Below are positions 1 through 53,197 of a DNA stretch of 53,197 nt, one piece after another. Every line of letters starts with the position of its first letter. Positions within the stretch are counted from its first letter, which is position 1. Made by a program: the position numbers and the translations under genes. Below the pieces are notes generated by a model. It saw nothing but the letters and a program-made list of their open reading frames with translations, ran no database searches and had not been told where the DNA came from. The DNA is from an uncultured Saprospiraceae bacterium. Its GTDB lineage: Bacteria; Bacteroidota; Bacteroidia; Chitinophagales; Saprospiraceae. The stretch covers positions 1 to 53,197 of the forward strand of contig CAKZTD010000264.1 of assembly GCA_937921595.1 (NCBI GenBank), written 5' to 3'.

Positions 1-911
1 TGTTCTTTATAATCAGGAATTCCATTCTGAGGATCAACATCGTAATCTGGATCTGTTGAGAATCTTGGAGTAGGAACCAATAGTTTATTAACATCTGCAG
101 CAATTGTAAATGAGTTAAACTCATCGAAGTCAAATTGCCAAGCAGCACCGATACCAAGATTGGTAGGTATATAATCTTTGTTTACAGATTTAGTATAAGA
201 AATCTTTGTCCCAAGATTTGTAATTGCTCCAGCAACCGTAAGATTGGACGTTCCATTCTGTAGTTTTACAGGAGTTTTGTAGGTCATAGAGAAATCCGCA
301 GCTCCACCAATACCAGGAGTAATTTCAATATCTCCGATGCTTTGGCCAGCAGCTAGATTAGAATAAATGAATTTTGGTGTTACCGCAACAGAAAGTTTTT
401 CAGAAAGCTTTCTTGCATAAGCAAAAGCAAGTTCAAATTCATTTGGACGACCAGTTCCTAAAGGTTGGCCATTATCATCCGTAAAAGAAATTTGCCCCAA
501 AGAGAAGTAACGAAGACTAGCTCCGATCGTTTGGTTTTCATCAATCTGTTTGTAACCAGTAAGGTAGGCTAAGTAAACATCTTGTAATCCCAAAGCTCTT
601 AACCATGGAGTGTAAGTAGCAGATACTGCTACATCATTTTCTACGAAAGCTAATTTAGATGCATTAAAATGCATGGCATTAGGATCTGCAGAAGTAGCTA
701 ATCCTACATCACCCATAGCACCAGCTCGTGCATCAGGAACGATTCTTAAGAAAGGAACAGCAGTAACAATAGTGTTTGGGCATGGCTCTCCAGAACCAGC
801 AAGCTCATAATTTCCACTACCCGGAGGGTTTTCGATACATTGAGCATTAGTTTCAATGGTGGCACAGAGCGCAGTTATCAGTACAAGTAAAGTAAAAATC
901 AATTTTTTCAT
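1..911 (-). CDS. porV: PorV (LptO), T9SS outer-membrane shuttle protein, partial
   Basis: The frame opens with ATG at 911 and runs off the left edge, so the C-terminus is missing (about 303 codons present). It begins with a signal peptide (MKKLIFTLLVLITALCA) and then carries the family signature PFLRIVPDARAGAMGDVG, followed by the FadL/PorV-like barrel pattern of glycine- and aromatic-rich strands. PorV is a 14-stranded outer-membrane barrel that collects T9SS cargo from the translocon and delivers it to the PorU sortase. The neighbour on the same strand is porU, as in other Bacteroidota, but a hairpin at 1319-1354 separates them and porV has its own promoter-like box at 944-951, so it can be transcribed alone. 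What is seen: signature and signal peptide. The role is from the family. Confidence 0.93.
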   Translation of the reverse strand, partial: MKKLIFTLLVLITALCATIETNAQCIENPPGSGNYELAGSGEPCPNTIVTAVPFLRIVPDARAGAMGDVGLATSADPNAMHFNASKLAFVENDVAVSATYTPWLRALGLQDVYLAYLTGYKQIDENQTIGASLRYFSLGQISFTDDNGQPLGTGRPNEFELAFAYARKLSEKLSVAVTPKFIYSNLAAGQSIGDIEITPGIGGAADFSMTYKTPVKLQNGTSNLTVAGAITNLGTKISYTKSVNKDYIPTNLGIGAAWQFDFDEFNSFTIAADVNKLLVPTPRFSTDPDYDVDPQNGIPDYKE

Positions 912-943
912 GATGTCATTAATCTTTTTTTAAAAAATTCCTG

Positions 944-951
944 CAAATATA
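944..951 (-). promoter_or_regulatory. Promoter -7 box for porV
   Basis: On the minus strand this reads TATATTTG, an exact match to the Bacteroidota TAnnTTTG box. It would give a leader of about 27 nt before the porV ATG at 911. No convincing TTG -33 box lies 17-23 bases further up, so it may be weak or activator-helped. Confidence 0.45.
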
Positions 952-1318
952 ATGAATTGTCAATGAAGATATTGTGCGGGATACTTTTTTAAGAACACTA
1001 AATTAAAAATTCAAATAACCAATTTACGCCATATATTAACGAGGCTGCAATAATAGTTAAAGAAATAAACAAATCAACATTAATACCATTCTATTTTATA
1101 GGATCGTAATAATGTCAGAAAACAATAATTTATCAAAGGTGAAATTGTCAGAAATATGCATGAATGCAGATGAATAGAGGATATCCGTGTTCATGGCTTT
1201 GCATTTCGTTTTTACAGTTATAAAATGCAAAATTGTGAGTGGATATTGTAGAGAAGAGAGGATTTAATTAAGATTTTTTTAACAAATTATTTTTTTACTA
1301 ATTTTTGCCTAAAAATAG
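952..1318. other. Non-coding stretch between porV and the porU terminator
   Basis: AT-rich sequence upstream of porV. Apart from the -7 box at its edge and the terminator hairpin after it, I see no open frame with coding character, no repeat and no strong hairpin. Confidence 0.5.
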
Positions 1319-1362
1319 CATAAGCAAATAGCCAGGTTTAGCTATTTGCTTATGTTTTATTC
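1319..1362 (-). terminator. Terminator hairpin between porU and porV
   Basis: Perfect 14-bp inverted repeat: CATAAGCAAATAGC at 1319-1332 and its complement at 1341-1354, with an 8-nt loop. On the minus strand the stem is followed by CTATTTTT, on the plus strand by TTTTAT. It sits 29 nt after the porU stop, so it most likely ends the porU transcript before porV. Confidence 0.7.
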
Positions 1363-1382
1363 AGGTTTATATTTAGAAAAAA

Positions 1383-4300
1383 TTATTTTAAAATAACTAG
1401 TTTTTCGAATTCAGACTCTGAAGTTTTTAAATCATCAGCTCTGATTTTGATCTTATAAAGGTATACTCCTTTACCTAATCGGCCACCATAGTCGTCCGTA
1501 CCATCCCATTTTATACCAGAAATTCGACCTCCATCTGTGAATAATTGCTCTTGGATTGTTTTTACAATTTTTCCACTGACGGTAAAAATCTGTATCTGAA
1601 CGTCAACTCCTTGATCTTTGATATTGTGCTCAAATTGGAAATTGGTACAAGTTGTAAAAGGATTTGGATAATTGAGGACATAGTCTAGGGCAATTTCTTC
1701 ACTAGAAGCAACGACAAACTCTGTAAAGCCTTCGCCTGAGTTATTTGCAACATCCCATGCTTTTACTTTTATAAGGTGACGACCTTCTTCTAAGTCGAAA
1801 AGAGGAAATCTAGCTTCGCCTTTTGTATAATCATCAAGTTCTGATTCGTAAAAATCATTTAAAATATAGGTGTCCTGAGTATTCTCATCAAGAACTCCAG
1901 TAAGATCATGACCGATACTATTACCCACAACGTTAATTCCGTTATCATCTGATATTTTTACTAATAGAGTAGGGTTAGGGCTTGTAATTCCTCCAATCGC
2001 AAAATCTTCATTATTCATATAAACCTCAACTATTGGCCCTTCGTCATCAGCTAAAGCATCTGCGTATGTACCACCTATTGCAAATTGTTCAAAAGAACCA
2101 CGAGCATCTGTTTCTTGACCGTCATCAGCGTAATAGCTGATTTTACCTAAGCCATAATTGTAATTAATATCTTTAGGTACTACAAAAGTAAATGAGAACA
2201 GACCGTTGGTCACGCTAGCATTTCCTTTGAAAATAATATTTTGGCGAATATTAAATTTCCGAACCGGACTATTACTATCCTGCCCCAATGTGGATACATT
2301 AAGTAATTTGTCATAAACAGTAGGTTGTACAATTCCGTTAAAATCAGATAAAAGGTTTCCATTGTGATCAGTGACCATTCCTTCTATCGTAACCTGCTGT
2401 AAAGCTTGGATAGTATCAAAAACGATGGTGTCACTCGCTCCAGTATAAACATCAATCCCATTGATTTTAGTAGTAGCGATATCATACTTTGGTATAGCTA
2501 GTCGCATTGAAGGATCACCAATTAAGGTGAATTTTCGAGCATTTGTATCTATAGTGTCAGCTCTATTGGCATTTTTTGCAAGTCTTAATATCTCTCCGAT
2601 AGCAATGGGCTCTTGTCCCATGCTTTGGAAAATAGTATCAAAAACTGCTGTAGTCAACCTTTTATTTGCGCTGGAATATACTGCACGAGTAGTGGTAAAT
2701 AATGCGATTACGCCACCATTCTCTTTCAACATTGCTTGTTCGCCGGCAGACGTAATAGAGGGTTCATCATATCCAGTAAAAGAACAAGTCGCTGTTACGA
2801 AAAGAGGTAACTTATCCTTATTTGACCAGTTATCAATATCTGTATTCGTTAATACTCTTTCCTGAGCCCAACCTTTTGAACCTCCATGGCCCATGTAATT
2901 CATGACTAAGATACCTTTAAACATATCCCGGTTGATCGCATCATTCGCTTTTGGAAAACGCTCTCCTCCAGAAGTCGAAATTTGTTGGTAAGCATCGAAG
3001 TATATTTTATTGAGATTGAGTACACGGAATCGGTTACGTAGCGTTTCTGCAATCCCATCTGCTTGATCTAAATGAATGCTTCCATCACCATCATCTGCAT
3101 TAAAGGAAATTCGGTTTCTCCAATCACCCAAAAATGTTGGATTGGAATCATAATCGATGATTTTTTGAATGACAACATCTGCTTCATTTTTGGTTCTTGC
3201 AGGTATTCTTCCAACAGCAATATCAAGTGCACCAACTAATTCTGCTCCTTCTCCTTCTGTGAGTAATCCAAAGAAATCATCTGAAGGAAAAGCTCGAATT
3301 GGATTTAAAGTAGTTTTTGTTTCAAAAGGAGGAATGAAGTTCCCACCTTGATTAGTAATATCTTTAAAATCAAAAGAACCATCTCCAATTAATAAAAGGT
3401 ATTTGAATTTTGTAGGATTTCTATCGTAAAGCATTTTTGCAAAATCCCGAACAGAAGTTATGTCTCTTCGTCCGCATCCAAATTCATTATAGACCTGTTC
3501 AATATCAACTGCTGCTACATCAAATCCACTAAAATCTTCTCTATGTTCCATTAATTTTAAAGCGGCAGCTTCAAAATCTTTATGATAAATAATCGCAAGA
3601 TCAATATTGTCAAAATTATGAATGTTTTGATTGGCTATTTTTGAAATATATGCTGGCTTAGAATGATTAGCATTAGGGTCGAAAGCAATGAATTCTTTAA
3701 GCTGATCAATTGTTTCGGAACCAAAACTAAGCGTTGAGCCACTAAGTGTGTAATCTTGATTTTTTGGTTTTAAAGGGTCTGTTATATCCCAGATAGTTGT
3801 GCTGTTATCTACATTGGAAACTTGGAAAGTCGAAGCGGCATAAGCCATGGTTTCTTTATCTCTAAATAAGAGTTGATTTCCTGTTTTTGATAATGTAGTT
3901 CGAGCATTTAATTCAATATAATCGAGCCAGGCAATATTACTTCCATCACCTACGGAAGGGTAGTTGATTTTTATTTCAAAATCATTTCCATTTGGGGTAA
4001 AACTACCATTAAGAGTTTTTGCTTGCGCAAAAGTAGATTCTGTATTTGCCCAAATAACACTATTTGCAGATTGAGAAAAATTTTGCCCACTAGCTTCTAC
4101 TTGTAAAGTAGAACTTGATTTTCCTCTGGCAGCAAAAGCTACTCTCATTTCAATATCTTTTGAAGTATTGAGGTTTTCGAAAGAGAAATCATAAGTTCTT
4201 TCGCGGGTAGGATTAAAAGGATCGCCATACCAATATCTTCCAGAACCTTGGGTACCTAATGCTTCATTTAAAAGATTAAATTTATCTTCTTCAAAACGTT

Positions 4301-5237
4301 GATAGCTGTCAGATTCAGCAGTCGTATAATCTGTCGATGCTACACTAGCTATATTAGAAACCCTTAATCCATCATCAGAACCAAATTTTATAAAGTAAAA
4401 GTTTTCATCTGAATAAAAGTTTTTTGGACGATTAAAAGATTGAGCATCATTATTATAATACCATTTATCTGGCCCTTCTGCGAAGAACAAAATATAATCA
4501 CCGGCATTAAATTGACCATCTTCTCCTCCAATTACTTGAATAGCAACTTGTTCTAAGTCATCATATCTTTCAGTATCTATTAATTCAGGAAGAATTCCAC
4601 CACCATTTCCTAGAATACTAATTTTGTCAGGATTAATACTATTAATGTCTATATCTAAACTGTCTGCCATATCTTGAAAGAAAGCAAAATCTATTTTGTG
4701 AATTCCTGTTTCAGTAATAGCAATTTTATGAATTTCTCCATTGGATAATTTTGATGTATACGTATAATCTGTTCTTGGAGAGCTAGTTGGAGTAGACTGA
4801 AAATCGAGCACTAAATCAAAATCGACTAATCGTTCAAAATTGCTTGAGCCTGATTTTATTACAGGGATGAAATTATAGTATAAAAAATAAGCCCCACGTT
4901 CTTTAAATACTTTTGTGTTCACTACAATGTTTTCAGATAGAAATCTGTCATCTTCAGAAACGTCTTTATCAAAACGCTCAAAATTGGTACGAACAAGTCT
5001 AGCTGTGACTTTTCCAAATGAGTTTACCTGAATTCTACCAGAGAACAATGGGAGTGAAGGGTGCACATCACTATAAAGCGCATCTTCAAAATTCCATATG
5101 TTTGTCGGGAAATTACCAGTTGGGTTATGAATAATTGGAGCATCTTGCCAGTTGATTACCTTAGAAACTGTAGAAGTTTGGGCAAAACTTGTAGAAAAAA
5201 CAGCTAATAGGAGGAAAAGTAACAATGAGTTTTTCAT
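1383..5237 (-). CDS. porU: PorU, T9SS C-terminal signal peptidase/sortase
   Basis: 1,284 residues from the ATG at 5237. An upstream in-frame ATG at 5285 would put 16 residues before the signal peptide, so the inner start (MKNSLLLFLLLAVFSTSFAQ) is preferred. PorU is a gingipain-like C25 cysteine peptidase on the cell surface that removes T9SS sorting domains and attaches cargo to A-LPS. The likely catalytic pair is visible: His784 in NYMGHGGSKGW and Cys818 in VTATCSFTGYDEPS. The last ~90 residues (from VLNYPNPFTTCTNFQF to the end) form a FlgD/T9SS-type C-terminal domain, which PorU of other species also keeps. Length is near the family's usual 1,100-1,300. It is divergent from the porP-like gene at 5435 and upstream of porV on the same strand. 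Confidence 0.94.
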   Translation of the reverse strand: MKNSLLLFLLLAVFSTSFAQTSTVSKVINWQDAPIIHNPTGNFPTNIWNFEDALYSDVHPSLPLFSGRIQVNSFGKVTARLVRTNFERFDKDVSEDDRFLSENIVVNTKVFKERGAYFLYYNFIPVIKSGSSNFERLVDFDLVLDFQSTPTSSPRTDYTYTSKLSNGEIHKIAITETGIHKIDFAFFQDMADSLDIDINSINPDKISILGNGGGILPELIDTERYDDLEQVAIQVIGGEDGQFNAGDYILFFAEGPDKWYYNNDAQSFNRPKNFYSDENFYFIKFGSDDGLRVSNIASVASTDYTTAESDSYQRFEEDKFNLLNEALGTQGSGRYWYGDPFNPTRERTYDFSFENLNTSKDIEMRVAFAARGKSSSTLQVEASGQNFSQSANSVIWANTESTFAQAKTLNGSFTPNGNDFEIKINYPSVGDGSNIAWLDYIELNARTTLSKTGNQLLFRDKETMAYAASTFQVSNVDNSTTIWDITDPLKPKNQDYTLSGSTLSFGSETIDQLKEFIAFDPNANHSKPAYISKIANQNIHNFDNIDLAIIYHKDFEAAALKLMEHREDFSGFDVAAVDIEQVYNEFGCGRRDITSVRDFAKMLYDRNPTKFKYLLLIGDGSFDFKDITNQGGNFIPPFETKTTLNPIRAFPSDDFFGLLTEGEGAELVGALDIAVGRIPARTKNEADVVIQKIIDYDSNPTFLGDWRNRISFNADDGDGSIHLDQADGIAETLRNRFRVLNLNKIYFDAYQQISTSGGERFPKANDAINRDMFKGILVMNYMGHGGSKGWAQERVLTNTDIDNWSNKDKLPLFVTATCSFTGYDEPSITSAGEQAMLKENGGVIALFTTTRAVYSSANKRLTTAVFDTIFQSMGQEPIAIGEILRLAKNANRADTIDTNARKFTLIGDPSMRLAIPKYDIATTKINGIDVYTGASDTIVFDTIQALQQVTIEGMVTDHNGNLLSDFNGIVQPTVYDKLLNVSTLGQDSNSPVRKFNIRQNIIFKGNASVTNGLFSFTFVVPKDINYNYGLGKISYYADDGQETDARGSFEQFAIGGTYADALADDEGPIVEVYMNNEDFAIGGITSPNPTLLVKISDDNGINVVGNSIGHDLTGVLDENTQDTYILNDFYESELDDYTKGEARFPLFDLEEGRHLIKVKAWDVANNSGEGFTEFVVASSEEIALDYVLNYPNPFTTCTNFQFEHNIKDQGVDVQIQIFTVSGKIVKTIQEQLFTDGGRISGIKWDGTDDYGGRLGKGVYLYKIKIRADDLKTSESEFEKLVILK

Positions 5238-5434
5238 ATTTACACAAAAGTTAAAATATTTGTATTGCAATTTACAAAACGACATAACAATTTTGGTAAG
5301 TGTTAGTTCGTTTACTATTTTGTTATTGAAACGTTAAGATACATTAACTATTGCTTGAGAAATGGCAAGTACTAGACTTTTTCGTAAATTAACAGACTTT
5401 TAGAAATGTGATTTTTAACCACAAAATTGTGTAA

Positions 5435-6445
5435 ATGTTGAGATGTGTTTTTTTGATCCTAGGGTTTGTTACTTGTTTAACTTCAGTCCAGGCTCAGGAC
5501 CCAATATTCAGTCAATTCTATTCTGCTCCTTTACAGATTAATCCAGCTTTTACCGGAAATACTTATGCTCCTCATATTTCTTTGAATTATCGAAATCAGT
5601 GGCCTGCTTGGGATAATGGTAATAGTGCTTATGTAACATATGCTGCCTACTATGATCAGTTCAGCAAAGAATTGAATAGTGGTTTTGGATTATCCTTATT
5701 GACTGATGATGCAGGAGGAGGATTGATTACTACAAATAAAATAAGTGGTTATTTCTCATACCGATTAACGGTAGTGGATGACTTTTTTGTAAAACTTGGT
5801 GTTGAGGCTAGTGCTGTTCAGGCAAGGTATGGATGGGATAAGTTTCAATTTTTGGATCAGATTAATGAGCGTTATGGATTTGTATCTCCAGGAGGAACAC
5901 CTTATCCTACAGATGAGATGCGTCCTGAAAATTTGAATTCTTCTTATTTTGATGTTTCAGCGGGAGTATTGGCGTATAGTGATTTATTTTATGCGGGTTT
6001 TTCATTAAAGCATTTAAATACTCCAGACGAGACTGTCCTCAATATAAATGATAATATAAATACAGGGCTTCCAATGCGTATTTCATTACATGGAGGGATG
6101 GAGATAAAACTTAGAGAAGGCAATAAACGTCGTGCCGCATCGTTTGTATCTCCGAATGTGATGTACATAAAGCAAGGTGATTTTGGGCAGATAAATGCCG
6201 GAGCCTTGGCCAATATCGATGTGTTGTTCGGTGGATTATGGTATCGACATGCATTTACAAACCCCGATGCAGTCATTTTAGTCTTGGGTGTCCACAAAGG
6301 AGTAATGAAAATTGGATATAGTTATGACATTTCTGTTGGTAGTTTATCTGGACAAACTAATGGAAGTCATGAAGTTTCATTAACTTTGAACTTTGATAGA
6401 GGAAAACGTATAGATTATAATGATTGTTTTCAACTCTTGAGATAA
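5435..6445 (+). CDS. PorP/SprF family T9SS membrane protein
   Basis: 336 residues with a signal peptide (cleavage near SVQAQ) followed at once by the family's N-terminal pattern DPIFSQFYSAPLQINPAFTGN. The rest alternates as expected for an outer-membrane beta-barrel (for example ISLNYRNQWPAW, GYFSYRLT) and ends in a barrel-like strand. PorP/SprF proteins bind and help export or anchor specific T9SS substrates. Genomes often carry many paralogues, so whether this is the PorP orthologue or a SprF-like partner cannot be told here. It sits between porU (divergent, 197 bp away) and gldJ (159 bp downstream, same strand). A SprB-like adhesin lies 27 kb away at 32885 and is a possible but unproven client. 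Confidence 0.88.
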   Translation: MLRCVFLILGFVTCLTSVQAQDPIFSQFYSAPLQINPAFTGNTYAPHISLNYRNQWPAWDNGNSAYVTYAAYYDQFSKELNSGFGLSLLTDDAGGGLITTNKISGYFSYRLTVVDDFFVKLGVEASAVQARYGWDKFQFLDQINERYGFVSPGGTPYPTDEMRPENLNSSYFDVSAGVLAYSDLFYAGFSLKHLNTPDETVLNINDNINTGLPMRISLHGGMEIKLREGNKRRAASFVSPNVMYIKQGDFGQINAGALANIDVLFGGLWYRHAFTNPDAVILVLGVHKGVMKIGYSYDISVGSLSGQTNGSHEVSLTLNFDRGKRIDYNDCFQLLR

Positions 6446-6561
6446 TACTCCTTTTTGATAAAGCTTTTGAGAACTCACCTTTATATTAAATTAAAAAGGC
6501 ATTGATTTTGTATCAAATGAAATAATATGCTCGTTTATGGGTAAGAATTTCATTTTTTCAA

Positions 6562-6569
6562 TATATTTG
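6562..6569 (+). promoter_or_regulatory. Promoter -7 box for gldJ
   Basis: TATATTTG, an exact TAnnTTTG match, giving a leader of about 30 nt before the gldJ ATG at 6605. The -33 region has no clean TTG. The spacing resembles that of the porV, response-regulator and ABC-F promoters in this window. Confidence 0.5.
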
Positions 6570-6604
6570 TTGGTCATTTTTATAATAGAAAATTATTTAA
6601 AACA

Positions 6605-8104
6605 ATGAAAAGACTGTTGAAGTTAGTATTTATGCTCGTCCTTGGTTCTCTTATGTTTAGTTCTTGTGGAAAGAAAGAGCGTTCAGCAACTACTGGTTGG
6701 AAATATAACGACCAAAAGTGGGGTGGTTTTGAAAAAAGAGACTACGAAGGTCAAGCTACCGGACCAAACCTTGTACTTATCGAAGGTGGTACATTTACTA
6801 TGGGTTTAACTGACCAGGATGTTATTTTTGAATGGAATGCAATCCCTCGTCGTGTTACTGTTTCTTCTTTTTACATGGACGAAACGGAAGTAGCAAACAT
6901 TGATTACAAAGAATATCTTTATTGGATTAAGCGTGTTTTTAACGAGTCTTATCCTGAAGTATATTTAAATGCTTTACCGGATACTCTTGTATGGCGTGAA
7001 GAATTATCTTTCAACGAACCTTTTGTTGAAACATATTTGCGACACCCATCTTATGATAACTATCCAGTTGTTGGGGTTTCATGGATACAAGCCAATGAAT
7101 ACTGTAAATGGAGAACAGATCGTACAAATGAGATGATCTTAATTGAAAGAGGTATCTTAAATACGAATCCAGAACAGAAAGATGAAGATAACTTCAATAC
7201 TGAATCTTACTTGGTAGGACAATATCAAGGAGATGTTCGTAAGAACCTTAAAGATATCAGAACAGGTGGTGAAAGATCTGTAGAATTTGAAGATGGAATC
7301 CTTTTGCCTTCTTATCGTCTTCCTACAGAAGCAGAATGGGAATATGCTGCTCTTGCTTTGATTGGCAACCAATCTACTGCAAAGGATGAAAGAATTACAG
7401 ATCGTAAAATTTATCCTTGGAATGGTAATACAGTAAGATTCCAACAAAGAAATAAATATCAAGGTCAAATCTTAGCCAACTTCAAAAGAGGACGTGGTGA
7501 TTATATGGGTATGGCTGGTAAATTAAATGATAATGCTCACATTCCTTCTCCTGTAAGAGAGTACATTCCAAATGATTTTGGTCTTTACCACATGGCAGGA
7601 AACGTAAATGAGTGGACTATGGATTTGTATCGTCCTTTAACAAGCTCTACTTTAAGAGATGTGGATGATCAGGATTTAAACCCTTTCCGTGGAAATAAAT
7701 TCCAAACTAAGGTTTTAGATGAGAATGGAGCTCCTGTTGAAAAGGATAGCTTAGGAAGAATCCGTTACAAATACATCGATGATGATGAAGCTGCAACACG
7801 TGATAATTACAAACGTGGGATGGTATACAACTATCTTGATGGTGATGATGAATCATCTGTAGTATATGATTATGGTAAGCACACTTTGATCAGTGATAAA
7901 TCAAGAGTAATTAAAGGAGGATCTTGGGCTGATAGAGCTTGGTTTTTATCTCCTGGTGCTAGAAGATTTAAAGAAGAAGACAGAGCTGACCGTTCTATTG
8001 GATTCCGTTGTGCGATGACTCGTACTGGTGGTCCAACTGGAAATGAGGATACTGGAGGAAATAGCTTCAAAGTAAAACGTAAAAAAGTAAAACGTAAATA
8101 TTAA
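6605..8104 (+). CDS. gldJ: GldJ, gliding motility/T9SS lipoprotein
   Basis: 499 residues, lipoprotein signal with lipobox FSSC and Cys21. GldJ-specific N-terminal pattern TTGWKYNDQKWGGFEKR, then an FGE-sulfatase fold: LIEGGTFTMGLTDQDV, SFYMDETEVANIDYKEYLYW, YPVVGVSWIQANEYCKWRTD, LPTEAEWEYAA, MAGNVNEWTMD and a closing VIKGGSWADR...RSIGFRCAM. GldJ is an outer-membrane lipoprotein needed for gliding and for stability of other Gld/T9SS components; the fold is not expected to be enzymatic. The C-terminus is strongly basic (KVKRKKVKRKY). Position next to murF and near porU/porV matches the arrangement known from flavobacteria, which separates it from its paralogue GldK. It has its own promoter-like box and a strong terminator after it. 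Confidence 0.93.
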   Translation: MKRLLKLVFMLVLGSLMFSSCGKKERSATTGWKYNDQKWGGFEKRDYEGQATGPNLVLIEGGTFTMGLTDQDVIFEWNAIPRRVTVSSFYMDETEVANIDYKEYLYWIKRVFNESYPEVYLNALPDTLVWREELSFNEPFVETYLRHPSYDNYPVVGVSWIQANEYCKWRTDRTNEMILIERGILNTNPEQKDEDNFNTESYLVGQYQGDVRKNLKDIRTGGERSVEFEDGILLPSYRLPTEAEWEYAALALIGNQSTAKDERITDRKIYPWNGNTVRFQQRNKYQGQILANFKRGRGDYMGMAGKLNDNAHIPSPVREYIPNDFGLYHMAGNVNEWTMDLYRPLTSSTLRDVDDQDLNPFRGNKFQTKVLDENGAPVEKDSLGRIRYKYIDDDEAATRDNYKRGMVYNYLDGDDESSVVYDYGKHTLISDKSRVIKGGSWADRAWFLSPGARRFKEEDRADRSIGFRCAMTRTGGPTGNEDTGGNSFKVKRKKVKRKY

Positions 8105-8125
8105 TCTTCAAAAAAGTTGAAGACT

Positions 8126-8165
8126 AAAAAGTCTCCGTGTTTTCAAAACACGGAGACTTTTTTTA
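8126..8165 (+). terminator. Intrinsic terminator after gldJ
   Basis: Stem GTCTCCGTGTTTT (8131-8143) with its complement (8145-8157), extended by A:T pairs, then a run of seven T (8158-8164). Starts 27 nt after the gldJ stop, so murF is probably transcribed from a separate promoter. Confidence 0.9.
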
Positions 8166-8294
8166 TTATTGCAATTGAGAGATTGATGATGATAAATTTT
8201 ATAATGACCTCAAAGTCATTTTAAATGTCATAGCCAGTTCTTTATGAAGTACATGGAGGTCTTTTATATTAAAAATAAGCAGTAAATAAGTTCA

Positions 8295-9611
8295 ATGTTA
8301 TCGATTCAGGAATTGTATCAAATAGTGGTTAATGCCTCAGGAATTACGACTGATACCCGAAATATCAAAAAAGGGGATGTATTCTTTGCATTAAAAGGAG
8401 AAAATTTTGACGGCAATAAATATGCGGAGAGTGCCTTGGAGTCGGGAGCTTCTTTTGCTGTGATTGATGATGTGCGCTTGAAAAATGAGAAGCAGATGAT
8501 CTATGTTGAAGATGTACTTACATCTTTACAATCACTAGCTAATTTTCACAGAAGACAATTTGATATTCCAATACTTGCTATAACTGGTAGTAATGGGAAA
8601 ACAACAACGAAAGAATTAATTGCAGGTATTTTAAGTACTCATTATAAAACGCATTTTACGAAAGGGAATTTAAATAATCATATTGGTGTTCCTTTGACCT
8701 TATTGGGAATGCCATTGGATACAGAGATTGCAGTGATTGAAATGGGGGCTAATCATATTGGTGAAATTGCTTTTTTATGTGATATTATTGAACCTACCCA
8801 TGGCTTGATTACGAATGTTGGAAAAGCTCATTTAGAAGGCTTTGGAAGCTTTGAAGGAGTAAAAAAAGCAAAGTCAGAGCTTTACGATTTTCTAGCAGAA
8901 AATAATAAAGTAGCTTTAATCAATTTAGATGAGCCGTTTTTAAAGGAGTTGGGGGAAAAGGTAACTCACAAAGTTTTTTATCATGAGAGTGAAAAGCCAA
9001 ATCCACAAGTTTCATATTTAGAAACCAAAATGGTTGCTTCAGAACCAACGATAATGGTTGCTTTTCTTTCTGATCAAAGAGACTTTTTAGTCGAAGCTAC
9101 GACTAATTTATTTGGACTTTATAATTTTAATAATGTTCAAACGGCTATTACGATAGGCCGATATTTTAAAGTTCCTGCCCTGAAAATCAAAGATGCTTTA
9201 GAAGGCTATGTTTCAACCAATAACAGATCACAGCTATTAAAAAAAGAAAGCAATACAATTATCTTAGATGCTTATAATGCGAATCCAACAAGTATGCGGA
9301 TTGCTATAGATAATTTGACTTCTATGTCTGCTCCTTCTAAAATTGCGATTTTAGGTGATATGCTTGAGTTAGGGGAATATAGTAAAGATGAACATCTTTC
9401 AATTTGCCATCATGCCTTAGATCAATCATTTACACAATTAATCTTCGTGGGAAATGAGTTTGAATCAGTTATTAAAAATAAATCAGGAGTTCTTCATTTT
9501 TCTAATGTAGAAGATCTTAAGGTTTGGTTTGATGAACAACATTTCAATAATGCGCTTATTCTGCTAAAAGGATCTCGAGGTATTCGTCTAGAGAAACTGT
9601 TTTCTAACTGA
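8295..9611 (+). CDS. murF: UDP-MurNAc-tripeptide-D-Ala-D-Ala ligase (MurF)
   Basis: 438 residues, cytoplasmic. Adds D-Ala-D-Ala to UDP-MurNAc-tripeptide with ATP, the last cytoplasmic step of peptidoglycan precursor synthesis. The N-terminal domain shows TTDTRNIKKGDVFFALKGENFDG, typical of MurF/MurE. The Mur ligase P-loop GSNGKTTTKE is at residues 98-107, followed by NLNNHIGVPLTLL and IEMGANHIGEI; the C-terminal domain has ILDAYNANPTSM and GDMLELGEYSKDEH. Length is normal for the Bacteroidota enzyme. Its last 8 bases overlap the 3' end of the convergent arginase-like gene and no terminator separates them. Confidence 0.95.
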   Translation: MLSIQELYQIVVNASGITTDTRNIKKGDVFFALKGENFDGNKYAESALESGASFAVIDDVRLKNEKQMIYVEDVLTSLQSLANFHRRQFDIPILAITGSNGKTTTKELIAGILSTHYKTHFTKGNLNNHIGVPLTLLGMPLDTEIAVIEMGANHIGEIAFLCDIIEPTHGLITNVGKAHLEGFGSFEGVKKAKSELYDFLAENNKVALINLDEPFLKELGEKVTHKVFYHESEKPNPQVSYLETKMVASEPTIMVAFLSDQRDFLVEATTNLFGLYNFNNVQTAITIGRYFKVPALKIKDALEGYVSTNNRSQLLKKESNTIILDAYNANPTSMRIAIDNLTSMSAPSKIAILGDMLELGEYSKDEHLSICHHALDQSFTQLIFVGNEFESVIKNKSGVLHFSNVEDLKVWFDEQHFNNALILLKGSRGIRLEKLFSN

Positions 9612-10710
9612 ATCTTTTAAACGCATTTAATAAACGATCAGGGAAGTCATCTGTAGTAGCTAATTGGTAGTCATTATAAGAACAAGGAATTAGTCGATGT
9701 CTCTGATGTTTTTTCTTTGCTTTTACAGGTACCTGCATCCACCATCTTCCACTTTTCGTGCTTTTCCAAAATGTAACAGGAGTATCTAAATGCTTGAATT
9801 CGACGATATATTCAGTTAACCCATGCATTGAAGCAGGAAAGTCATTCATTCTATTATAGTAACCATCTAAAAAGTACCAAACCATTTGAGCAATGACCTG
9901 GGCTGATTGGTTTATGGAATCCTTTTCACTTTGATAACCATAAAAACCAACAGAAGTTAGTTTATCGCTGATACCAGCATAGCGACTTAGCATACAAGCT
10001 TCTTCAGAGAATAAGCCACTTGGACTTGGTTTTTCTACTCCAGGAGCTTCAGATTGTTTTAATGCATTCAAATTGAAGCATATCAAATCAGCATCTCTAA
10101 TTAAAGGCTCTGTTTCTTCACTGGAAGCTTTTAGCTTTCCAAGACGGATATAGTCGAAATTATTTTCATCCATCATATTTAATAAAGCCTCTGGAGTAAA
10201 ATGACTTTGAAAACCGATAACTCCAAGATTAAATAGGTTAGAACCTTTTGCATTAATGATCTTGTTCAGATAGGCAGAATTAGAATCTGTATTTATATAA
10301 TCATACCTGATCTTTTCATCAACACAAACAACATTTGTTGATCGTTTTAAACTATTGTAAGCCTGGAATTGCGCAAAAGAACTACTAATATTCCTACCTA
10401 TTATAATGGGCACTATATTACTTTGAAGTAGTTCTTTAATAACAGGAATGATAAAAGAGGTGTCTTCGTTTCTAATATTGCCCAAATCAGCAACTCTCAG
10501 ACCATAATAAGGATAATCAAGAATGTATAAGGCTCTCCTAACATTGTCGGCATCTTTCTTAGATATTCCAATGATAGCTATATCTACTTTTTCGAGATTA
10601 GGCAGTTCACTAAGATGAATTGCAATGTTCCTTCCAAATTGCTCTTTAGAAAGATTCTGAACTTCATCTATTTCTTCAAAAAGGTTTGGGCTAAGCCAAT
10701 TATCAAGCAT
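9604..10710 (-). CDS. Arginase/formimidoylglutamase-fold protein, metal ligands apparently lost
   Basis: 368 residues, no signal peptide. The ureohydrolase fold is recognisable from the order of its segments: VDIAIIGI (43-50), ...IVPIIIGRN (99-107) where active enzymes have a GG[DG]H metal motif, VVCVDEKIRYD (127-137) where they have DAHxD, and LICFNLNALKQSEAPG (209-224) where they have SxDxDxxDPxxAPG, followed by a family-like PSPSGL. The His and most Asp ligands of the manganese pair are therefore absent, so I infer a non-catalytic relative. Databases would probably name it formimidoylglutamase or arginase. It is convergent with and overlaps murF, close to the gldJ/porU group. Function unknown; a structural or regulatory role in the envelope/T9SS neighbourhood is speculation. 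Confidence 0.75.
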   Translation of the reverse strand: MLDNWLSPNLFEEIDEVQNLSKEQFGRNIAIHLSELPNLEKVDIAIIGISKKDADNVRRALYILDYPYYGLRVADLGNIRNEDTSFIIPVIKELLQSNIVPIIIGRNISSSFAQFQAYNSLKRSTNVVCVDEKIRYDYINTDSNSAYLNKIINAKGSNLFNLGVIGFQSHFTPEALLNMMDENNFDYIRLGKLKASSEETEPLIRDADLICFNLNALKQSEAPGVEKPSPSGLFSEEACMLSRYAGISDKLTSVGFYGYQSEKDSINQSAQVIAQMVWYFLDGYYNRMNDFPASMHGLTEYIVEFKHLDTPVTFWKSTKSGRWWMQVPVKAKKKHQRHRLIPCSYNDYQLATTDDFPDRLLNAFKRFS

Positions 10711-10726
10711 ATTTTCAAAATTTAGG

Positions 10727-10734
10727 CAAATGTA
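10727..10734 (-). promoter_or_regulatory. Promoter -7 box for the arginase-like gene
   Basis: Reads TACATTTG on the minus strand, an exact TAnnTTTG match, leaving a short leader of about 10-12 nt before the ATG at 10710. A TTG lies 25 bases further upstream, slightly too far for the consensus. Confidence 0.4.
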
Positions 10735-11191
10735 GTAATTATTGCCTTGTGTCGCTTTACAAAATGGACTATTAATTTATTAGAATAGAAATTGATTAAA
10801 AAGGCTTTTACAAATATTTTTCCTTCAGTATATTTAAAAAATCCCAGGTATTACTGAGGAAATTAGATATTTTAAATTAAAATCATGTAACTATTAAACT
10901 TCGTATGCCGTAACAGCACTTGGAATGGTTTATACGTTATCATTCTCGTATAATGTACTTTAATATATTGTAATTTTTTTGAATAGATAAGTTAAAAAAA
11001 GGAACAAAATAAATTGAATAGGATACTCATTTTAGTGTATTAATTTTATTTTTAATATTTATTAATGAGATTTGAAAGAGATTACATTGTTGTTATAGTT
11101 TATAGTATTGTTAATTAGTTTGTTATATATATTGATAAAATGTATATTAAAAACTAAAAGTATATTGCAAATAAAAAAAATACTAAAATAT
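10735..11191. other. Very AT-rich non-coding region upstream of the OmpA gene
   Basis: About 450 bases without a coding frame. From roughly 10960 to 11190 it is almost only A and T. A small bulged hairpin (TCAGTA/TACTGA) lies at about 10826-10862. It probably acts as an upstream activating or curved region for the strong ompA promoter (inference). Confidence 0.5.
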
Positions 11192-11221
11192 TTGTGACAA
11201 TAGAAAAAAACAATACTTTTG
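11192..11221 (+). promoter_or_regulatory. Complete Bacteroidota sigma promoter for the OmpA gene
   Basis: TTG at 11192-11194, a 19-base spacer, and TACTTTTG at 11214-11221: both boxes match the Bacteroidota primary-sigma consensus at the ideal distance. The leader would be about 70 nt. This is the best promoter in the window, in keeping with an abundant outer-membrane protein. Confidence 0.8.
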
Positions 11222-11297
11222 TACTTCAGAGTAACTTATACATTAAAATAATTAGAAATAGCCACCTGTTTTTTTTAATCATCAAAGTAAAAACCCT

Positions 11298-13016
11298 ATG
11301 ACAAGGAAAATTCTTTTACTAATCGTATGTCTATTTACGATCTCCCTTTCTTCTACATTCGCCCAAGACGATTATTCTGGGCTTGCGATCGATGCTACTC
11401 CAAAACATCAATCTGAGATTGGGATTCATGTCGGCCATTTCATGGTAATTGGAGATGTTTTACCTCGCCCAAGTTGGGGAGCAGGTCTTCACTTTAGAAG
11501 AGCGTTTGATTATGCATTCGCATGGAGAGTTGATGCTCAGTATGGACAAGCTCTAGGTTTAGAACCTAGAAATTCTGGAAATTCTCAAACTAGTCCAGCT
11601 AAAGCAAATAGAATATTAAATGGTTCCCAGAATAATGGTTTAAATTATACTGCCACTCCTTGGTACCATAATTATAAAACCAAGTATATGTCTCTTTCTG
11701 TTCAAGGGATTTGGAGCTTGAATAGTTTTAACTTCAAAAAACAGATCAAGAAAGTAAACTGGTATGTATATGGAGGTGTTGGAGCAAATCAATTTAAAGC
11801 ATATTATGATGCTAAAGGTGATAATGGCGAACAACATGATTTTAGCAATGTAGCAAACGGTTTAAGTACTGAAAATTCAAGAGACGATCGTAGAACTGCA
11901 GCTGATAGAGTCAAAGAGATCCTTGATGGAGATTATGAGACAAGAGCTGAAACAGCTACTGGACGTCGCCCAGATGGCGGAGATGAAACGGCAGAGTTCC
12001 AATTAAACGGTCATGCAGATGCTGGGATTGGTGTTTCATTCAAGCTTAATGAAAAAATGAATCTAACTTTAGATCACAAATCAACTATTGTATTTGGTAA
12101 TGAAGGTGATTTATTAGACGGTTATCGTCATCGTTCTATATATGATTTAACTCAATATAGAGACATGATTAATTATACTAGTGTAAGATTAAACTTTAAC
12201 ATTGGTAAAAGAGAAGATCGTTCAGAGCCATTATGGTGGGTAAGCCCGCTTGGTTTGATCTCTCAAGATCTTGCTGAGGTTAAGAGTCGTCCAATCTTCG
12301 ACAAAACTGATAAAGATAAAGATGGTGTATTTGACATCGTTGATGATGAAACAGATACTCCTGAAGGTTATCCTGTTGACACCAGAGGTGTACAATTAGA
12401 TAGCGATAAAGATGGTATCCCTGATGGTAAAGACAAAGAGCCATTTACTCCTCCAACTTTAGTTGGTGCGATAGACAGTGATGGAGTTGGAGTTGTTCCA
12501 GATCCTGGTTACTTAAACGAAGGTGATGTTAACAATATCGTTGATGCTAAATTAAAAGGTTTTGAAGCTACATTACCTGATGCAGCAACTGACTGGTTCT
12601 TACCTATAATCAATTTTGATTTAGATAAATATAACATCAGATCATCTGAATTTGGTAAACTACATCAAGTAGCTTCAGTAATGAAAAGATACCCTGAATT
12701 AAGAGTATTAGTTTCTGGTCACACAGATTTATCTGCTGGTGATTGCTATAATCAAGTATTATCATTCAACAGAGCTGAAACAGCAATTAACTACCTAGTG
12801 AACAAATACGGTATCTCAAGAGACCGATTAGTTCTTGACTGGGGAGGAGAAACTACACCTTTAGTTGATTCAAGAAGTCAAAATCTTTGGAATCGACGTG
12901 TAGAGTTCGGAATTGCTGAAGGTCAAACTGATAAAGGAAAACCTGATTGTGGAACTACAAATGCGGGTTCTGGTTCTGGAAGTTCTTACTCTGGAAATAA
13001 AGAAGCTGGTTACTAG
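11298..13016 (+). CDS. OmpA family outer-membrane protein with calcium-binding-type linker
   Basis: 572 residues. Signal peptide (SLSSTFAQ), an N-terminal barrel-like region of about 290 residues (IGIHVGHFMVIGDVLP, WYVYGGVGANQFKAYY), then aspartate-rich thrombospondin-type-3-like turns (DKDKDGVFDIVDDETD, DSDKDGIPDGKDKEP) and a C-terminal OmpA peptidoglycan-binding domain (about 430-550) with FDLDKYNIR, VSGHTDLS, the helix NQVLSFNRAETAINYL and NLWNRRVEF. It tethers the outer membrane to the cell wall. The tail is rich in Gly and Ser. It has the strongest promoter of the window and a terminator directly after it, so it is a monocistronic gene, probably highly expressed. Confidence 0.92.
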   Translation: MTRKILLLIVCLFTISLSSTFAQDDYSGLAIDATPKHQSEIGIHVGHFMVIGDVLPRPSWGAGLHFRRAFDYAFAWRVDAQYGQALGLEPRNSGNSQTSPAKANRILNGSQNNGLNYTATPWYHNYKTKYMSLSVQGIWSLNSFNFKKQIKKVNWYVYGGVGANQFKAYYDAKGDNGEQHDFSNVANGLSTENSRDDRRTAADRVKEILDGDYETRAETATGRRPDGGDETAEFQLNGHADAGIGVSFKLNEKMNLTLDHKSTIVFGNEGDLLDGYRHRSIYDLTQYRDMINYTSVRLNFNIGKREDRSEPLWWVSPLGLISQDLAEVKSRPIFDKTDKDKDGVFDIVDDETDTPEGYPVDTRGVQLDSDKDGIPDGKDKEPFTPPTLVGAIDSDGVGVVPDPGYLNEGDVNNIVDAKLKGFEATLPDAATDWFLPIINFDLDKYNIRSSEFGKLHQVASVMKRYPELRVLVSGHTDLSAGDCYNQVLSFNRAETAINYLVNKYGISRDRLVLDWGGETTPLVDSRSQNLWNRRVEFGIAEGQTDKGKPDCGTTNAGSGSGSSYSGNKEAGY

Positions 13017-13035
13017 CAGTAACTTTTAATAAAAT

Positions 13036-13076
13036 AAAAAAGGCTTGGTTCATATTGAATCAAGCCTTTTTTATTT
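13036..13076 (+). terminator. Intrinsic terminator after the OmpA gene
   Basis: Stem AGGCTTGGTTCA (13041-13052) paired with TGAATCAAGCCT with one G:T wobble and a 3-nt TAT loop, preceded by an A run and followed by TTTTTATTTT. The A and T runs make it usable in both directions, so it may also stop the convergent CoA-binding gene. Confidence 0.9.
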
Positions 13077-13111
13077 TATTAAGAGTTTGTTTAAAAATAT
13101 AAGAATGATAC

Positions 13112-13471
13112 CTAGTATTGACCAATTGATAAAAGAACTAGCGTACAAGCATTTGAAGTTTCAATTCCTTCTGTTTTTGCTAATTGAGCTAATTTAAAAT
13201 TCTCTGTTCCCGGATTAAAAATGATTCGCTTAGGTTTTAAACTAATAATATAATCATAATACTGTTCTTGTCTTTGAGGGTTTAGATATAAAGTAATAGT
13301 ATCCAGTTCCTTGATTAGAGGACGGTCATTTATAATCTCAATTCCTGCTACTGATCCTTTCTTGATTCCTATGGGAATAACTTCATGTCCAGATTCTACT
13401 AATCGATGTACTGCTTGGTATGAATATCTTGCTGGATTGGTAGAAGCACCTAAAACCATTGTCTTTTTCAT
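13112..13471 (-). CDS. CoA-binding (YccU-type) protein
   Basis: 119 residues, cytoplasmic. A small Rossmann fold of the CoA_binding_2 type: VLGASTNPARYSYQAVHRL at the N-terminus corresponds to the nucleotide-binding loop, followed by GHEVIPIGIK, ITLYLNPQRQ, IIFNPGTEN and a C-terminal NACTLVLL in place of the usual EACTL. Members resemble the CoA-binding domain of succinyl-CoA ligases, but their cellular role is not known. Length fits the family (about 120-140). It lies downstream of pdhC on the same strand, 89 nt away, with a strong terminator between them, so it is not simply part of the pdhC operon. Confidence 0.87.
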   Translation of the reverse strand: MKKTMVLGASTNPARYSYQAVHRLVESGHEVIPIGIKKGSVAGIEIINDRPLIKELDTITLYLNPQRQEQYYDYIISLKPKRIIFNPGTENFKLAQLAKTEGIETSNACTLVLLSIGQY

Positions 13472-13494
13472 ATATTAGATTTATGATTAACCAA

Positions 13495-13537
13495 CAAAAA
13501 AGCCGTAAGAAAGTTTGATTCTTTCTTACGGCTTTTA
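13495..13537 (-). terminator. Intrinsic terminator after pdhC
   Basis: Stem AAAAGCCGTAAGAAAG with its perfect complement (about 13497-13512 and 13520-13535) and a 7-nt loop; on the minus strand it is followed by T residues. It ends pdhC transcription 24 nt after the stop codon. Confidence 0.88.
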
Positions 13538-13560
13538 TTAAACTAATGAAGAACTTAAGA

Positions 13561-14829
13561 TTAAACTAATAACCTAATCGGTTCTTCTAAGATTGATTTT
13601 AAAGTTTGTAAGAACTTAGCTCCTGTTGCTCCATCTACAACTCTATGATCACAAGAAAGCGTGACTTTCATCATGTTACCAGGGACAACAGCACCGTCTT
13701 TAATGATCGGTTTCTGGATAATACCTCCAACAGCTAAAATACAAGCATCTGGGGGATTTATAATCGCCGTAAATTCTTCGATACCAAACATTCCCAAATT
13801 AGAAATGGTAAAGGTATTACCTTGCATTTCATTAGGCTGGAGCTTTTTAATTTTAGCCTTACCTGCCAAATCTTTAACTTCTACATTAATCTGTGCTAAA
13901 GATTTCATATCAGCATGATTAATTACTGGTACAAGTAATCCATCTTCTACAGCTACTGCAACTCCAATGTTGATATCTCCATTTTGACGAATTCTATCTC
14001 CTAACCAAGAGGAATTAATCGCAGGATGTTGTTTTAATGCAGCCGCAGATGCTTTGACAACAAGATCATTAAAAGAAATACGCACTGGAGCAACTTCATT
14101 CAATTGTTTTCTCGCTTCAATAGCTTTGCCCATATCTATTTCTACCGTTAAATAGAAATGAGGTGCAGAAAATTTACTCTCTCCTAATCTACGAGCAATC
14201 GTTTTCCGCATTTGACTAAGCGGATGATCAACAGAAGCAATTCCATGACCATTCAAGCTGAATGCAGGAACGTTGGCTTTAGCTTCAGTAGGTGCACCGT
14301 CTTGAGGTTTATTTTGAATATAGTTTTCGATATCTTTTTTTACGATTCGACCATGATCACCAGAACCAGTAACCGCATTAATATCAACACCAGCTTCGCT
14401 AGCCATTTTCTTTGCAAGGGGAGAAGCTTTTATTCTTTTATCTGATACAACAGCAGGAGCACTGATAACTGCCGGAGCAGAAGCAGTAGCAATAGGTTGA
14501 GAAGTTGGTGCTGATGCAACAGGCTCTTCTGCGGGGGCAGTAGCTTTAGGAGCTTCATTTTCTGCAGCAGCCAAAGCAGGTTTGTAATCTTCTCCTTTTT
14601 CACCAATTACTGCTAATATACCATCAACAGGTACGGGTCCTTCTTTCACACCTATATAAAGTAATACTCCATCTTGGTAACTTTCCAATTCCATTGTTGC
14701 CTTATCAGTTTCTACTTCTGCGAGTACATCACCTGGTTCAACAGCATCTCCTACTTTTTTGAGCCAGCCAACAATGTTACCTTCTTCCATCGTATCACTC
14801 ATTCTGGGCATGCGAATTACATCAGCCAT
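13561..14829 (-). CDS. pdhC: Pyruvate dehydrogenase E2 (dihydrolipoamide acetyltransferase)
   Basis: 422 residues. Core of the pyruvate dehydrogenase complex; transfers acetyl groups from lipoamide to CoA. One N-terminal lipoyl domain with the modified Lys43 in EVETDKATMELES, then an Ala/Pro-rich linker, a peripheral E1/E3-binding domain (KASPLAKKMASEAGVD, GSGDHGRIVKKDI) and the catalytic domain with FTISNLGMFGIEEF and the active-site stretch SCDHRVVDGATG near the C-terminus. Only one lipoyl domain is present. Specificity for pyruvate over branched-chain or 2-oxoglutarate substrates is inferred from the overall similarity and the conserved MPRMSDTMEEG start; E1 genes are not in the window. 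A -7 box is at 14853 and a terminator follows. Confidence 0.9.
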   Translation of the reverse strand: MADVIRMPRMSDTMEEGNIVGWLKKVGDAVEPGDVLAEVETDKATMELESYQDGVLLYIGVKEGPVPVDGILAVIGEKGEDYKPALAAAENEAPKATAPAEEPVASAPTSQPIATASAPAVISAPAVVSDKRIKASPLAKKMASEAGVDINAVTGSGDHGRIVKKDIENYIQNKPQDGAPTEAKANVPAFSLNGHGIASVDHPLSQMRKTIARRLGESKFSAPHFYLTVEIDMGKAIEARKQLNEVAPVRISFNDLVVKASAAALKQHPAINSSWLGDRIRQNGDINIGVAVAVEDGLLVPVINHADMKSLAQINVEVKDLAGKAKIKKLQPNEMQGNTFTISNLGMFGIEEFTAIINPPDACILAVGGIIQKPIIKDGAVVPGNMMKVTLSCDHRVVDGATGAKFLQTLKSILEEPIRLLV

Positions 14830-14852
14830 ATTTTTTAGGTTTTTTTAGATTT

Positions 14853-14860
14853 CAAAAATA
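14853..14860 (-). promoter_or_regulatory. Promoter -7 box for pdhC
   Basis: TATTTTTG on the minus strand, an exact TAnnTTTG match about 24 nt before the pdhC ATG. No TTG at the right distance, so support is partial. Confidence 0.4.
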
Positions 14861-15011
14861 TTCGCAAAAATGCAATATTTTGCTTTAAAAGTTGACATTT
14901 TTTATTAAAAACTACTTACATAATACGTTTAAAAAGAGATTTGTTCAGATATTTAATTTTTTATTTCATGATTGGGCGTATTGAAGTCCTCGAACTTATA
15001 AAACTCTTTGC

Positions 15012-15019
15012 TAACTTTG
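15012..15019 (+). promoter_or_regulatory. Promoter -7 box touching the recR start
   Basis: TAACTTTG matches TAnnTTTG exactly and ends only 4 nt before the recR ATG at 15024. Transcription would begin at or next to the start codon, giving a leaderless mRNA if the box is real. Confidence 0.4.
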
Positions 15020-15023
15020 CAAT

Positions 15024-15638
15024 ATGAATTTTTCATCTAAATTAATTGAGGAGGCTGTAAATGCTTTTTCTAGCTTACCGGGAATAGGTAAAAAGTCTGC
15101 ACTGAGACTAGTGTTGCATCTCATGAATCAAGACGTAGCGTTTTCAGAATCCTTTTCTGAAGCTCTTGTGAAAATGAGAAAAAACATAAAGAATTGTAAA
15201 ACTTGTCATAATCTTTCTGATACGGATATTTGTAATATATGTATCGATAAAAGAAGAGATGAGCAAGTCGTATGTGTGGTGGAAAGTATTCGGGATATTA
15301 TGGCGATTGAAGATACAGGACAATTTAGAGGGAAGTACCATGTTTTAGGAGGGGTGATTAATCCAATAGAAGGGATTTCCCCAAATAATTTGAATATAGA
15401 TACTTTGCTTAATCGAATAGAACTTCAAGATATTCGTGAGATCATAATGGCGATCAGTCCGACTATAGAAGGAGATACAACTATTTTTTATATTTCAAAA
15501 CAATTAAAAGAAAGCCCAGTTAAGATAAGTACAATCGCTCGAGGAATTTCTTTTGGTGGAGAATTGGAATATGCAGATGAATTGACTTTAGGTCGATCTA
15601 TCGTTGCAAGAACACCTTACCGAAAGGTATCAGAATAG
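15024..15638 (+). CDS. recR: Recombination mediator RecR
   Basis: 204 residues, the usual length. RecR works with RecO (and RecF) to load RecA onto SSB-coated gaps. Visible features: a helix-hairpin-helix region LPGIGKKSALRLVLHLM, a four-cysteine zinc finger CKTCHNLSDTDICNIC (about 58-73), then a Toprim domain starting at VCVVESIRDIMAIEDTGQF with YHVLGGVINPIEGISP, and the C-terminal ARGISFGGELEYADELTL. The GT2 gene follows after only 13 nt, so the two are probably cotranscribed even though their functions are unrelated. Confidence 0.96.
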   Translation: MNFSSKLIEEAVNAFSSLPGIGKKSALRLVLHLMNQDVAFSESFSEALVKMRKNIKNCKTCHNLSDTDICNICIDKRRDEQVVCVVESIRDIMAIEDTGQFRGKYHVLGGVINPIEGISPNNLNIDTLLNRIELQDIREIIMAISPTIEGDTTIFYISKQLKESPVKISTIARGISFGGELEYADELTLGRSIVARTPYRKVSE

Positions 15639-15651
15639 CATATCATAACAG

Positions 15652-17613
15652 ATGAAATTATCTGTCGTAATTGTCAATTATAATGTAAAGTACTTCTTAG
15701 AACAGGCCCTGTTGTCTGTTAGGCAGGCTTGTGTCAATATTGATTCGGAGGTGTTTGTCGTTGATAATAATTCAGTGGATGACTCTGTAGAAATGGTTCG
15801 AGAAAAATTTTCGGAGGTAATCGTCATTGCAAATAAGGACAATCCAGGATTTTCAATTGCTAATAACCAAGCCATCAGACAATCAAAAGGCGAATATGTT
15901 CTTTTGTTAAATCCAGATACTGTTGTAGAAGAGGATACTTTTGAAAAATGTATTTCTTTTATGGATGCTCATCCTGATGCGGGAGGACTGGGAGTAAAAA
16001 TGATAGATGGTTCTGGTCGTTTTTTACCGGAATCAAAAAGAGGATTTCCATCTCCAAAGGTCGCCTTTTATAAAACTTTCGGTTTGGCTAAGCTTTTTCC
16101 AAAATCAAAAACGTTTAACCAATACCATCTTGGATATTTAGACAAAGATGAGAATCATGAAGTGGATGTTCTGGCAGGAGCTTTTATGTGGTTGAGGAAA
16201 TCGGTGCTAGATGAGGTAGGACTCTTGGATGAAACTTTTTTTATGTACGGAGAAGATATTGATTTATCTTATCGTATTGTAAAAGGCGGGTACAAGAATT
16301 ACTATCTTTCAGATACAACAATCATTCATTATAAAGGAGAAAGTACAAAGAAGGGAAGTCTTAATTATGTCAAGACTTTTTATAATGCCATGATAATTTT
16401 TGCTCGAAAACATTTTAAAGGCGAACAAGCCTGGATGTTTATTCTGATGCTTCAAGGAGCCATTTATTTTCGAGCATCAATAACTTTGATTAGTAATTTC
16501 ATTAGATCAGCATATCTTCCAATTTTAGATGCTGCAGGAATTTTTATTGGATTATTTTTTATTAAAAATTTTTGGGCCAATTACTACTTTAAAAATCCGG
16601 ATTATTATCCTACTTCTTTTCTCTATGTCAATATTCCGCTCTACATTATTCTTTGGTTGATTTCAGTTTATTTTAATGGAGGATATGACAAACGAAGCAA
16701 TATTCGTCAGCTTGTTAGAGGGATCTTTATAGGGACTCTATTTTTAGCAGCGATCTATGGATTTTTAGATTCAGCATTTAGAACTTCTAGGGTTTTAATT
16801 ATTCTTGGAATGGTATGGGCTGTAGTTTCGACGATTGGAATCAGAGCAATTCTCCACTTCTTGCAATATCAGAATTTCAATATTGGTAGAGAAAAAAATA
16901 GAAACCTTGTAATCGTTGGAACAAAAAAAGAAAGCAGCCGAGTTCTTGAATTATTAAATCAAGCTGAAGTACAAAGCAATATGATTGGAGTTGTTGCTCC
17001 AAAAGGAATTGACGATACTAAAACCTATTTAAGCAAATTAGAACAATTAGATGAAGTCGTTCATATTTATAAAATCAATGAAGTAATTTTCTGTTCGAAA
17101 GATATCAGTGCACAGCAAATTATGAAGTGGATGACGATGATAGGAACAAATGTAGATTACAAAATTGTTCCTAAAGAAAGTCTGAGTATTATCGGAAGTA
17201 GTTCTAAAAATTCAAGCGGCCAATTATATACGATCGACATTAGATTTGGAATTTCAGATACTCGAAATAAGAGAAACAAAAGAATGTTAGATTTAACAAT
17301 CGCCATCTTTTTATTAATACTTTTTCCAATTGGAATTTTAGGTGTAAATAATAAATCAGGATATTTTTTAAATATATTCAAAGTTTTAGCCGGCAAGAAA
17401 ACATGGGTCGCTTATAAACAATCTAACCAATCTACAGTTGAAAATCTACCCGTAATTAAACCAGGGGTTCTCTCTCCAATTGATGGCTTAAAAGTTTTAA
17501 ATATAAATGAGCCTACCATTCAAAGGTTGAATTTTATCTACGCAAAAGATTATTCAGCATATAATGACATTGACATTATTTGGAAAGGATTTAAAGACTT
17601 AGGAAGAGTGTAA
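15652..17613 (+). CDS. GT2 glycosyltransferase fused to a sugar-transferase-like membrane/Rossmann region
   Basis: 653 residues. N-terminal GT-A domain of family GT2, rhamnosyltransferase-like: LSVVIVNYNVKYFLEQAL, VVDNNSVDDSVE, NPGFSIANNQAI, LLLNPDTVVEE (the DxD-type site) and FFMYGEDIDLSYRI. Around residues 260-400 come several hydrophobic segments. From about 415 a Rossmann-like region (RNLVIVGTKKESSRVLELL) resembles the CoA_binding_3 domain of polyprenyl-phosphate sugar transferases, followed by a short KRMLDLTIAIFLLILF segment that looks like the first part of the bacterial sugar transferase domain without its catalytic remainder. Probable role: assembly of a surface polysaccharide or glycolipid at the inner membrane. 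Donor and acceptor are unknown. It follows recR by 13 nt. Confidence 0.83.
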   Translation: MKLSVVIVNYNVKYFLEQALLSVRQACVNIDSEVFVVDNNSVDDSVEMVREKFSEVIVIANKDNPGFSIANNQAIRQSKGEYVLLLNPDTVVEEDTFEKCISFMDAHPDAGGLGVKMIDGSGRFLPESKRGFPSPKVAFYKTFGLAKLFPKSKTFNQYHLGYLDKDENHEVDVLAGAFMWLRKSVLDEVGLLDETFFMYGEDIDLSYRIVKGGYKNYYLSDTTIIHYKGESTKKGSLNYVKTFYNAMIIFARKHFKGEQAWMFILMLQGAIYFRASITLISNFIRSAYLPILDAAGIFIGLFFIKNFWANYYFKNPDYYPTSFLYVNIPLYIILWLISVYFNGGYDKRSNIRQLVRGIFIGTLFLAAIYGFLDSAFRTSRVLIILGMVWAVVSTIGIRAILHFLQYQNFNIGREKNRNLVIVGTKKESSRVLELLNQAEVQSNMIGVVAPKGIDDTKTYLSKLEQLDEVVHIYKINEVIFCSKDISAQQIMKWMTMIGTNVDYKIVPKESLSIIGSSSKNSSGQLYTIDIRFGISDTRNKRNKRMLDLTIAIFLLILFPIGILGVNNKSGYFLNIFKVLAGKKTWVAYKQSNQSTVENLPVIKPGVLSPIDGLKVLNINEPTIQRLNFIYAKDYSAYNDIDIIWKGFKDLGRV

Positions 17614-17706
17614 ATAGAATATTAAAACAACTTCTCAATCAAAGAAGGCTCTTCTTGCAACACCTTTGCCTATTAAATCGTTTTTATAAAAACATCACAA
17701 AACCTT

Positions 17707-18900
17707 ATGGCACTAAAAGAGCAAATCAAGCAATTGGCTAAAGAATATGCCGAGGATACTATTAAGATCCGACGCCACATTCATCAGAATCCTGAGCTTT
17801 CTTATGAAGAAATAAAAACAGGACGTTTCATCGCTCAGAAACTTAAAGCCTATAAAATTCCTCACGAGCATGGTTGTGCTGTGAATGGAGTAGTAGGAAT
17901 TATTAAAGGAAAAAATCCTGATAAAAAAGTCGTTGCACTTCGAGCTGATATAGATGCTTTACCAATCGAAGAAGCAAATGATGTTTCTTATAAATCAAAA
18001 AACAAAGGAGTCATGCATGCTTGTGGACATGATGTTCATACTTCCTCTTTGTTGTGTACCGCTAGGATTTTAAATAAATTAAAAAAGGAGTTTGAAGGGA
18101 CAGTCAAACTTATTTTTCAACCTGCAGAAGAAAAACTACCAGGTGGTGCTTCCATTATGATCAAGGAAGGGGTTTTAGAAAATCCAAAACCTAAAAGTAT
18201 TTTTGGACAACATGTACATCCACCACTAGAAGTTGGAAAAATTGGCCTCAGACCAGGCATGTATATGGCTTCAGCTGATGAAATCTATATGACTGTAAAA
18301 GGCCGAGGTGGACATGGCGCATTACCTCATGATTGCATAGATCCAATTTTGATAACGGCACATATTCTTACTGCGCTTCAACAAATCGTTAGCCGAAAAT
18401 CTAACCCTACGATTCCAAGTGTTCTGACTTTTGGAAAAATAAATTCTACTGGGGGAGCTACGAACATTATTCCTAATGAAGTAAAATTGGAAGGAACCTT
18501 TCGAACCATGAATGAAAAATGGAGAAAGAAGGCCCACAAGTTAATGCGTAAGATGGCAAAAAATATGGCAAAAAGCATGGGAGGTGCCTGCAGTTTTAAA
18601 ATTGTAAAAGGTTATCCTGCTTTAATTAATCATCCCGAACTAACTTTAAAAGCTAAAGAAAATGCGATCGCGTTTTTAGGAAAAAAGAATGTTGTTGATC
18701 TTCCGATTCGAATGACAGCCGAAGATTTTTCCTATTACTCGCAAGAGATGCCAGCTTGCTTTTACAGACTAGGAACTGGGAATTCTAAGAAAGGAATTAC
18801 TTCTCCGGTTCATACCAACACATTTAATATTGATGAAAGAGCTTTGGAATTGGGGGCTGGTTTGATGGCTTGGTTGACGGTGAGCGAACTTGGTGAGTAA
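17707..18900 (+). CDS. M20 family amidohydrolase
   Basis: 397 residues, cytoplasmic. Belongs to the aminoacylase/N-acyl-L-amino-acid amidohydrolase (hippurate hydrolase-like) group of metallopeptidase family M20. Motifs in order: IRRHIHQNPELSYEE, ALRADIDALPIEE, HACGHDVHTSSLL with a metal-binding His and Asp, QPAEEKLPGGASIMI with the Glu pair, GQHVHPPLEVGKIG, and MTAEDFSYYSQEMPACFYRLG near the end with the last metal-side residues. The dimerisation (lid) domain lies between about 190 and 300. The natural substrate cannot be read from sequence. It stands 93 nt after the glycosyltransferase gene without a terminator between. Confidence 0.9.
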   Translation: MALKEQIKQLAKEYAEDTIKIRRHIHQNPELSYEEIKTGRFIAQKLKAYKIPHEHGCAVNGVVGIIKGKNPDKKVVALRADIDALPIEEANDVSYKSKNKGVMHACGHDVHTSSLLCTARILNKLKKEFEGTVKLIFQPAEEKLPGGASIMIKEGVLENPKPKSIFGQHVHPPLEVGKIGLRPGMYMASADEIYMTVKGRGGHGALPHDCIDPILITAHILTALQQIVSRKSNPTIPSVLTFGKINSTGGATNIIPNEVKLEGTFRTMNEKWRKKAHKLMRKMAKNMAKSMGGACSFKIVKGYPALINHPELTLKAKENAIAFLGKKNVVDLPIRMTAEDFSYYSQEMPACFYRLGTGNSKKGITSPVHTNTFNIDERALELGAGLMAWLTVSELGE

Positions 18901-19112
18901 TTAAAAGAGGGGTAGAAGCATAAGGAAAGGGCGTTTTTTATAGTCTTTTTAAAAGGCACTTGAATTATTCTAAAAATAGATATATCTTATAAGTCTTTAG
19001 TATTGAGAAGACTATTTATTTTTTTTTTTATAATTTATTGTTAAAAAAGACCCCAGACTCTAAAATTGGCGTTAAAATTGCGGTTTTTTTTAATATCAAA
19101 CAAACTATGATT

Positions 19113-19120
19113 TAATTTTG
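19113..19120 (+). promoter_or_regulatory. Promoter -7 box for the response regulator
   Basis: TAATTTTG, an exact TAnnTTTG match, leaving a leader of about 26 nt before ATG 19152. No TTG at a good distance. Confidence 0.4.
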
Positions 19121-19151
19121 TAATTCTTCACTAAACCCACTCCAATCCTCT

Positions 19152-20429
19152 ATGGCGAAAATATTGATCGTTGACGACGAAGCTGCAATCCGGAATACTT
19201 TCCGTGATATCTTGGAATTTGAAAAGTACTCAGTAGAGGAATCTCCTGATGGACTTGACGCATTAGTTAAACTGAAGCAAAATGCTTTTGATGTTATCAT
19301 TATGGACATTAAGATGCCCAAAATGGATGGCATGGAAGCATTAGAACGTATTCAGATACTAGCTCCAGATACTCCGGTAATTATGATTTCTGGGCATGCT
19401 GACATAAACACAGCTGTTGAAGCTGTAAAGAAGGGAGCCTTTGATTTTGTGTCTAAGCCTCTTGATTTAAACCGAATGCTAATTACGGTACGAAATGCAA
19501 TGGACAAGTCAAGCTTGATCGTTGAAACGAAAGTACTGAAAAGGCGAGTTTCCAGGTCTAAGACTCAAACCATTATTGGGGAGTCAACAGCTATAAGTTC
19601 TATAAAAGGTACGATTGATCGTGTAGCTCCAACAGAAGCTAGAGTATTAATCACCGGTTCTAATGGAACTGGTAAAGAATTGGTTGCTAGATGGATTCAT
19701 GAAAAAAGTGGCCGTAAAGATCATCCAATCATTGAGGTGAACTGTGCAGCGATTCCTTCTGAATTAATCGAGAGTGAATTGTTTGGTCATGAGAAAGGTT
19801 CTTTTACCTCTGCTCACAAACAAAGAATTGGAAAATTCGAACAAGCTAATGGTGGAACTATTTTTCTTGATGAGATCGGAGATATGAGTCTCGATGCACA
19901 AGCGAAAGTTCTTAGAGCTTTACAAGAAAATGTAATCACAAGAGTAGGAGGAGAGAAGGATATTCGAGTAGATGTTCGGGTGATTGCTGCGACGAATAAA
20001 CATCTTAGAGAAGAGATCGATATGAAGAGATTCAGAGAGGATCTTTATCATAGACTTGCTGTAATTGTAATCGAAGTGCCTACGCTTAATGATAGACGAG
20101 AAGATATACCTTTATTGGTAGATCACTTTAATAAATTGGTGAGCGGTGAATATAGCATCGACCCAAAACACATTACTCCGCGAGCAGTTGTTGGTCTTCA
20201 AGAATACAACTGGACAGGAAATATTCGTGAACTTCGAAACGTAATGGAACGATTAATTATCCTAAGTGGTGATGAAATTAATGAAGAGGATGTTAAGAAG
20301 TTTGTTACAGCAAATGGTTCTCAAAAATCATCAAAACTAAGTGAACTCTTCGAAAAGTATGAAAATATCGATGATTTGCTTAAATTTGTGAAGAGTGAAT
20401 ACGAAAAAACAGCCTTGGAGAAGGTTTAG
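19152..20429 (+). CDS. NtrC-type response regulator (REC-AAA+) without a DNA-binding domain
   Basis: 425 residues. Receiver domain 1-120 with acidic pocket DDE (8-10) and phospho-acceptor Asp52 in IIMDIKMPKMDG; sigma-54 activator AAA+ domain from about 140 with Walker A GSNGTGKE (169-176), GSFTSA (216-221) where the sigma-54 contact loop GAFTGA is expected, Walker B GGTIFLDEIGDM, the arginine-finger region FREDLYHRLAVIVIEVP and YNWTGNIRELRNVMERL. The protein stops at FVKSEYEKTALEKV, which looks like the first helix of a Fis-type domain, and has no helix-turn-helix after it. It could act from solution, as known truncated activators do. No sensor kinase gene is adjacent, so the signal is unknown. 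A terminator follows 60 nt downstream. Confidence 0.88.
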   Translation: MAKILIVDDEAAIRNTFRDILEFEKYSVEESPDGLDALVKLKQNAFDVIIMDIKMPKMDGMEALERIQILAPDTPVIMISGHADINTAVEAVKKGAFDFVSKPLDLNRMLITVRNAMDKSSLIVETKVLKRRVSRSKTQTIIGESTAISSIKGTIDRVAPTEARVLITGSNGTGKELVARWIHEKSGRKDHPIIEVNCAAIPSELIESELFGHEKGSFTSAHKQRIGKFEQANGGTIFLDEIGDMSLDAQAKVLRALQENVITRVGGEKDIRVDVRVIAATNKHLREEIDMKRFREDLYHRLAVIVIEVPTLNDRREDIPLLVDHFNKLVSGEYSIDPKHITPRAVVGLQEYNWTGNIRELRNVMERLIILSGDEINEEDVKKFVTANGSQKSSKLSELFEKYENIDDLLKFVKSEYEKTALEKV

Positions 20430-20488
20430 TATTCCTATTAAAACGAAAACCGATCAAAGAATTGATTTAAAAAATCTTTATAATTTCA

Positions 20489-20518
20489 GAAAGCCTGTCA
20501 TAACCTGACAGGCTTTTT
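20489..20518 (+). terminator. Intrinsic terminator after the response regulator
   Basis: Stem AAAGCCTGTCA and its perfect complement TGACAGGCTTT around a TAACC loop, followed by two further T residues. It ends about 20 nt before the start of the next gene. Confidence 0.88.
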
Positions 20519-20537
20519 GGCGCCTAACACGATAATT

Positions 20538-21278
20538 ATGGAAAACACAGAAAATAAAAAAACTGAAAACAAAACACCTGAGAATAGCAAAGAAAGAAGA
20601 ATGAAAGCATGGAGTAAGCATAAAGGAGAAAACTCCTGGACGATGTTTAAAGTAATGTCAGAATTTGTCAATGGTTTTGAAACCATGAACCGAATTGGAC
20701 CATGTATTTCAATCTTTGGATCTGCCAGAACACAACCGGAACATCCTCATTATCAATTGGCTGTTCGTATCGCAATGCACTTGACTGATGAAGGCTATGG
20801 TGTGATCACCGGCGGTGGTCCTGGAATCATGGAAGCTGGAAACAAAGGAGCATCAATGAATGGTGGTCTGTCTGTTGGTTTAAATATTGATCTTCCTTTT
20901 GAGCAAGGTCATAATCCTTTTATTCATCATGAGCATAATTTGAATCACCGATATTTCTTCGTTCGAAAAGTAATGTTTGTAAAATATGCTCAGGCTTTTA
21001 TCGCATTGCCTGGTGGTTTTGGAACGATGGACGAACTTTTTGAAGTACTGACTTTGATTCAAACTAAAAAAATTACTCGAGTTCCTGTCATCTTAGTTGG
21101 AAAAGAATTCTGGGGTGGATTGAGACAATGGATTATTGATGTAATGCTTAAACAAGCGGGTAATATCAGTGAACCGGATTTGGATTTAATTCCTATCGTT
21201 GACGACCCTGAAGAGATCGTAAAAATTATCAATGATTTCTATAGTGGAAGTGAATTTTCTCCAAATTTCGATTTGTAA
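20538..21278 (+). CDS. LOG family (TIGR00730-type) nucleotide 5'-monophosphate phosphoribohydrolase-like protein
   Basis: 246 residues from ATG 20538. An in-frame TTG at 20517 lies in the preceding terminator's T run and is rejected as the start. Rossmann fold with ISIFGSARTQPEHPHY, GYGVITGGGPGIMEAGNKGA, HRYFFVRKVMFVKYAQAFIALP and the hallmark PGGFGTMDELFEVLTLIQT. The family cleaves the ribose phosphate from cytokinin or purine nucleotide monophosphates; in bacteria the substrate is often AMP or unknown. The N-terminal 35 residues are charged and poor in hydrophobics (MENTENKKTENKTPENSK), an extension not needed for the fold. Stands alone between two terminators. Confidence 0.9.
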   Translation: MENTENKKTENKTPENSKERRMKAWSKHKGENSWTMFKVMSEFVNGFETMNRIGPCISIFGSARTQPEHPHYQLAVRIAMHLTDEGYGVITGGGPGIMEAGNKGASMNGGLSVGLNIDLPFEQGHNPFIHHEHNLNHRYFFVRKVMFVKYAQAFIALPGGFGTMDELFEVLTLIQTKKITRVPVILVGKEFWGGLRQWIIDVMLKQAGNISEPDLDLIPIVDDPEEIVKIINDFYSGSEFSPNFDL

Positions 21279-21333
21279 AATAAGTAATCGACTATTCGAA
21301 CTTTAACTATCCTATTGAGATTTATTAGAGTTC

Positions 21334-21419
21334 AAACCTTATTAAATAATTAAGGTTTTACGGTATTCGGTTTTAGGTATTCGGTGACTCCGAAAAACTA
21401 AAACGGAATACCGTTTTTT
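21334..21419 (+). terminator. Double hairpin terminator between convergent LOG and porin genes
   Basis: First a short hairpin AAACCTTA/TAAGGTTT at 21335-21359. Then a long stem with arms at 21360-21376 and 21398-21414 (17 positions, one mismatch) that encloses an inner TTCGG/CCGAA hairpin; T run at 21414-21419. The long stem resembles the hairpin at 30069-30107 (see findings). Confidence 0.82.
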
Positions 21420-21422
21420 CTG

Positions 21423-23330
21423 TTAATTCAATAATTGCCAAGAAACGCCAAACTTAAAAGTGAAATAAGGTTGAGCATAATTAGCAACCTGATAATATAA
21501 ATCATCCCAAATTAATTTGTTCAGATTCTCGCCACGGACATATAGTCTGAAGTTCTTCACTTTAAAACTCGCAAAGACATCTGTTACCGGATATAATTCC
21601 AATTCCTGTTCATCTTGTAAATGAAATTGACCTGTCGCCGGTTGATAGGTATTTGCAAAATAGGATTTTACTAATCGTAAATCCAGCCCGATTCTAAGTC
21701 GCATCCTTTTTTTTCTAAAAGCCTTTCCTTCAAAATATAATGTGTGTTTGCTGAAAACAGAAGGCACCCGAATGACATCGTCGGTAGTTGTTTGTAAAGC
21801 GAGGGTATTATCAAGGTGGAATTTCCAAACTTTAAAATCTTGATTGATAATGAGTTGGAATACATTTATGGTAGCACCTGATTGTTGTGGAAAGGCTAAA
21901 GTGTCAAAGTAGATTAAATTATTGATGATGTGATATTGACCAGTTGCGCTAAATCGTAATTGTGGTAAACTATAAGTAGCAGAAATACTATTTTCAAAAG
22001 TTTTATCAAAATCGTTTTTCCAAACAGATTGCTCTGAGATAAACATTTGTCTTTGAATCAAACTAGAAGAGTAAAGCTGATTGACCAGCGAAGCTTTGAA
22101 TGTTCCTGCTTTTTTAAAATCTAAAAATAAGGCTCCTCCAAGCCGATAATCTCCAAAGTTTCCAAACAGATTATATTCTAAATTGGTGTTGACTTTTAGT
22201 CTTTGACTAGGAGCAAAATTCCATTGACCACCTAGGATAAAATGATTGATTGTAGAATCGTTTGGTTCCTGATTTAGAAAATGAATTTGATGTTCTAAGC
22301 TTACTTTTAGCAAATCCCTTTGAGCTTCTTCACCACTTTTAGAAGTGCTGATGGCAAAAGTATTTTCGAGGCTATTGTCTTTTACCAGGTAACGAAGTCC
22401 TCGAGTATCAACCAATAAATCTTCCCCATAATAGATCGTGTCACTTGGTGGTTGCGTATCGTAGAATTTATATTGATTGGTTTTGAAAATAAAATCATGA
22501 CTAAGGACAAGTTTTCTTTTTGGTGCCACTTGCTTAGAACTATCTGCAATCCCTAGTAAATTATATTGATGCGCATAAGCATATTCTCGGCTAAGATGAA
22601 AAGTGTTTGCGGTTCTAAGGAAAACCGGGATATTGAAAACTCTTTCAGCAATCAGAGGCTGAATAGCAATAGCTTCTCGATCTATTCCGCCATTATCTTC
22701 CACCTCATTGGTATTGGAGGTATAGGAAGTAAATGAATCGTATTTTCCATTCGGATGATGGAACCAAAGCCCAATTCCAAATGCGGTGTTGATGGCTTTC
22801 TGAGATTTAAACTGACCATCATTATTCATACGTTTAAAATCAACAGAGAGATTTAGATTGTTCTTAAAATTACGAGTAAATTTTCCTTTGAAGTAAGTGT
22901 CCAGTTGAGTGGGCCCCTGTGTAAAGAAAAGATCGGAAAATGCTTTTTCAACTTTATAAAAAGGAATATCTTTATAGCTTATTTTGTAAATATCATATTG
23001 ATGGAAGCCAATGTCTAGTCCTTTATGATTGCGCGTTTCAAAAAGCTGAGGATAGTAAGCTGTACCAAGGTTTCCCAGCTGTGCATGATCTACATCTCTT
23101 CTTCGAGTTGGATCATATTGCTCAAAGCGATTACCTAATAAGGTATCTGAAAAGGAATGGAGGACATCGATATTATCCTGAAAGAAGTATTGAACATTAA
23201 ACGTGTCAGGCTCCACCTCTGCTTGTTGCGAAGGAGTCGACGCACCACCACTAGTATTGCCGAATTGGGCAACTCCAAGCGAAATATTGAGGAACAGAAA
23301 GATCCAAGCCAAATAATACCTTGTCTTCAT
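21423..23330 (-). CDS. Putative porin (Porin_10-like beta-barrel)
   Basis: 635 residues. Signal peptide (LNISLGVAQ), then family-like segments: QYFFQDNIDVLHSFSDTLL, DPTRRRDVDHAQLGNLGTAYYP, GLDIGFHQYDIYKIS, and a C-terminal half rich in alternating aromatic strands (FLRLGIDLRLVKSYFAN-like repeats, ...YFTFKFGVSWQLLN at the end, a typical outer-membrane barrel terminus). This family of uncharacterised Bacteroidota outer-membrane proteins is annotated as putative porin; transported solutes are not known. It is monocistronic: convergent with the LOG gene on one side, divergent from a small lipoprotein on the other. A -7 box at 23336 lies only 5 nt before the ATG. Confidence 0.85.
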   Translation of the reverse strand: MKTRYYLAWIFLFLNISLGVAQFGNTSGGASTPSQQAEVEPDTFNVQYFFQDNIDVLHSFSDTLLGNRFEQYDPTRRRDVDHAQLGNLGTAYYPQLFETRNHKGLDIGFHQYDIYKISYKDIPFYKVEKAFSDLFFTQGPTQLDTYFKGKFTRNFKNNLNLSVDFKRMNNDGQFKSQKAINTAFGIGLWFHHPNGKYDSFTSYTSNTNEVEDNGGIDREAIAIQPLIAERVFNIPVFLRTANTFHLSREYAYAHQYNLLGIADSSKQVAPKRKLVLSHDFIFKTNQYKFYDTQPPSDTIYYGEDLLVDTRGLRYLVKDNSLENTFAISTSKSGEEAQRDLLKVSLEHQIHFLNQEPNDSTINHFILGGQWNFAPSQRLKVNTNLEYNLFGNFGDYRLGGALFLDFKKAGTFKASLVNQLYSSSLIQRQMFISEQSVWKNDFDKTFENSISATYSLPQLRFSATGQYHIINNLIYFDTLAFPQQSGATINVFQLIINQDFKVWKFHLDNTLALQTTTDDVIRVPSVFSKHTLYFEGKAFRKKRMRLRIGLDLRLVKSYFANTYQPATGQFHLQDEQELELYPVTDVFASFKVKNFRLYVRGENLNKLIWDDLYYQVANYAQPYFTFKFGVSWQLLN

Positions 23331-23335
23331 AGCTG

Positions 23336-23343
23336 CAAAAATA
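23336..23343 (-). promoter_or_regulatory. Promoter -7 box touching the porin start
   Basis: TATTTTTG on the minus strand, ending 5 nt before the ATG at 23330. If used, the mRNA would be leaderless or nearly so, as with recR. Confidence 0.35.
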
Positions 23344-23440
23344 ATAAACGAATGTTTTGTTTATCGTTTTATATAAACTCTTTTTAAATAATTAAATTGT
23401 ATGGGTATTAATCATGGATTTGTCAAAAAATAAATTGAAG

Positions 23441-23875
23441 ATGAAAAGGCTATTTTTTAAAGCACTTGTATTGTTTTATCTTGTTATTTCAGGGTGTATA
23501 GGAGGCGGGAGCTGCGAACAATTTAATATTGATTCTTTTGAAATAACTTCCGGAATGAATATTCCCAAGGTGACTAGTGTGGATTGTTTTGAAAATGATA
23601 GCCTACGGATTTCGCTTTTTTACCTAAATACAGAAAATCCAGATTTTTTAGAAAGGTATAAAACGATGTCGGGGTATGTGAGTAATTATAACATGACAAG
23701 GGTAGCAGCAAATGGAGGTTTAAACTTAAAAGGAAATTTTTTATTACCCAAGGGATTGGAACTGGCTTGTAATTCCTATTTTGAAACTAGCGGAATGACA
23801 AAGAAAGGGAGATATTGGAAATACCTGATTTGTGAGGAAGAAAAGTTATTGATAGCGGAGATGGTGACGAAGTGA
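23441..23875 (+). CDS. Small hypothetical lipoprotein
   Basis: 144 residues from ATG 23441. An in-frame ATG at 23414 would add nine charged residues before the signal; the inner start gives a standard lipoprotein signal MKRLFFKALVLFYLVISGC with lipobox Cys19. The mature part contains three further cysteines (in GGGSCEQF, VTSVDCFE, LELACNSYF) plus one near the end (LICEEEK), which could form disulfides in the periplasm. I do not recognise a family. It is divergent from the porin (about 110 bp apart) and convergent with fabI. Frame and signal peptide make it a believable gene; function unknown. Confidence 0.72.
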   Translation: MKRLFFKALVLFYLVISGCIGGGSCEQFNIDSFEITSGMNIPKVTSVDCFENDSLRISLFYLNTENPDFLERYKTMSGYVSNYNMTRVAANGGLNLKGNFLLPKGLELACNSYFETSGMTKKGRYWKYLICEEEKLLIAEMVTK

Positions 23876-23876
23876 A

Positions 23877-23921
23877 AATTCTAAGTTTACTAAACCTTCA
23901 AGATTTAATAAACTTAGAATT
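23877..23921. terminator. Hairpin between the convergent lipoprotein and fabI genes
   Basis: Perfect 13-bp inverted repeat AATTCTAAGTTTA (23877-23889) and its complement (23909-23921) with a 19-nt loop. No long T run on either side, so it is a weaker terminator that could work in both directions. Confidence 0.55.
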
Positions 23922-23932
23922 GGATACCTTTT

Positions 23933-24736
23933 CTACATATCTAAAATAGCTGGACTCATTCCCATATTGGAAAATCCACCATCGTGATATAGATTTTGCA
24001 TTGTGATAAATCTAGATAAATCAGAGAACATATAGACGCAATAATTTGCGCAAGCTTCAGCTGGTGCATTTCCTAAAGGAGACATTTTATCTGCGTAGTT
24101 GAAGAACTCTTGGAAACCTTTGATTCCACTTCCTGCAGTTGTCATTGTTGGAGATTGCGATAGAGTATTGACCCGAACTTTTTTATCAATACCAAGGTGG
24201 TAACCAAAGCTACGAGCGAAAGATTCTAAAAGAGATTTAGATTCTGCCATTTCATTATAATCAGGGAAGGTACGTTGAGCTGCTATGTAAGTAAGTCCAA
24301 GAATAGATCCCCAATCATTGATCGCATCTAATTTTACCAATGACTGCATAACTTTATGAAAAGAAATAGCAGAAATATCAAAAGTCTTTTGCATCCAATC
24401 GTATTTGATATCTGTGTAGTCTCGTTTTTTACGAACGTTTATAGACATACCAATTGCGTGCAAAACAAAGTCAATCTTTCCACCCAAGATCTCCATGGAT
24501 TTAGTGATTAGGTTTTCAAGATCTTCGATGCTTGTCGCATCTGCAGGAATAACTTCTGCATTACATTTTTCACCAAGTTCCTGAATTTTTCCAAATCTCA
24601 ATGCTACTGGAGCATTACTCAAAACAAATTGAGCGCCTTCTGCATGACATTGTTCCGCGACTTTCCAAGCGATAGATTGATCATCTAATGCTCCGAATAT
24701 GATTCCTCTTTTTCCCTTTAGTAAGTTGTGTGACAT
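23933..24736 (-). CDS. fabI: Enoyl-[acyl-carrier-protein] reductase FabI
   Basis: 267 residues, cytoplasmic. Reduces trans-2-enoyl-ACP with NAD(P)H in the last step of each fatty-acid elongation cycle. Short-chain dehydrogenase fold of the FabI type: GKRGIIFGALDDQSIAWKVAEQ (cofactor loop with the FabI-specific insertion), LHAIGMSI, and the active-site pattern LTYIAAQRTFPDYNEMAESKS with Tyr150, Tyr160 and Lys167; then VRVNTLSQSPTMTTAGSGI, the substrate-binding lid, and LYHDGGFSNMGM. It follows recN on the same strand by 51 nt, so the two are probably cotranscribed. Confidence 0.95.
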   Translation of the reverse strand: MSHNLLKGKRGIIFGALDDQSIAWKVAEQCHAEGAQFVLSNAPVALRFGKIQELGEKCNAEVIPADATSIEDLENLITKSMEILGGKIDFVLHAIGMSINVRKKRDYTDIKYDWMQKTFDISAISFHKVMQSLVKLDAINDWGSILGLTYIAAQRTFPDYNEMAESKSLLESFARSFGYHLGIDKKVRVNTLSQSPTMTTAGSGIKGFQEFFNYADKMSPLGNAPAEACANYCVYMFSDLSRFITMQNLYHDGGFSNMGMSPAILDM

Positions 24737-24787
24737 ATGTATTTAGTTTAGTGGTATTTTTTAATTAGCGTATTGGTTGATTTGTGA

Positions 24788-26443
24788 TTATAGTTTTAAA
24801 AGTTCCTTGGCATTTTCGATAGCCGAGTCAGAAGGAGGACTTCCACTTAGCATAGTCGCTACTGCTTTTATTCTTTCTTCCGTTTTTAAAAGTCTGACAC
24901 TCGTTACAGTCCGATCACCTTTTACTTGTTTGAAAACAAAATAATGAGCATCAGCTTTGACCGCAATTTGAGGTGTATGTGTAATCGAAACGACTTGATG
25001 TTTATTAGCTAATCCGTGGAGAATATTCCCCATTTTTAAAGCAACATCTCCAGAAACTCCGGTGTCAATTTCATCAAAAATCAGAGTCGGTAATGGTATC
25101 GCACTTGCGACTAAAGATTTAGTACAAAGCGTCAGTCTTGAAATTTCTCCTCCTGAAGCAACATCTTTTATAGATGAAAACTTGCTGCCCATATTTGGAG
25201 CAAAAAGGAAATTGATTTCATCGATTCCGGTATTGTTAAATTCTTCGATGGTCGAAACTTCCACTTTGAGTTTCGCATGTTCCATTGAAAGCTGTCCTAA
25301 TAAATTATGGACTTTCTTTTCGAAACCAGGAACAACTGCTTTTCTACGTTTTGAAAGTTTAGCAGCGCTCTTCGACAATAACGATTTTCGAGCTTCGATA
25401 CTCTGTTCGATCGATTCAATTTCTCCAGAGAGATCAGAAAATTCAGTTAAGCGTTTTTCCAAATCACTTTGAATATTTAAAAGTTCCGATACGGTTTTGA
25501 CGTGATGCTTATTTTGTAATTTGTAAACCTGATCCAATCGGTTCTGAATTTCTGTAATTCGTTCCGCATCATATTCCGTATCATCCGCTACCTTTTCAAA
25601 ATCCTGAACCAAGTCTTGTAATTCTACCAAAAGGCCATCATACCGAGAAGTAATACTTTCCAGATCAGGATGGAAATTTCGAACCGAAGCCAAAGATTGT
25701 GCAATCTCTTCCATCTTATTAATCACCGATTGTTCGTCTTCACTCAAGGCACGAAAGGCAGCCCCCAGAATCTTTTTAATATCCTCAGCATTGGTTAAAC
25801 GATTGAGTTCACCTTCTATCTTTTCCTGCTCTCCTTCAATCAATTGAACCTCGTGGAATTCTTTTAATTGGAAACTGAGAAAATCAATTTCTTTAGAAGC
25901 GGTTTGACTTTGCTGGATGAGTTTTGAAAGCCGTCGTTTATCAATTTGGTACTGTTTGAATTCTTCTTGATATTCTTCGATCAGTGCATTGTTTTCTGCA
26001 AGCGAATCGATCATTCGCAATTGGAAAGATACATTATGAATATCAAGGGTGTCAAACTGCTGATGTAAATCGATCAGTGATCCACTAAGCTTCTGTAAGG
26101 TTTTTAGATTGACAGGCGTGTCATTGACAAAAGACCGAGATTTTCCACTTGGCGTCATTTCTCTACGAACCACAACTTCCGAATCATAGTCGATATCATG
26201 TTCTTCAAAAAAGCCTTTGAGTTTGTATTTCGAAACATCAAAGATAGCTTCGACGATACATTTTTTAGAATTGTCGTAAAGAGATTTGGTGTCTGCTCTT
26301 TTGCCCATGATAAGGCCTAAAGCTCCCAAAAGGATAGATTTACCTGCTCCAGTTTCTCCAGTAATAATGGTCAGGCGATCAGAGAAGTCGATTTCTTGCT
26401 CCTCGATAATCGCATAGTTTTTAATGATTAGGCGTTTTATCAT
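24788..26443 (-). CDS. recN: DNA repair protein RecN
   Basis: 551 residues. SMC-like ATPase that acts at double-strand breaks. The N-terminal head has Walker A GETGAGKS at residues 29-36 and the RecN-typical VVVRREMTPSGKSRSFVND. The middle, about 155-370, is a long heptad-rich coiled coil. The C-terminal head carries the signature VASGGEISRLTLC and Walker B LIFDEIDTGVSG, then VVSITHTPQIAVKADAHYF. Length is the family norm. fabI lies 51 nt downstream. The DNA upstream (26500-26620) contains a cluster of small palindromes. Confidence 0.96.
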   Translation of the reverse strand: MIKRLIIKNYAIIEEQEIDFSDRLTIITGETGAGKSILLGALGLIMGKRADTKSLYDNSKKCIVEAIFDVSKYKLKGFFEEHDIDYDSEVVVRREMTPSGKSRSFVNDTPVNLKTLQKLSGSLIDLHQQFDTLDIHNVSFQLRMIDSLAENNALIEEYQEEFKQYQIDKRRLSKLIQQSQTASKEIDFLSFQLKEFHEVQLIEGEQEKIEGELNRLTNAEDIKKILGAAFRALSEDEQSVINKMEEIAQSLASVRNFHPDLESITSRYDGLLVELQDLVQDFEKVADDTEYDAERITEIQNRLDQVYKLQNKHHVKTVSELLNIQSDLEKRLTEFSDLSGEIESIEQSIEARKSLLSKSAAKLSKRRKAVVPGFEKKVHNLLGQLSMEHAKLKVEVSTIEEFNNTGIDEINFLFAPNMGSKFSSIKDVASGGEISRLTLCTKSLVASAIPLPTLIFDEIDTGVSGDVALKMGNILHGLANKHQVVSITHTPQIAVKADAHYFVFKQVKGDRTVTSVRLLKTEERIKAVATMLSGSPPSDSAIENAKELLKL

Positions 26444-26499
26444 AGGTCATTTAATATAAGCGGTAAAGATAGGGATAAATTCGCAAATTGAATAGTGTG

Positions 26500-26620
26500 A
26501 GATTGCCTACGGCAATAGGGGCTATGAGTGTATTCTCTATTCGCATAGCGAATCTATCCCTCATCACTATCTGACTGTAAGGAGGATCTATCCCTATAGC
26601 CGCAGGCAATCTATCCTTTA
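26500..26620. repeat. Cluster of three short palindromes (REP-like)
   Basis: ATTGCC-TAC-GGCAAT at 26502-26516, ATTCGC-ATA-GCGAAT at 26539-26553 and ATAGCC-GCA-GGCAAT at 26595-26609 (one mismatch), each a 6-bp stem with a 3-nt loop, each next to a CTATCCC or TAGGGG word. The first and third are also complementary to one another over 15 of 17 bases. Lies between recN and the M1 peptidase gene, both on the minus strand. Confidence 0.7.
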
Positions 26621-28267
26621 TTTAGAAACTTCCATAAGAACCCAACGATCTGGATCGACCTCTGGTTTGTCCCCTTTTTTGAAAGGAATAACCAATCCCT
26701 CAGCAGGAATTTCAAAACGTTTTATTTTACCATCAATTTTGACCTCAACAGGCATATGAAAAGGCAATTGATTTGGGGTTTTCCATCTAAGATGGAGCTT
26801 GTTTTTTTCAACATTAGAAATCAAAACAGGAGCTTTGCCTTGGCGAACATAAACATCGAAAAACCAGTGCATATCTTTTCCTGTTATTTGTTCGACGATG
26901 CTGATGAAATCCTCGGTGGTCACAAAACGTACTTGCCGACCGTCTACTTGATCAAGATTGTTGGTGTTTGGATAAGCCATTGTTTTTAAAGCTTTGAAAA
27001 AATCTTCATCGCCAATCAGGTAACGTAAAGTATGGAGTACCCAAGCACCTTTTGTGTAGATGGGAGCTCGGTAAATTTCCTTTCCAGTTTTTGAAGAATA
27101 CGGAGCGATCGGATATTGATTTCGAAACCGCATGCTGTTTATATACTCATGGTAAGCTGCTTTGCCATTGAGGTGTTCTGCATAAAGCGGTTGCATATAA
27201 CTACCAAATCCTTCGTGAATCCACATGTCTTTCCAATCTGAATTCGTAACTAGGTTGCCCCACCATTCATGTGCTAATTCATGTTGATGAAGAGCATCAA
27301 AACCCCAGTCTTTCCCGCCAGTCATGGAGCCATTTTTAAAACCTGCACCATAGGCGATTATTGTTTGATGTTCCATGCCAAGGTGAGGCGTTTGAGCGAC
27401 ACCGTATTTATCTTTTTGAAAAGGGTAGGGGCCGAGAATACTTTCAAACCATTTGACATGATCGATAATCTGAGGCATTAGTTTTTTACCTTTTTCATAA
27501 TCTTCAGGAAGTACATAAAAGTAAACCGGAAAAGAACTACCACTTACGCTTTGTATCTTATCTTCGATTACTTTGTAAGGAGCGATGTTGAGTGCGATAT
27601 TATAATTACTGATTGGTGTGGTGACTTCCCAATGCCAGGTGATCGTTCCATTTCCATTATTGTTATTGGAACGGAGTTTTCCATTGGTTGCAACGACAAG
27701 ATCTTTTGGTACAGTAATGAGTAAATCCATTCGGTCTGGCTTGTCAGAAACGTGATCTTTATTTGGCCACCAGAGGTCAGCTCCTTCGCCTTGACAAGTA
27801 GTCGCAATCCAATGTGCTCCGCTTTTAGTTTTACTCCAGGTAAATCCTCCGTCCCAAGGTGGACGACGAGCGACTCTTGGTTTACCACTATAGTTAATCG
27901 TCAAAGTAACAGAAGAGCCAGTCTGACGAGTGTATTTCATATTGATCCAAATTTTTCCTTTTTTTCGAACATGAGGAACCGGGATAACCATGTCTCCTTC
28001 TCTAGTTTCGTAAATATCGTGGATGGTAAAAGTCGTATCTAGATCAATGACAATCATTGAAGTTGGTTGGACGATACTCGCCCGCATCGTGAGATTACCT
28101 TCAATGAATTTTTTATCTGGTTGTACACTAAGTTCTAAACCATAATATTTGACATCATAAGCAGCTTGCTCTGGCATCAACGGCCCACCAGTATCTATAG
28201 GATCTGATTGAGCAATTAGGAGAGAAGTAAAAAATAATAAGAGGATAGAAAGACGGGTATGACTCAT
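26618..28267 (-). CDS. Secreted M1 family metallopeptidase
   Basis: 549 residues with a signal peptide (LLLFFTSLLIAQ). Gluzincin aminopeptidase fold: an N-terminal beta-domain, substrate-binding GMEHQ (298-302, the counterpart of GAMEN), zinc site HELAH at 329-333 and Glu352 in MWIHEGFGSYMQ, spacing exactly HExxH-18-E, then YTKGAWVLHTLRYLIGD where the catalytic-side Tyr usually lies. It lacks the long C-terminal helical domain of PepN, which is normal for this secreted Bacteroidota group. Likely trims peptides in the periplasm or outside the cell for nutrition. No T9SS sorting domain is visible. Monocistronic as far as can be seen. Confidence 0.92.
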   Translation of the reverse strand: MSHTRLSILLLFFTSLLIAQSDPIDTGGPLMPEQAAYDVKYYGLELSVQPDKKFIEGNLTMRASIVQPTSMIVIDLDTTFTIHDIYETREGDMVIPVPHVRKKGKIWINMKYTRQTGSSVTLTINYSGKPRVARRPPWDGGFTWSKTKSGAHWIATTCQGEGADLWWPNKDHVSDKPDRMDLLITVPKDLVVATNGKLRSNNNNGNGTITWHWEVTTPISNYNIALNIAPYKVIEDKIQSVSGSSFPVYFYVLPEDYEKGKKLMPQIIDHVKWFESILGPYPFQKDKYGVAQTPHLGMEHQTIIAYGAGFKNGSMTGGKDWGFDALHQHELAHEWWGNLVTNSDWKDMWIHEGFGSYMQPLYAEHLNGKAAYHEYINSMRFRNQYPIAPYSSKTGKEIYRAPIYTKGAWVLHTLRYLIGDEDFFKALKTMAYPNTNNLDQVDGRQVRFVTTEDFISIVEQITGKDMHWFFDVYVRQGKAPVLISNVEKNKLHLRWKTPNQLPFHMPVEVKIDGKIKRFEIPAEGLVIPFKKGDKPEVDPDRWVLMEVSK

Positions 28268-28653
28268 TGTTTTTGGTAAATTTAAGGTGTTTTGTCTATT
28301 GATTAATAGTTTTAGGCGTTTTTTTATTTAACAAGTGGATAAGTTGTTATTTATTAGTGGTTGAGACTATTGCTAATTTTGATTTATTTTGCTAAATATC
28401 TTTTGGATAAAACTTTGATCCTTAGTGTGTTGCTCAATATTTTATGTCTGAATGAGAGAATGAGAGAATAGCAGGGGGACTCTAAGTTTTGAGCTAGTTC
28501 CTTTTACATTTTGGAGGGCATTCACTCATTTATTAATTCACTCATTTCTACATTGATATTCAAAAGTGTATAGTAGTTTAAACTTAATTATTAATTTTAA
28601 TTTGCTAGCTTTTAAACCTCTGCAAACGAAGATCACAAAAACTTTTTACAAAT
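28268..28653. other. Non-coding stretch with AATGAGTGAAT-type repeats
   Basis: No coding frame. Contains AATGAGAGAATGAGAG at 28451-28466 and two copies of ATTCACTCATT at 28520-28530 and 28536-28546. The reverse complement of the latter recurs on the far side of the next gene (29374-29409). No consensus promoter is seen. Confidence 0.55.
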
Positions 28654-29301
28654 ATGAAAGCTGTTTTCTTTTTTATTATTAAAACGGTAATGTTATTAGT
28701 ATTGCCGTTTATTGTTTTGATTAGAGGTGCGGTTTATTTTCATTCTAATCATGAGCTGCATCCGCAGTTGGCGATTATAGGAGGAGGAGTGATTACCTTG
28801 GTGGTTTTGATAATTTATTTTTCTTGGTTTTATGGAAGATTAACTGGGAAATTGGGGAGTAAGGAATCGTTTAAATTTAGAGCATTTTTAGCAGCAATAT
28901 TGGTGATTGGATATTGTGCTCATGGTTTGTTTTTTTTTAGTGGTAAAAATGCAAAGACGGATTCGGTAAAAAAAGAATATACCAGTTTACACCCGATTTT
29001 GAGGTTGAGTATTAGTACTATTTTGTTTATTGACAATGAATTAATTTTGACGGATGCTTCAAGACTACCAGAGGATTATCAAAAGATGGGTTTAAAAAAG
29101 AAATCTCATTCTTTACATTATAAACAGAGCAATGGTTACTCACATGCTTTTGATGTTCGAACGAAAGGGCATTCTGAACTTCGGAATACTTTGTTGAAAG
29201 GATATTTTGCGATGATGGGATTGAATACTTTACGGCATGGTGGAACTGGAGACCATTTGCATATTTCTTTGAAGAGTCATGATCGGCCAAGGGGGATTTG
29301 A
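28654..29301 (+). CDS. Membrane protein with an M15-like peptidase tail
   Basis: 215 residues. Three hydrophobic segments at about 5-27, 38-60 and 77-97, then a soluble domain. The end of that domain looks like a zinc D,D-/L,D-peptidase of the M15/hedgehog type: a His- and Asp-bearing stretch (SLHYKQSNGYSHAFDVR with His155, His164 and Asp167) and a closing TGDHLHISL (His201, His203) as in the HxH of that fold. If correct, it would cut peptidoglycan peptides or similar at the membrane face. The N-terminal membrane part is not one I recognise. The insertion between His155 and Asp167 differs from the usual spacing, so the assignment is tentative. Confidence 0.6.
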   Translation: MKAVFFFIIKTVMLLVLPFIVLIRGAVYFHSNHELHPQLAIIGGGVITLVVLIIYFSWFYGRLTGKLGSKESFKFRAFLAAILVIGYCAHGLFFFSGKNAKTDSVKKEYTSLHPILRLSISTILFIDNELILTDASRLPEDYQKMGLKKKSHSLHYKQSNGYSHAFDVRTKGHSELRNTLLKGYFAMMGLNTLRHGGTGDHLHISLKSHDRPRGI

Positions 29302-29371
29302 TATTTTAAGGTACTATACAATTTTCTGGGAAAATTTTTATTTTTTAGTGTTTTACTCCATGTTACTTATT

Positions 29372-29410
29372 CGAATGAGTGAATGGATAAAATGAGTGGA
29401 TGAGTGAATT
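29372..29410. repeat. AATGAGTGAAT repeats, inverse of those upstream of the M15-like gene
   Basis: AATGAGTGAAT at 29374-29384, AATGAGTGGAT at 29391-29401 and GATGAGTGAAT at 29399-29409. The same 11-mer occurs in opposite orientation at 28520 and 28536, so the M15-like gene is bracketed by inverted copies. Confidence 0.6.
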
Positions 29411-29517
29411 AGAGGGGAAGCTTAAAGCCTCAAGTATAAATCTCAAACATTCTCTTATTTCGTTGATCCAATAATCATTACCTTTTGATTTTAATAAAGT
29501 ATCAATTTTTAATATCT

Positions 29518-29988
29518 CTACTTATTCTCTATTTTAAAAACACTATCCTTGTCAAAGGTCAATAATAGTCCACTTTCATAGAGCCATTTTTCTGCAAGCT
29601 TTTCGGTATAAATTTCTTTGGGTTCTCCAATAAATTTTCTGACTTGCTCTCTAGTCATTAGTTTATGGATGAGGGTTAAATCACCTGGAAGGACGACTTT
29701 TGAGAAAACGTAAGGCTCCTTTTTTGAAGGTTGAGTGAATTGCATTTTATCCCCACTCAAAAATTTAAATTTCCTTGGATCAGATTTACTCATGTATTCA
29801 TCTCCACCAATACTAATGTAATTACTCCATCGTCTATCATTTATCCCACGCAAAGAAATTCCTTTTTCATTTTTGAGAACGACTAATTTATTGTTTTCGG
29901 CTTTGTCATTTTGCCAAACACCTTCTGGATCTTTACCACAACTGGTAAATAGAAAGACTGTAAATAGTAAGAGGGTAAGGTTTCTCAT
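29518..29988 (-). CDS. Lipoprotein with BamE/SmpA-like C-terminal segment
   Basis: 156 residues. Lipoprotein signal MRNLTLLLFTVFLFTSC with Cys17. The N-terminal part (GVWQNDKAENNKLVVLKN) resembles small lipocalin-like strands; residues about 110-150 read LMTREQVRKFIGEPKEIYTE, then a tryptophan strand (KWLYESGLLLTFDKDSVFKI), which is the pattern of the BamE/SmpA fold (a 't.eqV...lGeP' helix and turn followed by strands). Such domains mediate protein contacts at the outer membrane. I infer an outer-membrane-attached accessory lipoprotein; it is too short and too divergent to call BamE itself. Confidence 0.7.
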   Translation of the reverse strand: MRNLTLLLFTVFLFTSCGKDPEGVWQNDKAENNKLVVLKNEKGISLRGINDRRWSNYISIGGDEYMSKSDPRKFKFLSGDKMQFTQPSKKEPYVFSKVVLPGDLTLIHKLMTREQVRKFIGEPKEIYTEKLAEKWLYESGLLLTFDKDSVFKIENK

Positions 29989-30450
29989 TGTTGTGTTTTT
30001 TATGTTCGAATTTCAATCAGAACTTTAAAATATCATTATTGTTTAATTTGCTCCAAGCTAAGTTAAGACGGCATTAGGTATTAGGTTCTCGGAACTCTCC
30101 TAATGCCATTTACCCTCAGGGTTTAAATAGACTATTATGGATTTGGTCAATATCTTTCAAGCCTAATTCGCATTTTAAGCTTCAAAGATGCAATATATAA
30201 TAAAATTCAAATAAATTTTCATATCTAAAAATAGCTCTGGACTCTTACTTTTTAAATAGAAGTTATAAGTTCAAGAGCCGGCATTAATTTCTTGTTACGA
30301 GGGGAAACGTACCTGTTATTGATTTTTTCTACCTAGATAAGGAAGTTTATGGCAGTCCTTGCTAAAAAATTGTGCAGTATGTATAGTAATTTGATTGTTG
30401 TAAAATATATTTTTTGTGCTTTGGAAACTTACGTTTAAAATTTACATGAT
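29989..30450. other. Non-coding stretch with one long hairpin
   Basis: No coding frame seen. Contains a 9-bp perfect stem GGCATTAGG (30070-30078) / CCTAATGCC (30099-30107) with an inner GTTC/GAAC hairpin, probably the terminator-like or repeat element described in the findings. The remainder is AT-rich without clear structure. Confidence 0.55.
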
Positions 30451-30482
30451 TTGAAAAGAAGAGAGATATAGGTGCATCTTTG
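30451..30482 (+). promoter_or_regulatory. Possible promoter of the structured RNA
   Basis: TTG at 30451-30453, 21-base spacer, CATCTTTG at 30475-30482 (one mismatch to TAnnTTTG). The start would fall near 30488, just before the closing stem. Confidence 0.4.
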
Positions 30483-30487
30483 TATCA

Positions 30488-30787
30488 AGGAGTTTAGCTA
30501 TTACATCTTTAATGAAGCATACAAGAACATCCGAAAAACCGAAAATATTAAGTAGTTATAGTTTACAAGTGAGGTCATATAATGAACCTGAGAAATTCCG
30601 AAAGTTTGAATTTATGTGTGAGGGGCTATAATCAATCCCAAAAGTGATTTGGCCCCTCGTACCAAACTTGATCTATGAAACGACTAAAGAAACAACAAAT
30701 GATCTTCGGATCATTTTTAAAGATGTAAGATTCAGCTAGCTTTGGAAAGGGAGCAACTACAATGGTAGTTGCGACCCTCTTTTTTTT
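30488..30787 (+). ncRNA. Candidate structured non-coding RNA, family not recognised
   Basis: Predicted transcript of about 300 nt. A 12-base perfect long-range pairing, TTACATCTTTAA (30501-30512) with TTAAAGATGTAA (30717-30728), closes the molecule and may extend through AGCT/AGCT (30496-30499 with 30734-30737). Inside are AAGTTTG/CAAACTT (30602-30608 with 30663-30669) enclosing GAGGGGC/GCCCCTC (30620-30626 with 30652-30658) and AATCA/TGATT, and a hairpin AAATGATC-TTCG-GATCATTT (30697-30716) with the very stable UUCG loop. A typical intrinsic terminator follows at 30746-30787. Upstream, TTG-21 bases-CATCTTTG (30451-30482) is one base from a consensus promoter. It lacks the conserved words of RNase P RNA, tmRNA and SRP RNA; 6S-like or new families remain open. 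A 39-codon frame (30512-30631) lies inside. Confidence 0.55.
30746..30787 (+). terminator. Intrinsic terminator of the structured RNA
   Basis: GCAACTAC (30753-30760), loop AATG, GTAGTTGC (30765-30772), extended by AGGG/CCCT across a small bulge, then a nine-base T run from about 30780. No plus-strand protein gene precedes it, which is what points to an RNA gene. Confidence 0.85.
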
Positions 30788-30896
30788 GCATCACTTAAAA
30801 AATACGCTATGGTTTTAACATTAGGAATTATAATGATGAGTTTATATGTTGTTGATAACATAAAGAATGACTCCCGTCGTTGATTAACAATGGTTT

Positions 30897-32435
30897 TTAT
30901 AAAACTAAATCCAAGGTTCCACGCTTCTCTATCGTCACTTCTTCGAAATCCCGATCTTCCAATTTTCCTTTCAGCCAAGATAAAATATCGAAATATTCAA
31001 AAGCTCTTGCTTCGAACTCATTGTCAGTAAGCGATGATAATTCATTGTACATTTCTCGAAAGCCTTTGAGGATTTGCTTATCCGTAAAGTTGGGATACTT
31101 TTTTAGAAATCTTAAAACAATAGATTCCGTTTTATAAAGTCGTTTTCGTTTTAATAAAAAACGATAAGTAGATTTTACGATATACTCCAGGAGTTGGTCA
31201 TTCCCCAGTTCATAATGAATGAACAAATTCAGTATCCTTCCAAAACTATAAAGATCGGCTCTTGCCTTTAATTCTGGTTCATCCAAAAGCGAATTGATCC
31301 AATCTAATGCGACATTATAATTTCCTGCACCAAAATTCAAATAAGCCAAATTGTAATAGAAGCCAATCCGATGATGGATTTCTTTTTCAGAATCGGTGAG
31401 TTCATTCACAACTGGAGCAAGATTGGAAACACCTTTTCTAAATTGTCCAGTGGAGATATAAAGATCAATTTCCAAATTATAACTTCTAGTAAAGAGTCGC
31501 TTTTTCAGCGCATTAGAACTGGTCGGAATTTCGCGAAGTTTTCTAAGGTTAAGTAATCCTTCTTCGTACTGATGCAATTGTTTTTGTATGATGTATAGAT
31601 TAATCAGCGAACTGATATAATTGGCTTCCCGATCTCCTTTTAATAAATTGGCATCTAGTTTTTCAAACATCAAAACCTGAGCTTGCATGTGCTCCAGACA
31701 TTTTTCCCATTCCGATATTTGAAAATAATAAAGGAATCGAGCATTATGATAAAACATTCTGGCATTGAAAGATTTTGCATTTTCAATATCTTGATAAAGC
31801 TCATCTTCAAACATTTTACTATAAGCTTCTTTCTCTTCAGCTTTTCGAATTCCACCTTGTTTCCAGTAAGGAATAAATATATTGTCATGGAGTAATTGAA
31901 ATTCTAGATAATTTTTATAAATATCTAAAATGCCTATTTCCTTTTGGAAGTCTACGTTGACGTACTGTTCCAAACCCTTGACGTCATTCCGAGAATTGAT
32001 GATTTGGTGCTTCCATCGATAGACTTCAAGCACCTGTAAAAAACGCTCATTTTCAGTAGCTGACTTCATGGCTTTGTCAAGAATCTTTTCACTTTGTTGG
32101 ATTAGTCCCTTCTTGAAAAGTATCTGCGCATTACGCATTAAAACAGGAAATGGATCTTCGGAATTGCTCTCGTGGTATTGTCTTAAACTATTGAGTATCA
32201 GTCGATATAAATAGTTTTTTGTAACGTGGAGCTGCTTGATGAAAGTCTGTCCTACAAATTTTTTCTTAATCTTGACCTCATCATATGCTTGTTGTTTGTC
32301 AATAGCATCAAAAAGCTGGACGTATTTATTCTCTTTACCAATGACATGCCTGGCAGCGAAGAGTTTGAAATATCTTTTCTCTTGCTTAGAAAGAGATTTG
32401 ATCAACTGAAATAATTCTAATGATACCGTTTTCAT
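30897..32435 (-). CDS. Hypothetical protein, predicted all-helical (TPR-like)
   Basis: 512 residues, no signal peptide or membrane segment, so probably cytoplasmic. It begins with SLELFQLIKSLSKQEKRYFKLFAARH and consists of repeated helix pairs with alternating aromatic and small residues (for example NARMFYHNARFLYYFQISEWEKCLEHMQAQ and LAYLNFGAGNYNVALDWINSLL), the look of a degenerate TPR superhelix. Such proteins are frequent in Bacteroidota but I know of no assigned function. Its 3' end faces the terminator of the structured RNA (convergent, about 110 nt apart); its 5' side is divergent from the SprB-like gene across 449 non-coding bases. Confidence 0.75.
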   Translation of the reverse strand: MKTVSLELFQLIKSLSKQEKRYFKLFAARHVIGKENKYVQLFDAIDKQQAYDEVKIKKKFVGQTFIKQLHVTKNYLYRLILNSLRQYHESNSEDPFPVLMRNAQILFKKGLIQQSEKILDKAMKSATENERFLQVLEVYRWKHQIINSRNDVKGLEQYVNVDFQKEIGILDIYKNYLEFQLLHDNIFIPYWKQGGIRKAEEKEAYSKMFEDELYQDIENAKSFNARMFYHNARFLYYFQISEWEKCLEHMQAQVLMFEKLDANLLKGDREANYISSLINLYIIQKQLHQYEEGLLNLRKLREIPTSSNALKKRLFTRSYNLEIDLYISTGQFRKGVSNLAPVVNELTDSEKEIHHRIGFYYNLAYLNFGAGNYNVALDWINSLLDEPELKARADLYSFGRILNLFIHYELGNDQLLEYIVKSTYRFLLKRKRLYKTESIVLRFLKKYPNFTDKQILKGFREMYNELSSLTDNEFEARAFEYFDILSWLKGKLEDRDFEEVTIEKRGTLDLVL

Positions 32436-32884
32436 GATATCAATATAACGATATCTTTTTAAAAATCATTGTTGGACTCCTACGTTTTATGTATTTTTAG
32501 GTTTAAAATAAGAGGGATTAATAGTAATTTAATACTATCAATTGAACGTTATGGTCGTAGTTTGAAATTTACGCTTCAGATTCATAAAGACTAAATAAAG
32601 ATAAATAAGAATTAACATGGAGTCAAGCGACTAAATTCCCGTAACAGTAATGATGATAGTCTAATATCTTTTTTACTATTTTTTACGGGAATTCGTCGCG
32701 CTCTATGAACAAGAGAGATAATTTTGACCAGTTCCAATTCTGAGGATTCATTTCAATCAAACAAAATTGCCTTAAATTACCTTTTAAGGTTTAGAGCTTA
32801 AAAAACACAAAGATTTAATAATCGCCTAAAGGAACTCGTTTCTCCCTGATTGCGAATTCACTAATATTTTAATTAATTTTTTGA
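32436..32884. other. Divergent intergenic region with one long imperfect hairpin
   Basis: Separates the TPR-like gene and the SprB-like gene. At 32617-32706 a long stem forms: ATGGAG/CTCTAT, GCGAC/GTCGC and AATTCCCGTAA (32634-32644) with its complement (32683-32693), around an inner ATAGT/ACTAT hairpin. No TAnnTTTG box is evident for either gene. Confidence 0.6.
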
Positions 32885-35800
32885 ATGGGAAGACGAATAA
32901 TAAAAATATTAACAGTACTCTTTTTATGGTCACTTTCCTCATCGGGATTGATGGCACAAATCGAAACAGGAACTTTTAGTACATCATGTACTTTTGAAGT
33001 GTCTTATACGATTCACCATCCTACCTGTCCGGAAGAAGCTGACGGTTCTATTGATCTAGTAGTGGCCAATGCTACGGGGATCGCCTGCTATTATTGGATG
33101 GAAGGTGCTACTGGAAATGAACCAAATCTTAATCAATTATCAGCTGGTGTATATAAGGCTAGTATTGGAGATGAAGCCTTGTGTTTTGACACCTTGACTT
33201 TTTCCCTTAATGATCCGACACCTCTTGCATTTGAAGTGGACGGTATTAAAAGTTGCCCTGGATCAAATAATGGAAAAATAACCGTCAACCCAATTTCTGG
33301 AAATGCTGATGCTTATGCTTTGGATGGAGGGGCTTCTCAAGTTGATCCGGTCTTTCCAAACCTTGAGCCAGGTATGCATACCGTTCGGGTATTCGATGCA
33401 GCAGGATGTTATTATGATGAAGAAATAGAAATAACAGAGGCCGAGACACCCATAGTCACCTTCGCACAGGAGGAGTCATCTTGTTCAAATGCAGGTGACG
33501 CTTCCTTTATTGTGATTATTGAGACGGTCAACAATACAGAAACTTATGAGTATTCAATAGATGGTGAGAACTACTTACCTGATTCTACTTTTACAGATTT
33601 AGAAGTCGGAAATTATGAAGTCTTCATTCGAAACAGTAACCTATGTGTGTTTACGGAGCAGATTGATATTTCTGCAGTAGAAGCACCCGAGGTAAGTTTT
33701 GATAAAAGCGATGTTACTTGTCCAGGAGGAGCAGATGCTTCTTTTATAGTCATCATAGAAACGGTTAATAATTCTGAGGATTATGAATACTCCACAGACG
33801 GAATTAACTATCAGTCAAACCCTGTTTTCGAAAATCTTGAATCCGATTTTTATCAGGTCTTTGTAAAAAATAGCTCTGATTGTATTTATGAAGAAACTGT
33901 TTTTGTTGAAGAACCTGAAACTCCTACAATCAATTTTGATGTTAATGAAGTGACTTGTCCGGATGGATCGGATGCGTCCTTCATTGTCATCATCGAAACG
34001 GTTAATAATAGTGAAGGTTATGAGTATTCAATTGATGGAGATTATTTTCAATATGATTCTACTTTTACGGATTTAGAAGCTGGAGTTTATGAGGTAGTAT
34101 CTCGAAATCCTCAGGGATGCGAGTTTATTCAATTGGTCGAAATTGAAGAGCCGGTTGTACCTATCATTGATTTTGAAAAAACAGATGTCAGTTGTCCGGG
34201 GGGGACAGATGCTTCGTTTATTGTTATTATAGAAACGGTCAATAATTCTGAAAATTATCAGTATTCAATTGACGGAGATAATTATCAAGAGGATTCTACC
34301 TTTAATGATTTACCTGCTGGATTTTATGAAGTTTATGCAAAAAATAATTCAGATTGTATTCACAGTCAAATTGTAGAAATAGTAGAGCCAGTTGAACCGA
34401 ATATTGATTTTGAAATAAGTGACGTGACTTGCCCGAATGGAAATGATGCTTCCTTTATAGTGATCATCGAAACGGTAAATAATTCCGAATCTTATGAGTA
34501 TTCTTTAGATGGTGAAAATTTTCAAGATGATTCTACTTTTGTTGATTTAGAAGCAGGAGCTTACCAAGTCTATGCTCGGAATACTGCTGGATGTGAGTTT
34601 ACGGATATTATGGAAGTGGATGAGCCAGAGATGCCAGAGATTGATTTTGAAATAAGTGACGTGACTTGCCCGGATGGAAATGATGCCTCTTTTATAGTGA
34701 TCATAGAAACGGTTAATAATTCAGGAAATTTTGTTTTTTCTTTAAATGGAAATGAATATCAAGAGGATTCAACTTTCACACAATTATCTGCGGGTATACA
34801 TAACGTTACCATTAAAAATGAAGCCTCCTGTTTATTTACAGAGGTGATCGAAATTCAAGAACCTTCAGAACCAGAATTAGGTTTCGAAATAGATGATGTT
34901 ACCTGTGCTGGAGGAAGTGATGCTTCCTTTATAGTCATCATAGAAACAGTCAATAATTCCGATTACGAGTATTCGATCGGGGATGGGATCTTTCAAGAAG
35001 ACTCCTTATTCGTTGACTTAGATGCGGGTATTTATGACATCTCAGTCCGCAATGCTGACGGTTGTGTAAGTTCCGAAAGTATTGTCATAGAAGAACCTTT
35101 AACACCCTCCATCGACTTTGGTACCAATGATGTGACGTGTGCCGGGGGAACGGATGCGTCACTCATTGTTATCATAGAAACAGTGAATAACAGTGATAGT
35201 TATGAGTACTCTCTTGATGATATAGAGTACCAAATGGATTCTACTTTTTATAATCTTGCAGCTGGAGTTTACACGGCTTATATTCGAAATCAAGATAATT
35301 GTGTTTATTCTGAATTGGTATCTGTTTCTGAACCTCTTGAAACAGACGTTTCGCTAATCAATACGGATGTCAGTTGTCCAGGAACAGACGATGGTAGTAT
35401 TTCTGTTGCTGCGCAAGGAGAGGGAAGTGTTTTTGAATATTCTCTGGATGGAATTAATTTCCAAACATCAAATACTTTTGAAAATTTAGAAGCTGGTGTT
35501 TATGTGGTAACTGTTCGAAATGAAGCAACTTGTGAAGTGTCGGAAAATACATTGATCACAGCACCTCCGCCCCCTCAATATGAAACCAATATCAATCCGG
35601 TATCCTGTAATAATGGAACGGATGGAAATATAGAAATCAATATTTTATCAGGAATTACTCCTTTTGAATTTGCACTAAATGGTGGTGCGTTTCAATCGGA
35701 TAATCTATTCGAAAATCTTTCTGCTGGGACTTATACATTAAATATGATTGATGATTCCGGCTGTATTTTTACTAGTGTAGCAAACTTAAATGAACCTCCA

Positions 35801-36724
35801 CCAATTAATGCTATAATAAGTAATCAAAATGAAACTTGCGATCATGCTAATGGCTGGATTGCAGTAGCAGTAGAAGGTGGCACTTCGCCTTATAACTATG
35901 AATGGCAAAATGAAGAGACGACCCCATCTGTTTCCGAATTATCTGAAGGTGTCTACCGAGTATCTGTAACCGATGGGAATAACTGTCTACTAGTAGATAG
36001 TATTCTTATCGAAAATGAACCTGCTCCTGATATTGAGGCGGAGCTCCAAAGTTTGAATTGTTTCGATGCTGAGGATGCTTGGATTAGTCTCAATGTTCAG
36101 AGTCTGGCTCCTCCTTTTAATTTTGTGTGGTCAAATGGTGATGACACAGAACAAGTCAGTGATCTTTCTGCTGGAGAATATAGTGTTACAGTTACAGACC
36201 AGAATAATTGTTTGACTTCTGCAGAGTTTACGATAGAAGAACCAGAAGAACTTCAGGTTCTAGGAGAAGTCGTTGCTTTTGAAACAACGGCAAGAGTTGA
36301 TTTACAGGTCGAAGGCGGCGAAGCACCTTATAGTTATGAATGGTCTAATGGTAAAAATACGAAAGATCTTTCCGAGGTTCCTTTTGGATATTATTCGGTA
36401 TTGGTAACTGATGCGAATGGTTGTGAAATTAATGCTGATTTTAGAGTTCAAGATCCTAGTTTGCCATTTGATGGTGCGATCAATGTTTATCCTACATTGA
36501 CTTCTAATGAAGTGAATATTGATATTCAATTACCGGAAGCTTTACCAGTGAATATTTGTTTGATTGATGAGCTTGGAAGAATTGTTCAAATCATAGATCC
36601 TTCAACTATTGAGAATCAAGTAGTAACTATGGATTTAGAAAACCTTTCTGCTGCGATGTACTATATTCGAATTGATATAGGGGAGGAACAAATTGTGAAG
36701 AAGGTGGTGAAGGTGATTGAGTAA
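32885..36724 (+). CDS. SprB-repeat surface adhesin with T9SS sorting domain
   Basis: 1,279 residues. Signal peptide (SSSGLMAQ), then about 14-15 tandem modules of ~75-80 residues related to the SprB repeat, each opening with a Cys (CPGG.DAS...) and holding a second Cys before the next (RN...C). Eight consecutive modules (cores at residues 205 to about 770) share the almost invariant core DASFIVIIETVNNS; flanking modules are ordinary SprB repeats (for example VEGGTSPYNYEW, VEGGEAPYSYEWSNG). The last ~85 residues (INVYPTLTSNEVNIDIQL ... QIVKKVVKVIE) are a type A T9SS C-terminal domain. It is a likely cell-surface or released adhesin exported by the PorU/PorV system encoded at the left of the window. 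A perfect 19-bp bidirectional terminator follows. Confidence 0.9.
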   Translation: MGRRIIKILTVLFLWSLSSSGLMAQIETGTFSTSCTFEVSYTIHHPTCPEEADGSIDLVVANATGIACYYWMEGATGNEPNLNQLSAGVYKASIGDEALCFDTLTFSLNDPTPLAFEVDGIKSCPGSNNGKITVNPISGNADAYALDGGASQVDPVFPNLEPGMHTVRVFDAAGCYYDEEIEITEAETPIVTFAQEESSCSNAGDASFIVIIETVNNTETYEYSIDGENYLPDSTFTDLEVGNYEVFIRNSNLCVFTEQIDISAVEAPEVSFDKSDVTCPGGADASFIVIIETVNNSEDYEYSTDGINYQSNPVFENLESDFYQVFVKNSSDCIYEETVFVEEPETPTINFDVNEVTCPDGSDASFIVIIETVNNSEGYEYSIDGDYFQYDSTFTDLEAGVYEVVSRNPQGCEFIQLVEIEEPVVPIIDFEKTDVSCPGGTDASFIVIIETVNNSENYQYSIDGDNYQEDSTFNDLPAGFYEVYAKNNSDCIHSQIVEIVEPVEPNIDFEISDVTCPNGNDASFIVIIETVNNSESYEYSLDGENFQDDSTFVDLEAGAYQVYARNTAGCEFTDIMEVDEPEMPEIDFEISDVTCPDGNDASFIVIIETVNNSGNFVFSLNGNEYQEDSTFTQLSAGIHNVTIKNEASCLFTEVIEIQEPSEPELGFEIDDVTCAGGSDASFIVIIETVNNSDYEYSIGDGIFQEDSLFVDLDAGIYDISVRNADGCVSSESIVIEEPLTPSIDFGTNDVTCAGGTDASLIVIIETVNNSDSYEYSLDDIEYQMDSTFYNLAAGVYTAYIRNQDNCVYSELVSVSEPLETDVSLINTDVSCPGTDDGSISVAAQGEGSVFEYSLDGINFQTSNTFENLEAGVYVVTVRNEATCEVSENTLITAPPPPQYETNINPVSCNNGTDGNIEINILSGITPFEFALNGGAFQSDNLFENLSAGTYTLNMIDDSGCIFTSVANLNEPPPINAIISNQNETCDHANGWIAVAVEGGTSPYNYEWQNEETTPSVSELSEGVYRVSVTDGNNCLLVDSILIENEPAPDIEAELQSLNCFDAEDAWISLNVQSLAPPFNFVWSNGDDTEQVSDLSAGEYSVTVTDQNNCLTSAEFTIEEPEELQVLGEVVAFETTARVDLQVEGGEAPYSYEWSNGKNTKDLSEVPFGYYSVLVTDANGCEINADFRVQDPSLPFDGAINVYPTLTSNEVNIDIQLPEALPVNICLIDELGRIVQIIDPSTIENQVVTMDLENLSAAMYYIRIDIGEEQIVKKVVKVIE

Positions 36725-36744
36725 ACCTTTTAATACTTGAATGT

Positions 36745-36790
36745 AAAAATGCTAGAATATTGATGATTCAATATTCTAGCATTTTTGTTT
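36745..36790. terminator. Bidirectional terminator between the SprB-like and GNAT genes
   Basis: Perfect 19-bp stem, arms 36745-36763 and 36768-36786 with core GCTAGAATATTGA, 4-nt loop, A run before and T run after. Serves both convergent genes. Confidence 0.92.
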
Positions 36791-36819
36791 TTAGAGGTTT
36801 CTTAAATCAGGTCTAATGT

Positions 36820-37281
36820 CTATTTTGTAAAATGAAGTTTCATGCCTTCGTGTGTGGCTTTAAAACCAAGTGTTTCGTAAAACTTCAATGCTTCTGGTCT
36901 TTTTTTATCTGTGGTTAATTGTAAAACGTGTGCATTTTTTGTTCTTGCATGTTCAATAGCCCATTGAAACATTTGCTTTCCAAGACCCTTTCCTCTTTGA
37001 TCTTTTCTAATCCTAACAGCTTCGATCTGTGCCCTGATACCTCCTTGATAAGTTAAGTATTGAATGAAGCTTAATTGCAAGGTGCCAATGACCTCATTGG
37101 ATTGATCTTCAACAACCATCAATGCTTGGTTTTGATCCTCGAAGATGTTTTCAAATGCCTTATAATATTTTTCGGGTAAAGGTAATTTATAATCTTCCCG
37201 AAGTTTTCCTAGCTTATCATCGGCAAGCATCTCTACAATGAATGGGATGTCATTTCTATTTGCTTTTCTAATGTTGAGCAT
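36820..37281 (-). CDS. GNAT family N-acetyltransferase
   Basis: 153 residues, cytoplasmic. Acetyl-CoA-dependent transferase fold: N-terminal NIRKANRNDIPFIVEMLAD, strand VIGTLQLSFIQYL, AQIEAVRIRKDQRGKGLGKQM with the R/Q-x-x-G-x-G/A pyrophosphate-binding loop, and C-terminal LTTDKKRPEALKFYETLGF with the usual Tyr. The substrate is unknown; the sequence looks most like the generic small-molecule GNATs that annotators call PaiA/YjaB-like. It is downstream of another GNAT gene by 53 nt on the same strand and the two are probably one transcript. Confidence 0.9.
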   Translation of the reverse strand: MLNIRKANRNDIPFIVEMLADDKLGKLREDYKLPLPEKYYKAFENIFEDQNQALMVVEDQSNEVIGTLQLSFIQYLTYQGGIRAQIEAVRIRKDQRGKGLGKQMFQWAIEHARTKNAHVLQLTTDKKRPEALKFYETLGFKATHEGMKLHFTK

Positions 37282-37334
37282 TCACTATTTTTTTAAATTT
37301 TATCTAAGTACTTAATTCTTGAATAGTAGGTTTT

Positions 37335-37739
37335 TTATAAAATTCTTTCCATAGATTTTTTAGGGTTTTCTAAAGGTGTAAAACCGTATTGTTCATAAAG
37401 ACCATGAGCATCGTTTGTTCTTAAGTACCACTTTTTTACATCCTTGAGTTCTGGATCTGAAATTATATGCTCCATTAATTTTTTAGAATATCCTTTCCCT
37501 CGATGTACCTCATCGACAAATAGGTCCATTAAATAGGCGAAGACCACCCGGTCTGATAATATCCTTGCAAAACCAATTTGTTTTTCACCCAAATATAAGC
37601 CGTAAGATATAGAGTTGGCGATAGATACTTCTACTTGTTTTTTTGTTCGTCCCTTTGCCCAATAACTTGAACGGAGAAAATTGTAGATATAAGAAATGTC
37701 TAACTTGTTAGGATCGGTAGAGATAGAGATGTTTTTCAT
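37335..37739 (-). CDS. GNAT family N-acetyltransferase
   Basis: 134 residues. Start with ISTDPNKLDISYIYNFLRSSYWAKGRTKKQVEVSI, characteristic of a small GNAT group common in proteobacteria and Bacteroidota; GLYLGEKQIGFARILSDRVVFAYLMDLFVDEVHRG-type central strands, acetyl-CoA loop RGKGYSKKLM, and C-terminal LRTNDAHGLYEQYGFTPLENP. Substrate unknown. It lies first in a two-gene unit with the GNAT gene at 36820. The two proteins share only the general fold, so they are not a recent duplication. Confidence 0.9.
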   Translation of the reverse strand: MKNISISTDPNKLDISYIYNFLRSSYWAKGRTKKQVEVSIANSISYGLYLGEKQIGFARILSDRVVFAYLMDLFVDEVHRGKGYSKKLMEHIISDPELKDVKKWYLRTNDAHGLYEQYGFTPLENPKKSMERIL

Positions 37740-37900
37740 TGAAAGCGTGCACTTTTTTAGACTGATTTATTGCTCCATCAATATATCTATATTTTATTGA
37801 TTTTGGAAAAACAAAAAGTAATTTTATACTATTGGCTTGTTATTCCCGATAGTTCTGAGTGCTCGATCAAATAAATTTACTTTGAATCTAAATTTATTAA

Positions 37901-39193
37901 TTACTGATAAAGAAAAAAACTATTTTCATTTTCTATCTCAGCAGAAAAAAGACCGTAAAAACGTTTATAATCTAATCTGCCTTTAATGAAGTTTTCTCTA
38001 TGTTTTTTTGTTTGTTCTTTGATTCGGATAATCTGCTTTTTTGTAAATCTGGTCATACATTCATCATTAGTATACCCCATGTAGTTGTCGAGAGGATCAT
38101 GAAGAGAATCTCTTTTGCAAGTATCACAATTTTTAAAATTCATCTTATTGCAATCAATAACAAAACCATTTTTTTGAATACAATTATCAAAATGACAAAA
38201 TCGTTGAGAAGGAGTATCGGAGATTAAATCTCCATTAATGTATTTTCTATTATTTATAAAATCGTCACAACCGTCATGTCCTTGGTCTAAAGAATCACAT
38301 CCAGGACAATAATCTTTTTTTAGTACATTTTTACAATATGCTTCATTCATGTTAAACGTATGGTATAAACCTAGGTAATGACCTACTTCATGGATCAAGG
38401 TTTTTCCGTAAGAGTATACATATCTTTTTTGTCCTGAATAGCTTTCTATATTAGGGATAGTCCTAAAATGTATAGCAACCCCATCAATATAGTCATCAGG
38501 AGGCCTTGGTGCTGGCATTGTTGCTTTTCCTAATATACCTCCTTTCGTAATAACTATATTCATATAGTTTTTGGGGGCTTCTACGATCTGATGTAATAAT
38601 TCATCAAAAAGAGAATCAACTCCTATATCCATTTGAAAATAGGTGTCATCATAAACGAAGTTAATGTCGCTGGTGTCTAGTGTGAATGAAATGTCAGAAG
38701 ACGCAAAAGCATCATTTAAAATCTTGATTTGATTTACAAGTAATGGCAAGATTTCTTCTTCTTTCTTTATACAACCACCATTAGTACCAGAAAAACAGAG
38801 GAAGTGGATTTTTACAGGAATTTCTAGACTGAGGTTGTCAAAGAATAAACCAGCAATTCTATTTTTTGAATAATTAAAACTCCTTTTTGTTTCTATTGGA
38901 TTATTGTCGTAAGTACCACATTTTTGGATTTCTAAACCCTGAATGAAATCTGGTTTACTTTTTATAAATTCGGGAATGGTATCCCAATTGGATTCAAGAG
39001 AATTTAGAAAAGTATTATAGAAATTGATTTGATGGATTTCGTCAAGATTATCTAGTTCATTAGTTTGGAAAAAGTGTGATAACTCTTTATCCTCAACAAT
39101 GTCTTTTAGTTTATCATTTGTTGTTTCTGTTTGACAAGAAAAAAAGGATAAAATAAATAGAGCGAAAATAAAATGGAAATTATAAATTTTCAT
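37901..39193 (-). CDS. M43 (pappalysin-type) metzincin lipoprotein
   Basis: 430 residues from ATG 39193. A longer frame to 39274 overlaps the upstream gene and puts 27 residues before the signal, so the inner start is chosen. Lipoprotein signal FALFILSFFSC, then a metalloprotease domain. Zinc-binding consensus HEVGHYLGLYH with His268, Glu269, His272, His278; the family-typical DLISDTPSQRF stretch; and the Met-turn region NYMGYTNDECMTRFTKKQIIRI. Eleven or more cysteines (for example GCDSLDQGHDGCDD, CDTCKRDS) suggest disulfides. It is expected to be a periplasmic or surface protease. It begins 8 nt after the stop of the barrel-protein gene and so forms an operon with it. Confidence 0.88.
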   Translation of the reverse strand: MKIYNFHFIFALFILSFFSCQTETTNDKLKDIVEDKELSHFFQTNELDNLDEIHQINFYNTFLNSLESNWDTIPEFIKSKPDFIQGLEIQKCGTYDNNPIETKRSFNYSKNRIAGLFFDNLSLEIPVKIHFLCFSGTNGGCIKKEEEILPLLVNQIKILNDAFASSDISFTLDTSDINFVYDDTYFQMDIGVDSLFDELLHQIVEAPKNYMNIVITKGGILGKATMPAPRPPDDYIDGVAIHFRTIPNIESYSGQKRYVYSYGKTLIHEVGHYLGLYHTFNMNEAYCKNVLKKDYCPGCDSLDQGHDGCDDFINNRKYINGDLISDTPSQRFCHFDNCIQKNGFVIDCNKMNFKNCDTCKRDSLHDPLDNYMGYTNDECMTRFTKKQIIRIKEQTKKHRENFIKGRLDYKRFYGLFSAEIENENSFFLYQ

Positions 39194-39200
39194 ATGATTA

Positions 39201-40430
39201 TTATTTTGAAAAAGGAATGTCAAGTCCGAAAATGCTAAAGCTAAAAAAGACTGCAAAGGTTTTATCAAATTCAACTACGTCATCAATTTTATTGAAATCC
39301 CCTGAAATACTATTCCCGACGCTATTGGAGTTTTTAAGCCCAACTGGATATTGAGCGTATCCGGCACCTAGACTTATTCTAAAATTTTCTGTAAAACTTA
39401 GCATTACATTTCCAAATAAATTATCTAAGTTTTTGCCTTCTTCCGAAATCGCGACTCCAATGCCTAGCCCTAATGCATTTCGATTATATTTTCCAAATTC
39501 GTCAACGTTGTAGTTGAAAATAAACCCTGGATCAAATTTAAATCCGTCTTTTTCTTTTTCAGTGATTAAATTGTTTGAAATGCCATAGTCATTTACAGCA
39601 CCTCCATAAATTAAAGAGGCCATTGGGACAAGCTCAAAAGACTTCCTTTTGTAATTTGGATTTATTTCTATTGTAATTAATTTTTCTTTGATATCTCTGC
39701 CACCCTTTTCTCCTCTTTTTGTAACTGTTAATGAGATGATTAGTTTTTGATTTTCTTTAACCTTTACTTTGTATTCAATGATATCATTATGTGCAATAAA
39801 ATTTTTCCTTTTTGTATTGTATTCTTTAAGGAGTAATTCAGCATGACTTTTTAAAGTTTTAATCATAACCTGATTTAGTTTTATGTTCTTTTCCATTTCT
39901 CCAAACTTATCGCTTAGTTTTAGTTCTTCTAATTTTTCAACTTTATCTTTCATTACTGAAAAATTAGAAACAGAAAAAGGGAGAGGATTTGTATCGTCAG
40001 ATTTTTTAATAAAACCATTTAGTTCTTTAAGTTTAGTGTTTATGTCATTTAGAATTTTGAACAGTTCACTGTACTTGTCAATATTGATAATCCCTTCGTT
40101 TTCATCGAGGATATTTTTTGCTATAGCTCTTGCCTTAGTTGAAGATTGAGGAACATTAAATTGCGGAACAATCAAACTGGCTAATTCTTCAAAATTAGGG
40201 TTTTCAATTTCTACTTTACTTGAATCTAAGGAAAAGGTATAATCGTAATAATGAGGATTAGGGTTGATTATTTTTATTTTTATTGTTTCTCCAGGATCAG
40301 CTTTGATAGTGTATTCTGTATCATTATCGATAATGGTTGAAGTTGAGTTTTTACCATGATAGATTTTTATTTGAGCATTTAGACTGGTTAAAAACAAAGC
40401 AGAAAAAAGAAAAGCAATAAATTTTTTCAT
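39201..40430 (-). CDS. Hypothetical exported protein with coiled coil and C-terminal barrel-like region
   Basis: 409 residues. Signal peptide (ALFLTSLNAQ). The first 90 residues form a beta-rich segment (YTIKADPGETIKIKIINPN), residues about 95-215 are charged and helical with heptads (KYSELFKILNDINTKLKELN, KVEKLEELKLSDKFGEMEK), and the last ~150 alternate hydrophobic residues like outer-membrane strands (LGLGIGVAISEEG, NVMLSFTENFRISLGAGYAQYP, FAVFFSFSIFGLDIPF). No family recognised. Followed after 8 nt by the M43 lipoprotein, so the pair probably acts together, the barrel perhaps placing or secreting the protease (inference). Confidence 0.75.
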   Translation of the reverse strand: MKKFIAFLFSALFLTSLNAQIKIYHGKNSTSTIIDNDTEYTIKADPGETIKIKIINPNPHYYDYTFSLDSSKVEIENPNFEELASLIVPQFNVPQSSTKARAIAKNILDENEGIINIDKYSELFKILNDINTKLKELNGFIKKSDDTNPLPFSVSNFSVMKDKVEKLEELKLSDKFGEMEKNIKLNQVMIKTLKSHAELLLKEYNTKRKNFIAHNDIIEYKVKVKENQKLIISLTVTKRGEKGGRDIKEKLITIEINPNYKRKSFELVPMASLIYGGAVNDYGISNNLITEKEKDGFKFDPGFIFNYNVDEFGKYNRNALGLGIGVAISEEGKNLDNLFGNVMLSFTENFRISLGAGYAQYPVGLKNSNSVGNSISGDFNKIDDVVEFDKTFAVFFSFSIFGLDIPFSK

Positions 40431-40633
40431 AAGATTTTTTTGATAACATTAGAAAACTGAAGTCTATTGTTTTATGTGTTTGAATGTCCAGGTTGATAAA
40501 TTTAACCCAATTAAGCATAAATCACCAGCCAATGTTTTGGACTTTGTATAAGTGGTGCAGAAAAGCATATAACTGGAGATATCAAAAGTCTAAACACTTC
40601 TTATTCATTCTTCATTTTTCCCTTTATTTCCCG

Positions 40634-40641
40634 TACCTTTG
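40634..40641 (+). promoter_or_regulatory. Promoter -7 box for the ABC-F gene
   Basis: TACCTTTG, an exact TAnnTTTG match, with a leader of about 28 nt before ATG 40675. No TTG at the right distance. Confidence 0.5.
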
Positions 40642-40674
40642 TGGTCGTTTTTGAGAAATAATAAAAAATAGAAT

Positions 40675-42303
40675 ATGCTTTCAGTTCAGAGTTTAGGGCT
40701 TCAATATGGAAAACGGGTACTCTTCGATGAGGTAAACCTGAAATTTACTCGTGGCAACTGCTACGGAGTGATTGGAGCCAATGGCGCAGGGAAATCTACT
40801 TTCCTAAAAATCTTATCTGGTGATCTTGATCCGAATCGTGGAACTGTTTCGCTAGAACCTGGAAATCGTATGGCAGTACTTAAGCAGAATCACTTCGAAT
40901 TTGAAGAGAAGCAGGTTTTGGATGTTGTGATGATGGGACACAAAGAGATGTATGATATCAATGTCGAGAAGAACGCCATTTACATGAATCCTGATGCGAC
41001 GGAAGCAGATGGCTTAAAAGCGGCTGATCTGGAAAACAAATACGGAGAGATGGGAGGTTGGAATGCGGAAAGTGACTCTGCCGGATTGCTATCTAATCTA
41101 GGAGTGAAAGAAGAATTTCACTATATGCAAATGAAAGAGCTTTCTGGTTCGGAAAAAGTAAAAGTACTTTTAGCTCAAGCATTATTTGGTGATCCAGATA
41201 TCTTATTACTGGATGAGCCTACGAATGATTTGGATGCAAAGACAGTGACCTGGTTAGCAGACTTTTTAGCAGATTTTAAAAATACAGTAATTGTAGTATC
41301 TCACGATAGATACTTTTTGGATATGGTTTGTACACATGTTGTCGATATCGACTTTGGGCAGATCAAAATATTTAGAGGAAATTATTCCTTCTGGTATGAG
41401 TCAAGTCAATTGATGATGACGCAGATGGCTAATAAAAATAAGAAGACCGAGCAGAAACGAAAAGAAATGATGGAGTTTATCCAACGATTCTCTGCGAATG
41501 CGTCAAAGTCGAAACAAGCGACAAGTCGAAAGAAAGCTTTGGAGAAATTAAAATTGGAAGACATCCAACCTTCAAGTCGGAAGTATCCTTTTATTCATTT
41601 CAAACCTGAGCGTGAACCAGGAGATCAAATTCTAAAAGTTGAAAAACTAAGTAAAACCAATCAGCAAGGTGATCTACTTTTTGGGAATGTTAGTTTCACC
41701 ATGAATAAAGATGAAAAGATTGTAGTCTTAGCGGATAACCCAAATGCAATCACTGCTTTTTTTGAAGTCATCGCTGGCAATCATAAAGCAGATTCTGGAA
41801 CTATAGAATGGGGGCAGACCATTACGCCTGCTTACCTACCAAATGAAAACGAGGAATTTTTTATCAATGATATGGACTTGGTCAACTGGCTTCGACAATA
41901 TTCTGAGGAAAAAGATGAGCAGTTTATCCGTGGATTTTTAGGACGAATGTTATTCTCAGGAGAAGAAGTGAACAAGCAGTCTAGTGTTTTATCTGGAGGA
42001 GAGAAGGTTCGATGTATGCTTTCAAAAGTAATGTTAGCAGAGCCGAATTTCTTAATTATGGATGAACCAACGAATCACTTGGATTTGGAATCGATTACAG
42101 CTTTGAATAACGGGATGAGAGATTTTAAATGTAACATGCTTTTTACCACGCATGATCACAAGATGATCGAAACTGTTTCGAATAGAATTATCGAAATTAC
42201 TCCAAATGGGACAATCGATAGCTTGATGTCTTTTGATGATTATTTGAAATCGGATAATATTATTAAGCAAAGAGAAAAATTGCTTGGAACGGTAACGGCT
42301 TAG
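40675..42303 (+). CDS. ABC-F family ATPase (YbiT type) with degenerate second P-loop
   Basis: 542 residues, soluble, two ABC domains joined by a P-site tRNA-interaction-type linker. Domain 1 has Walker A GANGAGKST (34-42), signature LSGSEKVKVLLAQALF and Walker B ILLLDEPTNDLD. The linker has the YbiT-like FIQRFSANASKSKQATSRKKALEKL. Domain 2 keeps LSGGEKVRCMLSKVML, LIMDEPTNHLD and TTHDHKMIE, but the Walker A position reads LADNPNAIT (352-360) with no Gly-x-Gly-Lys-Ser/Thr. ABC-F proteins act on ribosomes, clearing stalled or antibiotic-bound states or tuning elongation. Overall similarity to YbiT is high (start, YGEMGGWNAES-type segment). One site therefore probably does not hydrolyse ATP. Confidence 0.9.
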   Translation: MLSVQSLGLQYGKRVLFDEVNLKFTRGNCYGVIGANGAGKSTFLKILSGDLDPNRGTVSLEPGNRMAVLKQNHFEFEEKQVLDVVMMGHKEMYDINVEKNAIYMNPDATEADGLKAADLENKYGEMGGWNAESDSAGLLSNLGVKEEFHYMQMKELSGSEKVKVLLAQALFGDPDILLLDEPTNDLDAKTVTWLADFLADFKNTVIVVSHDRYFLDMVCTHVVDIDFGQIKIFRGNYSFWYESSQLMMTQMANKNKKTEQKRKEMMEFIQRFSANASKSKQATSRKKALEKLKLEDIQPSSRKYPFIHFKPEREPGDQILKVEKLSKTNQQGDLLFGNVSFTMNKDEKIVVLADNPNAITAFFEVIAGNHKADSGTIEWGQTITPAYLPNENEEFFINDMDLVNWLRQYSEEKDEQFIRGFLGRMLFSGEEVNKQSSVLSGGEKVRCMLSKVMLAEPNFLIMDEPTNHLDLESITALNNGMRDFKCNMLFTTHDHKMIETVSNRIIEITPNGTIDSLMSFDDYLKSDNIIKQREKLLGTVTA

Positions 42304-42318
42304 GCAAACTCGAAAAGT

Positions 42319-42375
42319 AACAGAGTATTAGAGGAACAAGTTAGCAGTAAAGTACTGCTAGCTTGTTCCTTTTTT
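42319..42375. terminator. Terminator hairpin after the ABC-F gene, related to the one at 48115
   Basis: Stem GGAACAAGTTAGCAGTA (42333-42349) paired with 42353-42369 across an AAG loop (one wobble), followed by six T. The preceding AACAGAGTATTA (42319-42330) and part of the stem recur at 48115, as if both were copies of one mobile hairpin. It lies between convergent genes. Confidence 0.85.
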
Positions 42376-42389
42376 ATATTGTTCCTCTA

Positions 42390-44807
42390 CTAACTTACAG
42401 GCTCTTCCTGTCTCACTCTCACCTGAAGGAAATTGCCTAATTTCTGAATCTCTTCTTGCCATTCCTGATTGGCAAATACCCAAGTCCCTTGTTTAAATCC
42501 TTTCATCATTGCAAAGTAAAGATTTTGGCTTTTCCAAATATTGGGCCTTAGCTCCAAAGCCTGTAATACTTCAAAAACTGCATTGAGTTTTTGAAGTTCT
42601 TTTAGATTGACTTCAGAATCATTTATCTTTTCTAATGTCTTGAGAATAGCTGCTCCTGCTTTGTGATTTAGAGAATCTATATCATTGATTGGGAGGTTCC
42701 ATTTTTTGATTTCCAATGCTAATCGACTCAGTAAACTCAAGTTGATACTTGCTTGTCCAAAAACATTTTCCAAATCAGTGTTGACTACATTTTGAACTGC
42801 ATCCGTGTAAGTTGCAGGAACAGGGATACCGCTGTTCTGAATACCCGTCATTAACTGATAATTATCATTATAAATTTCCCTAAAAGTATTCTCTGCTTGT
42901 CGCAAACTCTTTTCCGTAATTTGCTGAAGGATTTTTCTTTTTTCATCTCGGAACAAATGCCAGATGGTATATTTTTTTGAACCAAAATATTCTTGCATGT
43001 ATGCAATCACCTCACCGAGGTTTGTGCTTTTAAAAGCAGTAATAATATTATTTTGCATCTCGTCGAACTGCTCACGATCCATGTCAAAAGCTAGATTTCC
43101 AATCATGTTTTGTTGACCGAGATAGAGCACAGCAAAACTAAAATGTTTAGTAGAGCAAGTGACCTTGGAAGTCATGGTTGTTCGACCGATTGCAAGTTTT
43201 TGAAGACCCGCATCAATGCGTTTGAATACTTCGGTTTTCGCTGAATAATTAAACAGTGAAAGTTCTTCCGGATTTTTTTCAAAAATAGAAGCAATCGCGA
43301 AATGCATACCGGCACGATCCAATCCAACTGCTGATGGAACGATGTGTTCTTTATAGGAAGTCGCTCCGTTTTCGTGGACATTACTTGGAGCAGCTTCTAG
43401 TTTTTTGATAAATTCCGGATGGTAATCTTTACCTGAAATCAACTCTGCATAATGCATTGCTCTTAAAGCGTATTGTAAAATCTGATTGGTTTCAATTCCT
43501 GAAATTTCATCAAAAAACCATCCACAACTGGAGTACATCAATATTGCATTTCTTTGCATTTCCAAAAGGCGAAGCAATTTAGTTTTGTTTGCTTCAGAAG
43601 GATGAGATTTACAATTTTCTTTTATAAAATAATTGACGGTGTGTTCATTTCTATTGACCAATACATTGATGTATTCGTTTCTTGCTTTCCAAGAATCTTT
43701 GAAAATCTTTTTTCCTTCTTTTTCAAAAATCGGAATTAATTGATCTCGTAACCAATCCAAGGTGTCTCGAAGAGGTTTTCTCCATCGCTGATTCCATTCT
43801 GGTTTACCTCCGGTTTTACAACCGCAATCTGCTCGCCATCGTTCAACACCATGAGCACAAGACCAAGAGCTGTTTTCATGAATCTGAACTTCGTAAGTTG
43901 GTGGAAATTTTTCTAGATAAGCGCCATAATTTATGATCGTTGCTTCGCCACTTTCTTCTATCGTATTCAGACAATCGGCCAATGCCATTTCACCATAACG
44001 ATGATGATGGCCATAACTTTCACCGTCGGTTGCAATATGGACCAATTGAGGTTCATCCCGATCTTCGAAACCATCCATTAATCGATTAGCAAAATTCTTC
44101 CCATTATTTAAAATGCCTTTGAAAGCCACTTCTTGAGAAAGGCTTCCATCATAGAAAAACAAAGCAATGCTTTTTCCGGAAGGGAGTTTACAAAGATATG
44201 GACGTCGAGGGTCAATACCATCTTGCCAGTCTTGAGTTCCTATTCTTCTAAAAGATTTAGCTTGTCGAGGAGCGAGGATCGTATATTTTATATCATGAGC
44301 AGCGAGCACTTCCAGAGTATCAGTGTTAGCGGCGGTTTCAGCTAGCCACATGCCTTCTGGTTTTCGACTATAGCGATATTCAAAATCTCGAATTCCCCAG
44401 ATAACCTGCGTGTGTTTATCTTTTTCATTGGCCAAGGGAAGAATCAGATGACTATGCACTTGCGCAATGGCCGATCCATGTCCATTAAAACGCTCCATTG
44501 ATTTTTGATCGGATTGTAGGATCGAATGATAAGTCGAAGGATCAGCTTTTTCCATCCAACTCAATAGGGTAGGACCGAAATTATGACTAATTCGAGTATA
44601 ATTGTTATAGATTTTTTTAATAAAACCTTCATTGTCTAAAATCCGAGCTGCCGAATTTGGAGCATAGCACTCAAAATTAATTCGCTCATTCCAGTCATGG
44701 AAAGGTTTTGCACTGTCCTGTAGTTCAACAAATTCCAACCAGGCGTTTTCTCTTGGTGGCTGATAATAATGGCCGTGGATGCAGATGTATTTATTTATGT
44801 TACTCAT
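42390..44807 (-). CDS. Glycoside hydrolase family 57 protein with DUF3536
   Basis: 805 residues, no signal peptide. N-terminal GH57 domain opening with YICIHGHYYQPPRENAWLE, HDWNERINFECYAPNSAARI, SHNFGPTLLSW, and MWLAETAANTDTLEVLAAHDI, in which the Glu of the WLAE segment corresponds to the region of the GH57 nucleophile; later VHIATDGESYGHHHRYGEMAL. The middle and C-terminal portions (from about 330) form the DUF3536 region, with HENGATSYKEH and helical segments. GH57 enzymes act on alpha-glucans such as glycogen or starch; what this subfamily cuts has not been settled. It would be cytosolic. No sugar-related genes are adjacent. Confidence 0.9.
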   Translation of the reverse strand: MSNINKYICIHGHYYQPPRENAWLEFVELQDSAKPFHDWNERINFECYAPNSAARILDNEGFIKKIYNNYTRISHNFGPTLLSWMEKADPSTYHSILQSDQKSMERFNGHGSAIAQVHSHLILPLANEKDKHTQVIWGIRDFEYRYSRKPEGMWLAETAANTDTLEVLAAHDIKYTILAPRQAKSFRRIGTQDWQDGIDPRRPYLCKLPSGKSIALFFYDGSLSQEVAFKGILNNGKNFANRLMDGFEDRDEPQLVHIATDGESYGHHHRYGEMALADCLNTIEESGEATIINYGAYLEKFPPTYEVQIHENSSWSCAHGVERWRADCGCKTGGKPEWNQRWRKPLRDTLDWLRDQLIPIFEKEGKKIFKDSWKARNEYINVLVNRNEHTVNYFIKENCKSHPSEANKTKLLRLLEMQRNAILMYSSCGWFFDEISGIETNQILQYALRAMHYAELISGKDYHPEFIKKLEAAPSNVHENGATSYKEHIVPSAVGLDRAGMHFAIASIFEKNPEELSLFNYSAKTEVFKRIDAGLQKLAIGRTTMTSKVTCSTKHFSFAVLYLGQQNMIGNLAFDMDREQFDEMQNNIITAFKSTNLGEVIAYMQEYFGSKKYTIWHLFRDEKRKILQQITEKSLRQAENTFREIYNDNYQLMTGIQNSGIPVPATYTDAVQNVVNTDLENVFGQASINLSLLSRLALEIKKWNLPINDIDSLNHKAGAAILKTLEKINDSEVNLKELQKLNAVFEVLQALELRPNIWKSQNLYFAMMKGFKQGTWVFANQEWQEEIQKLGNFLQVRVRQEEPVS

Positions 44808-45008
44808 TTCTTATATTTTAGACTTTTATTGTGTCTGTCAAATGGATGAATATGCGATAAAACGAAGCTTTAAGAGCTTTTTCTCTAGATATTAAAGTAA
44901 AGTTAAAAGAATGTCTTCGATTTGATGCGATTCTAAATATTAATACCTTCAAATCTTGGTAAGAGTTTGTACTTTTAAGCTCTTTTCAAAGTTTTAAATA
45001 CGATTTCT

Positions 45009-47516
45009 ATGTTTAAAAGATACATTGTACTTGTACTGATCTGCTCTGTTTTTCTTGGAAATAACCTGAATGCTCAGGCACCGAAGAAACTAAACTCTTC
45101 TGAAATCCATGAAGGAATAAAAAAATTGAACGTTTTAGGGACTGCACTTTATTTGGCTGCACATCCTGATGACGAGAATACCCGCCTGATTGCTTATATG
45201 TCTAACCATCTTCGGATGAATACTGCTTACCTTTCCTTAACCCGTGGTGATGGAGGACAAAATTTGATTGGTCCAGAGATTAGAGAATTACTAGGCGTGA
45301 TTCGAACGCAGGAATTGTTAGGTGCTCGAAGTGTCGATGGTGGAAAACAAATGTTTACCAGAGCCAATGACTTCGGATATTCTAAACATCCAGACGAAAC
45401 TTTGGCAATTTGGAATAAAGATGAGGTGATGTCTGATGTGATTTGGGCAATTCGAAAATTCAAACCGGATGTAATTGTGAATCGATTTGATCACCGATCT
45501 CCGGGTAAGACCCATGGACACCATACTTCATCAGCGATGCTTTCTTTTGAAGCTTTTGAAATGGCGGGTGATCCGAAAGTTTATCCAGAGCAATTAAAAC
45601 ATGTAGATGTTTGGCAACCACAGCGATTATTTTTCAATACCTCTTGGTGGTTTTATGGAAGTCGTGAGAAATTCGCATCTGCTGATAAATCAAGAATGTT
45701 GAGTGTGGATGTTGGAACTTACTATCCTTTAAAAGGAAAATCCAATAATGAGATTGCTGCAGAAGCACGATCTATGCATAAGTGTCAGGGATTTGGTTCT
45801 ACTGGAAATCGTGGTTCGCAAAGTGAATACATGGAATTGTTAAAAGGAGATATGCCAAAAAGCAAAGAAAATCCTTTTGCAGGAATTAATACTTCTTGGA
45901 CCCGTGTAAATAATGGAGGAGAGATCGGAACATTGGTTTCTAAAATAGATCAAAAATTCAAACATGATAATCCAGCAGCTAGTGTACCAGATTTGATTGA
46001 AGTTTATAAAAAAATCGAACGACTTAAAGATGGGTATTGGAAGGAGATCAAACTTGAAGAAACAAAAGATTTGATCAGAGCTTGCCTTGGAATGTATATT
46101 GAAGCAGTTGCAAATGAAGCTTCAGCAACGCCAGGTCAAGAAATTGAATTGGCTATTGAAGCGATTAACAGAACAGATATTGACGTTCAATTGAACAGTG
46201 TTTCTTATATGCCAATGAGCATGGATTCCACTTTGAATCTAAATATGGATGGTAATCAGGAGTATAAATTTTATAAAAAAATAAAACTTCCTGCGGACAT
46301 GCCTTTGACGACACCTTATTGGTTGAATGGTAAAGCTTCACTTGGAATGTATGATGTAGCCGATCAGCAATTGAGAGGTTTGCCGGAAACGCCAAGGTCT
46401 TTTAAAGTACGTTTCAATATGAAAATTGATGGTACGCCATTTAATTTTACACTGCCAGTCGTTTACAAAAAGAATGATCCAGTAGACGGAGAAGTGTATC
46501 AACCATTTGAAGTTATTCCTCCTGTTTTTTCAAATATCGAAGAGAAGGTTTATGTCTTTCCTAGTGATCAGCCACAGACCGTGAAAGTACTGGTGAAATC
46601 TGGTCGTTCCAATGTAAAAGGAAAAGTACAACTTTGTCATCCGGAAACCTGGAAAGTGGAACCAGCATTTGTTGAAATTGATTTGGGATTGAAAGGAGCA
46701 GAACAAACCATTGATTTTAAAGTCTTTCCTTCCAAAAATCAAGAAGTGAATTTTATTGTTCCGATGGTCAATGTCGATGGAGTAGAGTATACCAATGGTG
46801 TAACCGTTATCGAGTATGATCATATACCTACGCAGACTGTTTTACAAGATGCTTCTTCAAAAGTAGTCAAAGTAGATTTGCAAAAAGCGGGTGATAAGGT
46901 GGCTTACATCATGGGCGCAGGAGATGAGATTCCGGTAAATTTGGAACAGATTGGTTATGATGTAACGATTTTAGAAGACAAAGAAATTACTGTTGAAAAT
47001 CTTAAAAAATACGATGCACTGATTATGGGTGTTCGAGCTTATAATACGGTTGATCGTTTAAAATATCATCAAGATAAATTGATGAAGTATGTAGAGGAAG
47101 GAGGAACAATGATTGTTCAGTATAATACGACTCGTCGATTGAAAATAAAAGACCTTGGACCTTATCCGTTAAAACTTTCCAGAGATCGAGTAGCCATGGA
47201 AGATGCGGAAGTTCGATTTTTAAAACCAGAACATCCTGTCTTAAATTTTCCAAATAAAATCACTCAAAAAGATTTTGAAGGATGGGCACAAGAGCGAGGA
47301 TTATATTTCCCTAATGAATGGGATGAAAAATACGAAGCGATATTGTCTTCAAACGATAAAGGAGAAGATCCGAAGGATGGAGGCTTGCTCATTGCCAAAT
47401 ATGGTAAAGGGCATTACATCTACACCGGTTATTCTTGGTTTAGAGAATTACCAGCAGGTGTACCTGGAGCGTATCGATTATTTGCGAATTTAATTTCTAT
47501 AGGAAAACAACCGTAA
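45009..47516 (+). CDS. Secreted PIG-L family deacetylase (LmbE-like)
   Basis: 835 residues, signal peptide (FLGNNLNAQ). N-terminal deacetylase domain with the zinc site AAHPDDENTRLIAY (His and Asp ligands) and HGHHTSSAM (third His ligand), and the family-typical YLSLTRGDGGQN, LLGVIRTQELLGA, DVIVNRFDHRS. The middle contains immunoglobulin-like strands (residues about 360-600); the C-terminal ~200 residues look like a class I amidotransferase/ThuA fold (YDALIMGVRAYN, YVEEGGTMIVQYNTT, KGHYIYTGYSWFRELPAG). PIG-L enzymes remove acetyl from GlcNAc-containing molecules. This secreted architecture is widespread in Bacteroidota; its substrate is unknown, perhaps polysaccharides taken in as food. Confidence 0.88.
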   Translation: MFKRYIVLVLICSVFLGNNLNAQAPKKLNSSEIHEGIKKLNVLGTALYLAAHPDDENTRLIAYMSNHLRMNTAYLSLTRGDGGQNLIGPEIRELLGVIRTQELLGARSVDGGKQMFTRANDFGYSKHPDETLAIWNKDEVMSDVIWAIRKFKPDVIVNRFDHRSPGKTHGHHTSSAMLSFEAFEMAGDPKVYPEQLKHVDVWQPQRLFFNTSWWFYGSREKFASADKSRMLSVDVGTYYPLKGKSNNEIAAEARSMHKCQGFGSTGNRGSQSEYMELLKGDMPKSKENPFAGINTSWTRVNNGGEIGTLVSKIDQKFKHDNPAASVPDLIEVYKKIERLKDGYWKEIKLEETKDLIRACLGMYIEAVANEASATPGQEIELAIEAINRTDIDVQLNSVSYMPMSMDSTLNLNMDGNQEYKFYKKIKLPADMPLTTPYWLNGKASLGMYDVADQQLRGLPETPRSFKVRFNMKIDGTPFNFTLPVVYKKNDPVDGEVYQPFEVIPPVFSNIEEKVYVFPSDQPQTVKVLVKSGRSNVKGKVQLCHPETWKVEPAFVEIDLGLKGAEQTIDFKVFPSKNQEVNFIVPMVNVDGVEYTNGVTVIEYDHIPTQTVLQDASSKVVKVDLQKAGDKVAYIMGAGDEIPVNLEQIGYDVTILEDKEITVENLKKYDALIMGVRAYNTVDRLKYHQDKLMKYVEEGGTMIVQYNTTRRLKIKDLGPYPLKLSRDRVAMEDAEVRFLKPEHPVLNFPNKITQKDFEGWAQERGLYFPNEWDEKYEAILSSNDKGEDPKDGGLLIAKYGKGHYIYTGYSWFRELPAGVPGAYRLFANLISIGKQP

Positions 47517-47524
47517 TTCATCAG

Positions 47525-47563
47525 GTGAAGAGTGAGAGGTGAGGGGCGAATGTTGCTCTTCAC
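47525..47563. terminator. Weak hairpin after the PIG-L gene
   Basis: GTGAAGAG (47525-47532) and CTCTTCAC (47556-47563), perfect 8-bp stem with a 23-nt purine-rich loop. No T run, so termination is doubtful. Confidence 0.35.
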
Positions 47564-47596
47564 GAATCAGGAATTGCCTCATACAAAATATAAAAC

Positions 47597-48106
47597 ATGA
47601 GATTATTAGTTTCGATTTTACTATTAAGTTTTGCTGGGAATCTATCGGCACAAGATGCATTTATTGAAGAGTATAAAAAGAAGTGGAAGAATGCTTCTGA
47701 GTATACGATCGAGATGGCGGAGATGATGCCAGAAGATAAATACGATTTTAAACCTATCGAAGGCTCTCGAAGTTTCAAAGAACAATTGATGCATATGATG
47801 AGCAATATGGTTTGGTTAAGTTCAAGCTATTTAGCAGAGGATAGTTTTGAAAGAGATCTAAAGAAAAAAGATTATAGTAAAGCAGAAATAATCGCATTGT
47901 TAAAAGAGACCACCGAATTTGCATCAAACACCATTAATAATTTGACCGTCAAAGACCTTGAAAAAGAAGTAGAATTTTTTGCTGGGCCAATGTCGAAAAG
48001 ACAAATTATGGTATTGATGAATGATCACTTAACGCATCATCGTGGACAAATTATCGTATACTTGCGTATGAATAGTGTGAAGCCTCCGAGATATCGGGGA
48101 TGGTAG
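47597..48106 (+). CDS. Exported DinB-like protein
   Basis: 169 residues. Signal peptide (LLSFAGNLSAQ), then a four-helix bundle of the DinB/YfiT type with the metal-binding histidine set: His66 in FKEQLMHMMSNMVWLSS and His144/His148 in NDHLTHHRGQIIVYLRMN. The end reads KPPRYRGW, a frequent tail in this family. DinB proteins are thiol-transferase- or metal-binding folds; most have no known substrate. The exported form is common in Bacteroidota. It follows the PIG-L gene by 80 nt and could share its transcript. Confidence 0.88.
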   Translation: MRLLVSILLLSFAGNLSAQDAFIEEYKKKWKNASEYTIEMAEMMPEDKYDFKPIEGSRSFKEQLMHMMSNMVWLSSSYLAEDSFERDLKKKDYSKAEIIALLKETTEFASNTINNLTVKDLEKEVEFFAGPMSKRQIMVLMNDHLTHHRGQIIVYLRMNSVKPPRYRGW

Positions 48107-48114
48107 ATCAAGTC

Positions 48115-48197
48115 AACAGAGTATTAAGTTGTCAAGTTAACAATAATGGAAATCCATTGTTCACTTACTAGCTTATTTTCGTGTTAACTTTTAAATT
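48115..48197. repeat. Hairpin repeat element after the DinB-like gene
   Basis: AAGTTAACA (48134-48142) and TGTTAACTT (48182-48190) form an outer stem, with AATGG-AAAT-CCATT as an inner hairpin. Shares AACAGAGTATTA, six bases, CAAGTTA(a/g)CA, and a CTAGCTT(a/g)TT word with the hairpin at 42319-42369. Confidence 0.6.
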
Positions 48198-48219
48198 AGT
48201 AAAAAACCAATAGTAGAAA

Positions 48220-48363
48220 ATGGAAGCGAAAAAACCAGAAGAAACATTCATCGATGCACCTCCACCTATCATGGGGAGTTGGAAACGATTATATTTGTTC
48301 GTTTTAATCCTGCATACACTTCTGATCTTTGTATTTTATCTTTTTACAAAAGCCTATTCTTAA
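48220..48363 (+). CDS. Small single-span membrane protein paired with a sodium symporter
   Basis: 47 residues: a short charged N-terminus (MEAKKPEETFIDAPPPIMG), then one hydrophobic span of about 22 residues from LYLFVLILHTLLIF onward, ending in KAYS. The stop is 19 nt before the start of the sodium:solute symporter, so they are very likely cotranscribed and possibly one complex. I recall comparable small proteins with a PP.xGSW motif next to symporters in Bacteroidota. Too short for most gene callers. Confidence 0.7.
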   Translation: MEAKKPEETFIDAPPPIMGSWKRLYLFVLILHTLLIFVFYLFTKAYS

Positions 48364-48382
48364 GACTCAAATCCCCCTATAA

Positions 48383-50134
48383 ATGCATACAACAGACTGG
48401 ATTGTGATGCTCGTTACACTATTAGGAATTGTTGCCTATGGTGTTTGGAAAACTCGAAATGTAAATAGTACCGAAAGTTATATTCTTGGAGACCGCGAAT
48501 TGAAGTGGTATACGATTGGCTTGTCGATCATGGCGACTCAGGCTTCGGCAATTACCTTTTTGTCAACTCCTGGTCAGGCCTTTGATGATGGGATGCGATT
48601 TGCGCAATTCTATTTTGGATTACCGATAGCGATGGTGATTTTGGCTGTATTTGTTTTGCCGATATTTTATCGACTCAAAGTGTATACGGCATACGAATAT
48701 TTGGAACAGCGTTTTGATTTAAAAGTACGACGATTTACCGCATTGCTATTTTTGATGGGTAGAGGATTAGCAGCAGGGATTACGATTTATGCACCTGCAA
48801 TCATACTTTCAATCATACTAGATTGGAATCTGGACTTGACCATTTTATTAATCGGAATAGTCGTGATTTGTTATACTATGTTTGGTGGAACAACGGCGGT
48901 GAGTCAAACTCAAAAGACACAAATGATTGTGATCTTGAGTGGAATATTTATAGCCTTTTTGTATTTGATTTATAGCTTGCCTCAAGACGTATCTTTTGGA
49001 AATGCAGTTGGTGTAGCAGGTAAAATGGGGAAATTGAATATTGTAGATTTTGAATTCGATTTATCGAATAAATACAATATGTGGTCGGCCTTGTTAGGAG
49101 GTACCTTTTTGTTCCTCTCTTATTTTGGAACAGACCAAAGTCAGGTACAGCGATACCTTTCCGGAAAAACATTGACAGAAAGTCGATTAGGTTTGATGTT
49201 CAACGGGATCTTTAAAGTGCCGATGCAGTTTATGATTTTGTTTGTAGGGATTATGGTTTTTATGTTTTATCAATTTGAAAAACCTCCGGTGCATTTCAAT
49301 CCATCGAATTTGAAAGTTCTTTCAGAAACTCCTGGATATGATGACCAATTAGATACTTACCAAGGTGAATTTGATAAGGTATTTGACGAGAAACAGATTG
49401 AGATTCGGAACTTGATTTCTGCTATTGATGCGGATGATCAATCATCGATTACAAATGCTCAAGGCAAATTGAAAAGATTAAATAGTCAGGATAGTTTAAT
49501 TAGAAGTGGTGTTGATGGTTTAATAAAAAACTATTCAAAAGAGTATGACAAGAAATTAGATACTGAAGATAATGATTATGTTTTTATTTCTTATGTAACT
49601 AAATATTTACCGAAAGGACTAGTTGGATTATTATTAGCGGTGATCTTTGCAGCGGCTATGTCCTCTGTTGCTTCAGAGTTGAGTGCTTTGGCAAGTTGTA
49701 CAACCGTTGACTTTTATAAAAGAGGATATGGTGAAGAAAAATCAGATAGGCATTATCTAAATGCTACTAAAATGTTCACATTGATGTGGGGATGTCTGGC
49801 TTTATTGTTTGCCTCAACGGCCTCTATGTATGATAATTTAATAGAGTTTGTAAACATTATAGGTTCTCTATTTTATGGGACAATACTAGGCGTTTTCGTA
49901 GTCGCATTTTTTATGAAAAAAATTGGCTCGAATGCAGTCTTCGCAGCAGCGATTATTGGAGAGGTTGCTGTAGTTAGTATTTTTACACTTGGAAAGCTAG
50001 GTTACTTTAATCTACCTTATCTTTACTTAAATTTGATTGGTTGTTTGATTGTTGTTTTGCTGTCTTTGTTGTTTCAGCAATTTAATAATCCTCCAGCCCA
50101 TGATAAAAACAAGGATGGAATTTTGGATGCCTGA
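48383..50134 (+). CDS. Sodium:solute symporter (SSS family)
   Basis: 583 residues with about 13 hydrophobic segments. Family motifs: TESYILGDRELKWYTIGLSIMATQASAITFLSTPGQAFDDG near the start, FYRLKVYTAYEYLEQRF, and the family segment GGTTAVSQTQKTQMIVI, with the later LPKGLVGLLLAVIFAAAMSSVASELSAL. About 100 hydrophilic residues (residues 300-405, including ETPGYDDQLDTYQGEFDKVF) are inserted between membrane segments 8 and 9; this lies on one face of the membrane and may bind a partner. Substrates in this group range from sugars and sialic acid to inositol; nothing here decides it. The 47-residue membrane protein immediately upstream is probably its partner. Confidence 0.92.
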   Translation: MHTTDWIVMLVTLLGIVAYGVWKTRNVNSTESYILGDRELKWYTIGLSIMATQASAITFLSTPGQAFDDGMRFAQFYFGLPIAMVILAVFVLPIFYRLKVYTAYEYLEQRFDLKVRRFTALLFLMGRGLAAGITIYAPAIILSIILDWNLDLTILLIGIVVICYTMFGGTTAVSQTQKTQMIVILSGIFIAFLYLIYSLPQDVSFGNAVGVAGKMGKLNIVDFEFDLSNKYNMWSALLGGTFLFLSYFGTDQSQVQRYLSGKTLTESRLGLMFNGIFKVPMQFMILFVGIMVFMFYQFEKPPVHFNPSNLKVLSETPGYDDQLDTYQGEFDKVFDEKQIEIRNLISAIDADDQSSITNAQGKLKRLNSQDSLIRSGVDGLIKNYSKEYDKKLDTEDNDYVFISYVTKYLPKGLVGLLLAVIFAAAMSSVASELSALASCTTVDFYKRGYGEEKSDRHYLNATKMFTLMWGCLALLFASTASMYDNLIEFVNIIGSLFYGTILGVFVVAFFMKKIGSNAVFAAAIIGEVAVVSIFTLGKLGYFNLPYLYLNLIGCLIVVLLSLLFQQFNNPPAHDKNKDGILDA

Positions 50135-50166
50135 GAATGATTTGTCTAAGGAGGTACATAAAAAAT

Positions 50167-53061
50167 TTAAAGGCTTGTTTTCTTCTTTTTAAAAAGGAAA
50201 AAAATAAACATTAAAAAGAGAATTGGAATTAGATAGAATAGCCAGTTTGATTGCTGACCAATCTCCATAGCTTCCATATCTCCAAAAGGAACGAAAGCTG
50301 CCCAGTAATAGGGATGCATTTTAGATTTGTCAACGGAGTCTAAATATTTTAATTTTGCTTGTTTAATTGCCTGATCTTTTGGCAGTCCTGCTTTTAGTGA
50401 TTCGTAGAAATAAACCATTATTTCTGAAGTCGCACAATCATCTACTGACCACATACTGATCAAAGTACTGGAGCAACCAGCATTGATGAAACCTCTGGCA
50501 AGAGACATCACACCTTCCCCTTTAATTAATTTTCCTGAACCAGTATTGCAAGCACTAAGCACTGCTAGCTCTGCATTGAGTTCCATATTGTAAAGGTCAA
50601 GATCAGAGAGGTAATCATCGGTTAGGAAGATCTTATTTAGATTTGAATTTTGTTCATCAATGCATGCGTGTGTAGCAAGATGAATGATTTTATATCCTTG
50701 GACTTCAGATTCAAAAGATGCTCGATTGGCATCAATTCCTGCCAACGGTATTCCATTTGTTAAAGCTGCTATTTCCATTACTTCTTGTTCGCTACATTGA
50801 AGGGCATAAAGGCCATCTTCAGAACAAGTCCGAGTAGCGACTTCTTTGATGTTTTTAAAAGCTGGAGCAAAACCAATAAAACCTTTTTCAAAATATCTTT
50901 GTTTACGGTTTTTATTTTTTAAATGTAAGGTAGCTGAATAATCATAGCTAATATTGTAATCTTCAAATAAGTAATCTAAAGCTTTCGGAGATAGACTTCC
51001 ATTCTCAGATTTGTTATTTTTTAAAAGAATATCAAAAGGAATGTAGTTAAGGTAGTAGTCGGGAATAATGATGAGATCTGTAATGTTTGAAGAGAGAATA
51101 ATTAAAGCAGGGCTTATTAATTTTTTAAATAATTCATGAGTGATTCCGGTAAGTTGATTATAGTCTTCAATTCCAAAACTATTATCAGGAGGAGTGTTGA
51201 TGATACTTCTTAGACTGTCCACTTGTTGTTGGATTAAAGATTCATTTTCAATTTGTTTTATATCCAATCTATCTGCAGTAAGGATAAAAAGGTAGATGTT
51301 TTTTTCACCGACGAAATATTCAAGGAAAGCTTTTTGAGTACCTTTTAGATTTTGTTGGATCATGTTGATGGCTATAGGGTCGTTTTTGTGTTTTATTTCA
51401 AAGTACTTTGGATGATCTTTTTCGGTTTGTGTGGTTAGTCGATCTAGTTGTTGTTCTATTGAAAAAACTTGATCTTCCCACAGTTTAATACTTGTATTAT
51501 TTTTATCAACTTGTTTTTGATTTTCCTCTATTATTTTTTTTTGATAAAATGCTATGTCAATCCGCAAATCTCTCTCTCTGGTCAATACACTATCAGGAAT
51601 ACCAGCAATTCCTTTGGCACTATGCTCATTTAGTGATTCCAATAATAATAATGCTTTATTGCTTTCTGCTATTTGAAAAGCTTCAACCAAGTATTTTTTA
51701 TCTCCAGTAGTTTTATATAATTCTAATGCTAAGCGAATACTGGTCTCATAGATAGGAGTAGTACTTTCTGCAAGAAAGTTTTTAGCTTCAGGTGTTTGGA
51801 ATCCTATACGCATGTAACGGATAAGTTGAGTAGCAAGTAAGTAAGTATCAAAACTTTGCGATAAATTATTTATATCTTTTGTTTCTAAATATAATTGATA
51901 CAATGTTTCTGCTTTTTTATGCAAGGAAGTAAGCGCTTGTTGTTTTGATAAAAAAGATTCTGCGTTTAAAGAATCGGGATTTGCATAACCGGAAAGCTTA
52001 TCAATAGCAGATTGATATTGCTCTAAAGCTTGAAGGAAATCATGTTGCAGAAAATAAATATCACCAAGGTAAGTTTCTTTTGTAGCAATAAAAGTATTTG
52101 CCTTTTTATTATAAGTCATCATTAGCGAAATAGAATTTTTAATAGCTTTTTCCGCTTCAACATATTTTTTTTGCAAAGTATAAATTTGGGCTAAAATTTG
52201 AAGGCTTAAGGATTTGCGAGATGTATTATCATCTTGTTGTAATATGAGCGCTTTACTTAAGTATTGTTGTGCAATTTGTAATTCCTGTTTTTGTATGAAA
52301 ATTTTGGCAGTTTGTTGGTAAGCAGAAATAATTTTCTTTTGCCAGGAAGTAGTTTTTAAAACATCTTCTCTTTCAAGGATTTCCAGAGATTGAAGATAAT
52401 AGATTAAAGCAGAGTCTAGTTCGTTTAAATATTTATAAGTATAACCTATAGTAGATAAAGCACTTGCTTGCTTTAAAGGATTTGGTTCTTTTGAAAGGCG
52501 ATAATATTCTAAAGCTTTATTTGCATATTTTAGAGCATTTTGGCCATCTCCTTCAAGGGAATAAGAGGAAGAGAGGTTTTGAAGTGTTTCTGCTATTTCA
52601 ACTTTTGATAGATTATTTTCCTCTTTAATTTTTAATGACTTTTTCAGATAGTAAATGGATTTACCATAATTTCCTTTCTCTGTGTATAAAGCATCTAAAT
52701 TGTTTAATGCGACACTATATATTGGATTCTGGTCACCTAATAATAACTTGGATTTTTGAACTGCTTGTGTAGCATAATGTTCATACTTTTCAAAATTTCT
52801 TTTACTGTAATGTAAGGATGCAAGTGCATTGTAACAGTTAATAAATGGTTCCCATTTTTCTTCCACTTTTAATAAATCTTTAGCCAGCGTAAAATAGAAG
52901 ATAGAGCTATCCAAATTTGTGTTATAGGTTGAAATACCTTTGTTGAAATAAAAATCACCATCTGGGTTTATTTCAATTTTTTTTTCCTGTGCTGTGGATA
53001 AGGGAATATTAGCAAGCCAGAAAAATATAAGAAGTTTAAAATTAAATGCTAAGTACTTCAT
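50167..53061 (-). CDS. Exported TPR-CHAT domain protein with C-terminal membrane anchor
   Basis: 964 residues. Signal peptide (FFWLANIPLSTAQ), roughly eight TPR units from about 60 to 430 (for example KSIYYLKKSLKIKEENN, QNALKYANKALEYYRL, SALIYYLQSLEILER), a helical linker, and a CHAT domain (about 640-920) of the caspase/separase-like clan with the catalytic pair His798 in IIHLATHACID and Cys838 in LSACNTGSGKL. A hydrophobic span (about 939-957) with a KKKK tail anchors it. The catalytic part would therefore face outside the cytoplasm. CHAT-TPR proteins cleave gasdermins or other targets in some bacteria; here no obvious substrate gene is beside it. It ends 33 bp from the convergent symporter gene. 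Confidence 0.9.
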   Translation of the reverse strand: MKYLAFNFKLLIFFWLANIPLSTAQEKKIEINPDGDFYFNKGISTYNTNLDSSIFYFTLAKDLLKVEEKWEPFINCYNALASLHYSKRNFEKYEHYATQAVQKSKLLLGDQNPIYSVALNNLDALYTEKGNYGKSIYYLKKSLKIKEENNLSKVEIAETLQNLSSSYSLEGDGQNALKYANKALEYYRLSKEPNPLKQASALSTIGYTYKYLNELDSALIYYLQSLEILEREDVLKTTSWQKKIISAYQQTAKIFIQKQELQIAQQYLSKALILQQDDNTSRKSLSLQILAQIYTLQKKYVEAEKAIKNSISLMMTYNKKANTFIATKETYLGDIYFLQHDFLQALEQYQSAIDKLSGYANPDSLNAESFLSKQQALTSLHKKAETLYQLYLETKDINNLSQSFDTYLLATQLIRYMRIGFQTPEAKNFLAESTTPIYETSIRLALELYKTTGDKKYLVEAFQIAESNKALLLLESLNEHSAKGIAGIPDSVLTRERDLRIDIAFYQKKIIEENQKQVDKNNTSIKLWEDQVFSIEQQLDRLTTQTEKDHPKYFEIKHKNDPIAINMIQQNLKGTQKAFLEYFVGEKNIYLFILTADRLDIKQIENESLIQQQVDSLRSIINTPPDNSFGIEDYNQLTGITHELFKKLISPALIILSSNITDLIIIPDYYLNYIPFDILLKNNKSENGSLSPKALDYLFEDYNISYDYSATLHLKNKNRKQRYFEKGFIGFAPAFKNIKEVATRTCSEDGLYALQCSEQEVMEIAALTNGIPLAGIDANRASFESEVQGYKIIHLATHACIDEQNSNLNKIFLTDDYLSDLDLYNMELNAELAVLSACNTGSGKLIKGEGVMSLARGFINAGCSSTLISMWSVDDCATSEIMVYFYESLKAGLPKDQAIKQAKLKYLDSVDKSKMHPYYWAAFVPFGDMEAMEIGQQSNWLFYLIPILFLMFIFFLFKKKKTSL

Positions 53062-53095
53062 TATTAGGTTATCATTTTCAATCTAGGAGTTAAAG

Positions 53096-53175
53096 AAAAA
53101 AGGCCACCAAAATTTTATCTGAAGATTTATTTTATTATGAATAAATATACATATAAAATTTTGGTGACCTTTTTT
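53096..53175 (-). terminator. Long terminator-like hairpin upstream of the CHAT gene
   Basis: Arms of 23 bases, 53096-53118 and 53153-53175, pair at 22 positions (core CACCAAAATTTTAT); A/T runs on both sides. On the minus strand it ends in a T run 34 nt before the CHAT ATG. It may end a minus-strand gene beyond the right edge: the bases after it can be read as a C-terminal fragment SKEIKGH followed by TAA (53174-53197). Confidence 0.65.
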
Positions 53176-53197
53176 AATGCCCTTTGATTTCTTTAGA

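What the first reader, a model, noticed from the sequence alone, without database searches (positions are those of the whole stretch)
30451..30787. Candidate new structured RNA of about 300 nt
A non-coding zone contains a promoter-like element, a 12-base perfect long-range pairing (30501-30512 with 30717-30728), nested stems (AAGTTTG/CAAACTT, GAGGGGC/GCCCCTC), a UUCG-capped hairpin and an intrinsic terminator with no plus-strand protein gene before it. The parts are in the right order for one independent RNA. It lacks the conserved words of RNase P RNA, tmRNA and SRP RNA. That these stems form together is inference.
Basis: partly seen in the sequence, partly recalled or inferred. Interest (0 to 1): 0.75.

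Follow-up and report, generated by a model that had tools for sequence, protein, structure and literature searches.

The report
Lineage-specific small RNA, frozen 3' end
A stretch between two genes of an uncultured bacterium very probably makes a small regulatory RNA of about 300 bases, seen so far in only three related species, whose tail has stayed almost letter-identical while the rest of it, and even the silent positions of nearby genes, have changed nearly beyond recognition.

Summary
Rfam finds nothing. The same locus lies between the same two genes in two other species of the genus. Only two blocks of the intergenic region match clearly: the promoter (77% and 79% identity to the window) and a 70-71-nt 3' module (97% and 96%) with 43 invariant bases (30718-30760) and the terminator. 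Fourfold-degenerate sites of three flanking genes are only 29-44% identical, so this is strong purifying selection. A 7-8-bp tetraloop hairpin abutting the invariant block keeps its shape with two-sided changes in 6 of 7 pairs. The invariant word occurs in 3 of 396 genomes of the order. Best reading: a young independent small RNA acting through its invariant 3' segment, probably by base pairing; no target was found. Rivals: a two-strand convergent terminator/antisense element, or a protein- or RNA-polymerase-binding RNA. New sRNA family of a known kind; expression untested.

The parts
30420..30486 (+). conserved promoter block: upstream element TTTGGAAACTTACGTTTAAAAT, TTG at 30451-30453, CATCTTTG at 30475-30482
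   Evidence: 77% (64 nt) and 79% (66 nt) identity to G002 and G001; 21-nt spacing in 3 of 3 species; the upstream element shows no excess of copies elsewhere, 14 sites against 19 for the control in 5 genomes
30487..30787 (+). predicted RNA, about 301 nt (start inferred from the -7 box, end from the T-run)
   Evidence: sequence; -7 box position after PMC9723704; no transcript data
30501..30512 (+). 5' arm of the 12-bp long-range stem, this species only; may mask 30717-30728
   Evidence: not conserved
30602..30669 (+). central hairpin, 7 + 18 bp
   Evidence: fold; central hairpins of similar length in G002 and G001, but shuffles reach that length in 30-65 of 500
30697..30716 (+). 8-bp hairpin with tetraloop that abuts the invariant block
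   Evidence: same place in 3 of 3 species, two-sided changes in 6 of 7 pairs; 17-20 of 500 shuffles have one there
30718..30760 (+). 43 invariant bases; supposed working segment, runs into the terminator stem
   Evidence: identical in 3 of 3 species; fourfold sites of neighbours 29-44% identical
30748..30787 (+). intrinsic terminator, stem 30748-30778 and T-run 30780-30787
   Evidence: stem core unchanged in 3 of 3 species; not listed by the strict scan

Best explanation
The locus is an independent small-RNA gene of an unnamed Saprospiraceae genus. A housekeeping-type promoter starts a transcript at about 30487 that ends at the terminator at 30787. The hairpins in the body (a central one of about 25 bp and a 7-8-bp one just before the invariant block) serve as spacer and stabiliser and may change sequence freely. 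The working part is the invariant 3' segment (30718-30747, leading into the terminator stem), which most likely pairs with one or more mRNAs elsewhere in the genome and changes their translation or stability. In this species a 5' arm can pair with the segment and may hold it back. Shown: conserved promoter and terminator at a syntenic locus, sequence-level selection on the 3' module, shape-level conservation of the small hairpin. Inferred: transcription, exact ends, pairing as mode of action, the target, and gating by the 5' arm. The 0.5 is for the pairing mechanism; that this is an independent small-RNA gene at all I put near 0.85.
For: Synteny in G002 and G001 between the same 215-aa and 512-aa genes. 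In the whole intergenic region only promoter and 3' module give blastn matches below E 0.01: the module at 97.2% (71 nt), 95.7% (70 nt) and 94.4% (72 nt) for the three species pairs, against 29-44% identity at fourfold sites of three neighbouring genes. Identical promoter spacing in 3 of 3. Small hairpin with two-sided changes in 6 of 7 pairs. No conserved small ORF. No Rfam family. One clear copy per genome. Constraint on letters in an otherwise shape-only RNA is what a pairing segment or a protein site would leave.
Against: No target: complements of the block found by BLAST share no gene between the three genomes; a 17-nt complement with up to 3 mismatches gives 24, 25 and 16 sites in G000, G001, G002 against 22, 12 and 15 for the reversed control (one site in each is the RNA locus itself), and of the 30 of 65 sites whose surroundings were fetched one lies near an ORF start and none share a related gene. 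The block is not clearly single-stranded in the folds: mean unpaired probability 0.25, 0.54 and 0.44 in G000, G002, G001. A frozen terminator stem is not needed for a simple seed. Only three sequences. No transcript data.
Confidence: 0.5

Rival explanations
1. The 3' module is a two-strand element: terminator of the RNA on the plus strand and 3' untranslated region/terminator of the convergent 512-aa gene on the minus strand, so that the two transcripts overlap tail to tail and the RNA controls that gene in cis by antisense pairing.
For: The T-run ends 8 nt (G002) and 9 nt (G001) from the stop codon of the 512-aa gene, so its mRNA must run into the module in antisense unless it stops within that gap. 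Synteny with this gene is kept in 3 of 3 species with the RNA. In G003 the gap between the 512-aa ortholog and its convergent neighbour holds a terminator that resembles the module weakly (14.6 bits, E 0.5).
Against: In the window the gap is 109 nt. On the minus strand the hairpin is followed only by UUUCC, no real U-run. The invariant block reaches some 30 nt beyond the hairpin. Terminators in convergent gaps need no fixed letters, and the orthologs in G003, G033, G018 and G026 have a convergent gene 41-130 nt away without the block.
Confidence: 0.2
2. The 3' module is a protein-binding site, and the RNA works by titrating or guiding a protein; one version is a 6S-like decoy of RNA polymerase, since the block contains TAGCTTTG (30737-30744), a fit to the -7 box TAnnTTTG.
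For: Letters of the terminator stem are frozen as well as the block, which suits recognition of the module as one unit. No 6S RNA (RF00013) is found in 40 genomes searched, this one included, while five control genomes ring.
Against: The -7-like word was noticed afterwards; by my own arithmetic it has about a 2% chance in a block of this length. The RNA does not share the rod with central bubble of 6S RNA in the three folds. Its narrow distribution does not suit a housekeeping decoy. RF00013 may simply miss diverged 6S RNAs of this family.
Confidence: 0.2
3. Not an RNA gene: a conserved promoter region and a conserved terminator of a lost or unrecognised small protein gene.
For: Small frames are open in each species; the frame ending KDVRFS crosses the block in G000 and G002 and, read by eye, also in G001.
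Against: No shared start codon and no related peptide; invariance continues past the stop codon; all synonymous positions in the block are unchanged although such sites are saturated in neighbouring genes. The few changes in the terminator loop alter the only similar frame (LEREQLQW/LEREQLQR/LEREQLRW) non-synonymously.
Confidence: 0.05

Closest known systems
Independent intergenic sRNAs of Bacteroidota, e.g. the Rfp RNAs of Flavobacterium psychrophilum (PMC9723704, passages seen)
   Same: own transcript outside coding genes, -7 box of the TAnnTTTG kind, no coding potential, some conserved only within the genus
   Different: here the 3' end including terminator letters is frozen while the body has turned over; target unknown; no sequence comparison with the Rfp RNAs was made
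6S RNA (RF00013, 6S-Flavo RF01685)
   Same: independent structured RNA; invariant block contains a -7-like word
   Different: no Rfam match; no shared rod with central bubble; narrow distribution
Retron msr-msd RNA (recalled description)
   Same: long-range inverted repeat of about 12 nt enclosing hairpins
   Different: that repeat is not kept in the relatives; no reverse transcriptase among the four neighbours scanned

Membership tests
Independent sRNA gene | own promoter conserved with the RNA | tested here: met
   TTG-N21-CAnnTTTG in 3 of 3 species; 77% and 79% identity to the window over 64 and 66 nt
Independent sRNA gene | intrinsic terminator at the end | tested here: met
   stem plus T-run in 3 of 3 species; the strict scan did not list it
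Independent sRNA gene | no conserved reading frame | tested here: met
Independent sRNA gene | detected transcript | not testable with these tools
   no expression data
Trans-acting base-pairing sRNA | conserved accessible pairing segment | tested here: inconclusive
   segment invariant but partly paired in the folds
Trans-acting base-pairing sRNA | conserved target site in orthologous mRNAs | tested here: inconclusive
   none found with long matches; short seeds could not be tested genome-wide because whole genomes were not available as files
6S RNA | match to the Rfam 6S models | tested here: not met
   window 0 gathering hits; RF00013 0 in this genome with 5 controls ringing; RF01685 rang in no control, so says nothing
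6S RNA | rod with closing stem and large central bubble in every member | tested here: not met
   MFE folds of the three RNAs share no such rod
RNase P RNA, tmRNA, SRP RNA | Rfam match | tested here: not met
   no match; invariant word in only 3 of 396 order genomes, unlike a universal RNA
Retron msr-msd | adjacent reverse transcriptase | tested here: not met
   Pfam on the four neighbours 26621-32435 shows none
Retron msr-msd | a1/a2 inverted repeat kept | tested here: not met
   5' arm absent in G001 and unlike in G002

The most novel reading that the evidence does not exclude
A clade-specific RNA in which the terminator itself is part of the recognition element: the 3' module (43 invariant bases, the -7-like word TAGCTTTG, a frozen terminator stem) is bound as one unit by a protein, possibly RNA polymerase with the housekeeping sigma factor, in a family in which no 6S RNA was detected, while the rest of the RNA is free to turn over.
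Probability: 0.1. Interest if true: 0.75.

Novelty: new member of a known kind. Interest (0 to 1): 0.36.

Why it matters
It is a concrete new sRNA family, with promoter, likely ends and a likely working segment, in a group of uncultured bacteria; my literature searches (listings) surfaced no paper on an sRNA of this group. The contrast between a frozen terminator and a turned-over body points to the 43-70 nt to test and is a clean case of an RNA whose shape and whose letters are under separate selection.

Tried and rejected
Known family: Rfam at gathering and lax thresholds gave nothing meaningful. 6S: RF00013 0 of 40 genomes, this one included; RF01685 rang nowhere, so says nothing.

Wider distribution: blastn in 60 relatives (5 of 60 at E 0.001; besides G000, G001, G002 only 28 and about 31 nt in G025 and G045, read as chance); 26-mer in 150 family genomes (2 of 150; G001 and G003 were not in that draw); covariance model in 249 family genomes (4 of 249; the fourth, G207 at E 0.0037, is what 249 searches give by chance); 33-mer in 396 order genomes (3 of 396); genome contigs 2; viral contigs 0. 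Next to the 512-aa orthologs of G003, G033, G018 and G026 a convergent ORF of over 400 aa leaves 41-130 nt and no room for the RNA. A possible copy in G004 lies inside a 254-aa ORF.

Targets: BLAST complements of the block, 17-nt complement (surroundings seen for 30 of 65 sites), pairing with the starts of three shared neighbours: nothing consistent. The excess in G001 (25 against 12 control) is not matched in the other two genomes. The best single pairing value, the G002 215-aa gene (8 of 200 shuffled seeds as good), is not matched in the other two species. In one search loci of minus-strand hits were read on the wrong strand; one search repeated the analysis on both strands. Promoter-motif regulon: 14 sites against 19 control in 5 genomes. 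Length of the central hairpin as evidence: shuffles reach it in 65, 42 and 30 of 500, so I do not lean on it. Small protein: rejected.

Full report
Observation. The promoter reads TTG (30451-30453), 21 nt, CATCTTTG (30475-30482), one mismatch from the sigma-A -7 box TAnnTTTG described for Flavobacterium psychrophilum at -12 to -5 (PMC9723704, passages), which puts the start at about A30487. The terminator stem is 30748-30778, with eight T at 30780-30787. The fold of 30460-30787 has z -4.2, 0 of 100 shuffles as stable. The 12-bp stem is the longest perfect stem; 1 of 150 shuffles reaches 12 or more. The strict terminator scan lists none, I think because mismatches near the base part the T-run from the uninterrupted 8-bp stem.

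Known families. Rfam 15 gives 0 matches at gathering score in the window, six matches of E 1.2 to 8 with lax settings in 29950-30950, none of a fitting kind, and two of E 1 and 1.4 in the two related loci, outside the RNA. 6S RF00013 is absent from this genome while five control genomes ring, and from all 40 genomes of a second search, this one included. 6S-Flavo rang in no control genome, so that test is void.

Relatives. It lies between the same two genes, a 215-aa protein and a convergent 512-aa protein. In the window an extra 156-aa gene stands between. Of the 5 genomes held for the genus, G003 (75% complete) and G004 give only matches of E 0.5. The invariant 33-mer with up to 3 mismatches is in 3 of 396 genomes of the order. 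The covariance model of the 3' module hits 4 of 249 genomes of the family: these three, and G207 at E 0.0037, expected by chance over 249 searches. In G003, G033, G018 and G026 a convergent ORF of over 400 aa lies 41-130 nt from the 512-aa ortholog, with no room for the RNA.

What is conserved. In the intergenic region two blocks give blastn matches below E 0.01 between species: the promoter block (E 5e-12 to 6e-7; 77% and 79% identity of G002 and G001 to the window, 72% between G002 and G001) and the 3' module (97.2%, 95.7% and 94.4% over 71, 70 and 72 nt). Weaker matches start at E 0.03. Within the module 43 consecutive bases, 30718-30760, are identical in all three. The three neighbouring proteins are 65-85% identical between these species and their fourfold-degenerate sites 29-44%, so neutral positions are near saturation and the module is under strong sequence selection. 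The terminator belongs to this: its 8-bp core is unchanged and only loop and flank letters vary.

The body. Between promoter and module the RNAs are 191-254 nt long and largely unalike. MFE z-scores of this part are -1.9 (window), -4.1 (G002) and -3.5 (G001); 13, 0 and 1 of 300 shuffles are as stable. Each folds a central hairpin of about 25 bp, but shuffles reach the merged length in 65, 42 and 30 of 500, so length alone proves little. Between the window and G002 the outer nine pairs of its inner stem differ at two, each on one side only. Firmer is the small hairpin that ends 0-1 nt before the invariant block: AAATGATC-TTCG-GATCATTT, TGATGCC-GGTT-GGTATCA, ATATGGTT-AGCC-AATCATAT. Of seven pairs aligned by hand from the loop, six change on both sides, one on one side, none is broken. 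A hairpin of 7 bp or more at that place appears in 20, 18 and 17 of 500 shuffles. These counts were made after the hairpin was seen, and any two hairpins aligned at the loop would show two-sided changes; the weight lies in the shared position.

Its 3' arm lies almost wholly in the invariant block. Its 5' arm belongs to a stretch missing in G001 and unlike in G002. It may mask the block in this species (mean unpaired probability 0.25, against 0.54 and 0.44 in G002 and G001), but it is not the conserved core of the RNA.

Coding. No shared small ORF: the window's 39-aa ORF has no counterpart, and the frame ending KDVRFS in the block has no common start or related peptide, while invariance runs past its stop codon.

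Mechanism. An RNA whose body keeps at most shape, while one 3' segment keeps every letter, most likely works through that segment. Pairing with mRNA is the commonest such mode (general knowledge) and I put it at 0.5. I found no target: BLAST complements to the block share no gene among the three genomes; the 17-nt complement with up to 3 mismatches gives 24, 25 and 16 sites against 22, 12 and 15 for the reversed control, one in each genome being the locus itself, and of the 30 of 65 sites whose surroundings were fetched one lies near an ORF start and none share a related gene; the starts of three shared neighbours show no consistent pairing. These searches would miss short seeds. Two rivals remain. 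The RNA ends 8, 9 and 109 nt (G002, G001, window) from the stop of the convergent 512-aa gene, so the module may serve both strands; but the minus strand lacks a proper T-run and the block extends well past the hairpin. Or a protein reads the block: the word TAGCTTTG (30737-30744) fits the -7 box, which would suit a polymerase decoy in a family without detected 6S RNA. That is a post-hoc observation with about a 2% chance by my own arithmetic.

Literature. Three searches were seen as listings, of which 12 of 15, 10 of 16 and 10 of 313 papers were shown; only PMC9723704 was opened, as passages. None of the listed papers is a study of small RNAs in Saprospiraceae; nothing beyond these searches is claimed.

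Verdict. A real-looking, new, narrowly distributed small-RNA gene with a frozen 3' module: new member of a known kind. Transcription, ends and partner remain to be shown.

Noticed in passing
L002 1295-1348: In G002 the RNA carries an extra piece of about 47 nt with an inverted repeat, flanked by the direct repeat AAGATAT and absent from the window; it looks like a small inserted hairpin element.
   Followed up: partly
window 29518-29988: A 156-aa gene (minus strand, lipoprotein-like start by eye) stands between the 215-aa gene and the RNA in this species only; the gap is about 1599 nt here against 714 and 542 nt in G002 and G001.
   Followed up: no
window 32885-36724: A 1279-aa protein with many near-identical repeats around DASFIVIIETVNNS.
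   Followed up: no
L014 1444-1541 (minus strand): In G003 the gap between the 512-aa ortholog and its convergent neighbour holds a terminator that weakly resembles the RNA's 3' module (14.6 bits, E 0.5); the RNA's terminator may descend from an older convergent terminator.
   Followed up: partly
L004 1501-1528: G025 has 27 of 28 bases of the window's -7 region and RNA start (30472-30499) ahead of unrelated genes; probably a shared promoter type and chance.
   Followed up: no
window 30734-30741: The invariant block contains the self-complementary word AGCTAGCT, which could let two RNA copies pair with each other.
   Followed up: no
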